From: an uncultured Eubacterium sp.
GTDB lineage: Bacteria; Bacillota; Clostridia; Lachnospirales; Lachnospiraceae
DNA length: 53,764 bases
Assembly: GCA_947385775.1 (NCBI GenBank)
Contig: CANDMI010000018.1
Location: forward strand, 1 to 53,764
Reading direction: 5' to 3'
Positions within the stretch are counted from its first letter, which is position 1; each line of letters starts with the position of its first letter. The translations under genes were made by a program, and so were the position numbers. This document shows, piece after piece, positions 1 to 53,764 of this stretch. Under the pieces are notes generated by a model that saw only the letters and a list, made by a program, of their open reading frames with translations, was not told the DNA's origin and did not search any database.

Positions 1-78
1 CAACCAATGTGCCGGAACCCCTTGTTTTCAGCGGTTTTCCCGATATTCTGTTCATGCCCTTTGTATCAAATAAGCGGT
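1..78. other. Unassigned sequence at left edge, beyond the recombinase break
   Basis: Similarity to serine recombinases stops at about position 95. On the minus strand a different frame is open from about here to the window edge (reading ...DRLFDTKGMNRISGKP...), but I do not recognise it. It may be the next inserted element or the product of a deletion that removed the rest of the third recombinase. No function is claimed. Confidence 0.3.
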
Positions 79-258
79 CTACATTTCCACAAACTCTAAT
101 GTCCGCATTGACGGATAAAGCTGTTTATCGCTTATATACTGCGCAATCAATTCCCTCTGGTGAACAATGCTGTTACTCTCTGCCTTCTTCTCATTTGATA
201 CAATATCCCCATCCTCTACGGAAAGCCTTAGATACTGGGCCATAAACCGCTCCGTCAC
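79..258 (-). pseudogene. Third serine recombinase, N-terminal fragment (truncated)
   Basis: Reading the minus strand from a GTG at 258-256 gives a 59-residue peptide ending at a TAG (81-79). It carries the start of a resolvase domain: QYLRLSVEDGD (catalytic Ser in RLS), then SNSIVHQRELIAQYI, matching the first strand and helix of the two intact recombinases downstream in coordinates. The GTG overlaps the TGA of the preceding recombinase gene, as in other tandem recombinase operons. After LEFVEM the usual DDGYSG continuation is lost, so the product has a nucleophile but no dimerisation, DNA-binding or zinc-ribbon regions. It was too short for standard ORF cut-offs. The break is visible; the cause (deletion, insertion or frameshift) cannot be decided at the window edge. 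Confidence 0.75.
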
Positions 259-2003
259 AGCCGGCTCCCCCTTTCTGCTAACTGTGACATCAGATATTCA
301 TACTCATTCCGAAACTGGAATTTTATGTGGATTCTTTTATCTCCATACACCTCTACCTTTTCCAATAGGTTTACAGCCATTTCCCTGGTAAGCTCCCCAG
401 CATCCCTAAATCTTAGAAAAGCTGTCATCCACTTGTTTTCCCCGCTTATCAACTGCTCATAATCCTCCAGATCTTCTTTCTTTTCATTCAGCGTTGTTTC
501 CAATTCCAAAATCTTTGATGCATATCTTTCTTTTGCACTCAAAAATTCTTCCCGCGTAAGGATTCCCTGTTTCATATCTTCATAAATGCTTGCCTTTAAA
601 TATGTATATCTTCCTAATTCTTCCTGCGCCTGTTCCACCGCTCTCTTTTTCTTCTGATAAACCGCAGAATGGCTGTCTGATTTTTTTATCCGTCTGATCA
701 GGCTTCTGGCCTCAACTGCTAAATCTATTTGCAGCTTTAACTGAATTAATACCATATCAAAAATTTTATGATCTGCGATAGAAGATGTACTGCATTTCAC
801 TTGGGAATGTCCATACGCCGAAGCACAGTAAAAATAATACTTTGCCTTTTCGTTCCTTACATCTTTATTTCTTCTCATTACATGCTGGCAGGTTCCGCAT
901 ACCAGGATACCTTTCAGCACATTTTCATATTTCGGCCTTCCCTTCCTGTCCATCCATATTTTCCGATTCGTTTCCCTGATATCCTGCACCTTTAAAAATA
1001 TTTCCCTGTCAACAACCGGCGGATGGTTTCCTTCTAATATTTCCCAGTCATCTTCTTTTCTTTTGCCCCGTTTTTCCTTTGAATAAATAGAATTATTATA
1101 TTTTCCCTGTACCAGGTCACCGGCATATGCCCTGTTATATAATATCCGGCTGACTGCCTGCGGCTGCCAGAGGACATCGCCGCAGCCCTTATATTTTTTC
1201 AATCCCTGCTCCCCTGCATATCTGCTTGGGGATGGTATTCCTTCCTGATTCAATATGCCTGCGATCTTGTATGCGCTCATCCCCTGCATTTTCATTGAAA
1301 ATATTCTCCTTACAATATCAGCGGCAGGTTCATCTATCACATAACGGCCTTGTTCCAAAATATACCCGTATGGAGCCTTGCTCCCTATAAACTGCCCCTG
1401 TTCTTTTTTTGTTCGCAACGCCGACAGAATCTTTTTTGAAATGTCTTTTGAATAGTAATCATTCGCCAGATTTTTAAATTCTGTGATCAATTCTTTTTCC
1501 TGAAAGATCTCACCTGCGCTGTCAAAATGGTCATTGACTGCTATAAAACGCACGCCAAGGAAAGGAAATATCTTTTCCAGATAATCACCTGCTTCCAGGT
1601 AATTCCTTGCAAACCGTGAAAGGTCTTTTACAATAATGCAGTTGATCCTGCGCTTTTTGGCATCCTCCATCATCTGTTCCCATCCCGGTCTTACAAAGTC
1701 CGTTCCTGTCTGCCCGTTATCCATATAGGTTTCTATAATTTCCACTTTCCTGCCGCACGGCATAAAGGTACCCTTTAGGGTTTCCACTTTCCTGCCGGGT
1801 GATATGTCCGGACTTCCAGAAAGCGCTTCCCCGTTTTCAAGCTGATTTGTAAAGTTTAATAACAGCTCAAGCTGATTGTCTATGCTGTCCGTACTTTTAC
1901 CGCCATTATCTTCATTAGACAAACGGACATACAAGGCTATCTTCATAACGGAATTTTCTGTCTGTCCCGCAGTCTTCCCCTGCTTTCTACTCGTCCTTGC
2001 CAT
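255..2003 (-). CDS. Large serine recombinase (site-specific, 582 aa)
   Basis: Cuts and rejoins DNA at attachment sites to integrate or excise a mobile element. Domains in order: resolvase/invertase catalytic domain (about 20-190, nucleophile Ser29 in YVRLSNED; SRFARNYLEAGDYLE), recombinase domain (about 215-330, APYGYILEQGRY), zinc beta-ribbon (VCGTCQHVMRR...YFYCAS...C), and a C-terminal coiled coil typical of large serine recombinases. I chose the ATG at 2003 because a strong AAAGGAGGGG lies just upstream; a start at 2045 is possible but has no such site. It overlaps the stop of the upstream recombinase by 17 bp, so the two are translationally coupled. Odd feature: an in-frame 42-bp insertion flanked by a 17-bp direct repeat lies between the first helix and the DNGQTG motif. 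It may be the partner of the other recombinase rather than acting alone. Confidence 0.93.
   Translation of the reverse strand: MARTSRKQGKTAGQTENSVMKIALYVRLSNEDNGGKSTDSIDNQLELLLNFTNQLENGEALSGSPDISPGRKVETLKGTFMPCGRKVEIIETYMDNGQTGTDFVRPGWEQMMEDAKKRRINCIIVKDLSRFARNYLEAGDYLEKIFPFLGVRFIAVNDHFDSAGEIFQEKELITEFKNLANDYYSKDISKKILSALRTKKEQGQFIGSKAPYGYILEQGRYVIDEPAADIVRRIFSMKMQGMSAYKIAGILNQEGIPSPSRYAGEQGLKKYKGCGDVLWQPQAVSRILYNRAYAGDLVQGKYNNSIYSKEKRGKRKEDDWEILEGNHPPVVDREIFLKVQDIRETNRKIWMDRKGRPKYENVLKGILVCGTCQHVMRRNKDVRNEKAKYYFYCASAYGHSQVKCSTSSIADHKIFDMVLIQLKLQIDLAVEARSLIRRIKKSDSHSAVYQKKKRAVEQAQEELGRYTYLKASIYEDMKQGILTREEFLSAKERYASKILELETTLNEKKEDLEDYEQLISGENKWMTAFLRFRDAGELTREMAVNLLEKVEVYGDKRIHIKFQFRNEYEYLMSQLAERGSRL
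1739..1797 (-). repeat. 17-bp direct repeat bounding an in-frame 42-bp insert
   Basis: TTTCCACTTTCCTGCCG (plus-strand sense) occurs at 1739-1755 and again at 1781-1797, 42 bp apart, inside the 582-aa recombinase. In the protein this gives GRKVE twice, around a 14-residue period, in a loop where related recombinases simply run into ETYxDNGQTG. The period is a multiple of three, so the frame survives. Confidence 0.8.
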
Positions 2004-3711
2004 ATGTACCCTCCCCTCCTTTTTTCTGAAGGCCGTATTCATCACTTACTGGCTGAATGCCTGAATCCTGACGCAGTTCTTCCAATAAATTCAAAGATGC
2101 CTGGAATTCTTGCGCATATTTGAAATGTATTTCTATCCTTGGATAACGCTCCCCTTTCTTTTTTTCATAAATAAGGATCTGTTCAATCAATGAAATAACA
2201 ACTTCCCTTGACAGACATTCCAGATACCCATATTTCTTAAATTCATTTACCCAGCCACACACATCCCCCTGTCCATTGGCAAGAAATGCAGCCTCTACTT
2301 CCATAGTTTCCAGCATCTGCTCCGCAGCCCGTATGCGCTCCTCATAAATCTCTTTTAACTCCAGATATTCTTCTTTTGTGATCAGCCCGTCTTTATAATC
2401 TTCATATAAATCCAGACGAAGGCTGTTATATTTTTGTATTTCTTTCTTTTTCTTTGCAATCTTCCCACTCTTTTTATCCATCTCCCCTTCCCGTATCTGT
2501 GCATCTTCCAGTTTAGCCAGAATCCTCCCTAGATCTGTTACATTTTTAATCTGATGGTTTAATAGTTTCAGCACACTTTCTTCCAGAGACTCTGCATTGA
2601 TGCTATGGGGACCGCAGATATTTTTATTTCCTTTGTGGCTTCCACATACATAGTAAACAAATTTCCTTTTTCCAGAAGGAACTGTTTTTCTAACCATATT
2701 TGCACCGCAGCCACCACATTTTACAATGCCGGACAAAAAATATACCTTTTCTTTTGCAGCCCCTGTCCTTGTATCCATTTGCAGCTGTTCCTGTACATTG
2801 TTAAAATCAACAGATGCAATAATGGCCTCATGGGTATTCTCTACCTGGCTCCACTTGCTCTGGTCACGTTTCACCTTTTTTTTCACTTTATAATTTGGAG
2901 TAGTTTCCTTCCCCTGTACGAGTGTTCCTGTATACACTGGATTTCCTAAAATACGAAGAACGTTCATATGCGTCCACTGGCTTTTCAGGTTCTTCTTAAA
3001 CCCAGTATAAAATGCACTTCCATTCTCTTTCTTGTAATCCATCGGCGTCAGGATATTTTTTTTATTCAGCTTCTCTGCAATTTTATGTGCATTACTGCCC
3101 TGCAGATACAAACGGAAAATAAAGCGCACAACTTCTGCCGCATCATCGTCTATCTCCAGTTTATTTTTATCCACTGCTGATTTTTGATATCCATATGGGG
3201 CAAAAGCTCCTACAAAATCCCCCCTCTTGCGCTTTACCTCCAGATTGCTCCGGATTTTGATACTGATATCCCTGCAATATGCATCATTAATAAGGTTTTT
3301 GAACGGAATGATAAAATTGTCTGCCTGCGTACCGCCTTCTATGCTGTCAAAATTATCATTAACAGCAATGAACCGGACACCCATATAAGGAAATATCTTC
3401 TCGATATATTTCCCAACCTCGATATGATTTCTTCCAAACCGTGATAAATCCTTTGTAATTACACAGTTTACTTCGCCTGTTTTAATATCCTCTAACATCT
3501 GCTGGAATGCCGGACGTTCAAAATTAACCCCAGAATAGCCATCATCCACCCTGACAGCATGGATTCTGATATCTTTCTTGGATTTTAGAAAATCTAAGAT
3601 AAGCTCTCTTTGATTCGTAATGCTGTCGCTTTCCTCCTTATCCCCATCTTCCCTTGATAAGCGTAGGTAAAGATCGGCATTATAAATATCAACATTCAGA
3701 TTTGTACTCAT
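1987..3711 (-). CDS. Large serine recombinase (site-specific, 574 aa)
   Basis: First gene of the tandem recombinase operon. Catalytic resolvase domain at about 10-170, with Ser19 in LYLRLSREDGD, the VDDGYSGVNFERP loop and SRFGRNHIEVGKYIE. The recombinase domain follows at about 195-300 (FAPYGYQKS). Next comes a zinc beta-ribbon (VKCGGCGANMVRK...YYVCGSHKG...C) and a basic coiled-coil tail of about 100 residues. Length and order are those of intact members of the family. The start is supported by GAGGTGATTATATG. A nested inverted repeat lies 11 bp upstream of the start. The DNA is AT-rich compared with the chromosome after 4.5 kb, consistent with transfer. Integration/excision is known for the family; which element this one moves is not visible. 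Confidence 0.94.
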   Translation of the reverse strand: MSTNLNVDIYNADLYLRLSREDGDKEESDSITNQRELILDFLKSKKDIRIHAVRVDDGYSGVNFERPAFQQMLEDIKTGEVNCVITKDLSRFGRNHIEVGKYIEKIFPYMGVRFIAVNDNFDSIEGGTQADNFIIPFKNLINDAYCRDISIKIRSNLEVKRKRGDFVGAFAPYGYQKSAVDKNKLEIDDDAAEVVRFIFRLYLQGSNAHKIAEKLNKKNILTPMDYKKENGSAFYTGFKKNLKSQWTHMNVLRILGNPVYTGTLVQGKETTPNYKVKKKVKRDQSKWSQVENTHEAIIASVDFNNVQEQLQMDTRTGAAKEKVYFLSGIVKCGGCGANMVRKTVPSGKRKFVYYVCGSHKGNKNICGPHSINAESLEESVLKLLNHQIKNVTDLGRILAKLEDAQIREGEMDKKSGKIAKKKKEIQKYNSLRLDLYEDYKDGLITKEEYLELKEIYEERIRAAEQMLETMEVEAAFLANGQGDVCGWVNEFKKYGYLECLSREVVISLIEQILIYEKKKGERYPRIEIHFKYAQEFQASLNLLEELRQDSGIQPVSDEYGLQKKGGEGTYGKDE

Positions 3712-3721
3712 ATAATCACCT

Positions 3722-3758
3722 CAAATAGACTTGTTTGTTATCAAACCTTTCCTATTTG
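3722..3758. repeat. Nested inverted repeat upstream of the recombinase operon
   Basis: CAAATAG (3722-3728) pairs with CTATTTG (3752-3758), and inside it GTTTG (3733-3737) pairs with CAAAC (3742-3746) around TTAT. In the minus-strand transcript this hairpin ends just before the ribosome binding site of the first recombinase. It could be an operator, a leader hairpin, or half of a serine-recombinase attachment site; sequence alone does not decide. Confidence 0.6.
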
Positions 3759-3887
3759 GGGCTCTGCTTCGTCCGTAATAATTGTGCCATCCCAAACCGC
3801 AAATGTCCATAGAAAAGCCCATATCAAACATCAGATAAATTATCATTTATTACTACTCATGGCTCTGGAAGCCGCTTATGCTAACTA

Positions 3888-4142
3888 TCATTCTTCCATA
3901 CTCATGCACAACTGCACCAATTTATTTTCAAGGCTTTCTTTTCTTTCAGCATAAGAAATCTTTACAACCATTCCATTACAGATAAAGCAAAATGGATTTT
4001 TTATTTTTTCCGCAAAATCTATCCATCTTTCCTGTACTGGCAGCGATTTATCAACTTCTATATGCTCTATATCCTCCAAAGTCCGGATATCTACAGTGCG
4101 AATGTCCACTTTCTTCATTTTTTCTAATTCTGTCAATTCCAT
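3888..4142 (-). CDS. Small DUF6870-like mobile-element protein (84 aa)
   Basis: An 84-residue acidic protein that begins with a doubled VDIRTVDIRT motif, then a short linker, ERWIDFAEKIKNPFCFICNG, VVVKIS-like strand (MVVKISYAERKESLENKL) and a C-terminal helix. I recognise the pattern as that of the DUF6870 family, small proteins common on integrative elements of Clostridia; their function is unknown to me. The two cysteines (FCFIC) could bind metal but no full site is visible. AAAGGG lies 7 bases before the ATG. It points the same way as the recombinases and probably belongs to the same element. The family assignment is from memory of pattern, not a search. Confidence 0.6.
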   Translation of the reverse strand: MELTELEKMKKVDIRTVDIRTLEDIEHIEVDKSLPVQERWIDFAEKIKNPFCFICNGMVVKISYAERKESLENKLVQLCMSMEE

Positions 4143-4563
4143 TAGAAAACCCTTTGTGTTCTTTTACTTAACTATATTATCTCTCGATTGTCCATTATGT
4201 TTATTTTATAATCCTGCAAGCGGCTGTCAGAAAGCAGCCTCTATTTTTACCGGATCGCCTGTTTGTGGAAGTATAAAGCAGCATCTCTGTTAATACAATA
4301 AATTCACTACTGGTTCATTAACTGTATATTTTGTAATATCTATTACTTTACGAAGTGAGAATAAAGATGAAAATATCGCCTATCCCCAAATGAACGCCTT
4401 ACCTAAACTGTTATCCCCGTCACGTTTTTCTGAAAAATTCTCACACCCCCTCTTCCATTTTACATTCCAATATAGTATAATAAAATTTATACCTAAATTT
4501 TTCTAATATAAGAAAACCCTGTAAACACCACTCCATAAACATTCTATAGGAGGTATGCAAAAC
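4143..4563. other. Intergenic boundary between mobile element and chromosome
   Basis: I see no gene in these 420 bases. A small hairpin GGCTG-tcagaaag-CAGCC at 4225-4242 is followed by TCTATTTTT and could be a weak plus-strand terminator. An extended -10 (TAGTATAAT, hexamer 4476-4481) without a good -35 lies about 90 bases before the HD-domain pseudogene and may be its promoter. Base composition changes across this stretch from the AT-rich recombinase region to the GC-richer chromosome, so the element end (attachment site) is probably here. No duplicated core sequence can be identified with one end only. Confidence 0.45.
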
Positions 4564-5142
4564 ATGCTCCCGACAAAAGCAGAAGCAGAAAAACTATTGA
4601 GCGAAGCCGAACAAAATAATCCTGGCCCATGGGGGAACCACAGCAGGGTTGCGGCGCATTGCGCACAAAAAATAGCGGAATTGTGCGACTTTCACAATCA
4701 TTCCATCCAGGATTATATTGGCAATTTTGATACCTCAAAGGAAGAATTCGAGTTGATCCAAAAAGAACTGGCAAAGGTTTGTTATGACGATTATGACAGA
4801 CTGATACAGTTATGTGATTCTATGGCTGGCAGCGAAGGCGTTATGGATATGGAAGAACGTATGAATGACGTAAAAAGAAGATACGGCTCATATCCGCTAG
4901 AGCGTGTTTGAAAAATGCTTTCTGACAGATGTATTCCACAATTTGTGGGAGATTTGTGCCAAATGAAGGGCGCATAGTGGGCTATGCAACCTGAATTTGG
5001 CGTAAATATCACGCAAAGTGGGGGATGCAGATGGCGGGAATGATTTTTCAAACACGCTCTAGAAAAATGGGACTGCAACCTGAAGCTAAAAGCCTATTTC
5101 GAAGCAAAAACAGGCAACGATATTAAGAAAATTGTAAAATAA
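4564..5142 (+). pseudogene. HD-domain hydrolase gene, core deleted and split by a MITE
   Basis: The N-terminal part reads MLPTKAEAEKLLSEAEQNNPGPWGNHSRVAAHCAQKIAEL, the opening of small HD-domain proteins. It then jumps directly to IQDYIGNFDTSKEEFELIQ, so the segment that should contain the HD metal ligands is missing without loss of frame. After RRYGSYPL a 158-bp insertion supplies a premature stop at 4909-4911. Beyond it the original frame resumes as EKWDCNLKLKAYFEAKTG and ends at TAA 5140-5142. Removing the insert joins the two halves exactly. AGGAGG at 4548-4553 favours the ATG at 4564 (spacing 10) over 4555 (spacing 1). Two independent lesions mean the gene is dead. The original role, a phosphohydrolase, is family inference. 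Confidence 0.85.
4901..5058. mobile_element. 158-bp palindromic MITE inserted in the HD gene
   Basis: The insert has perfect 16-bp terminal inverted repeats, AGCGTGTTTGAAAAAT, at 4901-4916 and (reverse complement) 5043-5058. It is flanked by CTAG at 4897-4900 and 5059-5062. This is either a 4-bp target duplication or a TA duplication with the repeat running one base further. Deleting the element and one CTAG restores the reading frame. The interior folds back on itself: GCATAG-tggg-CTATGC at the centre, GCCAAAT/ATTTGGC around it and further imperfect pairing outward, so nearly the whole element is one long hairpin. It encodes nothing and must be moved by a transposase elsewhere. A TA target would suggest an IS630/Tc-like helper, but that is inference. 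No second copy was noticed in this window. Confidence 0.85.
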
Positions 5143-5155
5143 GGATGTGAGGGAT

Positions 5156-5752
5156 ATGACGATCGGGGAAGCCAGAAAAATCTACTCTGGACAGATACAT
5201 GAGTTTTACAGCCAAAAGCTGTCGCTGGCAAAGCAGAAAAAAGAGCTGGAAGAAAAAGCAAACGCGCCTTTCGCGGATAAAAATAAATACCGTGAGCAGG
5301 CCGCTGTATTGGAGCTTTCCTACCAGGCCGTTACGGAAAAATATAACGAATACCACGATTTTATGCAGCAGCTTTTAAAGCTTCACTCCGCTTATTTTAA
5401 TGAAGAGGCAAGCAGACAGCAGGCGGACGCTATGTCGGAATACGCGCAAGATCTTAGCAAGATCGTGGAAACCGCAAGGCGGATCGCAAACGGCGATAAA
5501 GTTCCTATGTCGGATGAAAAAAAGCTTATGGAGTTTGACTTAAAAATGTATATGGCGGCAAAAAACATGTCGGTCATAAATGAGACAAAAAAGCGTAAAG
5601 AGCACGATTCCCTTTGGAAAGAAGACGAAGAGCAGGCCGAAAACCCGGACCCGTTTGAATACGCAAATGACAAGGAAATGTCATTGGAAGCTCCGGAAGT
5701 TACAGACGTATCCGATGTAATGGCGGGCGCGGGCAATGAGGCAATGCCATGA
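5156..5752 (+). CDS. Unrecognised helical hydrophilic protein (198 aa)
   Basis: I do not recognise a family. The sequence is almost all helix-forming and charged: MTIGEARKIYSGQIHEFYSQ, then a likely coiled coil (LSLAKQKKELEEKANAPF... and QAAVLELSYQAVTEKYNEYH), a second helical stretch to about residue 145, and an acidic disordered tail. There is no signal peptide, membrane span or catalytic motif. An ATG at 5156 follows GAGGG; a GTG at 5147 would add three residues. The stop codon overlaps the ATG of the TauE/SafE permease (ATGA), so the two are translationally coupled. It starts 13 bases after the dead HD gene and may once have shared an operon with it. Confidence 0.75.
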   Translation: MTIGEARKIYSGQIHEFYSQKLSLAKQKKELEEKANAPFADKNKYREQAAVLELSYQAVTEKYNEYHDFMQQLLKLHSAYFNEEASRQQADAMSEYAQDLSKIVETARRIANGDKVPMSDEKKLMEFDLKMYMAAKNMSVINETKKRKEHDSLWKEDEEQAENPDPFEYANDKEMSLEAPEVTDVSDVMAGAGNEAMP

Positions 5753-6525
5753 AGCTGTTTTTAGAAATCATCGTATGTTTTTTTGCGGGACTGGGAGCCG
5801 GGCTTGGGACTGGCTTTGCCGGAATGAGCGCGGCGGCTGTAATAAGCCCGATGTTAATCACGTTTCTTGGGATGCCCGCGTATGAAGCGGTCGGCGTCGC
5901 CCTTGCAAGCGATGTGTTGGCAAGCGCGGTCAGCGCCTATACGTATGGCAAAAATAAAAACCTGGATATTAAAAACGGCTTTGTCATGATGATGTCTGTC
6001 CTGGCGTTTACGTTTGTCGGAAGCCTAGTTGCAAGCAAGGCTCCAAATTCCACTATGGGAAGCTTTTCCACAGTCATGACCCTGTTTCTTGGCATTAAAT
6101 TCATCCTGCGCCCGGTTATGACTACAAAAGAAAACATGTCTTTTGTAAGCGCGAAAAAACGCCTGGCGCAGTCGGTTTTATGCGGCGCCGCCGTTGGGTT
6201 TATCTGTGGCTTTATCGGCGCGGGCGGCGGGATGATGATGCTTTTGCTTTTGACAGGCGTGCTTGGCTATGAGCTTAAGACGGCGGTCGGCACAAGCGTG
6301 TTTATCATGACGTTTACCGCTTTAACCGGAGCGTTAAGCCATTTTATGATCGGCGGCATGCCGCGGATTTTGCCGCTTCTATTATGCATCGCGTCTACGC
6401 TTTTATGGGCGCGCGTCGCCGCAAGGTTTGCAAATAAAGCAAGCGCCGCGACGCTAAACCGCGCGATCGGGATCGTGCTTACGATCTTAGGGGCGGCGAT
6501 CTTTGCGGTAAATATATGGAAATGA
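5749..6525 (+). CDS. TauE/SafE-family membrane permease (258 aa)
   Basis: A polytopic inner-membrane protein with about eight hydrophobic segments and the family's internal repeat. Each half contains a Gly-rich motif: GLGAGLGTGFAGMSAA near residue 17 and CGFIGAGGGMMMLLLL near residue 153. The family (formerly DUF81) exports sulfite, sulfonates or related small organic acids, usually by proton coupling; the substrate here cannot be read from sequence. Length is normal for the family. Translation is coupled to the preceding helical protein through ATGA. The gene ends 18 bases before the oppositely oriented sensor kinase gene, and I see no clear terminator between them. Confidence 0.88.
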   Translation: MKLFLEIIVCFFAGLGAGLGTGFAGMSAAAVISPMLITFLGMPAYEAVGVALASDVLASAVSAYTYGKNKNLDIKNGFVMMMSVLAFTFVGSLVASKAPNSTMGSFSTVMTLFLGIKFILRPVMTTKENMSFVSAKKRLAQSVLCGAAVGFICGFIGAGGGMMMLLLLTGVLGYELKTAVGTSVFIMTFTALTGALSHFMIGGMPRILPLLLCIASTLLWARVAARFANKASAATLNRAIGIVLTILGAAIFAVNIWK

Positions 6526-6543
6526 TTTATTTTCTTACTTAAT

Positions 6544-7539
6544 TTAAATCGGAAACTCCAATTCTATCCCAAAGCCCTCCCGATAAGGGATGCGGCTGTC
6601 CAAACTGACAGACACGCACAGCTTTTCGGCGTATTTGCGCACCAGGTAAAGCCCCATTCCGGTTGCCTTTTGCCGGTTTGGATAGCTGCCTGTAAAGCCC
6701 TTGTCAAAGATAAACGGCGCATCCTCCGGCGGCACGCCTTCTCCATTATTGTAAATGCCGAGACGGATTTTTTGATCGTCCTCATTCATCAAAATCCAAA
6801 CCCTGCCCTCGTTTGCGTCGGCGTACTTTACCGCATTGCTCATTAACTGCGAGATCAAAAATAACACGACCTTTTTATCCGAAAGGACTGCTATATGCTT
6901 TCCTTGAAATGAAAACGAAATCCCCCTTTCTTCCATAAACGCCTCATACTCAAACGCGGCCTCCTCCACGCACGCATCCAGAAAAAAACGCGTAAACTTA
7001 ATGTCCGTATGCTCCGCAGACAGCCTGGCATAATATAAGATCCGCTCCAGGTTTTCATTTAACTGGCGTTGTATATAATGAAACCTCCCATAGACATAGG
7101 GCGACATTTCCTCCCTGTGGTTATTTAAAACCAGTGGAAACAGCGACAGCGGGGTCTTTGCTTCGTGAACCCATGACTCGATATATTCGCGGTATTCGTT
7201 TCGCTCCACAGTCCTTTCATTCAAAAGCGACTGGGTTTTTAAAAGCTTCATGCAAAGCGCCCTTGCCGCGCTGTCACGTTCCAGGCTAAGCAAAAAATCT
7301 TCTTTTTCCCGGCCATCCGTTGCCTGCAAAAACGCTTGCAGCATAGCGTTATCCCGCCGATTTCGGTAAAATTCCGCCAAAAGCCCTGCCAAAAACGCAA
7401 ACGCCGTATACAAAAATAGAAAAAGGGACATATATTTTAACGCTTCCCGGCGTATGAGCCAGGCAATAAAAATATAAACTATATCTGTAAATAATATTAA
7501 AATGATCCAATGCATACACCGTTTTATAAGCCGCCTCAT
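6544..7539 (-). CDS. BceS-like intramembrane-sensing histidine kinase (331 aa)
   Basis: Sensor kinase of a peptide-antibiotic detoxification module. Two transmembrane helices near the N-terminus (about 11-28 and 37-55) are separated by only a few residues, so there is no outside sensing domain. This is the hallmark of BceS-type kinases, which sense through their ABC permease. The phospho-acceptor is His125 in WVHEAKTPL, the HEAKTPL box diagnostic of this subfamily. The ATPase domain follows with an N box (SNAVKYA) and G boxes (NNGEGVPPED, GMGLYLVRKYAEKL). The start overlaps the response-regulator stop (ATGA). It is the last gene of the operon ATPase-permease-regulator-kinase. Assignment to the subfamily is strong; the exact antibiotic is unknown. 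Confidence 0.9.
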   Translation of the reverse strand: MRRLIKRCMHWIILILFTDIVYIFIAWLIRREALKYMSLFLFLYTAFAFLAGLLAEFYRNRRDNAMLQAFLQATDGREKEDFLLSLERDSAARALCMKLLKTQSLLNERTVERNEYREYIESWVHEAKTPLSLFPLVLNNHREEMSPYVYGRFHYIQRQLNENLERILYYARLSAEHTDIKFTRFFLDACVEEAAFEYEAFMEERGISFSFQGKHIAVLSDKKVVLFLISQLMSNAVKYADANEGRVWILMNEDDQKIRLGIYNNGEGVPPEDAPFIFDKGFTGSYPNRQKATGMGLYLVRKYAEKLCVSVSLDSRIPYREGFGIELEFPI

Positions 7540-8210
7540 AGCTTTTCCACCTCTAACACATACCCCCTGCCCCTGACGTTTCGCACCGCGTTTTTGATCC
7601 CAATGCCGGATAAGCTTTTACGCAGCCTGCTCATATTGACTTGCAGGATGTTTTCATCCACATATTCCTGCGTCCCCCAGACATAGGAAAACAGCTCGCT
7701 TTTGTCAACGATCTTTGGATAACGGTCAAATAAAAGCTCCATGAGCTTGCCTTCCGTTTCGGACAAGACCAACGCCTTTCCCGCCCAGGAAAGCTTATAC
7801 GTATCGATGTCCAAAGACATCCCGCCCGCTTTTTTGATGCTGCGAAGCTTTTGGTACGTATCCAACAGCCGCTGTGCCCTGGCAAGCAGCCGCTTTGGAT
7901 GGCACGGCTTTGTAAGAAAATCGTCCGCGCCAAGCCCAAGCGCGGTCAGCTCATCGTCTAAGCTGTCCCGCGCCGTTAAGATCAAAATCGGAAACGTCGC
8001 CTTGACCTTTAAGCCTTTGCATAGCTCATAGCCGGATTTTCCAGGCAGGCACACATCCAGTATCACAAGGTCAGGAGAAAGCATGGATAAGCGCTTTTCC
8101 ATATTTTCAAAGGAATCCGGGCCTGTCGCCTCGTATCCCGCTTTTTGAAATGTGTGTATCAATTCCTCCCGCAAATAAATATCATCCTCCACAATCACAA
8201 CCCGTGGCAA
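7536..8210 (-). CDS. BceR-like OmpR-family response regulator (224 aa)
   Basis: Receiver domain at residues 1-115 with acidic pair VEDD, phospho-acceptor Asp in VILDVCLPGKSGYELC and conserved Lys in DDFLTKPC. A winged-helix DNA-binding domain (about 130-222) follows with SETEGKLMELLFDRYPKIVDKSELFSYVW and RGRGYVL. I place the start at the TTG 8210, where GGAGGTGA lies 4 bases upstream; the longer reading to 8273 runs into the permease gene and adds no receiver residues. It lies 22 bases after the permease and overlaps the kinase by 4. It is expected to activate the ATPase/permease promoter, where a CTTACA-N5-TGTAAG dyad is found (11162-11178). Confidence 0.9.
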   Translation of the reverse strand: MPRVVIVEDDIYLREELIHTFQKAGYEATGPDSFENMEKRLSMLSPDLVILDVCLPGKSGYELCKGLKVKATFPILILTARDSLDDELTALGLGADDFLTKPCHPKRLLARAQRLLDTYQKLRSIKKAGGMSLDIDTYKLSWAGKALVLSETEGKLMELLFDRYPKIVDKSELFSYVWGTQEYVDENILQVNMSRLRKSLSGIGIKNAVRNVRGRGYVLEVEKL

Positions 8211-8232
8211 CGACTCACCTCCGTTTTGCACC

Positions 8233-10272
8233 CTAAAGCTGTCGTATCTCGCGGCAAGCCGCCCGAACCGCAAGGGTTATATAAATTTTTTCCAAAATCA
8301 GGAATATCAACAGCGCCGCCGCGCAAAGCAATGCCACCGTGAATACCGACGCCCCAACCGGCAGCTTCGTAAAGCTGGTAAACATAGTATATATCGCCGC
8401 GCCGCCGCTTGCAAGCGCAAGAATGATCACAAAGCGAAAATAAATCCCGATCTGCTTTTTTACGGACTCACACATAGCCCCCATATCCGCGCCAAGCATC
8501 GTAAGCGTTTCGTAGCGATGCTTCGTCTGGCGCTGCGCGATCAAATATTTCAGCCCGATGACCGTATTCGCGATCAGCCAGAACAACACGCCAAGATAGA
8601 TCGTAAGATAGCTTGCCGCTACTGTATAAAAAAGATTTCGCCCGATCCCGCCAAGGTAGCTGTCATATTCTATGCCCATTTCAGACAGACGCGCATCCAT
8701 TTTCTGAACCGCCTGCATGAGTCCCATTTCTTCAACTAGATCATTACGCAAACGCATATTCACACAATATGGCTCCGGCTCATCCGCAAGCTTTTTCCAA
8801 AGCTCATCCGGGACTACGAGCGCCAGATATAGCGTGATCGAACGGTCCGCGACTACATTATCGATGCATAAAGAAGAAATCTCATACTCTGCCCCGTCAA
8901 TCCCAATGGACGCAGCGCCATTTCCGGCCCCTTGCAGCGCGTCTTCTAAAATTTGGCCAAATTCCCCCTCGTTTGCAATCGATGAATAAAGCGCGACTTT
9001 GTTTCCAGACTTTGTTAAATCCAGCTCCTTTTTTCCCATGCCCTTTAAAATACGGTTATACGAGCTTTGCGCGATCACATACTCCAGATGCAGGTTTTCA
9101 ATCATATTTTCCACAAGGTCTTTCGAACCCTCCGCCGTCCTAAGAGCGTCCGCAAGCCCGGTAAGATCAAATTCCTTATTTCCCCCGCTCATATATTGTT
9201 CTTTTACCATAGATAAATACAACGGATAAGAATCCCCCGTCATTTCCCGGACGGCCTTGTTTTGCAAAACGCTTTTCGCCTGCGCCTCCTCCCCAAATAT
9301 GGAAAAATCCACGCTGCGGCTGCTGACATTGTGCTCGACTCCCATCGCAACGCCATAAGAAATGCAGGCAAGGGCCATAGTAATAAGCAGATTGGAGATC
9401 GCAAGGGATTTATGCTGCGCGATGACATTTTCCTGCACCTGTCTTGCCGTAAATGTGGTAAGCCCTAGTGCGTCCCCTCTTTTTTTTCGGATTGAAATCC
9501 CAAGCAGGCCGCCCAGCCCCCGGTATAATAAAAACGTCCCCGAAATGCCGAAAAAAACGACCGCCGCCATGACATAAAACGATAGCCCCTGCATCCGAAA
9601 CATCCCAAGGTAATACGCGGCAAGCAAAAAAGCCGCTCCGGTCACAAAAAATCCGATGCTTTTTGCCTTCGTAAGCTCCCGCTGCCCTTTGACCGCATCC
9701 TCAGCGAAAAATCCCGCCGGCTCTTTTTTGCGAATGCCAATGCATATCCCAAGCATGGACAGCAGCTGGACGAATACAAATCCGCAGACCGTCCAAAGGA
9801 TGGCAGATACAGAAAACGAAAACCGATGCCCTATGATCCCAAGCCCCGCGATCTTTGCCGTGGCAAGGCTGATCGCTTCCGTTAAAAGCAGCGCGATCGG
9901 AAGCCCCGCCAAAAGAGCCGCCGCGCTGTTCCATAACGTTTCGCAAAACAGCATGAAAAACATGCGGCCCTGCTTCATCCCAAGCATCAGATACATGCCA
10001 AGCTCTCTCCTGCGGCTCTCTACCTGATATTTGCATGCAAAGTATACGAGAAAATATACAAAAAACAGTGACACCGCATACACGATCGGCAGCAGCGAAA
10101 GCAGCTTTCCCACCGCGTCGCTTTCGATCGTGGCAAGATAATGCATCACATCCTGCTCCCCAAGGGAAAGCAGCGTATAAAAAGCGACGATCGCTACGAT
10201 CAGGGAACCGAAAAACAGGCCGTTCCCCTTCCGGTTTTTTGCGGCGTTGCGCCGCACTTGTCTAAAGAACAT
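8233..10272 (-). CDS. BceB-like ABC permease, FtsX family (679 aa)
   Basis: Membrane subunit of a peptide-antibiotic ABC transporter. The layout is that of BceB: one N-terminal span, then blocks of FtsX-type helices (about 60-320), a large extracellular domain between about 330 and 520 (containing KEFDLTGLADALR... and LYLALVVPDELWKK), and three C-terminal helices (FYTVAASYLTIYLGVLFWL and later). Such proteins bind antibiotic-lipid complexes outside the cell and signal occupancy to the BceS-type kinase. The ATG at 10272 has AGGAGG 8 bases upstream and lies inside the end of the ATPase gene (11-bp overlap). Length 679 is within the family range (about 620-680). Confidence 0.9.
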   Translation of the reverse strand: MFFRQVRRNAAKNRKGNGLFFGSLIVAIVAFYTLLSLGEQDVMHYLATIESDAVGKLLSLLPIVYAVSLFFVYFLVYFACKYQVESRRRELGMYLMLGMKQGRMFFMLFCETLWNSAAALLAGLPIALLLTEAISLATAKIAGLGIIGHRFSFSVSAILWTVCGFVFVQLLSMLGICIGIRKKEPAGFFAEDAVKGQRELTKAKSIGFFVTGAAFLLAAYYLGMFRMQGLSFYVMAAVVFFGISGTFLLYRGLGGLLGISIRKKRGDALGLTTFTARQVQENVIAQHKSLAISNLLITMALACISYGVAMGVEHNVSSRSVDFSIFGEEAQAKSVLQNKAVREMTGDSYPLYLSMVKEQYMSGGNKEFDLTGLADALRTAEGSKDLVENMIENLHLEYVIAQSSYNRILKGMGKKELDLTKSGNKVALYSSIANEGEFGQILEDALQGAGNGAASIGIDGAEYEISSLCIDNVVADRSITLYLALVVPDELWKKLADEPEPYCVNMRLRNDLVEEMGLMQAVQKMDARLSEMGIEYDSYLGGIGRNLFYTVAASYLTIYLGVLFWLIANTVIGLKYLIAQRQTKHRYETLTMLGADMGAMCESVKKQIGIYFRFVIILALASGGAAIYTMFTSFTKLPVGASVFTVALLCAAALLIFLILEKIYITLAVRAACREIRQL

Positions 10273-11044
10273 TTGCACTACCTCCTGATAACTGCGCCAT
10301 AACCGCTACGATGCGCTCATAAAAATCTCCCTCCGGCTCCGCTAACACATTCCTTCGAAGCTCATGGAAAATGCACCCATCCTGGATAAAAAGGATACGG
10401 GAGCAATAGCTTGCCGCATTCGCATCGTGCGTCACCATCATGATCGTACGCGCCAACTTTTGGTTGATATAAGACAGCCGGTCCATAAGCGCTTTTGCAT
10501 TTTTACTGTCAAGCGCCCCGGTCGGCTCGTCGGCAAGCAGGATATCCGGCTGTGAGATCAACGCCCGCGCCGCCGCCACGCGCTGTTTTTGCCCGCCGGA
10601 CATTTCCGATGGAAACCGATTAAGCACATCGGAAATGTCTAAAAGGCCCGCAAGCTCCATCACCTGATCCGCGGCTTTTTTTTCCGTAACGCCATGCAGC
10701 GCAAGGGGCAGCAGGATATTTTCCTTTGCCGTCAGGTTATCCAAAAGCTCAAACTCCTGGAACAGATAGCCGATTTTCCTGCCGCGGTAATCCGCAAGCT
10801 TCCCACCCCGAAAGCCCGATATGTCCTGCCCATCCAAAACGATCCTGCCAGACGACGGCCTTCGCAAGGTCGCAATGCAATTTAACAGCGTCGTTTTTCC
10901 AGAGCCGCTGGCTCCCATAATGCCTAAAAATTCCCCCTTTCGCACCTGAAACGTAATTCCTTTTAACGCCTGGGTTTTATTTTGGCCTTTCCCATAAGTT
11001 TTCGTAAGGCCCTCTACTTGTAAGATCTGATCCTGTCCGTTCAT
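10262..11044 (-). CDS. BceA-like ABC transporter ATPase (260 aa)
   Basis: ATP-binding subunit driving the adjacent BceB-like permease. Walker A GASGSGKTT (about 43-51), Q-loop LFQEFELLDNLT, signature MSGGQKQRVAAARAL, Walker B ILLADEPTGALDSKN and H-loop VTHD are all intact. The LolD/MacB-type ADEPTGALD pattern is typical of MacB- and Bce-class ATPases. It is first in the operon. AGGGGAG lies 4 bases before the ATG. The leader contains four TGATCATT repeats and, farther upstream, a TATAAT -10 with a dyad in place of a good -35, so expression is probably induced by its own response regulator. Confidence 0.92.
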   Translation of the reverse strand: MNGQDQILQVEGLTKTYGKGQNKTQALKGITFQVRKGEFLGIMGASGSGKTTLLNCIATLRRPSSGRIVLDGQDISGFRGGKLADYRGRKIGYLFQEFELLDNLTAKENILLPLALHGVTEKKAADQVMELAGLLDISDVLNRFPSEMSGGQKQRVAAARALISQPDILLADEPTGALDSKNAKALMDRLSYINQKLARTIMMVTHDANAASYCSRILFIQDGCIFHELRRNVLAEPEGDFYERIVAVMAQLSGGSANVL

Positions 11045-11057
11045 AGGCTCCCCTTTC

Positions 11058-11106
11058 TGATCATTCTTTTTTGATCATTCTTTTTGATCATTCTTTCCTG
11101 ATCATT
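11058..11106. repeat. Four TGATCATT repeats in the bceA-like leader
   Basis: TGATCATT starts at 11058, 11072, 11085 and 11099 (periods 14, 13, 14), separated by T-rich or CT-rich spacers. It lies between the predicted transcription start and the ATPase start codon, so it would be transcribed. TGATCA is itself a palindrome. It could be a multi-site operator or slippage-generated DNA. Confidence 0.75.
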
Positions 11107-11132
11107 TATAAATGTTTCCTGTTGATGAGCCT

Positions 11133-11178
11133 ATTATAGCAACAGAAAATGGGAAACTCCACTTACAAATGCTGTAAG
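11133..11178 (-). promoter_or_regulatory. Activator-type promoter and dyad for the Bce-like operon
   Basis: On the minus strand a TATAAT (11133-11138) is preceded at 17 bases by a poor -35 (TGGAGT, 11156-11161). Directly abutting that -35 is the inverted repeat CTTACA-N5-TGTAAG (11162-11178). A dyad in this place is typical of response-regulator-activated promoters, and TTACA/TGTAA half-sites resemble those reported for BceR-type regulators. The dyad and boxes are visible; the binding protein is inferred. Confidence 0.65.
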
Positions 11179-11218
11179 GTTTTATTGGCTTGTGATCAAT
11201 TTCCGTTATCGGTAATAA

Positions 11219-11260
11219 GATCAGGGCGTAAGCTCTATATAAGAGACTTGCGCCCTGATC
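11219..11260. terminator. Strong stem-loop after the 63-aa ORF
   Basis: GATCAGGGCG (11219-11228) pairs perfectly with CGCCCTGATC (11251-11260), and AAGCTC/GAGACTT extends the stem with one bulge around TATATAA. It follows the stop of the 63-aa gene on the minus strand. The tail (TTATTACC) is poor in T for an intrinsic terminator, so it may instead protect an mRNA end or insulate the Bce-like promoter. Confidence 0.5.
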
Positions 11261-11274
11261 TGCTTATTATTTCG

Positions 11275-11466
11275 TTATTCTTTAATCCGGTCAAGTTCTG
11301 TAATATTAACGCCCAAAGTTGATAATGTCACTTTTAACTCAATATAGCGTTTATATATTTGTTCGTAAGTTTCAAGATCATGATTCTTTTTTGCTGATAA
11401 CATCCAGTCTTGAACTCTGGAAAATTCGTTTATTGAATCCCGGATAATATCTGCTTGACAAGGCAT
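11275..11466 (-). CDS. Small hypothetical protein (63 aa)
   Basis: A 63-residue, mostly helical soluble protein (MPCQADIIRDSINEFSRV ... LKVTLSTLGVNITELDRIKE). I do not recognise a family. Translation looks real: GGGGAGGTGA lies 5 bases before the ATG and a strong stem-loop follows the stop. It sits between two antibiotic-response modules, pointing the same way as both, 62 bases after the second module's kinase gene. A role as a small regulator or adaptor of that module is possible but unsupported. Confidence 0.65.
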   Translation of the reverse strand: MPCQADIIRDSINEFSRVQDWMLSAKKNHDLETYEQIYKRYIELKVTLSTLGVNITELDRIKE

Positions 11467-11528
11467 TATATCACCTCCCCATTAAGAAATACATTATTAT
11501 ATCCGCTTCAAATACCATAGCCTGGCAG

Positions 11529-12527
11529 CTACGTCTTAATCATATCAGATTGTGCATAAGGTGTAAAGCCTTCTTCCATTTCAATTAATTCAGGCTTCGA
11601 TATCTGTTTTTCAGCCGCGCAGGGCAGACGCATTTCGATCGAAAATACCTTCCCTTCTAGCCTTGCGTCCACCTCCCCGCCCATTTGCCCTGCCAGACCC
11701 TTTACGATCGAAAGTCCAAGTCCTGTGGTCTTACGGCTTGTGGAACGGTCTGTCGTATAAAAGCGGTCAAAAATATGGCAGATATCAGACTGCGCGATGC
11801 TGTCCGTCTCATTCGAAACGCAAAGTACGGCTGTCTTCCCCTCCTTGCGTAAGGACATCCGATAATTTCCATTTCCATGCGCCAAGGCGTTTTTTACCAG
11901 GTTTTCGATCACGCGGATAAACGCCTGGCGGTCAACGAAAAGCCAGCAGGGAAGGGAGGGCAGCTCAATGGACGGCTCACAGTTTTTTTTACAAAAATCC
12001 TCGTAAAACATGGATATCGTATCCGCAAACAGGCCGCAGGCGTTAATCAGCTGCGGATGCAGCGTTAATTCCCCCGCTTCCATACGGGCGTATAAAAACA
12101 GCTGTTCTAACATATCCGATAGATCCGCCAGCCGCCTTTCCACCGTTTTTGCGTACTGCATCTTTTTTTCCATCGAAAGGCCGTCTTTTTGTATCATCTG
12201 CATATATCCTTTTGCGGACGTAAGCGGCGTTCGGATATCGTGGGAAATGCTTGCAATGCTCTCCCGGTAGCTTTGATTTTCTCGTAAAAGCCGTTTTGTT
12301 TTACGCCTGTATTTTTCCAAAACGCAGTTCAAAGCGTCTATAACCTGCTGCGTCTGGCCGATTTTTGCGGCTGACGTAAAAATCGCATTCGTATCCGAAC
12401 TTTTTGCCAGCTCAAGCTCCTTTAACATATGCCGCACCTGTTTTTTGTACAGGAGCAAACGAACCGTCGCTACGCCCGCCCATATAACAAGCGCCGCGCT
12501 TATCCCTGATAAAACTGCAATCGCCAT
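11529..12527 (-). CDS. Sensor histidine kinase of the BcrAB-like module (332 aa)
   Basis: One N-terminal membrane helix (about 5-27), a short cytoplasmic linker, a dimerisation domain with phospho-acceptor His96 in SISHDIRTPLTSAKGYM, and an ATPase domain with N box (NLVKNALAHGNG), F box (IFDRFYTTDRS) and G2 box (TGLGLSIVKGLAGQMGG). There is almost no outside domain, so the stimulus is likely delivered through a partner protein. GGAGA lies 7 bases before the ATG. The cognate regulator is probably the OmpR-family gene that opens this cluster, with the ATPase and permease genes between. This gene order (regulator, ATPase, permease, kinase) is common for bacitracin- or lantibiotic-immunity transporters of Clostridia. 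Confidence 0.88.
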   Translation of the reverse strand: MAIAVLSGISAALVIWAGVATVRLLLYKKQVRHMLKELELAKSSDTNAIFTSAAKIGQTQQVIDALNCVLEKYRRKTKRLLRENQSYRESIASISHDIRTPLTSAKGYMQMIQKDGLSMEKKMQYAKTVERRLADLSDMLEQLFLYARMEAGELTLHPQLINACGLFADTISMFYEDFCKKNCEPSIELPSLPCWLFVDRQAFIRVIENLVKNALAHGNGNYRMSLRKEGKTAVLCVSNETDSIAQSDICHIFDRFYTTDRSTSRKTTGLGLSIVKGLAGQMGGEVDARLEGKVFSIEMRLPCAAEKQISKPELIEMEEGFTPYAQSDMIKT

Positions 12528-12551
12528 CTTTTTTCTCCAAAAAAACCGACA

Positions 12552-13382
12552 TTATTTTACGTCCGTTTTTGAAAAATGCCATACGCCAAAAGAAGCTGCC
12601 GCAAGAAACCAGGCGGCCGCCACAAGCAGGTTTTGAATGACCATGCCGGACGTAAATCCATTTAACGGCAGACGCTCCGTCTGACCGATCGGCCAGATGT
12701 CCGAAAGCGAAAAACCGTTTTTTGCAAACAAAACATCCAGGCCGTTTATGAAAAGAAGCGAGAAAATAATCATGCCGATATTGATGGAAATACCCGCCGC
12801 TGGCGTGCGGCACACCTCGCTTACGAGCATGAAAATGGCGCTCGTAGCCGCCATGATCGCAAGCTGCAATCCCGTATAGATCATAAAATCATGCCAAAAG
12901 CCGCCGTCAAACGCCTGCGCGCCCAAAAAGACCCGGCCCAGCAAAAGCGTAGGCAAAATTCCCGCAAACGCGATGCAAAGCGAAGCAACCTGCGCCATAA
13001 AAAGCTTGGAAAGGTAAATCGCGCTCCTGGAACAGCCTTTTCCTACCACGTTTTTTATCATGCCGCTTCCATATTCCCCGGTCACAAATATGCTGACAAA
13101 AATCGCAAGCATACAAGAAAGCATCGAGCCTGCAAAAATCTGGCGCAGCGCTTCCATAAGGGAAAAGCTTTCGAAAATTGTCGCCCCGCCTTTGGCTCCT
13201 TCGCCATTTGCGACAAAGAAAAATCCGCCTGTGCCATTTTCAACCGTTCCTTTTTGGATGCTGTCCGCCAGATATAACAATCCATAAAGCAACAGTACAA
13301 AACATATCATTACGATCGAACAAATATAAAAGCTCTTGCTTTTTTTCAGTTTATAGATTTCTGCATTTAATATACGAATCAT
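12552..13382 (-). CDS. ABC-2 type permease, lantibiotic/bacitracin immunity type (276 aa)
   Basis: Six hydrophobic segments with the BcrB/LanE-like plan: a first helix after MIRILNAEIYKLKKSKSFY, an extracellular stretch rich in Gly/Asn, then GEYGSGMIKNVVGKG, the motif seen in ABC-2 permeases of this group. It forms the membrane half of the transporter with the upstream ATPase. I start at the ATG 13382, placed 5 bases after GGAGG; the reading frame extends to a TTG 12 bases earlier. The gene lies between its ATPase (79 bases) and its kinase (24 bases). Whether it exports bacitracin, a lantibiotic or another peptide is not visible. Confidence 0.85.
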   Translation of the reverse strand: MIRILNAEIYKLKKSKSFYICSIVMICFVLLLYGLLYLADSIQKGTVENGTGGFFFVANGEGAKGGATIFESFSLMEALRQIFAGSMLSCMLAIFVSIFVTGEYGSGMIKNVVGKGCSRSAIYLSKLFMAQVASLCIAFAGILPTLLLGRVFLGAQAFDGGFWHDFMIYTGLQLAIMAATSAIFMLVSEVCRTPAAGISINIGMIIFSLLFINGLDVLFAKNGFSLSDIWPIGQTERLPLNGFTSGMVIQNLLVAAAWFLAAASFGVWHFSKTDVK

Positions 13383-13461
13383 CCGAACCTCCAAATCCTG
13401 CTACAAGCCAAAAAGACAGACTTTACATTTACTGTAAAGTCATAAAGTCCTGAACCAAACA

Positions 13462-14355
13462 TTACATAAGCTCCATAAAATAGCCTTCCAGATCCTGTCC
13501 CGCCAGATAGCTTTGCGCCAATTCCACGCCATTTTCAACCAAAACGCGGTTGATCTTACAGGTATCCTCCAAACCTTCAAAAATACGAAGCGTGTCCTTG
13601 CCTGGCACATCATAATTATGGATAAAAAGCTTGTTTTCTAAAACAAAAGCCGCTTTCTTCGCATCTTCTACGACCAGCTTTAAGCATCTGCGGCAGCGCG
13701 TTTCCAGTTCGTCGGCGCCAAATTCTTCCATCAGCCTGCCGTCCTGGATAATGCCGTAATGCGTGGCGATCTTGGACAGCTCCCCAAGGATATGGCTGGA
13801 AACCAAAATGGTGATCTGGTTTTCACGGTTCAGCTTTACTAGCAGATCCCGCATCTCCTTAATGCCGGATGGATCAAGCCCGTTGATCGGCTCGTCCAAG
13901 ATCAAAAAATCTGGATTGCGAATTAAAGATATAGCGATCCCAAGCCGCTGCTTCATCCCCATGGAAAAATTTTTCACCTTTTTTTTGCCGGCGTCCGAAA
14001 GCCCGGTCAACGCAAGCATTTCTTCTATTTTTCCCTTTTGGGTGATGCCAAGGCTGCGGCGCACGATCTCTAAGTTGTCATACGCGCTCATGCCGCCAAA
14101 AACGCCTGGGCTTTCGATCAAAGAGCCGATGCGCACCCGCTGTTTTTCCAGCTCCTTGGAGCCAAAAAGCCGCATCGAGCCTGCGGTCGGTTTCGCAAGC
14201 CCCGCCGCCATACGCATAAAAGTGGTTTTGCCGGCTCCGTTTTTTCCGATAAAGCCGTAAATGCTGCCCTGTCGCACATGCATGCTTACCTCGTTTACGA
14301 CCAGGGCATTTCCATACTGTTTCGTCAGCCTATCTGTCTGCAATACATAGTCCAT
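13462..14355 (-). CDS. ABC transporter ATPase, BcrA/LanF-like (297 aa)
   Basis: Walker A GKNGAGKTT (about 38-46), Q-loop region SLIESPGVFGGMSAYDNLEI, signature FSMGMKQRLGIA, Walker B FLILDEPINGLD, H-loop VSSH, then an 80-residue C-terminal extension usual for BcrA-like antibiotic-resistance ATPases. Pairs with the downstream ABC-2 permease. The ATG at 14355 is preceded by AAAGGGCG; the longer frame to 14394 has no comparable site. In the 88-base gap upstream, TATACT follows a series of TTAAT/CTAAC repeats 10-12 bases apart, the kind of spacing bound by OmpR-family regulators, so the transporter may have its own inducible promoter after the regulator gene. Confidence 0.88.
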   Translation of the reverse strand: MDYVLQTDRLTKQYGNALVVNEVSMHVRQGSIYGFIGKNGAGKTTFMRMAAGLAKPTAGSMRLFGSKELEKQRVRIGSLIESPGVFGGMSAYDNLEIVRRSLGITQKGKIEEMLALTGLSDAGKKKVKNFSMGMKQRLGIAISLIRNPDFLILDEPINGLDPSGIKEMRDLLVKLNRENQITILVSSHILGELSKIATHYGIIQDGRLMEEFGADELETRCRRCLKLVVEDAKKAAFVLENKLFIHNYDVPGKDTLRIFEGLEDTCKINRVLVENGVELAQSYLAGQDLEGYFMELM

Positions 14356-14443
14356 ATATTTCGCCCTTTCTGATTCATTCCTACGTAACGCCACGCTTGT
14401 TTACAGTATAAAGGCCAGGATTTTAGAAACGTTAGGAAAAGTA

Positions 14444-15151
14444 TTAAGAAAGATTAAAGTTTTGCATTTTAAAGCCAATCCCCCATACGGTCTGGATGTA
14501 GGTTTCGTTTGGATTCAGCTTTAAAAGCTTTTGGCGGATGTTGCTGATATGGACGTTTACCGCGTTGTCCTCTCCCAGATATTCTTCGTTCCATACGGAT
14601 TCATAAATATTGTTTTTTGTAAACACCTTGCCCGGATTTTTCATAAGCAGCTCTAAGATCTGAAACTCCCTCTTAGTTAACGGGATTTGGGCGTCTTTAA
14701 GAAACGCCGTAAATTCCTCCGGGTACATGGAAATATCTTTATAATGCAGGGCAGGCTTTGCATGCACATAGTTCCATCGCCCATTCTTGCTTCGCCTTAA
14801 TACCGCCTCCAACCGCGCGAGCAGCTCTCCGGTGTCAAACGGCTTTGTGATATAATCATCCGCCCCCTGCTTTAACAGCGTAATTCGGGTATCCACCTGT
14901 TCTTTTGCCGAAGCGACGATCACCGCCGTATCCGCCGCCCGCTCTTTCATGCGCTTTAACAGTTCCTCCCCGCTAAGCCCTGGCAGCATGAGATCTAGGA
15001 TTACCGCGGCAGGCGGGTTCTTTTCCATATGCATCCATGCTTCCGTCCCAGAAAACGCCTGGACGCAGCGATAGCCGTTTAAGGATAAAAGCTCGAAAAG
15101 CATATGGTTGATATCCGCGTCGTCTTCCGCGATTAAAATATAGTCGTTCAC
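14444..15151 (-). CDS. OmpR-family response regulator of the BcrAB-like module (235 aa)
   Basis: Receiver domain (1-115) with AEDD acidic pair, phospho-acceptor Asp in AVILDLMLPGLSGEELLKRM, and Lys in DDYITKPFDTGELLARLEAVLRR. Winged-helix domain with LTKREFQILELLMKNPGKVFTKNNIYESVW and TVWGIGFKM. I prefer the GTG at 15151, which has GGGAG five bases upstream, over the ATG at 15163, which has no ribosome binding site. It precedes the ATPase gene and is the likely partner of the kinase at 11529-12527. The downstream repeats next to the ATPase promoter are its probable target. Confidence 0.9.
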   Translation of the reverse strand: MNDYILIAEDDADINHMLFELLSLNGYRCVQAFSGTEAWMHMEKNPPAAVILDLMLPGLSGEELLKRMKERAADTAVIVASAKEQVDTRITLLKQGADDYITKPFDTGELLARLEAVLRRSKNGRWNYVHAKPALHYKDISMYPEEFTAFLKDAQIPLTKREFQILELLMKNPGKVFTKNNIYESVWNEEYLGEDNAVNVHISNIRQKLLKLNPNETYIQTVWGIGFKMQNFNLS

Positions 15152-15190
15152 GTTTTCTCCCATAAAATTTTTTGAATCGAATAAAAAAAT

Positions 15191-16396
15191 TTAATGCTTA
15201 TCGCCGATCTGATCTAACACCTCATCTATGGACAGCCCGTTTTTTGCCGCTATTTTCGAAATATCGTCGTATTCATATTTTTGTTTCGCGACACCATAGC
15301 CTTTTGCGTATTTCACCCGCACATTTCCAAAAACCGTTTCCATGCTCTCTATCCCGCGCGAAAGCGTGTACCTGTGGCTGATCGTTTCCCTTATCCCAAG
15401 CGTCGTCGTATGCTTAAAGATCAAACGAAGCATCGCATCCTTTTTTTCCAGTTCGCAGAGCACACATAGAAGGATTCCCATTCTGGATTTTTTCATCCCA
15501 ACCGGAACCGTATAGACCTCCAGCGCTCCCTGCATAAACAGCTGCTCCATGGCAAAGCTGACGCGCTCCGGCGTCATATCGTCAATGTTACAGCTAAGCT
15601 CCACAACCTTGTTTTTCTGATTTAATCGCGCCTCTCCAAGCAGCGCGCGCACGCAATTTGCCGCTTCAAAATCCTTTTTCCCCATGCCGTATCCTATTTT
15701 TTCCATTTTCATTACAGGCATGTCCCCAAAATCAGATACAAAATGCTTAAGCAGCGCGGCCCCGGTCGGAGTGCAAAGCTCGCCTTTGACGCTGCCGCCA
15801 TAAATCGGAACATCCTTTAATAAATACGCGGTTGCCGGCGCAGGCACAGGCATCAAGCCATGGGCGCAATGCACCTGTCCGCTTCCCACATGGACATTGG
15901 AAGCCATGATCTTTTTAACGCCAAGCGTTTCCAATAACAGGCTTACCGCCGTAACGTCCGCGATCGCGTCCATCGAACCCACCTCATGAAAATGAATGTC
16001 CGACACAGGCCTACCGTGCGCATGGCTTTCCGCCTCCGCGATCAGTCCATAAATCGCAATCGCATGTTCCTTCACCTGCTCTGAAATGGACAAGGACTCA
16101 ATGATGTGAACAATGTCCCTCATCCCGCTATGATGATGGCTGTGCGTATGTCCGGTTTCCTGCGCGTGGGCTTCCTCACCTTCTTCCATCCCGTTTACCG
16201 TCACTTTCATATGCGTGCCGACAATCCCGCATTTTGCCGCTTTTTCCGCAGACAACGAAACGCCAGGCAACCCGGCCTCATTCATCTGCTCTAAAAACGC
16301 GGTCTTTTCATTTTCCTCCAACAGCTCATATAACGCCGCCGCCAGCATATCGCCGGCAGCGCCCATCCCACAGTCCAAATACAATATTTTCGCCAT
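15191..16396 (-). CDS. larC: LarC, nickel-pincer cofactor cyclometallase (401 aa)
   Basis: LarC inserts nickel into the pyridinium bis-thiocarboxylate made by LarB and LarE, completing the nickel-pincer cofactor of lactate racemase and related isomerases. The sequence has the family opening MAKILYLDCGMGAAGDMLAAAL, a His-rich stretch (HTHSHHH), DIHFHEVGSMDAIADV, VPAPATAYLL, ELCTPTGAALL and the second part beginning VVELSCNIDDMTPE. Unlike the programmed-frameshift form of Lactiplantibacillus, both parts are encoded in one frame. GGAGGG lies 4 bases before the chosen ATG (16396). LarB, LarE and a racemase are not in the window, so they are elsewhere or absent. Confidence 0.92.
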   Translation of the reverse strand: MAKILYLDCGMGAAGDMLAAALYELLEENEKTAFLEQMNEAGLPGVSLSAEKAAKCGIVGTHMKVTVNGMEEGEEAHAQETGHTHSHHHSGMRDIVHIIESLSISEQVKEHAIAIYGLIAEAESHAHGRPVSDIHFHEVGSMDAIADVTAVSLLLETLGVKKIMASNVHVGSGQVHCAHGLMPVPAPATAYLLKDVPIYGGSVKGELCTPTGAALLKHFVSDFGDMPVMKMEKIGYGMGKKDFEAANCVRALLGEARLNQKNKVVELSCNIDDMTPERVSFAMEQLFMQGALEVYTVPVGMKKSRMGILLCVLCELEKKDAMLRLIFKHTTTLGIRETISHRYTLSRGIESMETVFGNVRVKYAKGYGVAKQKYEYDDISKIAAKNGLSIDEVLDQIGDKH

Positions 16397-16422
16397 TTCT
16401 CCCTCCACTTGTTTCGTAAGCT

Positions 16423-18144
16423 TTATGCTCGTTTGCTTCCTTCTTTCGTTTCTGCTTCCTCCATATCCAAGAGCCTTGCCATTGCGGTTTTTTCAAAAAA
16501 AGACATGCCATAGCAAATAACCTGGGTGTATCCTTTCAGTCCTTTTATATATTTTCGCTCTATGATCTGCCGCTTCCCTTCCAGGCACATTTTTTCCAGA
16601 TCTCCCTCTTTGGCGGCTTTTTTCGCTTCAATGATAACCGCCCGCCTGTTTTTCCGGTCGCGGATTAAAATGTCCGTCCTGCCAAGGCCGTTTTCCTGGT
16701 TGGAATCCACCTCATAGCCGCATCCGGCCACAAGTCCTGTAACGAACGCATGGTAATAATTTTCATGGTAATCATGATAGCTGATCGTATTCCAAAGCAG
16801 CTCCGACAACAGCCTCGATGCCTTCCGCTCATCCTTTTCCCATAGCGCCTGCATCACTTCCCTTTGAACGTCCCTGTCAATTGATTTTTTAAAGCGCCTT
16901 ACAATGGAATCCTCAAAAATACTGGAAATCTCCGCATTCGGGATTTTTAAATGGATCACGCCGCCTCGTTCGTTTTTATCCGCTTTCGTAAGATAGCCCG
17001 TCATAAAAAGCACGCTCCAAAAATTGTCCTCTTCCTCTTTTAATTCTTCATACGTAAGCTGGTCCGTGATCGCCTGTTCAATGCACCCGCCATTCATTAA
17101 TGTTTCAAATTTTTCGGATACGTCAAACCGTTCATCTTTTACAAACTCATCCACAATGCTGTTTCCGCTTGAATTTTTCCAGTAATTTCCAGGCTCCCTT
17201 TCACAGCCCTCCTCTGCAAGGCTTACATAGTCATTCACATAATTCAATACATCCCAGGGGCAAAAAATCTCAGAGTCCCCAAAAATATAGCCGTCATACC
17301 AGGACTTTACAAGCGTAAGCTTTTTTGATAACCCTACGGCGCAAAGCAGCCTTGACACCTCTTCTTGCGTAAATCCAAAAGCGTCGCTAAATTTACTGTC
17401 GAGGATGCTATAAGACTTAAAATTATTGACCCCTGTAAAAATGCTTTCTTTGGATATGCGCATGCATCCGGTCAAAACCGCAAATTGCAGATACGGATTT
17501 GTCTTCAGCGCGCCGCCTAAAAAGCTTCTTATTGTAGATAACATCTTAAGATAATGATCCGGCTGCATGTTTGCATCATACGCCTTTGACAGCGGAACGT
17601 CATACTCGTCTATCAAAACCACCGCCGGTTTTCCGTAATGGGCGTACAGCATCCGGGTAAGCGTCAAAAGCGAATCCTCCACCTGCAATTCATCCGCCGT
17701 TTCCGACTTTAATTTTAGAAAAACCATCCGGTCATCCGCATCCACCTTCTCGCTTTGCAAAAGGCAGGAATGCTCCTTGCAAAGGTTGGCGATCCGGCCT
17801 TTGAGCCTGCCATATGCCTTTTTATAGTCATATCCCTCCACATCCTTAAGGGAAAGAAAAAGCACAGGGTATTGGTTCATCCATTCTTTACAAAAATCCT
17901 CATGTTTCGTGATGGCAAGCCCTTCAAACACATCTCGGCTGTCCCTTGTGATATCAAAAAAGCTTTGCAGCATGCTCATAGTAAGCGTTTTTCCAAAGCG
18001 CCTTGGCCTTGTAAACAGCGTAACGCCCATATTTCCGTTTCCAGCCGCATGCATGATCATCTCTGACTTATCCACATAATAGCAGCCGCTCCTTCGCAGC
18101 CTTTCAAAAAACTCTATGCCAACCGGCATCCTGGATGCTTCCAT
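16423..18144 (-). CDS. AAA-ATPase-like / PD-(D/E)XK nuclease-like protein (573 aa)
   Basis: N-terminal AAA-ATPase-like domain (pattern of PF09820): VGIEFFERLRRSGCYYVDKS, Walker A-like RPRRFGKTL near residue 47, Walker B VVLIDEYDVPLSKA near 165. A C-terminal PD-(D/E)XK_9-like segment contains RTDILIRD...AVIIEAKKA (Asp and Glu-x-Lys of the nuclease core). These proteins are abundant, often multicopy, in Bacteroidetes and gut Clostridia; their function is not established and links to defence or mobile DNA are only suspected. AAAGGAG lies 5 bases before the ATG. It is intact in length (about 520-580 is usual). Confidence 0.85.
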   Translation of the reverse strand: MEASRMPVGIEFFERLRRSGCYYVDKSEMIMHAAGNGNMGVTLFTRPRRFGKTLTMSMLQSFFDITRDSRDVFEGLAITKHEDFCKEWMNQYPVLFLSLKDVEGYDYKKAYGRLKGRIANLCKEHSCLLQSEKVDADDRMVFLKLKSETADELQVEDSLLTLTRMLYAHYGKPAVVLIDEYDVPLSKAYDANMQPDHYLKMLSTIRSFLGGALKTNPYLQFAVLTGCMRISKESIFTGVNNFKSYSILDSKFSDAFGFTQEEVSRLLCAVGLSKKLTLVKSWYDGYIFGDSEIFCPWDVLNYVNDYVSLAEEGCEREPGNYWKNSSGNSIVDEFVKDERFDVSEKFETLMNGGCIEQAITDQLTYEELKEEEDNFWSVLFMTGYLTKADKNERGGVIHLKIPNAEISSIFEDSIVRRFKKSIDRDVQREVMQALWEKDERKASRLLSELLWNTISYHDYHENYYHAFVTGLVAGCGYEVDSNQENGLGRTDILIRDRKNRRAVIIEAKKAAKEGDLEKMCLEGKRQIIERKYIKGLKGYTQVICYGMSFFEKTAMARLLDMEEAETKEGSKRA

Positions 18145-18178
18145 CGCGACTCCTTTCTAAAATAATGGGACGAACCCG

Positions 18179-18880
18179 CTAATCCCAAAGTATCTCATCC
18201 ACCGTAACAAATTCATACCCCTGCTTTTTTAAGCAGTCGATAAGGCTAAGCGCCGCGCGCACCGAGGTTGGGTATTCGTCGTGCATTAAAATAATGCTGT
18301 TTTCCTCCACTTTTTTTAAAACCGTGCTGCAAATCTGGCCCTCGTCTTTGCACGACCAGTCCATTGTGTCGATCGTCCATAAGACCTGTATCATCTCAAG
18401 CTCCTGCTCGATCTTGCCGCGCCCGTTGCCAAACGGAGGACGCAAAAAACACGGTTTTTCACCCGTGTATTTTTCAATCACTTCATTTGCCTTTTCAATT
18501 TCTTTTTTCGCCGCGCTGTCCGTCATATGGCGTAAGTCCACATGGCTGTAGGTATGGTTTCCGATCAAATGGCCGTCTTTAACCATGCGTTTCATAATCT
18601 CCGGTCTTTCATCCGCCTGCTTTGCAATGACAAAGAACGTCGCCTTTACGTCGCGCTTCGCAAGCCCCTCTAACAGCATTGGCGTGCATTCCTCATCCGG
18701 GCCGTCGTCAAAGGTCAGCGCGATCTTCTTTTTTTCCGCCTGCGTCCTTCCCACACCTGCGCTGGATGCGGGCTTCATCTGCCTGGCTGTATCCAAAACC
18801 CTTACACCCGCTATCCCTAGAAATATCGTCAACAAAAAAATCCCAGCCAATATGTGATGCGTCTTGCTGTTTTTTTTCAC
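18179..18880 (-). CDS. Membrane-anchored polysaccharide deacetylase (233 aa)
   Basis: NodB-fold deacetylase that removes acetyl groups from a cell-wall or surface polysaccharide. An uncleaved N-terminal signal anchor (about 9-26) leads to the catalytic domain outside the cell. Catalytic and metal motifs are complete: TFDDGPD (56-62; catalytic base and metal Asp), H109-T-Y-S-H113 metal ligands, RPPFG (147-151), DTMDWS (171-176) and H200 in ILMHD. Translation starts at GTG 18880, with AGGAG 7 bases upstream. Peptidoglycan or chitin-like substrates are both possible. The gene stands alone between the AAA-ATPase and the pyrimidine-salvage genes. Confidence 0.9.
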   Translation of the reverse strand: MKKNSKTHHILAGIFLLTIFLGIAGVRVLDTARQMKPASSAGVGRTQAEKKKIALTFDDGPDEECTPMLLEGLAKRDVKATFFVIAKQADERPEIMKRMVKDGHLIGNHTYSHVDLRHMTDSAAKKEIEKANEVIEKYTGEKPCFLRPPFGNGRGKIEQELEMIQVLWTIDTMDWSCKDEGQICSTVLKKVEENSIILMHDEYPTSVRAALSLIDCLKKQGYEFVTVDEILWD

Positions 18881-18958
18881 CTGCCAGCTCCTAACAATAC
18901 TCTCTTCGTATCTATTGTATTCTCGTATCTCGCCGACATGCTTTCTATCCGATTTTTC

Positions 18959-19423
18959 TTAATCAAAAAAAGATCTGTGCGCTTTTAAATTTTCCGGCGA
19001 AAAACCCATAGGCAAAAGCTCCTTTAAAAGAAACACGCGAGATTGCTCTTTGTTTTTTCCCGCCGCCAAAATGATCTGAAAAGTCCGCGGGTCGCAAAAT
19101 TCCATCATCACCTGACGGCACACCCCGCAGGGCGGCGTAAACCCTGATAATACGCCATTTTTCCCGCCAACCACGCAGATCGCCCGAAAGGAGCGCTGCC
19201 CGTTGCTTACCGCTTTAAAAAATGCCGTCCGTTCCGCGCAGTTCGACGGCGTGTACGCGGCGTTTTCAATGTTGCAGCCCGTAAAAATCTCCCCGTTTTC
19301 GGCAAGCAGCGCCGCGCCCACTTGAAAATGCGAATACGGGGCGTAAGCGCGCTGCAACTGATCCGTTGCGGCCTCTATTAATTTTTGTATCAAAACTGGC
19401 TCAAGCGGCCCCTCCTGCTCCAT
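18959..19423 (-). CDS. cdd: Cytidine deaminase (154 aa)
   Basis: Converts cytidine and deoxycytidine to uridine and deoxyuridine in pyrimidine salvage. Zinc ligands Cys62, Cys99 and Cys102 are present in NCAERTA and PPCGVCRQ, with Glu64 as proton shuttle; the substrate loop GCNIENAAY is intact. It is the homotetrameric short form with an N-terminal extension of about 15 residues. It follows the uridine phosphorylase gene by 25 bases, so the pair can turn cytidine into uracil and ribose-1-phosphate. Confidence 0.94.
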   Translation of the reverse strand: MEQEGPLEPVLIQKLIEAATDQLQRAYAPYSHFQVGAALLAENGEIFTGCNIENAAYTPSNCAERTAFFKAVSNGQRSFRAICVVGGKNGVLSGFTPPCGVCRQVMMEFCDPRTFQIILAAGKNKEQSRVFLLKELLPMGFSPENLKAHRSFFD

Positions 19424-19448
19424 CGCTTCTCCCTTCTTCCTGTAGCCC

Positions 19449-20234
19449 CTAAACTAAGCTTCCTTTTCTATCCCTTTGGATCATAAGCCTTGCCGCCTGC
19501 GTTACGGTACGAATGATCCCGTCCGTATCGCGCACGACCGGGTTTTCCAGGCCAAGCTTTTCCCGCTCCTGGTTTGCAAGCACAAGAAAGCAGGCGCCGC
19601 ACCGGACGCGCAGGCTGCTTGCCGTTACAAAAAGCGCGGCCGTTTCCATTTCAGATGCCAGACAGCCAAGCCGCCGCCATGCTTCCCATTTTTGCGTCAG
19701 CTCATAGCCAACCGGCTTTTTTTCCGGCTCGTGCTGTCCATAGAATGAATCCTTGCTCTGCACGACCCCGGTATGAAACGGATTGCCCGACGCTTTAGCG
19801 GCGTCCGCCAACGCATTCGTGACCGCAAGGTCCGCTACCGCCGGAAACTCGATCGGCGCGTATTCCCTGCTGGTTCCCTCCATGCGTATCGCGGCTGTGG
19901 CGATGACAAAATCGCCGCTTTTTACGTCCGCCTGCATACCCCCGCAGGTTCCAATGCGTAAAAACGTATCCGCGCCCAAACGACACAGCTCCTCCATTGC
20001 GATCGCCGCGGACGGCCCTCCGATCCCGGTGGAAGTCACGCTGACCTTTTCCCCTTCCAGGGTTCCGGTAAAAGTTACAAATTCCCGGTTTTGCGCGATA
20101 AATTTTGGATTTTCCAAATGCTGCGCGATTTTTTCACATCTTCCCGGGTCGCCAGGCAGTATGACATACCGCCCGACCTCCCCTTTTGTAAGCTGGATAT
20201 GATACTGCCTGCTAACGTCCTTTGAATAGTTCAA
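19449..20234 (-). CDS. udp: Uridine phosphorylase (261 aa)
   Basis: Phosphorolyses uridine to uracil and ribose-1-phosphate. Family motifs: phosphate site [40 protein letters not shown], and the ribose-binding SEMETAALF. The start is the TTG at 20234: AAAGGAGG stands 7 bases before it, and the ATG just upstream is in another frame and hits a stop at once. The longer frame to 20303 has no similarity. Together with cdd (25 bases downstream) it forms a pyrimidine-salvage operon. A related nucleoside phosphorylase specificity is possible, but the sequence favours uridine. Confidence 0.9.
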
Positions 20235-20306
20235 CGCATCCCCTCCTTTATCCCCCGCGGCATAACGCCCTTTTTTATATTGAAAAAGAAAAGCACTTTT
20301 CAATAA

Positions 20307-21239
20307 TCATACATATTCGTATTTTTTAAATATGCCCACGCCCACCGGATATGGGCCGGTATGGACCGCGATCGTGGCTCCGATCTGGTATACCTCTATG
20401 TTATCGTAAATATGCTCCTGCCCATCCTCTTTAGCCTGAAACTGCTTCGTTAAAGCATTTTTCACCTCGTCTTGGAACGACGCGCCCTCTTCTATATCGT
20501 ACCCATAGCCGACATGGATGCTGTAATGGTCCGGGCTTTCCCCGCAGGATTTGAAATAGTCTATGATCATATCAATGACCTTGTCCTTTGACTTTTTCCT
20601 GCTGCGCGCCAGCCCGGAAGGAAAGATCTCTCCGTCCTTCATCGTAATCAGCGGGCGGATGCTAAGCGTATTCGCCGCAACGCCCATTAATTTCCCGACT
20701 CTGCCGCCATGCACCAGGTAGGACATCCCGCCGATCGTAAACAGGATACGCCCGCTTTCGCGCATTTTTATCAGATTATCCACGCATTTTTCATAGGAAA
20801 CCCCGTCATCCCGCATACGCACCGCTTCTTTTACGGCCATCCCTTCCGCCACCGTTACGAACGTGGAATCGATCGCCGTGATCTTAGAATCCGGATAAGT
20901 CTCCAAAAGCTGCCCCGCCGCTGTCCTCGCGCAATTGTACGAGCCGGAAAATTTAGACGTGATGCAAATGCATATGACCGAAATCCCGGCTTTTGCGTAT
21001 GGCTCAAATACATCCATGTAATCCTGCACCGACGGCATGGAGGATTTTGGGAACACTTTCGGCTCATCTACCATTTTCTGATAGAATTCCCGGATTCCGA
21101 TCTCGACGATTTCTTTCTGATAGGTTTTGTCATCAAACGATACATAAAACGGCACGATGTCAATATCATGTTCTTTGGCATAAGCCATCTCTAAATCCGC
21201 CGCTCCGTCTGAAATAATCTTATATCCTTGTTTTTCCAT
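20307..21239 (-). CDS. DegV-family fatty-acid-binding protein (310 aa)
   Basis: DegV/FakB proteins bind a single fatty acid and present it to the kinase FakA for phosphorylation, feeding exogenous fatty acids into phospholipid synthesis. Visible motifs: IISDGAADLE at the N-terminus, KSSMPSVQDYMDVFE (the SS-PS lipid-head motif), SKFSGSYNCARTA, and GGMSYLVHGGRVGKLMG. The ATG at 21239 is preceded by AGGAG; the frame continues to 21326 but upstream residues are not family-like. A TATACT lies about 50 bases before the start and may be its -10. No FakA gene is in the window. Confidence 0.9.
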   Translation of the reverse strand: MEKQGYKIISDGAADLEMAYAKEHDIDIVPFYVSFDDKTYQKEIVEIGIREFYQKMVDEPKVFPKSSMPSVQDYMDVFEPYAKAGISVICICITSKFSGSYNCARTAAGQLLETYPDSKITAIDSTFVTVAEGMAVKEAVRMRDDGVSYEKCVDNLIKMRESGRILFTIGGMSYLVHGGRVGKLMGVAANTLSIRPLITMKDGEIFPSGLARSRKKSKDKVIDMIIDYFKSCGESPDHYSIHVGYGYDIEEGASFQDEVKNALTKQFQAKEDGQEHIYDNIEVYQIGATIAVHTGPYPVGVGIFKKYEYV

Positions 21240-21341
21240 GGTTTCTTGCTCCTGCTTGACATAGTTTTTAATACTATGTACAAGTATACCACGAATTATG
21301 AACGTTGTATAGAAAAACTTTTGCAAATTTATTGCGGAAAT

Positions 21342-22910
21342 TTATTGTGAAATGCTCCCTAACAATTCCCACGCGGCGTCGCGTTCCCTTTTTTGCTCCC
21401 AGTTCAGCTCCTGATAGGCGCAAAGCATTGGATGCCGCCTTGCCGTGTCGTCCCGCATGGCCCCATAGCTCCAGTTATAAAACGTATAAAACCTTAGCCA
21501 GCGCATATGGTCTATCCTTCGATACATATCCAGCATGCGTTCCGATCTTTTTGTTTCACAATATACCTCGTAAGCTTTTTTTGCAAGCTCCCGCTTAAAT
21601 TCCGTAAGCGTTTCATCTTTTAAAAGGATCCGTATCTTCATCATTAAATGGTCTGCCGCGGATATCTTTGATTCCCGGTGGAAATCGTCTAACTGCTCCC
21701 AGCTTTTGGTCGGATAGGACACAGATTTGCAAAATATTTCATTGATCAAGATCGCCGCCTGGTTTAGTTCCGTCCTCATGATCTGGCTTGGAGTATAGAT
21801 CTCTTCGTTTGTCCCAAAATAATCCACGCCGGGCGCTTTTCGGTTGCTGTGTAAATGGATCTTCCCATGCAGCCTGTAATATCGGTTCAGCCGCCAGAAA
21901 ATGCTCCAGCCCTCCGGTTCATCGTCGGTGCAGATGATAATGCGGTCCGCCTGCTCCATCAGCCCATGGCGCTCCTCCCATAATCCATCATGAAAGATCA
22001 AAGAATCAGACTCCCGCGACTCCTGGCCCATCGAAAATGTTTTATGTAAAAATGGATGCATGGCAAGAAATTCTTTTCCGTCTCCAAAAATATGATACGC
22101 CACATGCTGGCCTATAGAAATCACATTGGTCAAGATCGCGCGCTCTAAAATGCTGCGCCCATAATTCCCAAATCCAATGATCACGATCGTATTTTCCCTG
22201 CCGCATAAAGGCTTTGTGCGCCAATACTGCCTGGCGCAGCAGTCGTAGCTATGGAAAAACCGGACATTTCCAGATAAATGGTCCTGCCCGTTTGTCGTCC
22301 TTGCATACACCTCGACCGGCAGCTTATGTAAATCCACCGCGCGTATATTTTTGCCGATATCGTTTTCTTTCATAAGAAAGATCTTGCACCTTGCGCCGAT
22401 GTTTTTCTTACGCGCTACGATCCTTGTGGGGGAAACATTGATAAACAGGCAGGGAAAGTCGGGATACTCCATCTGTTCATCCTTTTTTTCTCCAAAAATA
22501 ATGACCGTGTCCGGGTCTTCTTTATAAATATTTCCGGCAAGAATATGCGCCTCCGCCCCATAATCCGCAAAATAATACCAGTTTTTCTTTCGTTTAAAGC
22601 CAAGCAAAAAAAGCGGAAGCCCTTCGCTGGTCACAAAGGATATGACCGCGCCAAACAAGGTAATCGTGATCCCCGCGGACAACAGCAAAAAAACAGCTCC
22701 CACCGCATGTCCCAAAGGCGTTACCGGAATCAGATCCCCATAGCCTACCGTCGTAATGGTCACCAGGGAATACCAAAACGCGTCGCCAAAAGAGCGTATC
22801 GTCGCCCCGCCCTTAGCATATTCAGACAAATACAAAACCGTAAGCAGTCCAATATAAACCGCAAGCAACGCCATGGTTATATAAAGATAGATTTTTTTGC
22901 GTCGTTTCAT
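21342..22910 (-). CDS. Two-TM potassium channel with NAD-binding-like and RyR-like domains (522 aa)
   Basis: Residues 8-28 and about 68-92 are membrane helices around a pore loop with the selectivity filter TTVGYGD (53-59), so this is a potassium-selective two-TM channel. The cytoplasmic part has a Rossmann-like segment (IVIIGFGNYGRSILERA, Gly-x-Gly-x-x-Gly near 240), as in RCK/TrkA-N domains. The last 60 residues (IDHMRWLRFYTFYNWSYG, MRDDTARRHPMLCAYQEL) match the pattern of the RyR domain found in ryanodine receptors and some bacterial proteins. That region may bind a nucleotide-like ligand; this is inference. A good promoter precedes it (22960-22988). Confidence 0.85.
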   Translation of the reverse strand: MKRRKKIYLYITMALLAVYIGLLTVLYLSEYAKGGATIRSFGDAFWYSLVTITTVGYGDLIPVTPLGHAVGAVFLLLSAGITITLFGAVISFVTSEGLPLFLLGFKRKKNWYYFADYGAEAHILAGNIYKEDPDTVIIFGEKKDEQMEYPDFPCLFINVSPTRIVARKKNIGARCKIFLMKENDIGKNIRAVDLHKLPVEVYARTTNGQDHLSGNVRFFHSYDCCARQYWRTKPLCGRENTIVIIGFGNYGRSILERAILTNVISIGQHVAYHIFGDGKEFLAMHPFLHKTFSMGQESRESDSLIFHDGLWEERHGLMEQADRIIICTDDEPEGWSIFWRLNRYYRLHGKIHLHSNRKAPGVDYFGTNEEIYTPSQIMRTELNQAAILINEIFCKSVSYPTKSWEQLDDFHRESKISAADHLMMKIRILLKDETLTEFKRELAKKAYEVYCETKRSERMLDMYRRIDHMRWLRFYTFYNWSYGAMRDDTARRHPMLCAYQELNWEQKRERDAAWELLGSISQ

Positions 22911-22959
22911 AGGCTTGCCTGGTCAACTCCTCTCTCTTTTCGAAACCTTGACAACATTT

Positions 22960-22988
22960 ATTATACCCCCGCAAAGCGAGCCTGACAA
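22960..22988 (-). promoter_or_regulatory. SigA-type promoter of the potassium channel gene
   Basis: On the minus strand TTGTCA (22983-22988) and TATAAT (22960-22965) are 17 bases apart, about 50 bases before the ATG at 22910. Matches to the housekeeping consensus are 5/6 and 6/6. Confidence 0.75.
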
Positions 22989-23166
22989 CCGCCGTCCCAC
23001 ACATTTTTTCATACGGGCTTTGCAGTAAATACAAAGTCCGGGGCTGACTGTAACCATGCGTCCCATGTTACAAAAAATATAATGGAAATGCCCGCGCAAC
23101 TGTGGTATGATAATAACACATGCTTAATATCCATAGGCTTGATATCCACAGAAAGGTATTTTTGAC

Positions 23167-23892
23167 ATGAAAAAAATATGTAAAAATTGCGGAAAAGAAT
23201 TTGAAATCGCCTCCGGCGAGATCCAGTTTTATAAATCCAAAAATTTAGAGCTTCCAAAGCGCTGCAAGGAATGCAGGGATAAAAATAAGAAAAACCACGC
23301 GCCCCACAGCCAGGCAAAAAGCGGCAAAGCGCAAAGCGCGAGAGTGAACGCATATCAAAACACAAAGGCGACAGATTCTGCGCAGCCGGCAAAGCAGATG
23401 TCGGGCAATCCGAAATACGATGTTCCAAAAAACGACGCTTCAAAAAACAGCCGTAATATAAAAACCCGGTTATCCGCAGCGATCGCCGCGATCTTTATTT
23501 TGCTGGCCGGGTTATTTGGCGGACGCTTCCTGGACTTAGACAATAACAACAACGCCCCAAATGCAAACGTAAGCAATCAGCAAAACGCAGGCGGCGATCA
23601 TGCCAACGAGCCGGACATAAAATACACTTTCCGAAACGATGACTACCTGGAGCAGCATTTCGAAAAGCATAAAGAGGACTTTGATTACCGCACCAAAGAA
23701 GAATATCTCTCCGGCGCAAACCGTGTCATCGCATCGAAAGACGCGCTACATAACATCGAAAAAGAAGACGGGGACGATGTGTATTATCGGGAAGCTACGA
23801 ATGAATTTGTCATCGTATCGACGGATGGATACATCCGAACTTATTTCAAGCCAAACGACGGCATCGCCTACTTTCACAGGCAGACCGAGTAG
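23167..23892 (+). CDS. Zinc-ribbon membrane protein with a nuclease-like C-terminal domain (241 aa)
   Basis: N-terminal zinc ribbon with Cys5/Cys8 and Cys33/Cys36 (CKNCGKEFEI...PKRCKECRDKN), a basic low-complexity linker, one membrane helix (about 100-117, AAIAAIFILLAGLFGG) and an outside or inside C-terminal domain (about 150-241). That domain reads YTFRNDDYLEQHFEKH..., then EEYLSGANRVI, TNEFVIVSTDGYIRTYFKP and IAYFHRQ. The pattern of an early H-x-x-K-H, a Thr in IRTYF and an F/Y-rich end resembles BECR-fold (barnase/EndoU/colicin/RelE) nuclease domains in phage and toxin proteins. I hold this as a hypothesis. No immunity gene is evident beside it. A perfect hairpin covers the stop codon. 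Confidence 0.7.
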   Translation: MKKICKNCGKEFEIASGEIQFYKSKNLELPKRCKECRDKNKKNHAPHSQAKSGKAQSARVNAYQNTKATDSAQPAKQMSGNPKYDVPKNDASKNSRNIKTRLSAAIAAIFILLAGLFGGRFLDLDNNNNAPNANVSNQQNAGGDHANEPDIKYTFRNDDYLEQHFEKHKEDFDYRTKEEYLSGANRVIASKDALHNIEKEDGDDVYYREATNEFVIVSTDGYIRTYFKPNDGIAYFHRQTE

Positions 23893-23910
23893 GGAAGAGC
23901 CATCTTCCCT
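23891..23910. terminator. Perfect hairpin between convergent genes
   Basis: AGGGAAGA-gcca-TCTTCCCT, an 8-bp perfect stem with a 4-base loop, starts in the stop codon of the zinc-ribbon gene. It lies between that gene and convergent recQ. There is no T-tract on either side, so it may only weakly terminate. Confidence 0.4.
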
Positions 23911-23936
23911 ATTCGTGCGTCTTACGCATAAACAGA

Positions 23937-25832
23937 TCATCCAAAATACAGCTTTTCCGGCTTTCCATCTGTAAACGCCAGTATTTTTTCCAAAAAACGC
24001 GCTCCGTACTTTTGATACTTATGCTCCCCTACGCCATTGACAAGCAGCATCCCTTCTTTCTGAAACGGCAGCTTTACGCACATGTCCACTAACGTTTTAT
24101 CCGAAAAGATAATATAAGGGGGCATGCCCTCTTCCTTGGCAATCTGGGTGCGCAGCTCACGCAGCTGGTCAAACAGCTCTAATCCGCGGGAATTTAAAAT
24201 ATCCGACTTGCGTTTCTTACTGTCAGAGCGTTTTCCGCCTGCATTTGGATTTGTATTTATCTCCTCATTTTTTGCGGCCGCCTTTGGCAGTTTTAAGATC
24301 ACCTTACGCTCACCGCAAAGCGTTTCCTTCGCCAGATCCGTCAGCTTTAGCAGCGCGTACTTATCCGGCGTGACGCGTAAGATCCCCTCCACTAAAAGCA
24401 GATTGATAAGCTGCTTTACCTTCGCCTCTGACAAAGAAGAAAGACTGCCATAGGCTTCATAAGAAGAAGCCTTATACTCCTGAAGCTTCGCCCGGTTCGA
24501 GCCTGCCAGCGTGCCCGCCACAACGTTTATGCCATAACGCTGGCGCATCTGTTTCACGCACTCTATGATCAAAACCGCCTGCCGCGTTACATCCGCTTCC
24601 TCAAATTCCTGCTGACAGCTTGAGCAATTCCCACAGTCCTCTGCCAGGGCTTCTCCAAAATACGAAAGAATACTGCGGCGCAGGCACCCGGTCGTCTGGC
24701 AATAATGGTCCATCGCCTGTAGCCGAAGCTCGTCGCGCTCCCGCGCCTCCCGTTTTTGCCCCTCGTCAAATTCCTGGTTGTCCTCTTTATGCTCCATCAG
24801 ATAACGGCAGATCATCAGATCCTTGGCGGAATACAAAAGGATGCATTCCGACGGCTCTCCGTCCCGCCCGGCGCGCCCCGCCTCCTGGTAATAATTTTCT
24901 AGGCTCTGGGGCATATTATAATGCAGCACATAACGGACATTGGATTTGTCAATCCCCATCCCAAACGCATTGGTCGCCACCATCACCGGACGCACGTCAT
25001 AAATAAAATCCTCCTGGCTTTGCCTTCGCTCCTCATTGGACAGCCCCGCATGGTATCTTGCCACGGAAATCCCATTTGCGCACAAACGCTCATACAGCGC
25101 GTTTACGTCCTTTCTTGTGGCGCAGTAAATGATCCCGCTCACTTCCTTATGCGCATTCACATAATCCAAAACGTAAGCGTCTTTTTTACGGACGGCTTCC
25201 ACGCCAAAATACAGATTTTTACGGTCAAACCCGGTCACAAACACGCCGGGATTGCGCAAGCCGAGCACACAGGCGATATCCTCTTTTACCTCTTTGGTCG
25301 CGGTCGCTGTAAAAGCGCTGATGATCGGGCGCGCATCCAGCCGTCTGATAAACTCCACGATCTTTAAATAGCTTGGACGAAAATCCTGCCCCCATTGGGA
25401 AATGCAGTGCGCCTCATCCACAGTCAGCATGGAAATCCGGGCGTTTTTTGCAAATTCCAAAAAACTGTATGTCTCAAGCCGCTCTGGCGCGACATAAATG
25501 ATCTTGTAGCGCCCATCCGCCGCAAGGCGCAGCGCCTTTTTGATCTGGTTTTCCGACAGGGAGCTGTTGATATAGGCGGCATGCACGCCCGCCTGGTTCA
25601 ACGCCCCAACCTGGTCTTTCATCAAAGAGATCAGCGGAGAGATCACAAGCGTGATCCCCTGCATCAGCAGCGCCGGAACCTGATAGCAGATAGACTTTCC
25701 CGCGCCGGTAGGCATTACCGCAAGCGCGTCTTTGCCTGATAGGATCGTATCTATGACAGCCTCCTGCCCATCCCGGAAGCTGTCGTAGCCGAAATATTTT
25801 TTTAGAATGTCATATTTTGTATCGCCGTTCAT
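23937..25832 (-). CDS. recQ: ATP-dependent DNA helicase RecQ (631 aa)
   Basis: 3'-5' DNA helicase of recombination and fork repair. Helicase core: Walker [13 protein letters not shown] (about 40-51), DEAH box ([21 protein letters not shown]), motif VI region ([19 protein letters not shown]). Zinc-binding domain with cysteines around TTGCLRR and CGNCSSC, a winged-helix RQC region, and a C-terminal HRDC domain ([19 protein letters not shown]...[11 protein letters not shown]). All parts of a full-length RecQ are present. It overlaps nothing and ends 6 bases from the MATE gene upstream, so the two may be co-transcribed. Confidence 0.94.
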
Positions 25833-25837
25833 TTCAT

Positions 25838-27217
25838 TTAAGAACCCTTTCTTTTGAAATTATAATCTCTAAGCATAAAATCCGCCGCCACGCAGATCAA
25901 AACGGATAACGCAGACCCGGCAGGCGCCGCTACGCCCATTGGAAACAACGTATCCGAAAACGCCTTAGAAGCCCAGTATGCCACAGGAATCCTTACAAAA
26001 ATGATCGAAACGCTGTTGTGGAAAAACGAGATCCCGGAATGCCCGCAGGCGCAAAAATAGCCGCTGTAGCAAAAATGCACGCCCGCGAAAATGCAATCCC
26101 ACACATAGCTTTTCAAATACTGGCCCCCAAGCCTTATCACCTGCGCGTCCTTTTCAAAAATGCCTATGACCGCCTCTGCTTTAAACTGCGCCAGCACGCT
26201 CATTACAATGCCAAAACCCACCGTAATCCATATCGCGTAACGCAAAGTCAGCCTCGCCCTGTAAGCCTCGTTCGCTCCCAGGTTTTGCGCCGCCAGCGCG
26301 GAAACCGCAGAAAGCATCGAAGACGGGATCAAAAACATCACGCCAATGACCTTTTCCACGATCCCTACCGCCGCCGCGTCATGCAGCCCCCGGCTGTTTG
26401 CGATCACCGTGATTACAAGAAACGCGATCTGAATAAACCCATCCTGCAACGCCACCGGAACGCCGATCTTTAAAATCGGAAGCGTCGCCGCACGCTGTAG
26501 CTTAAAATCCGACTTTTTTATGAAAATGCCCGCTTTCTTTTTTCGCATCACAAAAAAAGCAGCCATAACGCTGACGGTCTGGGACAACACCGTGCCAAGC
26601 GCCGCCCCCTCTGGCCCCATGCCAAATCCCCCGATCAAAAGATAATCCAGCGCGATATTGACTACGCACGCCACCGCGATAAAGCACATCGGGCTTTTGC
26701 TGTCTCCAAGCCCCCGAAAAACAGAGCTTAGCACATTGTAAGCCGTAATAAACGGGATTCCAAGAAAACAGATCGTCAGATAACGCCGCGTGCCCAAAAC
26801 CGCCTGGTCCGGCGTAGACATTACGGACACGATCGGCCCTACGAACAAAAGCAGCGCCGCCATAAGTATTAACGCGCCAAGCAAAAACACAGTCGCAGCG
26901 TTTCCAATGATATTTGCGGCCTTTTTCCCATTCCCCTCGCCTACGGCGCGCCCGATCGTAACCGTAGCCCCCATCGCAAGCCCCACGATCATAACGGTCA
27001 GCATGTGCATAGTCTGCGAGCCAATGGACACCGCCGTAATGCAGGCCGTGTCATGAAACTGGCCTATGATAAATAGATCCGCCATTCCATACAGCGTTTG
27101 CAGAAAAAAGGACAGCATATAGGGCAGCGAAAAATACAATAAATTCTGAAACACGCTGCCCGTCGTAAGATTTCTTTCCACGAAACGGCACCTCTCTTCT
27201 CCAAATCCGCGCGCCAT
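25838..27217 (-). CDS. MATE-family multidrug/Na+ or H+ antiporter (459 aa)
   Basis: Twelve hydrophobic segments in the MATE twofold repeat. N-terminal [38 protein letters not shown], then [34 protein letters not shown] and [10 protein letters not shown] at the expected places, with the second half starting near [14 protein letters not shown]. It exports cationic drugs or metabolites in exchange for ions; the substrate cannot be read. Size is usual for the family (440-480). Overall intact. It lies directly before recQ on the same strand. Confidence 0.9.
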
Positions 27218-27281
27218 TGCCCTTTCTAAAAAAGTTTTTTGCCGCGCCCTTTTCCTTTTTGATTCATTTTGATTTAAACGG

Positions 27282-28145
27282 CTATGAAACGCCGCTCCAG
27301 CGCCCGGACGCGCCGCATGGCAAAATAAGCCCGTTTGAAGAAACCGGAACGCCGATCTCCTGCGCTTCCACCGTCCCTTTAAATTTTTTCATCGCCACGC
27401 CAAGCATATAAGAAAGCACCGCAGGCTGCAAGCCGGTGGTATAGGAATTGATCAGGAAAAACAGCGGCTTTTGGCTCAAAAGCTTCGTGCATTCCAAAAT
27501 CAGCGGATACACCGCATCCTCGATCTTCCAGATTTCCCCCTTCGGCCCCCGTCCATACGAGGGCGGGTCCATAATGACCGCGTCATACGTCCTGCCGCGC
27601 CGGATTTCCCGCTCTACAAACTTTTTGCAGTCATCTACAATCCATCGTATCTTTGCGTCCCCAAGACCGGACGCGACCGCGTTTTCCTTTGCCCATGCCA
27701 CCATCCCTTTGGAAGCGTCCACATGCGTAACCTCCGCGCCTGCCTTCGCCGCCGAAAGCGTCGCCGCTCCGGTATATGCAAACAGGTTTAAAACCCGCGC
27801 CCGCCCCTTTACACGCAAAAGCTGATCCGTGATCCAGTCCCAGTTTACGGCCTGCTCTGGAAACAGCCCGGTATGCTTAAAGCGAAATGGCTTTAAATGA
27901 AAGGTCAGCGGCCCGTAATGCGCCTCCCACTGTTCTGGTAGGTCAAAAAACTCCCACTCCCCGCCGCCTTTGGCGCTCCTGTGGTAATGCGCATTCAGCC
28001 GCTTCCAGCGACGATCCGTTTTTTGCGTGCTCCAGATCACCTGCGGGTCTGGCCGAAGCAGGATATACCTGCCCCAGCGTTCCAGCTTTTCTCCCTGGGA
28101 ACAATCTATCACTTCATAATCCTTCCATCGATCCGCAATCCACAT
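27282..28145 (-). CDS. Class I SAM-dependent methyltransferase, RlmI/RlmK-like (287 aa)
   Basis: Rossmann-fold methyltransferase with SAM-binding VLNLFAYTGAATLSAAKAGAEVTHVDAS (motif I and acidic residue of motif II) and catalytic MDPPSYGRG (motif IV, NPPY-like). The N-terminal half (WKDYEVIDCSQGEKLERWGRYILLRPDPQV) and overall size match the shorter RlmI-like branch lacking an N-terminal PUA domain. The substrate is probably 23S rRNA cytosine or guanine, by family. A promoter with TGGACT and TATAAT 17 bases apart lies upstream, divergent from the histidine phosphatase. Confidence 0.85.
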   Translation of the reverse strand: MWIADRWKDYEVIDCSQGEKLERWGRYILLRPDPQVIWSTQKTDRRWKRLNAHYHRSAKGGGEWEFFDLPEQWEAHYGPLTFHLKPFRFKHTGLFPEQAVNWDWITDQLLRVKGRARVLNLFAYTGAATLSAAKAGAEVTHVDASKGMVAWAKENAVASGLGDAKIRWIVDDCKKFVEREIRRGRTYDAVIMDPPSYGRGPKGEIWKIEDAVYPLILECTKLLSQKPLFFLINSYTTGLQPAVLSYMLGVAMKKFKGTVEAQEIGVPVSSNGLILPCGASGRWSGVS

Positions 28146-28228
28146 GGCGTACTCCTTTTTCCTTTTCTTTTACCTGTTATATTTGCAAAAAACCCGTTTT
28201 TGGCAAAAACTGGACGAGTTTCTTCTAT

Positions 28229-28257
28229 ATTATAATGGACTGCGCCAGAAAAGTCCA
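28229..28257 (-). promoter_or_regulatory. Promoter of the methyltransferase gene
   Basis: Minus-strand TGGACT (28252-28257), 17 bases, TATAAT (28229-28234), about 85 bases before the ATG at 28145. Confidence 0.55.
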
Positions 28258-28268
28258 GATTTCCACAA

Positions 28269-28297
28269 TTGACATTTCCAAAAATTTCACATACAAT
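28269..28297 (+). promoter_or_regulatory. SigA-type promoter of the histidine phosphatase gene
   Basis: TTGACA (28269-28274), 17 bases, TACAAT (28292-28297), 37 bases before the ATG at 28335; AAAGGAG follows in the leader. The -35 boxes of this and the divergent promoter are only 11 bases apart, so the two could compete or share regulation. Confidence 0.8.
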
Positions 28298-28334
28298 AAA
28301 GCTTATTTAAATAAAAAAGGAAAAGGAGAACACA

Positions 28335-29063
28335 ATGAAGCTACTCATTATCCGACATGCAGACCCGGACTACGAAGCGGATTCCTTAACCGAACAGGGC
28401 TTTAAAGAAGCCGAGCTGCTTTCCAAAAAACTTTCCGGCATGGATATCCGCGCCTTTTATGTATCGCCCCTTGGCAGGGCAAAAGCGACGGCAAAACCGA
28501 CTTTAGAAAAAATGAATCAAAAAGCGACAGAATGCCCGTGGCTTCGGGAATTTGCGCCAAAAATCCATCGCCCGGATCGAGAAAACCCGTCCGTCGCCTG
28601 GGACTGGCTGCCGCAGGACTGGACAAAAATCCCGGAATTTTACGACAAAGACGCATGGATGAACGAAAAACACATGATGGAGGGCGATGTCGCAAAAGAA
28701 TACGACTGGATCGCGCGATCGCTGGATGAACTTTTAGAAAACTATGGCTATGTGCGGGATGGAAAGCTCTACCGCGTCATACATAGCAATACGGATACGA
28801 TCGCGTTTTTCTGCCATTTTGGGCTGGAATGCGTGCTGCTTAGCCACCTGCTTTCCATTTCGCCAATGGCCCTGTGGCATGGCTTTTGCGCCGCCCCATC
28901 TTCTGTAACGACGCTTACGACCGAAGAACGAAGGAAAGGAATCGCCTCGTTTCGCATAAACTGCTTTGGGGATGTCTCCCATCTTACCATCGCCGGCGAA
29001 CAGCCTTCTTTTTCCGCCCGTTTTTGCGAATGCTTTGAAAATAAAGACCAGCGGCACGATTAA
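28335..29063 (+). CDS. Histidine phosphatase family protein (242 aa)
   Basis: Phosphoglycerate-mutase-like phosphatase. The phospho-His is in LLIIRHADPDYE (Arg7-His8), the second Arg in FYVSPLGRAKATA, and the second catalytic His in FFCHFG near residue 156. An insert of about 40 residues (WDWLPQDWTKIPEFYDKDAWM) sits between the two halves and defines a branch common in gut Firmicutes; its substrate is unknown. AAAAGGAG lies 7 bases before the ATG. Single-gene unit with its own promoter. Sugar-phosphate or nucleotide phosphatase activity are both plausible. Confidence 0.88.
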   Translation: MKLLIIRHADPDYEADSLTEQGFKEAELLSKKLSGMDIRAFYVSPLGRAKATAKPTLEKMNQKATECPWLREFAPKIHRPDRENPSVAWDWLPQDWTKIPEFYDKDAWMNEKHMMEGDVAKEYDWIARSLDELLENYGYVRDGKLYRVIHSNTDTIAFFCHFGLECVLLSHLLSISPMALWHGFCAAPSSVTTLTTEERRKGIASFRINCFGDVSHLTIAGEQPSFSARFCECFENKDQRHD

Positions 29064-29122
29064 ACTCGCGCCGCCGGGTTTTCCTGTCTTATTCTATTTT
29101 ATTGTATCGTATTCTTTTCATT

Positions 29123-29863
29123 CTATCTTACTTTCGATAAAAATTCCTTTAACCGCTCATTTTTTGGATGCTCAAAGAAAGTCTCCGGCTCTTCATCCTC
29201 CCTGATATTTTTTTCATCGATAAAAATAACCCTCGTCGCCACATTTCTTGCAAAGCTCATCTCATGAGTCACCACGATCATGGTCATGCCTTCCCTGGCA
29301 AGCTCTCTCATGATCTCTAACACTTCCCCGACCATCTCCGGGTCAAGCGCGGAGGTTGGCTCGTCAAATAAAATCACATCCGGATTCATCGCCATCGTCC
29401 TTGCGATCGCGATACGCTGCTTTTGCCCGCCGGAGAGATTTCCCGGATACGCGTCCGCCTTATCCGCCAACCCGACGCGCTCTAAAAGCTGTCTCGCCTT
29501 TTCCTCCACTTCCTCTTTTTCCATCAGCTTGAGCTTTAACGGCGCCATCATAATATTTTCCTTCACTGTCATATTTGGAAACAAGTTAAACTGCTGGAAC
29601 ACCATGCCGATTTTCTGGCGGATCTTATTAATATTCACGCGCTTATCCATAATATTCGTGCCTTCAAAAATAATCTCCCCTGACTCCGGCCGCTCCAACA
29701 GGTTCATGGAGCGAAGAAATGTAGACTTTCCACAGCCAGACGGCCCGATCAGCGCCACGACCTCGCCTTTGCAAATGGTTGTGCTGATATGGTCTAGCAC
29801 CAGATGGTCGCCGTAAGATTTACACAGATCCTTGATTTCAATTAAAACTTCCTTATCTTGCAT
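29123..29863 (-). CDS. Polar amino-acid ABC transporter ATPase, GlnQ/HisP-like (246 aa)
   Basis: Walker [10 protein letters not shown] (about 38-46), Q-loop [12 protein letters not shown], signature [15 protein letters not shown], Walker [14 protein letters not shown]-loop VTHEMSFA. The high identity of pattern to GlnQ, including [22 protein letters not shown], places it in the polar amino-acid uptake class. Its first codons overlap the end of the receptor-permease gene by 11 bases. It powers that transporter at the cytoplasmic face. Confidence 0.93.
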
Positions 29864-31406
29864 CCTTTTTCAGACTCCTCTCCAATTTGCTTACAAAGCT
29901 GGTCAAAATAACTACAATCAAAAGATACACGAGCGCCACCGTACAAAGTGGAAGCATCGCCTCATATGTATTGCTGCGGATAATGTCGCCCGCCTTTGTA
30001 AGGTCCATTAAGCCAATATACCCAACGATTGAGCTTTCCTTTAACAGGGCGATAAACTCATTGAGCATCGTTGGAAGTGAATTTTTCACCGCCTGCGGCA
30101 ATATAATCGAAGTCATCGTCTGCCCATAGGTAAGCCCCAGGCTCCTTCCGGCCTCAAACTGGCCAATTTCAATCGACATGATCCCGGCCCTGACCGCTTC
30201 CGCCACATAAGCCGCGGAATTTAACCCAAACGCCATGACCGCCGCCAGAATCGGATTTACGTTTACCGAAGCAAAGATCACATAATACACGATCAAAAGC
30301 TGCACCATGACTGGCGTGCCGCGAAATACGGTTAAATACAGCTTGACCAGGGAATTTAAAACCCGTATCCAGCCCGGCCTTTCCTCGTTTCTTTCATAAT
30401 ACACGCGCACGATGGCAAACAGGAATCCTATCAAAATGCCGACCAGCCCCGCGCACAGCGTAATGATCACCGTGTTCCAAAGCCCCTTTGGGATATACTT
30501 CCACCTAGCGTCCTCTAAAAACACCTGCTTGAATTTTTCTGAAAACGACGTATTCGACACGCTTTCGCCGCTTTTTACCATAATGACCTGCTTGCTGGTC
30601 GTATAGGAATCGGTGAAATCAATATTTTTCAGCCTGTCCTCCGTCACCGTCATCCCGGCGATCCCCACGTCCGCCTTGCCGGACTGGACTGCTACGATAA
30701 TAGAGTCAAACTCCATATCCGACACGACAAGCTCCATATTTAAAATATCCGCAATGGCCCTTGCCACATCGATGTCAATGCCTACCGCTTCGCCGTTTTC
30801 ATAATATTCATAGGGCGGGAACGCCACGTTGGTCGCCATCGTAAGCGTGCCGTTTTCCCTGGTCAGCCCTTCTTTTTCTTTATACGGCAGCGTCCCTTTT
30901 GTGTCGTCGCCGATATAATTTGCCATGATATCCGCTAACGTCCCGTCCTTTTGCAGCGTGGACAGCGCCTCGTTGATCTTATCCCGCAGATCCGTATTCT
31001 TTTTCGAGATGCAGATCGCGTAATCCTCGATGACAAATTCTTCGTCTAAGATGCTAAGCTCTGGATTTTTTTCCACAAACGCCTGCGCCGGCAGATCGTC
31101 AATGATCACGCAGTCCACCTTATTTTGCTTTAACGCCTGCACCGCGTCGGCTCCCTTATTAAACCTCGTTACCTTTGAGCCTGCGTCGTCTCCCTCATAA
31201 TCCGATGCATAGGTATCCCCGGTAGTGCCAATCTGCACCCCGATATTTTTCCCCGGCAGGTCGGCCACACCCTGTATGCCCGCCGCTTTTTCCTGCTGCG
31301 CCTTCGCCACCGCCTTCCCAAGCCCGGCCGGGCTAAAAAGCGACAAACAAAAGCAAAACGCAAACCACAAAGCGACAAACCGCTTCTTCCTACTGATTTC
31401 TTTCAT
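29853..31406 (-). CDS. Fused substrate-binding protein/permease of an amino-acid ABC importer (517 aa)
   Basis: Single chain with signal peptide or anchor (about 8-35), receptor region (about 42-275) and a HisM/GlnP-type permease (about 295-517, with [28 protein letters not shown] as the ATPase-contact loop). The receptor segments are in unusual order. The part that normally forms lobe II and the C-terminal return ([52 protein letters not shown]) comes first. The normal N-terminal lobe I ([40 protein letters not shown]) follows, next to the membrane domain. This looks like a circular permutation. AAGGAG precedes the ATG. A strong promoter lies at 31492-31520, and the leader has an AAAAGCG/CGCTTTT inverted repeat (31450-31484). 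Confidence 0.88.
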
Positions 31407-31491
31407 CTTCTATCTCCTTTGTCTGATTTAAAATAGGACTTCCCTATTTAAAAGCGCTCCCGTATTTGTCACAAAAACGCTTTTCTAAAAC

Positions 31492-31520
31492 ATTATATAC
31501 AATATGCGGCTTCTTTACAA
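31492..31520 (-). promoter_or_regulatory. SigA-type promoter of the amino-acid ABC operon
   Basis: Minus-strand TTGTAA (31515-31520), 17 bases, TATAAT (31492-31497). The transcript leader of about 80 bases contains the inverted repeat AAAAGCG...CGCTTTT (31450-31484). It is divergent from the GNAT promoter, with the two -35 boxes about 47 bases apart. Confidence 0.75.
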
Positions 31521-31530
31521 TAGCCAGAAC

Positions 31531-31589
31531 CTTGCATCATTCAGGAAAACGAAAGCCAAAACATTCTTGCATCATTCGGGAAAACGAAA
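31531..31589 (+). repeat. 24-bp direct repeat containing the GNAT -35 box
   Basis: CTTGCATCATTCRGGAAAAC (first 20 of 24 bases) occurs at 31531-31554 and 31566-31589, with one mismatch (A/G) and a 35-base period. The second copy supplies the TTGCAT -35 of the GNAT promoter. Two equally spaced copies beside a promoter suggest a binding site or a duplicated promoter element. Confidence 0.8.
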
Positions 31590-31595
31590 TATAAT
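31567..31595 (+). promoter_or_regulatory. Promoter of the GNAT acetyltransferase gene
   Basis: TTGCAT (31567-31572), 17 bases, TATAAT (31590-31595). The transcript has a leader of about 110 bases in which GGCATGG and CCATGC can pair. GGAAG precedes the ATG at 31712. Confidence 0.75.
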
Positions 31596-31711
31596 ACAGA
31601 CAGGCGCTTATTCGCAAATTCGGCATGGATAAAAAGTTTGAAATTGGCTGCGCTTTGCCATGCGAGATTTAAAGCGTTTATGGAAAAAAATAAAATCGGA
31701 AGATACGATAA

Positions 31712-32167
31712 ATGGACTATAACATCATACGGCTGACAGACCAGCCGGAAATCAAAGAACAGGCCGCCCGGTGGTTTCATGAAAAATGGAACATTCCTCT
31801 GGCGGCGTATCGAAAGAGCATGGAGGATTGCCTGACGCAACAAGCTCCGGTTCCCCAATGGTATGTGGCGATTGAAAACGGTGAGATTATCGGCGGATTG
31901 GGCGTAATTGAAAACGACTTCCATGACAGAAGGGATCTGACTCCCAATGTCTGTGCCGTTTATACGGAAAAGAAAAAACGCGGCAATGGAATTGCCGGCG
32001 CCCTGCTTAGTTTTGCGTGTGCAGATATGAAAGAAAAGGGCATCGGTATCCTATATCTGGTAACAGACCATACCTCGTTTTATGAAAGGTACGGATGGGA
32101 ATTTTTCTGTATGGTGCAAGGAGACGGAGAATCGGATCTGTCAAGGATGTATATTCACAGAGGGTGA
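31712..32167 (+). CDS. GNAT-family N-acetyltransferase (151 aa)
   Basis: Transfers an acetyl group from acetyl-CoA to an amine. The CoA pyrophosphate loop is in EKKKRGNGIAGALLSFA (R-x-x-G-x-A type), preceded by the strand TPNVCAVYT, and followed by ILYLVTDHTSFYERYGWEFF, the usual end of the fold. The length is normal. Substrate unknown: antibiotic, peptide or metabolite are all possible. It has its own promoter and converges with the HEPN gene; a TTTGC/GCAAA mini-hairpin at 32207-32223 lies between them. Confidence 0.88.
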   Translation: MDYNIIRLTDQPEIKEQAARWFHEKWNIPLAAYRKSMEDCLTQQAPVPQWYVAIENGEIIGGLGVIENDFHDRRDLTPNVCAVYTEKKKRGNGIAGALLSFACADMKEKGIGILYLVTDHTSFYERYGWEFFCMVQGDGESDLSRMYIHRG

Positions 32168-32253
32168 CAGATGCGCACCATCTCCTTTTTATATGGTTTT
32201 CCTTTGCTAAAAAAGCAAAAAACATGAATCCGCTCCCATCCTTAGAACATTGC

Positions 32254-32931
32254 TTAAGCTAAGTATTTCTCATTATTAGCATAGTCATAAAGCAATCTTG
32301 TTACTGCTGACAAAATCTTAGAAACTTTAGTTTCCCAATTAGAAAATTCCTCTGCTGTCACCCCTGAACGAAAATTCCCATGGGCTATAGAGTTTCTCCG
32401 ATTTACCAATGCATCAATATCACTTTGACAATCATCAAATAAATCTATGGGCAATCCTACTTTATACAAATTTTTCTGCAACACTATGTACCATAAATTA
32501 GATTCTGTGTCTATTATTTGATCATCAATATTTAATTCCTGTTCTTTAAAATCCTCAACCTTCTCCATAAAATCAACGCGACGATATAAACGATGTAAGC
32601 GGGCATCATCTGGCAACTCCTTACGAAAAATTTCGCATTTTCTATCCAAATTTTCATAAGCGATAAATTCTTTATGCATACTTGCTACCATCAAGCCCGT
32701 ATTTACATCCTTGCGAGTTAATCCTTGTGAGTTTATATACTGTACATACGTCTGCAAACAAATTTTAATATATCCTTCCAGATGTGAATACAGTATTAAT
32801 ACTAAACTTTTTCTATACTTATTTTTGTTTTCTTCTGCAATCTCGCTTAATTGATTCTTGAAAAAGGCAAGTTCCTCTTGTCTCCAAGCTAACTCTACTT
32901 CAAGAGCCGCCCTAAATTCATCTGCCGTCAA
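32254..32931 (-). CDS. MAE_28990/MAE_18760-like HEPN protein (225 aa)
   Basis: All-helical protein with the HEPN RNase signature R-x4-H as RNSIAH (Arg179-His184), preceded by an acidic helix (DDCQSDIDALVNR), and an N-terminal SHLEGYIK helix typical of the MAE_28990/MAE_18760 family. HEPN proteins cleave RNA as dimers in toxin-antitoxin and phage-defence systems; activity here is inferred from the intact motif. Start is a TTG (32931) inside the end of the DUF262 gene (14-bp overlap), so translation is coupled, with the ATPase-like partner made first. The pair is AT-rich compared with both flanks, suggesting transfer. No other start with a ribosome binding site is available. Confidence 0.82.
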   Translation of the reverse strand: MTADEFRAALEVELAWRQEELAFFKNQLSEIAEENKNKYRKSLVLILYSHLEGYIKICLQTYVQYINSQGLTRKDVNTGLMVASMHKEFIAYENLDRKCEIFRKELPDDARLHRLYRRVDFMEKVEDFKEQELNIDDQIIDTESNLWYIVLQKNLYKVGLPIDLFDDCQSDIDALVNRRNSIAHGNFRSGVTAEEFSNWETKVSKILSAVTRLLYDYANNEKYLA

Positions 32932-34009
32932 GAATCCTACTCACTCCTTCCGTAAACAGCTTTATTCTTGTTTTTACTCCATTGACACTTCCCGTCTTAT
33001 ATGGTTGAAGTTCTGCTCCATATTTAATTTGATTAATCGCTTCAATAATCGTATTAGCACAATCATATGACAATATTTGGTCTATCAAAGACGCAATCGA
33101 AATTGCAATTCCGTCAAAATAATATAGCACAAATTCATTTTTTATAGTTCCATTAGCTGTTCTTCCCGAAAAAACCTCCTCACCCCAATTTTCATTTATA
33201 AACTTGAAGGTTTGTTCAAAAATATTTTTCTCTTTTTGGTATTCAAAGTGAATTTGTTCCGTTGTGATTTTTTCTAAATACCTTGTTAAGTATTCCGTTA
33301 CAGGATATCTGTAGTTTTCTATATCATTTTTAATGGCAAAAAATCTTAAAACAAGCTCTTGGTCATATTTTGTTTTTCTTTTATCTGATGCAACCCTATT
33401 AATTACAGACTTAAAGTCTTCATTCTTGCTACACTCTTCTAGGAAATCAATCCCCTTCGAGCCCAATAATCTAATTGTACAATTCCGTATTTCTTGTGCA
33501 GATAAAATTTCGCCGCCTGTATTCAATCGTTTAAACATATGGTATTTTAGAGAAATCTCGCTCTCTTTCTTAATAACTTCCATACGAACAAAACTTCTTT
33601 TTATTTTTATCTGCAAAGCTTTTGGCAAATTATCAAATGTTAGTCCATTTAAATCCTTGACTATATCGCATCCTTGCAATTCTAAAAAATCATCATCGGT
33701 TTCACCTAACCGTTCCCCCCTAAAATGCAAATAACTAGATATTCTTTGCAATCCATCAATCAACTCGTAAACTCCATCATCTGTCTCTATAACAAAGATC
33801 GGTGGAACAGGCATTTCTAAGATTAATGATTCTACAAAACGTGATTGTTTTTCTTCTTCCCATCTAAAGAGTCTTTGATAATCTGGTGAAATTGTCAATT
33901 CCTTATTTTTATACATATCGTATAATTCATTGAATGAAACATCTAAGCTTTTTGTTCTAATTTTTATAATTTGCCTATCCACATTTTCAATTAAATTTTC
34001 TATTGCCAT
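32918..34009 (-). CDS. DUF262 (ParB/Srx-fold, GmrS-like N domain) protein (363 aa)
   Basis: DUF262 core with PDYQRLFRW (42-50), the NTP-binding/hydrolysing motif DGLQR (85-89) in ELIDGLQRISSYLHF, and FKRLNTGGE (159-167). The rest is helical, ending TEGVSRILDGR. DUF262 is the nucleotide-hydrolysing part of GmrSD-type modification-dependent restriction enzymes, but the GmrD-like DUF1524 HNH nuclease is absent. The adjacent HEPN protein could supply the nuclease instead. Promoter TTGTTA-16-TATAAT lies just upstream, so the two genes form one unit. I know this pair as a recurring association but recall no characterised named system made of just these two. Confidence 0.85.
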   Translation of the reverse strand: MAIENLIENVDRQIIKIRTKSLDVSFNELYDMYKNKELTISPDYQRLFRWEEEKQSRFVESLILEMPVPPIFVIETDDGVYELIDGLQRISSYLHFRGERLGETDDDFLELQGCDIVKDLNGLTFDNLPKALQIKIKRSFVRMEVIKKESEISLKYHMFKRLNTGGEILSAQEIRNCTIRLLGSKGIDFLEECSKNEDFKSVINRVASDKRKTKYDQELVLRFFAIKNDIENYRYPVTEYLTRYLEKITTEQIHFEYQKEKNIFEQTFKFINENWGEEVFSGRTANGTIKNEFVLYYFDGIAISIASLIDQILSYDCANTIIEAINQIKYGAELQPYKTGSVNGVKTRIKLFTEGVSRILDGR

Positions 34010-34057
34010 ACTTTCCCTCTCTGCCTACAATTTTTCACATCGGGTGACCCTATCTTT

Positions 34058-34085
34058 ATTATAGCAAGATTTACAAAATTAACAA
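34058..34085 (-). promoter_or_regulatory. Promoter of the DUF262-HEPN operon
   Basis: Minus-strand TTGTTA (34080-34085), 16 bases, TATAAT (34058-34063), about 50 bases before the ATG at 34009. GAGAGGGAAAG precedes the start. Confidence 0.65.
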
Positions 34086-34154
34086 CTCTTTTTAAATTGT
34101 TTTGCAATGGAACGCCGTTTTTGAGGACAAACATATTAAACCCTTATCTCGTCC

Positions 34155-34300
34155 TTACAGTACCTGCTTGATAATTGCAATCCCTTTACCTATTGTTGTT
34201 CCACTTATACTTGCTAATAATAAGATACAGACAACCAGCGCCATTTTGCCGCCCAAAATACAAAACCAGATACAAATAATGCCCCAATGATTTTCATCAT
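34155..34300 (-). pseudogene. Decayed small membrane-protein ORF coupled to the TetR remnant
   Basis: An ATG at 34300 overlaps the stop of the TetR remnant (ATGA). It reads MMKIIGALFVSGFVFWAAKW and stops at 34214. In the next frame a hydrophobic reading continues (MALVVCILLLASISGTTIGKG) to a TAA at 34155. Together they look like one frameshifted membrane protein, perhaps the start of a permease regulated by the TetR gene. It is too short to classify. Confidence 0.4.
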
Positions 34301-34795
34301 GTTAATTCCCGGTTCGAGCATATCGAACCTCCATTACTTTTGTTGTGATATAACTTGAAACTTGCACATGCTTGTGTAAGTAGCCGCCTTATTTCTTCGG
34401 GCGCAATGTTCGTTGCATTCGTAGAAACAATCGTTGCGATACCATGTGTAAATATCCATGTTTTCACAAACACTTCCGGTTCCATCGGAATAGGAACGCG
34501 CTTAGCCAGATCGTAAAGGCTTTCAAGTCTTGCCCCGCTATCTGACATATATAAAAGACGAAACAGATTTTTTTTCATTTTGAGCCAGCTCCACATACTT
34601 TAGTCCCATGCTTAAAAAATAGGGAGGTTCTGTATCAGAGGGCTGTTGCAGCATGGTTTCTTCAAATAGTTTTTCCGTTTTTTTGTAAACTTCTTTTTTT
34701 AGTTCTTCCATATTGCGAAAAGCATGGAACACTGGCTGAGTAGAGCATTTTAATTCGCTGGCAAGCAAACGCGCAACCGAAACGACAAGGCGCAT
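34297..34795 (-). pseudogene. TetR/AcrR-family regulator, N-truncated and frameshifted
   Basis: The minus strand encodes LLASELKCSTQPVFHAFRNMEELKKEVY, the second half of a TetR helix-turn-helix, but the first DNA-binding helix and normal start are missing. After GLKYVELAQNEK the frame breaks at a run of eight A residues (T-run 34570-34577 on the plus strand). The ligand-binding part resumes in another frame as NLFRLLYMSDSGARLESLY and runs to a TGA at 34297. Two lesions mean it is not a working regulator. A terminator-like hairpin lies directly upstream (34804-34845). The family assignment is secure from KCSTQPVFHAF; target unknown. Confidence 0.8.
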
Positions 34796-34803
34796 AAGAA
34801 CTC

Positions 34804-34845
34804 AAAAAGACGGTACAGCCCCCCTGTCAATCGGGGCATACCGCC
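34804..34845 (-). terminator. Intrinsic terminator downstream of the macro/nucleotidyltransferase genes
   Basis: On the minus strand GGCGGTATGCCCC (34845-34833) pairs with GGGGCTGTACCGTC (34822-34809) with a small bulge and one wobble, followed by TTTTTG. It would end transcripts from the macro-domain operon about 95 bases after its restored stop. Confidence 0.7.
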
Positions 34846-34940
34846 TGATCTAAAATTACTTCCTTGTCACCGCAAACCTTGGTATAAAATCATTTTCCAT
34901 GCTCTTTTTGGCATTATTTTACTCTATGATATAGATGTCT

Positions 34941-35274
34941 CTACGCCGCTTTCCATAATAAAATACCCTCTTTTTGAATATTTTTATAAAATGGCAGAAT
35001 CTCCCCCCCACTTTTTCATTTTCTCTTCCTCAATATCTACAAAAGAAAATACCTTTTCATATTTCATATCGAATTTCGCAGACCCTTCCAAAAACTCTTG
35101 TCTTTTATCAAAACTAATTTCCTGCCTAATTATAACCGCAATATCAATATCACTTTCCGGTAAGTCATCCATTCTTGCGGAAGGGCCAAATAATATGATC
35201 TGCGATATATTTCCATCAAATATTTTTCTTAAGCCTGCCGCCAAATCCTTCACGATACAATCAGACAGCGCCAT
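34941..35274 (-). pseudogene. Minimal nucleotidyltransferase (MNT), frameshifted in a 7-base G/C run
   Basis: The reading MALSDCIVKDLAAGLRKIF...ISQIILFGPSARMDDLPESDIDIAVI is a Pol-beta-type nucleotidyltransferase of the MNT class (GS-x-x-R-G...SDID motif, here GPSARM...SDID, so the Gly-Ser is altered). In the present frame it ends at 34984 after KKWGGDSAIL. Removing one base from the seven-C run at 35003-35009 restores the expected ending WGEILPFYKNIQKEG to a TAG at 34943-34941. This could be a natural frameshift, a phase-variable tract or a sequencing error. The ATG lies 4 bases after the macro-domain stop. MNTs in toxin-antitoxin pairs add AMP to HEPN partners; no adjacent HEPN gene is present, though one lies 2 kb away. 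Confidence 0.8.
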
Positions 35275-35278
35275 TTCA

Positions 35279-35788
35279 TCAGCCCATATCCAGCGCCGAC
35301 TCGTAAGCCCTGTAAGTCCCATCGTCAAATAGCGCCCATTCCACCAGGTCAAACGCCTTTGGATTGTCGTCCAAAAAACGCCGCAGCGCCCCTACCGCCA
35401 CCTTTGCCGCTTCCAAAACCGGATATCCGTACACGCCTGTGGATATAGATGGAAATGCAATGGAACGGATGCCGTTTTCAACCGCAAGCTTTAAGGAATT
35501 GCAGTAACAGGATTCCAGCAGCTCCGCCTCTTTGTTACTTCCGCCCTTCCATACAGGCCCTACCGTATGGATCACATATTTACATGGAAGGTTATAGGCT
35601 TTTGTAATCTTTGCCTCTCCTGTCCGGCATCCATGAAGCGCACGGCATTCCTCTAAAAGCTGCCTTCCAGCCGCCCGGTGGATCGCCCCATCCACCCCTC
35701 CACCGCCAAGCAGCGAGCGGTTCGCGGCATTGACAATCGCTTCCACATCCGTGATTTTTGTAATATCTCCTTTGACTAGCCTGATCAT
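35279..35788 (-). CDS. Macro-domain protein, O-acetyl-ADP-ribose deacetylase-like (169 aa)
   Basis: Macro domain of the MacroD/YmdB group: [23 protein letters not shown] (ligand-adenine Asp and catalytic Asn), [16 protein letters not shown] (phosphate loop), [22 protein letters not shown], and [12 protein letters not shown]. These enzymes hydrolyse O-acetyl-ADP-ribose and can strip ADP-ribose from proteins or nucleic acids. GGAGG lies 6 bases before the ATG at 35788, so the longer frame to 35866 is rejected. It is followed 4 bases later by the nucleotidyltransferase; co-transcription suggests a shared role in nucleotide-based modification, but that is inference. Confidence 0.9.
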
Positions 35789-35871
35789 CCTTTTCCTCCA
35801 AAATTTTACGCTTTCTGTGTGCGCAAACAAGCTCCAGCCGCGCCCATTTGAAAAAACAGATCCCACCCTCT

Positions 35872-37149
35872 TTATTCCGGATACTTCATATCTTTTAATA
35901 TATCAAAACAGTCAAACGTCGCGAAATAGTCCTTTGGCGTTTGCGCACGGCGGATCAGCTGCGCGCTGCCATCCTCTTTTAACAACACCTCAGACGACCA
36001 AAGCCTTCCATTATAATTATATCCCATAGCAAACCCATGCGCCCCGGTGTCATGAATGACTAACAAATCCCCTTTGTCGATTTTTGGCAGCATGCGGTTG
36101 ATCGCAAATTTATCGTTGTTTTCGCATAACGATCCCGTAACGTCATACATGTGATCGCAAGGCGCATCCTCCTTGCCCATGACCGTAATATGATGGTAAG
36201 CATTGTACATAGCAGGGCGCATCAGGTTTGCCGCGCATGCGTCTACACCGATGTATTCCTTATACGTATGCTTTTCATGGATCGCCCTCGTTACAAGGCA
36301 TCCATACGGCCCTGTCATAAAACGGCCCATTTCCGTATAGATCGCCACGTCGCCAAGCCCCGCCGGGACTAAAACTTCCTCGTAAACCTGACGCACGCCC
36401 TCCCCGATCTTTTGAATGTCATTTGGCGTTTCCTCTGGCCTGTAAGGGATGCCGACTCCGCCGGATAGATTAATAAAGCTCATGGAAATGCCAAGCTTTT
36501 CCTTAATTTCCACCACCAGCTCAAACAACGTCTTTGCAAGCGCCGGATAGTAGTCGTTTGTCACCGTATTGCTTACAAGGAACGCATGCAGCCCAAAACG
36601 CTCCACGCCTTTTTCCTTTAAAATCTGATACCCTTCAAACAGCTGCTCTTTTGTAAAGCCGTATTTTGATTCTCCCGGATTATCCATTATGCCGTTGCTG
36701 ATCTCATAAACCCCGCCAGGATTATAGCGGCAGCTAATCGTCTTTGGTATCTTTCCAATGGTCTTTTCTAAAAAATCAATATGCGTAAAATCATCCAGGT
36801 TGATGATCGCGCCGATCTCATCCGCAAACGCAAACTCCTGCGGCGGCGTATCATTCGAGGAAAACATAATGTCCTCCCCGCAGATCGAAAGCGCGTCTGA
36901 AAGCATCAGCTCCGTCATCGACGAGCAGTCACAGCCGCAGCCATATTCATGCAAAATCTGGATCAAAAACGGGTTTGGGGTCGCTTTCACCGCGAAATAC
37001 TCTTTATAGCCCTTATTCCATGAAAACGCTTCCTTTACCGCCTTCGCATTCTCACGGATTCCTTTTTCATCATATAAATAAAACGGCGTTGGAAACTGCT
37101 TTACGATTTCCTGCAATTGCTCGTTTGTTACAAACGGTAGTTTTTTCAT
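35872..37149 (-). CDS. lysA: Diaminopimelate decarboxylase (425 aa)
   Basis: PLP enzyme (fold III) making L-lysine from meso-diaminopimelate. PLP-binding Lys55 in [12 protein letters not shown], glycine loop SGGVGIPY, and the C-terminal [13 protein letters not shown] and [14 protein letters not shown] (a Cys-Glu active-site element). The length is normal. AAGGAG lies 9 bases before the ATG. It stands as a single gene. A close relative acting on carboxynorspermidine is possible, but length and context favour lysA. The macro-domain operon starts 84 bases downstream, on the same strand. Confidence 0.88.
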
Positions 37150-37359
37150 GACTGTATTCTCCTTTATGTATTCTTGTATGTTTTGGGATGTATCCCCGAA
37201 AGCGAATGGAGCCGCGCGGCCCTAAGCATCTATTGCACATAAATTTTTATTTTGTAATAAGACAGATACACTATATCATTTTAACATGCGCGCTGTCAAG
37301 AAATGCAGACGATGAAATCGAAACGCTTGCTACCGTTAGATTAAGATATTATATTTTCG

Positions 37360-37677
37360 CTAACCGGACGCGGGGGATGGGCTTAGCGTCTCCACGATAA
37401 ATTTCGGGACTCCGCTGTAAGCCCCGCCTTTTAAACGGCTCCTGTCACAGATGATCATAATGTCCGGACATACATGATCGTCATTGATCTTAGGATGATA
37501 TTTAAAATCCAAATTCTCTATCGATACGATGCATGCGCCGCCTTTTAACCCCTGCTTGATCAATGCGTAAATATTGCCGTTGATCAAGCCATGCCAGTAT
37601 CCCGGGGCAGGCGACATCTCGTATATTACGCCATCCATTTTTTCATCTTTTTTTCTTTCATATTCCGCAAATCCCAT
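37360..37677 (-). pseudogene. Uma2-family (DUF820) endonuclease, C-terminally truncated (105 aa)
   Basis: Shows the first two-thirds of a Uma2-family PD-(D/E)XK protein: IYEMSPAPGYWHGLINGNIY, then VCPDIMIICD (catalytic Asp) and FIVETLSPSPASG (catalytic Glu). The frame stops at 37360 before the usual D-x-x-x-K-x-x-x-Y and EYWIVD segments, so the domain is incomplete; intact members are about 180-190 residues. Neither alternative frame continues the domain. AGGATGAGGG lies before the ATG. It may be a deletion remnant. Confidence 0.75.
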
Positions 37678-37821
37678 ATGCCCTCATCCTTTCCGTTCAT
37701 AGCTTTATTATACAGCTTTCCGTATCCGTTTATCAACCAGCTTTCAAAGTAAGAAACCGTTCAAAAACACCCGCGCGGCCCACATGAGGAAGTTTGCCGC
37801 TGACGCAGCATGCCTGCGCAT

Positions 37822-37858
37822 AAAAAATGACCGGAGGCCCCAAAAAGCCCCCGGCATT
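37822..37858 (-). terminator. Intrinsic terminator of the PTS IICB gene
   Basis: On the minus strand GCCGGGGGC, loop TTTTTG, GGGCCTCCGGTC, then ATTTTTT. It follows the IICB stop by about 45 bases. Confidence 0.75.
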
Positions 37859-37901
37859 TTTAAATCTGATTTTATTCATAAAACAGAACTATCGCTTTGC
37901 G

Positions 37902-39359
37902 CTACAGCATCTTTTTCATTTCATCCGCCACAAACTGCACCTTCGTGCCAATAATGACCTGCACCGATGTCTTGCTCGGACGCATAATGCCCGCAACTCC
38001 CGCTGATTTAATCTTCTTTTCATCCACTTTCGTATAGTCCTTAATCTCAAGACGAAGCCTTGTAATACAGTTGTCCAAAGACTTCACATTCGCCTTGCCG
38101 CCCAGTCCTTCTAAAACGATCCTTGCAACTTCTGTGAAATTGTCATTGGAAAGCACAACTCTCTTTTCCGCTTCCATATCATCGTCTTCCCTGCCTGGAG
38201 TCTTTAACTTAAATTTCGTAATGGCAAAGCGGAATACGACGTAGTAAAGCACGCCAACGCCAATGCCGATCGGAATCAAAAACCACGGATTCTGCGCCAG
38301 CGGCGTAAAGGAGCTAAGCGCCATGTCGATCGCGCCGCCGGAAAACGAGAACCCGGCACGGATTGGAAGCGCAACCGTAATCGCGGAAGTAACGCCTGCC
38401 AATAACGCATGAAGCACATATAAACCAGGAGCTAAGAACATAAACGAAAATTCAATCGGTTCTGTCACGCCTGTAAAGAAAGAACAAAACGCTGCTGACG
38501 CTAACAGCCCGTACACTTCCTTCTTTTTGCCCTTCTTTGCCGTATGGTACATCGCAAGACATGCCGCTGGAAGCCCGAACATCATAAACGGGAAGAAGCC
38601 TGTCATGTACATGCCGGTTTCGCCCAATACGCCCGTATTTCCCCAGAAGTTTCCAAGGTCGTTGATCCCTGCGACGTCAAACCAGAATACCGAATTGAGC
38701 GCATGGTGCAGGCCAAATGGAATGAGCAGCCTGTTAAAGAACGTATATACGCCTGCCCCGATCGGCCCCCATCCTAAGAACGTCTTGCCGATCGCAACCA
38801 ATACGCCATATACCATTGGCCATAAAATAAACAAGATCGCGGAAGCCACGATGGACACCGCCGCCGTTACGATCGCAACTGCGCGTTTGCCGCTAAAAAA
38901 GGACAACGCATCCGGAAGCTTCGTATTTTTAAACTTGTTGTAACAGGTAGAGCCGATCAAACCGGCAATAATGCCGATAAACTGATTCTGGATCTTAGAA
39001 AAAGCCGGGTCAGCTTCTTTCCCTGTTAACCCCCCCACTGTTGCGCTGCTTAGCAGCGTCGTGATCATCAAAAAAGATACCAGGCCCGCAAGCCCTGCCG
39101 TGCCGTCCGCATCATCCGACATCCCGACCGCAACTCCAATTGCAAACAGCCACGCCATATTGTCAATCAAAGCGCCGCCGGCCTTGATCAGGAAAAGCCC
39201 GATCGTATACATCGGGCCGCCGGCTGTGAATCCGGCAACCTCGCCCGCCATCGCTGCGGGAGCCAAAATATAGCCGATCCCCATCAAAATGCCGCACACC
39301 GGTAAACATGCCACTGGCAGCATCAAAGATTTACCTAACCGCTGAAAATATTTCATCAT
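37902..39359 (-). CDS. nagE: PTS N-acetylglucosamine/glucose-type IICB permease (485 aa)
   Basis: Membrane EIIC of the glucose superfamily (about 1-375) with MKYFQRLGKSLMLPVACLPVCGILMGIGY, a second motif GLHHALNSVFWFDVAGI and GVTEPIEFSFMFLAPGLYVLHALL. A linker leads to EIIB (about 405-485) with phospho-Cys near 431 in SLDNCITRLRLEI and SAGVAGIM. The domain order C-B and motif GLHH.LN...F fit the GlcNAc branch, but glucose cannot be excluded. It lacks EIIA; the IIA gene lies immediately upstream and supplies the phosphate. Three 13-bp repeats sit between them. Confidence 0.88.
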   Translation of the reverse strand: MMKYFQRLGKSLMLPVACLPVCGILMGIGYILAPAAMAGEVAGFTAGGPMYTIGLFLIKAGGALIDNMAWLFAIGVAVGMSDDADGTAGLAGLVSFLMITTLLSSATVGGLTGKEADPAFSKIQNQFIGIIAGLIGSTCYNKFKNTKLPDALSFFSGKRAVAIVTAAVSIVASAILFILWPMVYGVLVAIGKTFLGWGPIGAGVYTFFNRLLIPFGLHHALNSVFWFDVAGINDLGNFWGNTGVLGETGMYMTGFFPFMMFGLPAACLAMYHTAKKGKKKEVYGLLASAAFCSFFTGVTEPIEFSFMFLAPGLYVLHALLAGVTSAITVALPIRAGFSFSGGAIDMALSSFTPLAQNPWFLIPIGIGVGVLYYVVFRFAITKFKLKTPGREDDDMEAEKRVVLSNDNFTEVARIVLEGLGGKANVKSLDNCITRLRLEIKDYTKVDEKKIKSAGVAGIMRPSKTSVQVIIGTKVQFVADEMKKML

Positions 39360-39404
39360 ATGAATGTCCCCCTTCTTTGGATATTTTATGTCTATAAAAC
39401 ATCC

Positions 39405-39443
39405 TTTTCAATCATCATTCTCAATCATCATTTTCAATCATCA
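39405..39443 (-). repeat. Three tandem 13-bp repeats between crr and the IICB gene
   Basis: The unit TTTTCAATCATCA (plus strand) is repeated three times (39405-39417, 39418-39430 with one change, 39431-39443). The last copy contains the stop codon of the IIA gene. In the mRNA it reads as TGATGATTGAAAA repeats. It could vary in copy number or affect translation of the IICB gene. Source: direct reading. Confidence 0.8.
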
Positions 39444-39926
39444 TTTTCTATAGCTGATAACTTCTTCCCCCACTTCCACGCTCCCTTCCGTTTTACATTT
39501 GATATCCGAAAACTCATCGCTGTTACATAAAATGACCGGGATCACTGTATCATAGCCAGCCGCGCGGATCTCTTCCAGATCAGCCTCCAACAACAGATCC
39601 CCCTTTTTGACCTGTTGGTCTGCCTGCACCGCCACCTTAAAATGCCGCCCTTTTAGCTGAACCGTATCCAGCCCTACATGGATCAGGATCTCCGCCCCGT
39701 CTGATGACACTATTCCTACCGCGTGTCCAGTAGGAAACAACGTGCTGATCTTGCCGTCCACAGGCGCATATACCCTGCCATCCGCAGGCTTTAACGCCGC
39801 CCCCTTTCCTAAAACCTCATCCGCAAAAGTCGGGTCCGCAACCTCCTGGATCGGAACGCATTCGCCTTTGACCGGTGAGCCAAGGGACGCTCCCTTTTTT
39901 CCCTTCCTGAAGTCAAAAAATCCCAT
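39441..39926 (-). CDS. crr: PTS glucose-type EIIA (161 aa)
   Basis: EIIA-glc fold with phospho-His83 in ILIHVGLDTVQL, the partner His68 in FPTGHAVGI, and GRVYAPVDGKI. The protein carries phosphate from HPr to EIIB of the adjacent permease. The ATG at 39926 follows GGAGG by 7 bases; the longer frame to 40046 includes non-family residues. A clear SigA-type promoter lies 138 bases upstream, so IIA and IICB form one operon. Its free EIIA may also regulate other genes, as in other Firmicutes; no evidence here. Confidence 0.92.
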   Translation of the reverse strand: MGFFDFRKGKKGASLGSPVKGECVPIQEVADPTFADEVLGKGAALKPADGRVYAPVDGKISTLFPTGHAVGIVSSDGAEILIHVGLDTVQLKGRHFKVAVQADQQVKKGDLLLEADLEEIRAAGYDTVIPVILCNSDEFSDIKCKTEGSVEVGEEVISYRK

Positions 39927-40063
39927 ACCGTTTCCTCCATTCTGTTTTGCATTCATCTTACAAAACCGTAACTGTTTTGCGGACTTCCTACACGGAAAAG
40001 CTGAGTCCAAAAACTGCATCCATATATGCCGCCGGTAGCGATCCAATTCTCTCGGTCACTATC

Positions 40064-40092
40064 ATTATATGCAATTGTAGCAATTTTTACAA
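40064..40092 (-). promoter_or_regulatory. SigA-type promoter of the PTS operon
   Basis: Minus-strand TTGTAA (40087-40092), 17 bases, TATAAT (40064-40069). The leader to 39926 is about 130 bases. It includes CAAAAC-N7-GTTTTG, which could form a small hairpin; no RAT or cre site was recognised. Confidence 0.7.
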
Positions 40093-40260
40093 TTTGTGTC
40101 CATTGAAAATTCTTCTTTATTCATCATTTTGCATATTAAAATTTTTCGATTTTTCATTATTTTGTGGAATATTTATATATATTTTCAAGTGTCGTTTGTC
40201 TTTAATTGTAATATCATAAATCGGCCAATCCGCTGGATCATCTGGCTCTTTCTCTTTTTT

Positions 40261-41052
40261 CTACGTCATAACCTCCTTTCGCATCTTAAGCAATATCTTT
40301 TTTTCCAGCCTGCTCACCTGCACCTGGCTCATGCCAAGCTCTTTTGCGGTCTGCACCTGCGTCTGGTCGTTAAAATACCTTAGCTCTATAAGCCGCCTCT
40401 CCCGTTCGCTTAGCCCTTCTAAAAGCTGCCTTATGAGCATGCCGTCTAAAATCCGCTCCTTTTCCGGGTCAACGCTTCCGCCATAATAGGCTCCCGCTTC
40501 CCCTTCCTTATTTAAATCAAACGCGCTCCTGCCAATACCTACTCCCGCCACCACCTGGTCAGCCAGATACAGCTCGCTGCCGTCCGACTGATAGACGCAG
40601 TTGTAAATAGACTCCACCTCGCGGTTTGCGTCCAGCGCTAAGATCACGTCCTCCCTGGAAAGCCCCGTAGCCTTCGAGATCTCTAGCATGGTGGCTTCCC
40701 TGCCCTTTTCCTGGCTGATCTTTTCCGCAGCCTTTTTTATCTTCCAGCCGTTTTCCTTAAGGCTCCTGCTGACCCGCACAAGCCCGTCGTCTCTTAAAAA
40801 ACGTTTGATCTCTCCGCTGATCAAAGGGACGGCGTAAGTGGAAAATGCGGTCTGGTATGTAAGGTCAAATTTTTCGATCGCCTTGATCAGGCCGATGCTT
40901 CCGATCTGAAATAATTCCTCCTTATCATGCCCCCGGCGCTCAAACCTTTTGACAATGCTTCCCACCAATCCCAGGTTCTGCTCCACCAGCTTCTCTTTTG
41001 CCTGTTGGTTTCCGCCCTGCGCCTGCGCGAGCAAGGCCATTGTCTCTTCCAT
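40261..41052 (-). CDS. sigF: Sporulation sigma factor SigF (263 aa)
   Basis: Forespore-specific sigma factor. Region 2 reads NLGLVGSIVKRFERRGHDKEELFQIGSIGLIKAIEKFDL; region 3 has GREATMLEISKATGLSREDV; region 4 ends ERRLIELRYFNDQTQVQTAKELGMSQVQVSRLEKKIL. The position after spoIIAA and spoIIAB fixes the identity. It starts 5 bases after the spoIIAB stop. Held inactive by SpoIIAB in the predivisional cell. The sequence is intact. Confidence 0.94.
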   Translation of the reverse strand: MEETMALLAQAQGGNQQAKEKLVEQNLGLVGSIVKRFERRGHDKEELFQIGSIGLIKAIEKFDLTYQTAFSTYAVPLISGEIKRFLRDDGLVRVSRSLKENGWKIKKAAEKISQEKGREATMLEISKATGLSREDVILALDANREVESIYNCVYQSDGSELYLADQVVAGVGIGRSAFDLNKEGEAGAYYGGSVDPEKERILDGMLIRQLLEGLSERERRLIELRYFNDQTQVQTAKELGMSQVQVSRLEKKILLKMRKEVMT

Positions 41053-41057
41053 ATATA

Positions 41058-41489
41058 TTATTCTCCCGCCCCAAGCTGCTTTACCATGCGCACAGTCGTC
41101 CCCTGCCCAGGGGAAGAGTCCACCTCTACATCGTCCATAAAAGCCTCCATAAAGGCAAAGCCCATGCCGGAGCGCTCCAGTTCCGGCCTGGTGGTATAAA
41201 ACGGCTCCTTTGCTTTTGCCACATCCTCAATCCCTTTTCCATAATCCACAATCTCGATCTGGATTTGCTGCTCCTGCTTTGCGCAGGTTAGATAAATCTT
41301 CCCGATCCGGTTATCATAGCCATGTATAATCGAGTTCGTCACCGCTTCCGACACCGCCGTTTTCACATCCGAAAGCTCGTCCAGCGTAGGGTCTAAGTCC
41401 GCCAAAAACGCTGCCACCGCCACCCTTGCAAACCCTTCGTTCGCGGAATAGGAATCAAACCGGATGCTCATTTCATTTCGTTCGCCCAT
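41058..41489 (-). CDS. spoIIAB: Anti-sigma F factor SpoIIAB (143 aa)
   Basis: GHKL-type serine kinase that binds and inhibits SigF and phosphorylates SpoIIAA. ATP-binding motifs: EAVTNSIIHGYDN (N box), IVDYGKGIEDVAKAKEPFYTTRPELERSGMGFAFM (G1/G2 region). The N-terminus MGERNEMSIRFDSYSANEGFAR follows the family pattern, so I take the ATG at 41489. It overlaps the spoIIAA end by 22 bases. A second ATG at 41471 makes an ATGA overlap and cannot be excluded. Middle gene of the operon spoIIAA-spoIIAB-sigF. Confidence 0.94.
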   Translation of the reverse strand: MGERNEMSIRFDSYSANEGFARVAVAAFLADLDPTLDELSDVKTAVSEAVTNSIIHGYDNRIGKIYLTCAKQEQQIQIEIVDYGKGIEDVAKAKEPFYTTRPELERSGMGFAFMEAFMDDVEVDSSPGQGTTVRMVKQLGAGE

Positions 41490-41842
41490 TTTTTCTGTCC
41501 CCCCATTTCCATAACCCTTTCAGCATTTATCCCATCCTCCTTCGTTTCAATCAGCTGGTGCAGCCCGGATATGCGGAAAATTTTTTGCACCCGTTCATTC
41601 ATATGCCGCGCCATCACGCGCCCGCCGCAGTAATTCATATTCCGGCAGCGCCCGATCAACACGCCGATGCCGGAGCTATCCATAAATTCAGTCCTCGCAA
41701 AATCAAACACCAAGCTGCGCACCCGGTAAGAATCGATCAAAAGGTCCGCCTCCTTGCGCAGCTGCTCCGCGCTGTGGTGGTCAAGCTCCTTTGGCATCCA
41801 TATCGTAAGGCATCCTTCCTGCAATTCATAATGACATTCCAT
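41468..41842 (-). CDS. spoIIAA: Anti-sigma F factor antagonist SpoIIAA (124 aa)
   Basis: STAS-domain anti-anti-sigma factor. The regulated Ser is in TEFMDSSGIGVLIGR (Ser56-Ser57), phosphorylated by SpoIIAB; dephosphorylated SpoIIAA frees SigF in the forespore. GGAGG stands 8 bases before the ATG at 41842; the frame to 41920 runs across a terminator and is rejected. A tail of about 15 residues (VMEMGGQKKWANEMK) extends beyond the STAS core, longer than in Bacillus. A TTTTT-ended terminator lies just upstream, so the operon begins within about 50 bases. Confidence 0.93.
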   Translation of the reverse strand: MECHYELQEGCLTIWMPKELDHHSAEQLRKEADLLIDSYRVRSLVFDFARTEFMDSSGIGVLIGRCRNMNYCGGRVMARHMNERVQKIFRISGLHQLIETKEDGINAERVMEMGGQKKWANEMK

Positions 41843-41890
41843 AACGTCTTTCCTCCTTTTTTCAAAAATTCCATATGCGGGTCTGCGCAT

Positions 41891-41927
41891 AAAAAAAGAC
41901 GCCGATCCTCCTATTGTCAACGTCTTT
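41891..41927 (-). terminator. Intrinsic terminator between the TPR gene and spoIIAA
   Basis: On the minus strand AAAGACG (41927-41921) pairs with CGTCTTT (41901-41895), followed by a run of T residues. It follows the stop of the zinc-ribbon/TPR gene by about 15 bases and isolates spoIIA from read-through. Confidence 0.7.
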
Positions 41928-41944
41928 TGTGATCCAATATAAAA

Positions 41945-43348
41945 TTACTGCTGCGGCGCAGCCGTATCTCCCTGGGACGGCATTTTCGCCATGTTCACCT
42001 TCGCGTTCTGCGCCAGATAAGAGGTCGGGTATTCCTCGATCACCTTTTCATAAAGCGGCAGCGCCTTTTCATACTCCTGCAAAATCCGGTAAGCCTGCGC
42101 CAGATAATAGATCGCTTCGCCTTCGTGGTAAGCGTCGTCAATGTCCACAACCTTTTGCAGTAACTCCGCCGCCTGAGCGTAATGCTGCCCCATGTACTGG
42201 CTGTGCCCTTCCTCATATGTAGTCTTTAAATACTCATCGTTAATGGACGAGGTGATCGAATCATACACCTGCTTTGCAGACGCGTCCAGCTTTGCCTCGT
42301 CGATCCCCGCAAGCGCTCCCTCGGCTTCATCAAACTTGCTCTCATGAAAAAGCTGGTAAGCGGACAGCAGCTTGTCATAAGTATCCGCCTGGGTTTTCGA
42401 CGCCGTGCTGTCGGTCTTTGCCTTCTCCACTTCCTTTTGCGACGCTTCTAGCCTGCTCTGCAACGACTGTATCTCATTGTTTTTGGAAGTAAGGGCGTCA
42501 TTTTTTTCCGTCAGCAGGGCCACCGCGTTTTTTTGCAGGCTTTGGCGGATATTCGGAACGATCAGAAAATAGGTCGCCGTCACGCCAATCACAAGCCCGA
42601 CTAAAATATTTAAGATCATCATCCAGCCGGAATTGTCCCTTAGATTCGCAGGCTGGATGATCTTATCATTCCCATAGGAATATTCGACCTTGCTTTCCTT
42701 CTTCCTCCTCTTTTTTTCCTTTGGCTCCGCCCTGCCCGTGCGTTCCTCTATTTCCGCCAAATAGCGCATCGTGATCGTATTGTTATGGTCTATGCGCGCG
42801 GCGGCGCGCAGCGATTTCGCCGCCAATTCGTACTTCTGACCCTGGATATACAAAAGCGCCAGCAGCTGATGCGCCTTTACCAGCTTTGGATTCGTGGATA
42901 TGATCTTTTTTAACTGGATGATCGCTAAATCCGCGCTGTCCTGCTGGCAATACGCCAACGCCTGGTTATATTTTTTTATCGTCTGGTTTACGGTATTCAA
43001 TACGGAAAGGTTGTTTTGCACATCCGCCAGGTAACCGTCCGCGATGTTGTCCTTGTCCTGGCAGCTTTTGCTGATCACCCATTCACTTAACGCGCTGACC
43101 GTCTCCCCCATTTCATAGTAGATCAACCCCAAAAGATTCCTTGCATTCGTATTCGCCTTGTAATACTGCAAGCTGAGCTTTAACGCATCGGTGGCGCCGG
43201 ACAAATTTCTGACTTGTGCCCGCTCCAGCCCTATATTGTAAAAATAATTGGAAATGGCAATGAGTTTTTTATACATCCTTACATTTGCCCCGCACCTTGG
43301 ACAGGTATCTTCTACACCAAGCTGCGCTCCACATTTAAAACACTGCAT
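41945..43348 (-). CDS. Zinc-ribbon, TPR and membrane-anchored coiled-coil protein (467 aa)
   Basis: N-terminal zinc ribbon (MQCFKCGAQL...CPRCGANV), then TPR-like repeats (about 30-210: NARNLLGLIYYEMG, VKAHQLLALLYIQGQKYELAAKSLRAAARID), a basic linker, one membrane helix (about 233-256, MMILNILVGLVIGVTATYFLIVP), a coiled coil (SLQKNAVALLTEKNDALTSK...), and a C-terminal block of two or more TPRs outside (YYLAQAYRILQEYEKALPLYEKVIEEYP). This suggests a scaffold spanning the membrane. Function unknown. Downstream on the strand are spoIIA genes beyond a terminator; upstream is a 47-aa ORF. Confidence 0.8.
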   Translation of the reverse strand: MQCFKCGAQLGVEDTCPRCGANVRMYKKLIAISNYFYNIGLERAQVRNLSGATDALKLSLQYYKANTNARNLLGLIYYEMGETVSALSEWVISKSCQDKDNIADGYLADVQNNLSVLNTVNQTIKKYNQALAYCQQDSADLAIIQLKKIISTNPKLVKAHQLLALLYIQGQKYELAAKSLRAAARIDHNNTITMRYLAEIEERTGRAEPKEKKRRKKESKVEYSYGNDKIIQPANLRDNSGWMMILNILVGLVIGVTATYFLIVPNIRQSLQKNAVALLTEKNDALTSKNNEIQSLQSRLEASQKEVEKAKTDSTASKTQADTYDKLLSAYQLFHESKFDEAEGALAGIDEAKLDASAKQVYDSITSSINDEYLKTTYEEGHSQYMGQHYAQAAELLQKVVDIDDAYHEGEAIYYLAQAYRILQEYEKALPLYEKVIEEYPTSYLAQNAKVNMAKMPSQGDTAAPQQ

Positions 43349-43381
43349 ATCTGCCCCTTTCTAAATCATTTCGAAGCAAAA

Positions 43382-43525
43382 TCAACGGCTGCGCCTTGCT
43401 TCTTTAATCATCTCCTGTAAGATATCCGTCATATCGGTCAAATCCTGGCTGTAAATCGCCTCTTCCGCTTCCTCCACCTCCAGGCTTGGCTGGAATTTTT
43501 TTAATTCCTCATCAAAATCTATCAT
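43382..43525 (-). CDS. Small acidic protein (47 aa)
   Basis: Reading the minus strand from an ATG at 43525 gives MIDFDEELKKFQPSLEVEEA, EEAIYSQDLTDMTDILQEM and a basic end, stop TGA 43384-43382. A strong GGGAGGG 8 bases before the ATG argues that it is translated. It lies 33 bases before the TPR protein gene, so the two are probably co-transcribed. It is acidic and helical with no recognised family. It is shorter than typical ORF cut-offs and easy to miss. Confidence 0.7.
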   Translation of the reverse strand: MIDFDEELKKFQPSLEVEEAEEAIYSQDLTDMTDILQEMIKEARRSR

Positions 43526-43719
43526 ATGTAATCCCTCCCTGTCATCTTGCATTGAATCCGAAAATCACGCCGCCATTTATTGGAAACCGCCTTCATTATA
43601 GCATATATTCGCGCTTTGTAAAGAAACGCTTGTCTTGTTTTTTCTAACTTTTTTTACACATCGGCTCCCTTTTGGACAAATCTCCCGTAAAACCCCCTTT
43701 TTTGCCGCCGCCCTGACAC

Positions 43720-43776
43720 AAAAAAGAATCAGACATTGCGGGTACCGCCTTAGCCAATACCAGCAAATGCCGATTC
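43720..43776 (-). terminator. Terminator after fapA
   Basis: On the minus strand GAATCGGCATTTGC (43776-43763) pairs imperfectly with GCAATGTCTGATTC (43739-43726), around an inner GGTA/TACC, followed by TTTTTTG. It lies about 30 bases after the FapA stop. Confidence 0.65.
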
Positions 43777-43803
43777 TCTTATCGTCATCTGTAAAAACGC
43801 AAT

Positions 43804-45207
43804 TTAATAGTTCGAATCGTCTCCCCAGTCTGACAGCCTGCGCATGATTACCTTCCCTTTCTGCTTTACAAAAATAATATCCTCAAAAGTATCCTTGCAG
43901 GAAGCGTCACAGCTGTCTATGGATATGCGCACGCCCGGATACACCCTTCTGCGCACTTTAATGTTCGCGCCTCTTGCGCTTTCCACCATCACTTCCAATT
44001 TCCGCAGCTGTTCCTCGTCCGCTGCCTTACGCGCCTTGTCGCGCACCCGAATGCGCACAAGCTGCACGCGCCTTGGGTCATCCTTGCACGACTGCCCTGT
44101 CTTTTGCTCAAATTCATCAAACTTGCTTAAAATAGACTCTGCTTTTTCAATATTCGCAAGCGCCGCATTGATGCTGTTGCGAAGCTCTTCCATCTTCATA
44201 CGGACCTCGCCCGTATTTCCTACCAGTACATGAGTGCGGATCTCAGCGTTATTCCCGATGCAGTTGGCTTCGATGCCTCCGACCGCGTGGACGTTTCCGC
44301 CTACGATGCAACCTTTCTTGCTCATGACAAACGCCTTGCCCTCGCAGTAAACGTCGCTGTTCAAAAAGATGTCCGCCGTAAGGTTGCCTTTACACCTTAC
44401 ATTTGCAAATTCAAAAAACTTTGCCGAAATATTGCTTTTGGCGTCAATAACGCTTTTTCCATTGCCAAGCACTCCGCCCGCCAGCACGATCTCCTTATTC
44501 GAATATATGCTGCCGCCCTGAACAACGCCATCCACCGTAACGGTGCCTGTGGCGCGCACGGTAACATCATCCACGCTCCCATGGATGATCACGTCTCCAC
44601 GGAAATCAATATCGCCTGTATTTACGTCTACGTCGCCAGACACCTCATAGACCGGCAATATGTTGATCTTGTCGTTAATAACGTCAATCTTGCCGGTAAT
44701 GTTCGCCACATAAGTAACGCCATCCTCCTGTACTGCAAACCCTCTCCCGCGAAGCGGCGGCTGCTCCCTGGCAAGCTTTGCGCGTATCGGCACATCCTTT
44801 ACGGAATATCCGTCTACGCCCGGAACTGCCGGATGATAAACTGCGATTACCTGGCCTTCATTGACCATCTCAAACAACTGGATGGCATAACTGACGCTTC
44901 CATCTTCATTAATTTTTGGCTTTCCGTCTAAGTGGCGCTGGAACTTATATTCATAATACCCATCTGTACCATTTTTTGGCTCCTCACCAGTCGCAATGGC
45001 CACCGAGCGTTCATAAATCCCGCCCTGCACCATTTTTTTGATCATTTCCTGGTCAATGCCTCTTTTTACCCCACAATCCTCTAATACTGCCTGGACATCC
45101 TCCAGAGTATATTTCAGGCCATCCAAAGGCTTTGGTAAACACAGATATGCAGTCATGAAATCCTGGCTTATCATTACTGCTCTTTTATCAAGCTGTAGTG
45201 TCTGCAT
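43804..45207 (-). CDS. fapA: FapA-family (DUF342) polymer-forming protein (467 aa)
   Basis: N-terminal domain (about 1-165) followed by repeated short beta-turn units of a right-handed beta-helix (GDVDVNTGDIDFRGDVIIHG, GTVTVDGVVQGGSIYSNKEIV, GGNVHAVGGIEANCIG), then a coiled coil (MKMEELRNSINAALANIEKAE). FapA proteins are associated with flagellar assembly in some bacteria, but the DUF342 class is wide and many carriers have no flagella; no flagellar gene is in the window. The ATG at 45207 follows GGTGG; the longer frame to 45243 adds a low-complexity start. A good promoter is at 45264-45292. Confidence 0.82.
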   Translation of the reverse strand: MQTLQLDKRAVMISQDFMTAYLCLPKPLDGLKYTLEDVQAVLEDCGVKRGIDQEMIKKMVQGGIYERSVAIATGEEPKNGTDGYYEYKFQRHLDGKPKINEDGSVSYAIQLFEMVNEGQVIAVYHPAVPGVDGYSVKDVPIRAKLAREQPPLRGRGFAVQEDGVTYVANITGKIDVINDKINILPVYEVSGDVDVNTGDIDFRGDVIIHGSVDDVTVRATGTVTVDGVVQGGSIYSNKEIVLAGGVLGNGKSVIDAKSNISAKFFEFANVRCKGNLTADIFLNSDVYCEGKAFVMSKKGCIVGGNVHAVGGIEANCIGNNAEIRTHVLVGNTGEVRMKMEELRNSINAALANIEKAESILSKFDEFEQKTGQSCKDDPRRVQLVRIRVRDKARKAADEEQLRKLEVMVESARGANIKVRRRVYPGVRISIDSCDASCKDTFEDIIFVKQKGKVIMRRLSDWGDDSNY

Positions 45208-45263
45208 AACTTTACCACCTTTCCCATTATATTCCATAAACATACAAAGTATATTTTACTTTA

Positions 45264-45292
45264 ATTCTAGCATTTATTGAGACAAACTTCAA
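45264..45292 (-). promoter_or_regulatory. Promoter of fapA
   Basis: Minus-strand TTGAAG (45287-45292), 17 bases, TAGAAT (45264-45269) with an upstream TGC extension. About 57 bases before the ATG at 45207. Confidence 0.65.
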
Positions 45293-45370
45293 CAAATATT
45301 ACGAATTTGAGGCGGATTTTTTTCCTAATTCCCCCTGCAGCTGTCCAAATCCTTTCAATCGCCGGCTTTT

Positions 45371-48025
45371 TTACTGCATCTGGCTTAGCCTTTGCGTCAC
45401 CTGCGCCATCATTTCTTCATACCCGGCAAGCTTTCTTTTCTCCTCTTCGATCTTCTCCTTAGGCGCTTTGCTTAAAAACCGCTCGTTTTTCAGCATCCCA
45501 TGAGAGCGCGCAAGCTCCTTTTCCAGCCTTTCTTTATCCTTAAGCAAGCGGGCGCGTTCCTTTTCCTTATCGATTAGTTCATCCAACGGCAGATATACCG
45601 TAGCGTCCGGGATAACCGCCGACGCAGACTCCTTTGGAATAGAGCTTTCCTCCTCTTTCACCAAAATCTCTGTCGTAAAGGCAAGCCCCGCGTATGCAGG
45701 CTTTGTAGCCTCAAACATCTCCCTTACGCCCGCTTCCTTTGCCACAATATAAAGCCTGGATTTTTTGCTGTTTGGCACATCCATCTCTTTACGGATATTT
45801 CGCACCGCGCGCACAAGGTCTTTTACATGCGAAAGCATCGCCTCTTCTTTTTCAAAACAGTTTTCCTTTTCGTATTTTGGCCATTGCTCCAGCATGATCG
45901 ATTCCCTGTCCGGATGCAGCGTGCAAAAAATCTCCTCTGTGACAAACGGCATAAAAGGATGCAAAAGCTTTAACGCCTGGGTCAGCACATACCGAAGCGT
46001 ATATAAAGCCGCGTTTGCAGACTCTGTCTCACGTTCATAAGCGTAGGTGCGCTGCTTTGCGATCTCGATATACCAGTCGCAAAATTCATCCCAGATAAAA
46101 TCATACACCTTTTGCACCGCGATGCCAAGCTCAAATTTATCCATATTTTCAGTCATTTCCTTAACTAACGCGTTTAATCTGGAAATGATCCATTTATCCG
46201 CCGGTTCAAGCGTAGACATATCCGGCTTATTTACCTGCCTGCCATCTAAATTCATCAAAATAAACCGGGAGGCGTTCCATACCTTGTTTGCGAAATTCCT
46301 GGACGCTTCGACCCTTTCCCAGTAAAATCGCATGTCATTTCCAGGCGCGTTTCCAGTGATCAGCGTCAGGCGAAGCGCGTCCGCTCCGTATTTTTCGATC
46401 ACCTCTAACGGGTCAATGCCGTTTCCTAACGACTTGCTCATCTTTCGGCCCAACGAATCACGCACCAGCCCATGGATCAACACCGTATGAAACGGCGACT
46501 TTCCGGTCTGCTCATAGCCGGAAAACACCATGCGGATCACCCAAAAGAAAATGATGTCATACCCGGTCACAAGCACGTCCGTCGGGTAAAAATAATCCAA
46601 CTCTTCCGTTTTATTTGGCCATCCAAGCGTGGAAAACGGCCACAGCGCGGAAGAAAACCAGGTGTCTAACGTATCCGGATCCTGCTCCATGTCCCCACTT
46701 CCACAATCCGGGCAGACGTTCGGCGCGTCCTTTGATCTTGCGACAACCATCCTGCCGCACTTTTTACAATAATAGGCCGGAATCCGATGCCCCCACCAAA
46801 GCTGCCTGGATATGCACCAATCACGGATTTCCTCCAGCCAGTGGGTATACACTTTTGAAAAACGCTCCGGCACAAACCGAAGGTCCCCGTTTTTCACAGC
46901 TTCTAGCGCCGGCTTTGCCATTTCCGCCATCGATACAAACCACTGCATCTTTGCCATTGGCTCAACCGTCGTATTGCAGCGGTCATGGGAGCCGACCGCA
47001 TGCTCGTGCTCTTTCACCGCGACCAAAAGCCCCAGCTCTTTTAACTCCTCTACAAGCGCCTTTCGGCATTCATACCGGTCCATGCCCGCATACTTTCCGG
47101 CGTTTTCATTCATCGTGGCGTCGTCATTCATGACATTGACTAATTCCAGGTTATGGCGCCTGCCAACCTCAAAGTCATTCGGGTCGTGAGCCGGGGTGAT
47201 CTTAACGCAGCCGGTCCCAAATTCCATATCCACATATTCGTCCGCAACGACCGGGATTTCCTTATTCACGATCGGAAGGATCAGCTTTTTCCCGATTAAA
47301 TCCTGATACCTTTCATCCGCCGGGTTTACCGCGACCGCCGTATCCCCAAACATCGTCTCCGGGCGCGTAGTGGCGATCTCCACAAACTTCCCAGCTTCTC
47401 CCGCCACCGGGTAATTGATATGCCAAAAATGCCCTTTTTGATCTATGTGCAAAACCTCAGCGTCGGAAATCGAGGTCTTGCAGACCGGGCACCAGTTTAT
47501 GATCCGGTTTCCTTTATAAATATAGCCTTTTTCATAAAGCCGGACAAACACTTCCTCTACTGCCTGCGAACAGCCCTCGTCCATCGTAAAGCGCTCCCTT
47601 TGCCAGTCCGCGGCGGAGCCGATCTTTTTTAACTGCTCGTTGATGCGCCCGCTGTATTCTTCCTTCCATTCCCAGGCTTTTTTTAAAAACCCTTCCCTGC
47701 CAAGCTCTTTTTTATCAATGCCCTGCTCTTTTAACGCCTCCGTCACCTTAACCTCCGTAGAGATCGCGGCGTGGTCCGTGCCTGGCTGCCAAAGCGCGTT
47801 ATAGCCCTGCATTTTTTTATAACGGATCAAAATATCCTGCATCGTATTGTCCAGCGCATGCCCCATATGAAGCTTTCCAGTCACATTTGGAGGCGGCATT
47901 ACGATCGTAAAAGGCTTTTTGCTTTTATCCACTTTCGCATGGAAATAGCCGTTTTTTTCCCATTTACGGTAAAGACGGTCCTCAAGCTTTGCCGGGTTAT
48001 AGGTTTTTTCCAATTCCTTGCTCAT
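45371..48025 (-). CDS. valS: Valyl-tRNA synthetase (884 aa)
   Basis: Class I synthetase charging tRNA-Val. HIGH motif in MPPPNVTGKLHMGHAL (about 42-57), editing domain with TTRPETMFGDTAVAVNP and GTDHAA, KMSKS in GRKMSKSLGNGIDP, the anticodon-binding helical domain, and a C-terminal coiled coil (DKERLEKELARSHGMLKNERFLSKAPKE). I take the ATG at 48025 (MSKELEKTYNPAKLEDRLYRKW); 16 residues upstream are not conserved. SD-like AAAGGACCGG precedes it. No T-box leader was seen, though many Firmicutes valS genes have one; the leader is only about 90 bases. Confidence 0.95.
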   Translation of the reverse strand: MSKELEKTYNPAKLEDRLYRKWEKNGYFHAKVDKSKKPFTIVMPPPNVTGKLHMGHALDNTMQDILIRYKKMQGYNALWQPGTDHAAISTEVKVTEALKEQGIDKKELGREGFLKKAWEWKEEYSGRINEQLKKIGSAADWQRERFTMDEGCSQAVEEVFVRLYEKGYIYKGNRIINWCPVCKTSISDAEVLHIDQKGHFWHINYPVAGEAGKFVEIATTRPETMFGDTAVAVNPADERYQDLIGKKLILPIVNKEIPVVADEYVDMEFGTGCVKITPAHDPNDFEVGRRHNLELVNVMNDDATMNENAGKYAGMDRYECRKALVEELKELGLLVAVKEHEHAVGSHDRCNTTVEPMAKMQWFVSMAEMAKPALEAVKNGDLRFVPERFSKVYTHWLEEIRDWCISRQLWWGHRIPAYYCKKCGRMVVARSKDAPNVCPDCGSGDMEQDPDTLDTWFSSALWPFSTLGWPNKTEELDYFYPTDVLVTGYDIIFFWVIRMVFSGYEQTGKSPFHTVLIHGLVRDSLGRKMSKSLGNGIDPLEVIEKYGADALRLTLITGNAPGNDMRFYWERVEASRNFANKVWNASRFILMNLDGRQVNKPDMSTLEPADKWIISRLNALVKEMTENMDKFELGIAVQKVYDFIWDEFCDWYIEIAKQRTYAYERETESANAALYTLRYVLTQALKLLHPFMPFVTEEIFCTLHPDRESIMLEQWPKYEKENCFEKEEAMLSHVKDLVRAVRNIRKEMDVPNSKKSRLYIVAKEAGVREMFEATKPAYAGLAFTTEILVKEEESSIPKESASAVIPDATVYLPLDELIDKEKERARLLKDKERLEKELARSHGMLKNERFLSKAPKEKIEEEKRKLAGYEEMMAQVTQRLSQMQ

Positions 48026-48120
48026 CTGTCCGGTCCTTTCATCCTTATTATAATAGTATTCATCCAGCGCCATTATCGCTTTTTCATTGCATTCTATGCC
48101 TTTGCATTCAATATTTTTTT

Positions 48121-48149
48121 ATAATAAATAGAAATTTATAAAAAGTCAA
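48121..48149 (-). promoter_or_regulatory. SigA-type promoter of valS
   Basis: Minus-strand TTGACT (48144-48149), 17 bases, TATTAT (48121-48126). It lies about 100 bases before the valS start and is divergent from the HD-GYP gene. Confidence 0.7.
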
Positions 48150-48281
48150 GACGTGGACGCTAAATTTTTCATCCAAAGACAACGCCAAACCGCAACCTGG
48201 CGCTTGCTTTTATCCGAAAAATGCCCTAAAATAAAATCTGGAAATCTCATGCCGCATGGCCCATTAGGAGAGCAGAGGAAA

Positions 48282-50189
48282 ATGAAAAAAAATGTCGAAA
48301 GAAACCAATTGATCATTACGCTTGCCGTTGTTTTTGTCGCATTGACCGCCCTGTCCGTATTTACCATCTCTACCTTCAGCAAAAAATCCAGGGCGGACGC
48401 CGTCTCTCTTGGGCAAAGCTTAATGATACAAGAGCGCGAGCAGGTCAGCGCTTATATGACAGGAGCCTTAGACAGCGTGCGCAGCGCCGCCATAAACATC
48501 GAGCTTATGCTAAAGCAAAAGGACGGCAATCAAAAAATTTTAGAATACTTAAAAAACCAGACGCGCTATTACGCCGAATACATCGATGAAAATTTCACCG
48601 GGGTATACGGGTTTATCAATGGAGAATATTTAGACGGCACGGACTGGGTTCCCGAGGCTTCCTATAACCCAAAGGAGCGCGTCTGGTACACAGCCGCTAT
48701 CGCCGCCAACGGGACTCCCGTGATCGTAAACCCTTACCTTGACGCAAAGACAAGAAAGGTCATGGTATCCATCAGCGTCATGCTCTTTGACAAGCAAAGC
48801 GTCATCTCCATCGACATCATGATGGACAAACTACAAAAGATCGCGAAAATGATCACGCTGCACGGCAAAGGCTACGGCTTTATCTGCGATAAAAACCGCC
48901 TGATCATCGCGCATTCAAACCCTGATTTAAAAGGCTCCGATTTTCAAGACAATGCGGAAATGAGCGGCTTATTGGACCGGATTTTTGAGATCAAAGGCAT
49001 CGAAAGCTTTGAATTTAAACGAAACGGCGTAAACTGCACCGTATTTGCCGATAACCTGTTAGACAACTGGTACGGCGCGGTCGTGATAGACAACGCGCTG
49101 CTTTACGAGGACACCGTAAGGCTCACGTTTAACAGCATCCTAGCAAGCGTAAGCATTTACCTTTTGATCGCTCTTTTTAGCGTCATGTCCTACAAGCGGA
49201 CGCATAAATATATGAAAATGGTGGAAGAAAGCGCAAAAAAGATCGAGGATGTCACAGACGCTTCCTTCCGCGCGCTGGCAAGGGCCATTGACGCAAAGGA
49301 CAAATACACCCAGGGGCATTCCCTAAGGGTGGCGTATTACAGCAGCCAGATCGCCAAACGGCTTGGCAAAAGTAAGAATGAGCAAAACGACATCTACAAA
49401 GCCGCGCTTTTGCATGACATTGGGAAAATAAGGATTCCAGATGAGATCATCAATAAGCCCGGCGCGCTGACCGATGAAGAATACGACTGTATTAAATTAC
49501 ATACTGTAGCCGGATATAACATTTTAAAGGACATATCCGAAGACCCCACGCCTGCGCTGTGCGCAAAATGGCACCATGAGCGCTACGACGGGCGGGGCTA
49601 CCCTTCCGGGATCAAAGGAGAGGAAATCCCGGAATACGCAAGGATCATCGCCGTCGCCGATTCTTACGACGCGATGGCAAGCAACCGCAGCTACCGACAG
49701 GCCCTCCCGCAGGAGGTTGTAAGAAGCCAGATCGCCAAAGGCCGCGCAAGCCAGTTCGACCCAGCTATCGCTGACATTATGTTAGAAATCATCGACCAGG
49801 ATACGAACTATGACTTAAAGCAGACGGACGACGAGACAAAACACGTCCTGGTCATCGATCAAAACGAAAAAAGCCGCAAAGCGTTAGCGTCCGCGTTTAC
49901 CGACGAGCCTTTATACGAGGTCTCAGACGCCGCCTCCGGCAAAGAGGCGCTTCAAATACTTAGCGAAAAAAACATCGATATCCTGATCATAGACGAAAGC
50001 GCGGCAAAATCCGAAGACTGCGACACGATCCTAAACATCCGCAAAATCCACCAGATACCGGCGCTTTTCGTAATAGACAAAGGATTTCACGGGCACGAGC
50101 TTGTAAAAGAGCTAGACGCAAACGACTATCTGCCAAAGCCCGTGTCCAACTCCATGCTGCTTGAGCTGATCCACGGGCTTTTATATTAG
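48282..50189 (+). CDS. Cache sensor, HD-GYP phosphodiesterase and receiver protein (635 aa)
   Basis: Membrane-bound c-di-GMP hydrolase by family. Two membrane helices (about 10-32 and 286-304) enclose a dCache ligand-binding domain (about 40-275, with YLDGTDWVPEASYNPKERVWY and MVSISVMLFD). An HD-GYP domain follows: HDIGKI (His378-Asp379), HERYDGRGYP and RIIAVADSYDAM. A C-terminal receiver-like domain (KHVLVIDQNEKSRKAL, ILIIDESAAKS, LPKPVSNSML) comes last. It carries Asp and Lys of a receiver but diverged surroundings. The usual order in such proteins is receiver before HD-GYP, so the tail is unusual. The ATG at 48282 follows AGAGGAAA; the longer frame to 48153 is non-conserved and overlaps the valS promoter. 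Confidence 0.85.
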   Translation: MKKNVERNQLIITLAVVFVALTALSVFTISTFSKKSRADAVSLGQSLMIQEREQVSAYMTGALDSVRSAAINIELMLKQKDGNQKILEYLKNQTRYYAEYIDENFTGVYGFINGEYLDGTDWVPEASYNPKERVWYTAAIAANGTPVIVNPYLDAKTRKVMVSISVMLFDKQSVISIDIMMDKLQKIAKMITLHGKGYGFICDKNRLIIAHSNPDLKGSDFQDNAEMSGLLDRIFEIKGIESFEFKRNGVNCTVFADNLLDNWYGAVVIDNALLYEDTVRLTFNSILASVSIYLLIALFSVMSYKRTHKYMKMVEESAKKIEDVTDASFRALARAIDAKDKYTQGHSLRVAYYSSQIAKRLGKSKNEQNDIYKAALLHDIGKIRIPDEIINKPGALTDEEYDCIKLHTVAGYNILKDISEDPTPALCAKWHHERYDGRGYPSGIKGEEIPEYARIIAVADSYDAMASNRSYRQALPQEVVRSQIAKGRASQFDPAIADIMLEIIDQDTNYDLKQTDDETKHVLVIDQNEKSRKALASAFTDEPLYEVSDAASGKEALQILSEKNIDILIIDESAAKSEDCDTILNIRKIHQIPALFVIDKGFHGHELVKELDANDYLPKPVSNSMLLELIHGLLY

Positions 50190-50207
50190 CCCGGAAAAAA
50201 TAAAAAC

Positions 50208-50266
50208 AAAAAACGCCCACGTTTCGTTTCCACATGCAAAATGCCAACGAAATGCAGGCGTTTTTT
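50208..50266. terminator. Bidirectional terminator
   Basis: AAAAAACGCC (50208-50217) pairs with GGCGTTTTTT (50257-50266), with inner GTTTCGTT/AACGAAA. It lies between the convergent HD-GYP gene and the ThiE/TenI-like gene and has A/T tails on both sides, so it can end both transcripts. Confidence 0.85.
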
Positions 50267-50856
50267 CAATAATCATATTTTTCGATCACGCGCTTGACAT
50301 CCCTATGCGTCATGCACTCCGACATTACGCATACCCCCGCCGCGCCGGCCTTAATGCAGGCTGGCGCGTTATCCGCGCAGATCCCTCCAAGCGCGTAAAC
50401 CGGGATATCCACGGCCCGCACCGTCTCCCTTAAAAAAGAAAGCCCTCTGGGCGCAAGCCCTTTTTTGCAGTCTGTGGCAAAAATATGGCTTGCCGTAAGA
50501 TAAGTCGCGCCAGCCTCCCTTGCCTGCAACGCTTCCTCAACAGAGTGCACCGACGCGCCGATCACCGAAAACCGCGCCGCATCCTTCCTAGGCAGCTCCA
50601 ACAGCTTATTAAGCGGCAGGTGGATCTTTCCCGCATCAAGCCGCAGCGCTACGTTTACAAAATTGTGGAGGATACAGGTTACTTCGTAGCGCGCGCAGAT
50701 GTCCATCACCTTTTTTGCCAGCCTTTCATATGCCTCCTCCTCCATATCCTTTTCCCGCAGGATCAAAGCTTCTGGCTTTGCGCGGGCGATTTGTTCTATC
50801 TGGATATCATAATCCTGCGCCGCTAAGCTCCTATTAGTGATACAGCGTATGTTCAT
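50266..50856 (-). CDS. ThiE/TenI-family protein of the thiamine operon (196 aa)
   Basis: TIM-barrel protein of the thiamine-phosphate synthase/TenI family. Recognisable: LILREKDMEEEAYERLAKKV, IGASVHSVEEALQAREAGATYLTAS, and VYALGGICADNAPACIKAGAAGVCVMS. The ThiE signature N-D-R-x-D-V-A is replaced by HNFVNVAL, which removes residues that bind the pyrophosphate/Mg2+. This suggests a TenI-like thiazole tautomerase rather than a true synthase. It is last in the thiSGH operon, which fits that role. A genuine ThiE should be elsewhere. Subtype is uncertain. Confidence 0.75.
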   Translation of the reverse strand: MNIRCITNRSLAAQDYDIQIEQIARAKPEALILREKDMEEEAYERLAKKVMDICARYEVTCILHNFVNVALRLDAGKIHLPLNKLLELPRKDAARFSVIGASVHSVEEALQAREAGATYLTASHIFATDCKKGLAPRGLSFLRETVRAVDIPVYALGGICADNAPACIKAGAAGVCVMSECMTHRDVKRVIEKYDY

Positions 50857-50971
50857 AAGTTTTCCTCTTATATTTCTTTCCTTTTATTAAGATAATCTCT
50901 ATTTTCAAAAGATTTCTTTTATCTGTATTTAAATTAAATTTAACTTATATTATACATATCCAAATATCATA

Positions 50972-52225
50972 TTAAACATAAATATAATCATTTAGCACCG
51001 GTTGCAGCCCTTCTTTTGCCATCGCGCCATACATTTCATCAAAGCTTCGACCGTCGGAAATCTCAAACTGCTCGTCCCCCGCGCTTTCTTTTTTCGTCCC
51101 ATGGTATTTGCTCTCATGGTCGCCGATTCCTGTAGAAACCCCGGCGGAAATTTTTGTCGCCGCAATCTTTACGATGCCGTCGCGAAAATGCTCCTGCTCT
51201 CTGGATGACACCGTAATCCCGACATACGGCAAAAAAATCCGATATGCGCACAATACCTGGCACAGCTGCCTTTCATGCACATCCATTGGATTGATCCTGT
51301 CATTGTTTACGATCGGGCGAAGCCTTGGGCAGGACAGGGAATATTCCACATAAGGGTATTTCCTCTGCAAATAATACACATGCAGCGCGGAAGCAAGCGC
51401 GTCCTTTCGAAAATCCGCAAGCCCAAGCAGAGCGGAAAATGCAACGCCCCTCATGCCGCCCAAAATCGCGCGCTCCTGCGCTTCGAAACGATAGGGAAAC
51501 ACTCTCTTATGCCCCATCAAATGCAGCGTCTCATATTTATCCGAATCATAGGTTTCCTGGAATACGGTCACATAATCCGCCCCGCATTCATGCAGATAAC
51601 GGTAATCCTCACTGTTTACCGGATAAATCTCCAAGCCCACATTGCGAAAATACTTCGCCGCAAGCTTACACGCCTCCCCGATATAAGCCACATCGCTCAT
51701 TTTATGGCTTTCCCCCGTAAGCAGCAAGATCTCCTCCATGCCAGAATCCGCGATGACCTTCATCTCACGCTCGATCTCTTCCATTGTAAGTTTTTTTCGA
51801 GCAATGTCGTTGTAGCAGTTAAAACCGCAGTAAATGCAGTAATTTTCACAGTAATTTGCAATATAAAGCGGCGTAAACAGATAAACGGTGTTCCCAAAAT
51901 GCCTGCTCGTCTCATATTTCGCCCTTTGCGCCATTTCTTCTAAATAAGGCAGCGCGGCAGGAGACAGCAGCGCCTTAAATTCCTCTATGCCGCAGTTTTC
52001 CTGCGTCAACGCGCGCTTTACATCCAGATCCGTATAGCTTTTCGGATCATACGAGTTTCTCTGCGCCAACACCTTTTCCATTACGTCAGAAGAAATCCGC
52101 TCCATTCCTTCTAAATATTCCATATGGTTTGTGCGGGCGGAAGGGTCATTTTCAATGCGGTGCTTGCGCTCTAAGGCTTCCCCGGTCAATTTATCGGAAT
52201 CGACAAAAAAATTATTCCTGTCCAT
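50972..52225 (-). CDS. thiH: 2-Iminoacetate synthase ThiH, radical SAM (417 aa)
   Basis: Splits tyrosine into dehydroglycine (2-iminoacetate) and p-cresol for thiazole synthesis in anaerobes. Radical-SAM cluster motif Cys126-x3-Cys130-x2-Cys133 in NYCENYCIYCGFNC, followed by EEILLLTGESHKMSDVAYIGEAC. The N-terminal segment is about 40-45 residues longer than in E. coli. AAGAAGGA lies 7 bases before the ATG. It follows thiG by 111 bases. A HydG-like role is rejected because the second C-terminal cluster motif of HydG is absent and the operon is thiamine-related. Use of tyrosine, not glycine oxidase, fits an anaerobe. Confidence 0.92.
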   Translation of the reverse strand: MDRNNFFVDSDKLTGEALERKHRIENDPSARTNHMEYLEGMERISSDVMEKVLAQRNSYDPKSYTDLDVKRALTQENCGIEEFKALLSPAALPYLEEMAQRAKYETSRHFGNTVYLFTPLYIANYCENYCIYCGFNCYNDIARKKLTMEEIEREMKVIADSGMEEILLLTGESHKMSDVAYIGEACKLAAKYFRNVGLEIYPVNSEDYRYLHECGADYVTVFQETYDSDKYETLHLMGHKRVFPYRFEAQERAILGGMRGVAFSALLGLADFRKDALASALHVYYLQRKYPYVEYSLSCPRLRPIVNNDRINPMDVHERQLCQVLCAYRIFLPYVGITVSSREQEHFRDGIVKIAATKISAGVSTGIGDHESKYHGTKKESAGDEQFEISDGRSFDEMYGAMAKEGLQPVLNDYIYV

Positions 52226-52336
52226 TATATAATCCTTCTTTCATATGTGTGTCTGACCATTGCGATTAAGTTTAACATTTATTTTCATATAATTATTTTT
52301 ATATATAATTTTTATTTTCTGCTCTGTTTTTCTATA

Positions 52337-53131
52337 TTAATCATGCAAAAAGCCCGTCAGAGGGTCTGACGCGGCGGCTCCCCGCTCAAGCACCCGTCCA
52401 AGGCCTGCCAGATAAGCCGCCCTGCCCGCTTCGATCGCATTTTTAAACGCCCCCGCCATTGCCGGGATATCTCCGGCTGTCGCGATCGCGGTATTTGCCA
52501 TAATCGCCGCCGCCCCCATTTCCATCGCTTCACAAGCCTGGGACGGCTTTCCGATCCCCGCGTCCACAATGATCGGCGCATCGATCTCCTGAATCAAAAT
52601 CTGAATAAATTCCTTCGTCGCAAGCCCTTTATTCGAACCGATCGGCGCGGCAAGCGGCATTACCGCGGCCGCCCCGGCATTTACCAGATCCCTTGCCACG
52701 TAAAGGTCCGGATACATATACGCAAGCACGACAAAACCTTCCTTAGCAAGCTGTTCCGTCGCCTTGATCGTCTCATAATTGTCCGGCAATAAGTATTTAC
52801 TGTCTTTCATGATCTCGATTTTCACAAAATCCCCGCATCCTAACTCCCTGGACATACGCGCAATGCGCACAGCCTCTTTCGCATCCCTGGCTCCAGAGGT
52901 GTTTGGAAGCAGCGTTACGTTTTTTGGAATATAATCCAGTATGTTTTCATTTTTTTTCGTATTCGTGCGCCGCACGGCTAAAGTAATGATCTGGGCGCCC
53001 GCGTTTTCCACCGCCGCCCGTATCAGCTCCATGGAATATTTTCCAGAGCCAAGGATAAACCTGGAAGAAAATTCCTTTCCCCCTAATAAAAATGTGTCTT
53101 TATTTATTTCATTACGATTTAATTGTTCCAT
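52337..53131 (-). CDS. thiG: Thiazole synthase ThiG (264 aa)
   Basis: Condenses deoxyxylulose-5-phosphate, thiocarboxylated ThiS and dehydroglycine into the thiazole of thiamine. TIM-barrel with Schiff-base Lys104 in [58 protein letters not shown] and the C-terminal [40 protein letters not shown] precedes the ATG. It lies 70 bases after thiS. Sequence and size are fully typical. Confidence 0.95.
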
Positions 53132-53201
53132 AATGTTTTGCCTTTCCTGCTTTCTATTCTGTTTGCTATCTTATCATAAAACTAAAAACGCGCCTCGTCT
53201 T

Positions 53202-53396
53202 TCAACCGCCGCCCACAAAGCTAACGATCTCCACTACATCTCCATCCTGCAAGACATACGCATCATACTCGCTTTTTGGCAGTATCTCTTCGTTGCATTC
53301 TATCGCAATGCCAGCCGGCGTGTAGTCATTTTTTTCCAAATAATCGATTAACCGCATTCCCGCCACCGCTTCCTGCTTTCCATTCACCTGTACCAT
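53202..53396 (-). CDS. thiS: Sulfur-carrier protein ThiS (64 aa)
   Basis: Ubiquitin-fold sulfur carrier: MVQVNGKQEAVAGMRLIDYL, VLQDGDVVEIVSFVGGG. The C-terminal Gly-Gly is adenylated by ThiF and converted to thiocarboxylate for ThiG. I start at the ATG 53396, with AAAGGAGGGG 5 bases upstream. The frame to 53444 would add 16 non-family residues. First gene of the operon, downstream of the promoter at 53499-53527. No thiF is adjacent; the adenylylation partner must be encoded elsewhere or replaced by a MoeB-like enzyme. Confidence 0.93.
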   Translation of the reverse strand: MVQVNGKQEAVAGMRLIDYLEKNDYTPAGIAIECNEEILPKSEYDAYVLQDGDVVEIVSFVGGG

Positions 53397-53628
53397 ACAA
53401 GCCCCTCCTTTCCGCCGTAGAAAAAGCCACACAAAGAAATACACCCAAGGTGGTGCACCCCTTCGCGCGGCTTACGTCGTCACTCTGCTTCTTTTATCAG
53501 TATAAACCAATCGCGCGCATTTTGCAAGGGGCAAAACGCCGGATTCATTTTGGCAAAATTTTCACGGTTACTTTTCATGGGGTAGGGATTTACCATATAA
53601 AGATAAATAATAGAGCGTTATCCAGCAG
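53397..53628 (-). other. thiS leader and upstream intergenic region
   Basis: The transcript from the promoter at 53499-53527 has a leader of about 95 bases. I looked for the TPP riboswitch signature (CTGAGA, ACCTGATCTGGATAATGCC) and did not find it. The leader contains GGGGTGCACC and CACCTTGGGTG, which could form short hairpins. Upstream of the promoter nothing else is recognised before the weak ORF at 53629. Confidence 0.55.
53499..53527 (-). promoter_or_regulatory. SigA-type promoter of the thi operon
   Basis: Minus-strand TTGCAA (53522-53527), 17 bases, TATACT (53499-53504). Start of transcription would be near 53492, about 95 bases before thiS. Confidence 0.75.
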
Positions 53629-53764
53629 TTGAGTCTTTGGGATAATTTGAAGGTTTGCGTTACCCGGACGCTGGAAGCAAGCCAGGGGCCTGTCCGGATG
53701 TTCCGGCTGCGGGATGTAAGAAGCCCTAAGCATTCTGTTTATAAGTTATCGATACCGGACGGAC
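53629..53764 (+). CDS. Possible 5' end of an unrecognised gene running off the window
   Basis: From a TTG at 53629 a frame stays open to the right edge: LSLWDNLKVCVTRTLEAS then QGPVRMFRLRDVRSPKHSVY and KLSIPDG. The composition is protein-like and GC usage is similar to neighbours. There is no convincing ribosome binding site and no other start in frame after the TAG at 53611, so it may be a false reading. The family is unknown. It is divergent from the thi operon. Confidence 0.25.
   Translation, partial: MSLWDNLKVCVTRTLEASQGPVRMFRLRDVRSPKHSVYKLSIPDG

Follow-up and report, generated by a model that had tools for sequence, protein, structure and literature searches.

PD-T4-2 is an experimentally validated anti-phage system of E. 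coli ECOR65 that protects K-12 against T4; in ECOR65, T4 plaquing rises greatly once the system is deleted (Vassallo et al. 2022, PMC9519451). The term DUF262 does not occur in the part of that text available to us; it is a review table that lists PD-T4-2 both among DUF262 systems and among systems with a PF18735 HEPN domain (PMC10952713). According to the accessible part of the same review, DUF262 is the NTPase part of BrxU, GmrSD and SspE, where it regulates a nuclease that acts on modified DNA, and in Menshen it is paired with a predicted OLD nuclease (PMC10952713). Operons that join HEPN and ParB genes have been in the literature since 2013, when MAE_28990 HEPN genes were described as sharing operons with a ParB nuclease and with DNA methylase genes, and Ribo L-PSP-HEPN as sharing one with ParB (Anantharaman et al. 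2013, PMC3710099, in the sections available). A dedicated study of the DUF262-HEPN pair was not among the matches listed in a literature search that had most subscription papers outside its scope, and the word HEPN is absent from the available text of a 2025 study of GmrSD diversity (PMC12373910).

The DNA analysed here, called the window throughout, is a stretch of 53,764 nucleotides from an uncultured Eubacterium sp. of the Lachnospiraceae. Like PD-T4-2, it encodes a DUF262 protein next to a PF18735 HEPN protein (Table 1). The DUF262 gene comes first and the HEPN gene second, with an overlap of 14 bp, and ORF reading and alignments show both frames open and all motifs complete, so the possibility that the genes are damaged was rejected. 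The preliminary description had reported a DUF262 gene with intact DGLQR and FKRLNTGG motifs, translationally coupled through a TTG start to a HEPN gene with an intact RNSIAH motif, and all of this holds; TTG is the HEPN start in the window and in all eight close relatives that have both genes intact. The arginine and histidine of R-x4-H are invariant in 43 of 43 aligned HEPN proteins, and DGxQR is invariant in the DUF262 alignment apart from its variable third position (L in 39, V in 4, A in 1 and Q in 1 of 45 proteins). Given that variability, reading DGLQR as a defect relative to the textbook DGQQR was rejected. Taken as a whole, the HEPN alignment contains no stretch of sufficient conservation to serve as a query against the sequence collection.

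Table 1. Features of the DUF262-HEPN cassette (positions in the window)
Feature	Position	Strand	Remark
DUF262 (GmrSD_N / ParB-Srx fold) protein, 363 aa, ATG start	32918..34009	-	presumed NTP-dependent sensor
DGLQR motif, DUF262 residues 85-89	33757-33743	-	
FKRLNTGG motif, DUF262 residues 159-166	33535-33512	-	
MAE_28990/RiboL-PSP-type HEPN protein, 225 aa, TTG start	32254..32931	-	presumed RNase effector
HEPN catalytic-type R179 (of RNSIAH)	32397-32395	-	
HEPN catalytic-type H184 (of RNSIAH)	32382-32380	-	
Candidate sigma-70 promoter, TTGTTA + 16 nt + TATAAT, extended -10 (TG before)	34058..34085	-	
Mobile unit: both genes and ~130 bp upstream in closest copies	32237..34145	-	blastn edges, GC

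Pfam assigns the DUF262 protein to PF03235 (E 4.7e-25) and the HEPN protein to two families that score it equally, both above their cut-offs: PF18737 HEPN_MAE_28990 (E 1.3e-40; 140.3 bits against a curated cut-off of 26.8) and PF18735 HEPN_RiboL-PSP (E 1.8e-40). Neither protein has an NCBIfam match at E up to 1. A Foldseek search with the DUF262 model gave BrxU and SspE as best rows and one with the HEPN model gave the HEPN toxin of an MNT-HEPN pair, with no E value below 0.001 in either search; a sequence search of the PDB with the HEPN profile returned a single weak match (E 0.085).

In sequence comparisons an E. coli pair (L162) stands in for PD-T4-2 of ECOR65. It matches both PADLOC PD-T4-2 models, at 186.5 and 33.0 bits, and its DUF262 protein is 30% identical to that of the window over 303 aligned positions. 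The comparison with PADLOC models proposed in the preliminary description gave a split result: the window DUF262 matches PD-T4-2_A (PDLC04027, E 3.3e-39, 133 bits), whereas the window HEPN has no match to PD-T4-2_B at E up to 1. The two HEPN proteins also differ in that the one in L162 is above cut-off with PF18735 only. Because its HEPN lacks a PD-T4-2_B match, we file the window pair as being of the PD-T4-2 kind rather than as PD-T4-2 itself, and the HEPN, lying outside the model, therefore represents a divergent branch. It shares this position with most of the HEPN partners compared: of nine, the window's included, PD-T4-2_B matched two, those of the E. coli pairs L162 and L024 (the latter at 18.3 bits), in the 2023 version of PADLOC with E limits of 1 for two of three runs and 0.1 for the last. 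The window HEPN also gave a weak RTasHEPN row in PADLOC (17.6 bits). In a tree of 54 DUF262 rows, whose deep branches are long and unsure, the window falls in a nine-row clade of Bacillota and near relatives (100/100), nested in a group of 43 rows (93/86) that are all HEPN-linked except L132; outside that group lie L162 and L024, which group together, two rows of Menshen type and some further rows linked to HEPN. The general kind has thus been described before, with experimental support from E. coli, and the window represents a divergent branch of it that the model library covers poorly. The suggestion that this pair alone does not correspond to any characterised system must therefore be withdrawn, both for the listing of PD-T4-2 under DUF262 and PF18735 and for the older HEPN-ParB operons.

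Likeness to the other described systems is partial. With the MAE_28990 operons the window shares a PF18737 HEPN, a ParB-fold operon partner and a conserved active site, as far as the accessible text of PMC3710099 describes them; unlike them, it has no DNA methylase among its family-checked genes, although some relatives have one nearby. With GmrSD, BrxU and SspE it shares a DUF262 domain with DGxQR and FxxxN motifs, but the DUF1524 HNH nuclease of those systems (PF07510) has no match in either window protein at E up to 1, which agrees with the earlier account of a two-gene unit lacking that nuclease. As to Menshen, the top PADLOC score of the window DUF262 is for NsnA, a component of the Nsn set that we take to be Menshen (NsnABC), at 209 bits against 133 for PD-T4-2_A. 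This preference does not discriminate, because NsnA outscores PD-T4-2_A for all nine DUF262 proteins tested, and the window lacks the ATPase NsnB and NsnC and has a HEPN next to DUF262 instead. The NsnA score was accordingly not taken as grounds for placing the window pair in Menshen. Ten matches were listed in a search of the genome for NsnB: the strong one is on contig C24, and contig C18, which carries the window, has none. No relevant paper on the Nsn names was among the literature matches listed.

The two families are linked far beyond this one locus. PF18737 occurs in 6 of 299 genomes of the phylum, with DUF262 directly upstream in all six matches. Among 299 genomes of the family it has 16 matches above cut-off, in 15 genomes, and DUF262 or a piece of it lies upstream in 14 of them, two of which (L070 and L079) hold merely part of DUF262; the other two (L072 and L073) are at contig ends. 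Both sets include the match in the window itself. Five of the 21 family rows were left out as below the Pfam cut-off: L076, L077, L078 and L080, which have no adjoining DUF262, and L081, which overlaps the L079 stretch. On viral contigs a HEPN ORF directly follows DUF262 in 76 of 80 loci (the best 80 of 158), a count that is biased upward by a query alignment made almost wholly of HEPN-linked DUF262 proteins, that includes near-copies (60 of 75 HEPN rows are left after removing those above 80% identity), and that takes in one locus by eye (L097, where the stop-to-stop HEPN frame overlaps DUF262 by ~208 nt, beyond the limit of the script, which gave 75/80). The remaining four comprise two contig ends (L124 and L142), an unmatched ORF (L132) and an NsnB-like ATPase (L152). 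Among 14 plasmid, phage and E. coli loci that carry annotation, hand-picked from the match lists rather than drawn at random, the ORF after DUF262 passes a Pfam HEPN cut-off in 13; in the other (L022) DUF262 is followed by the end of the plasmid record, and in L027 the HEPN ORF begins upstream of its annotated start. Our own HEPN profile had the window and some of the loci L004-L028 as its seed, so these match it by construction; the annotated loci are assigned to HEPN by Pfam. Hosts of the pair include Alpha-, Beta- and Gammaproteobacteria, Actinomycetota, Spirochaetota and Bacillota. Chance adjacency was rejected, the linkage in phylum, family and viral-contig loci being far above chance, and the co-occurrence that the preliminary description had proposed to look for is thereby established.

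Within this wide distribution the module moves. A scan of genome contigs with the HEPN protein found 12 loci, eight of which (L004-L011) have both genes intact, with identities to the window of 69-97% for DUF262 and 71-98% for HEPN. When the whole window was compared with these eight by blastn, each gave one aligned block of 1.7-1.9 kb, from about 32232-34159 in the closest copies to 32328-34009 in the most distant, and the flanks were unaligned. Compared with one another in 28 pairs, the eight again gave a single block per pair that corresponds in essence to the module; L004 and L006 share the longest overhang, ~250 bp upstream, where the L006 contig ends, and 180 bp downstream, and in L005, L006 and L009 the upstream sequence is limited to 250-395 bases. 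Because only the module aligns between the window and eight other genomes, it is mobile. Its base composition is as the preliminary description had it, AT-rich in a GC-richer chromosome: GC content is 32.5% for the mobile unit versus 47.2% for the rest of the window, where the lowest value among 481 other segments of the same size is 37.2%. Remnants were found as well, one with an interrupted DUF262 and a HEPN cut by the contig end (L012), three more at L013-L015, and one in a congeneric genome (L038), a 475-bp piece of DUF262 at 96% identity. Gain and loss of the module thus seem frequent. A search for an empty site in 13 genomes of the genus, its own included, established none, as the flanking genes matched at scattered places.

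The single promoter that had been assigned to the pair fares less well than the genes. The match in Table 1 is the best placed upstream of DUF262, with TG preceding its -10 element, but the scan gave 12 matches versus a mean of 11.4 in shuffled DNA, which is no excess. As shuffled DNA yields as many matches, what speaks for this candidate comes down to its recurrence: the same core can be read upstream of L004-L007, and not of L008-L012.

Several other genes lie near the cassette on the same strand. Just upstream of it, 34297-34795 (-) holds two overlapping short ORFs in different frames, of 99 and 85 aa, in which no Pfam family was found and which from their sequence look like a broken, possibly TetR-like regulator. 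At 34984-35866 (-) an MNT-type nucleotidyltransferase (PF18765/PF01909) adjoins a macro-domain protein (PF01661, E 3.6e-50), and a Uma2-type putative nuclease (PF05685, E 1.4e-12) is encoded at 37360-37677 (-).

Relatives of the pair occupy defence-like settings. One is in a P2-like E. coli prophage, flanked by the CI repressor and the integrase, one follows a CI-type repressor in a Vibrio phage, and another is in a Terrisporobacter phage; the prophage sites beside repressor and integrase speak for superinfection defence. On plasmids the pair adjoins restriction-modification genes. In five plasmid or phage loci (L019, L020, L021, L025 and L026), DNA methyltransferase or restriction-modification genes are within a few kb of it, which recalls the MAE_28990 operons described in 2013.

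We therefore read the cassette, with a probability of about 0.62, as a horizontally mobile two-gene anti-phage system of the PD-T4-2 kind, in which DUF262 would be an NTP-gated sensor controlling a HEPN RNase. The parallel with BrxU, GmrSD and SspE leads us to expect that DUF262 senses infection and licenses HEPN. As an NTP-binding protein of the ParB/Srx fold it would most likely recognise a sign of infection, which on the same analogy may be DNA that is modified or abnormal in some other way. NTP turnover in DUF262 would then license the translationally coupled HEPN, a predicted R-x4-H RNase that is probably dimeric and would cut RNA, and this cleavage would stop the infection, most likely through growth arrest or abortive infection. 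That the window copy itself defends its host against phage, as PD-T4-2 does in E. coli, we infer from this kinship.

The outcome for the infected cell could differ. The pair might instead selectively destroy phage transcripts or nucleic acid and leave the cell alive, direct immunity being the outcome for 9 of the 21 systems that Vassallo et al. describe (PMC9519451, in its accessible part). Selectivity of that sort sits poorly with the architecture, as Pfam and PADLOC found no targeting domain in either protein beyond DUF262 and HEPN, and we think such direct restriction unlikely.

The direction of control could also be reversed, with HEPN a constitutively active RNase toxin, DUF262 its antitoxin, and release following when DUF262 is lost or inhibited. 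The coupling of the DUF262 gene to the HEPN gene suits such a toxin-antitoxin pair, translational coupling of the first gene to the second being common in toxin-antitoxin operons. So does the best structural row of the HEPN, the toxin of an MNT-HEPN pair. MNT-HEPN proteins are toxin-antitoxin toxins and ParA-HEPN pairs have been proposed as toxin-antitoxin systems in the available sections of PMC3710099, whereas the DUF262 of GmrSD, BrxU and SspE is, in the review excerpt cited above, a nuclease-regulating NTPase part (PMC10952713). A Leptospira noguchii plasmid (L018, 2935-4697) has a DUF262 gene split by one in-frame stop beside an open HEPN gene with RNKIAH; this would disfavour a strict antitoxin and bears on whether HEPN is harmless without its partner, and it argues weakly for activation over antitoxin control, in one record where the stop may be a sequencing error. 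We consider antitoxin control improbable and prefer activation of HEPN by DUF262.

A third arrangement would make DUF262 the effector itself, through NTP depletion or DNA nicking, with HEPN as a back-up or regulator. The invariance of DGxQR is compatible with it, and nuclease or NTP-hydrolysing ParB/Srx proteins in conflict systems have been proposed in the literature, as far as the sources were available. Yet the R-x4-H motif is just as invariant and HEPN is nearly always retained downstream in the best 80 of 158 viral loci, so HEPN catalysis appears essential. An effector role for DUF262 is very unlikely in our estimation, and DUF262 as the sensor of a HEPN RNase stands as the preferred reading.

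The genome carries DUF262 in three places, recovered by a PF03235 search on contigs C57, C24 and C18. On C57 is a complete GmrSD of 727 aa (L165:491-2674) with PF03235 and PF07510 (E 2.9e-26). This protein has ~150 extra C-terminal residues, and its gene adjoins a two-component regulator pair. On C24 is a Menshen-like NsnA-NsnB-NsnC operon (L164:2165-5258; 312.5, 290.4 and 66.9 bits). In its NsnC protein the match spans residues 1-167 of 260, and DUF4160 is found at the C-terminus. On C18 is the HEPN pair of the window. Three places with three effectors in one genome fit DUF262 as an exchangeable input module, that is, one family that pairs with HNH, with an ATPase and NsnC, or with HEPN, in a putative swap of the input module. 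The idea that HEPN had replaced the HNH nuclease is better put in this form: the HEPN partner and the lack of HNH stand, and one DUF262 family with several effectors describes them better than a replacement.

The value of the finding is mainly corrective, in that a sound observation has been joined to a kind of system already published. DUF262-HEPN pairs occur commonly across several phyla, in chromosomes as well as in prophages and plasmids, and counts based on PD-T4-2_B may miss many of them. A broader proposal, which we hold tentatively and at less than even odds, is that they form a very widespread and largely unmodelled branch of two-gene type IV-like immunity: a GmrSD-family sensor of modified DNA would set off the cutting of RNA in place of DNA, with DUF262 being swapped between HNH DNase, ATPase-NsnC and HEPN RNase, also inside a single genome. 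Should DUF262 in these pairs respond to modified DNA, as is described for BrxU and SspE, they would link a DNA signal to the destruction of RNA.
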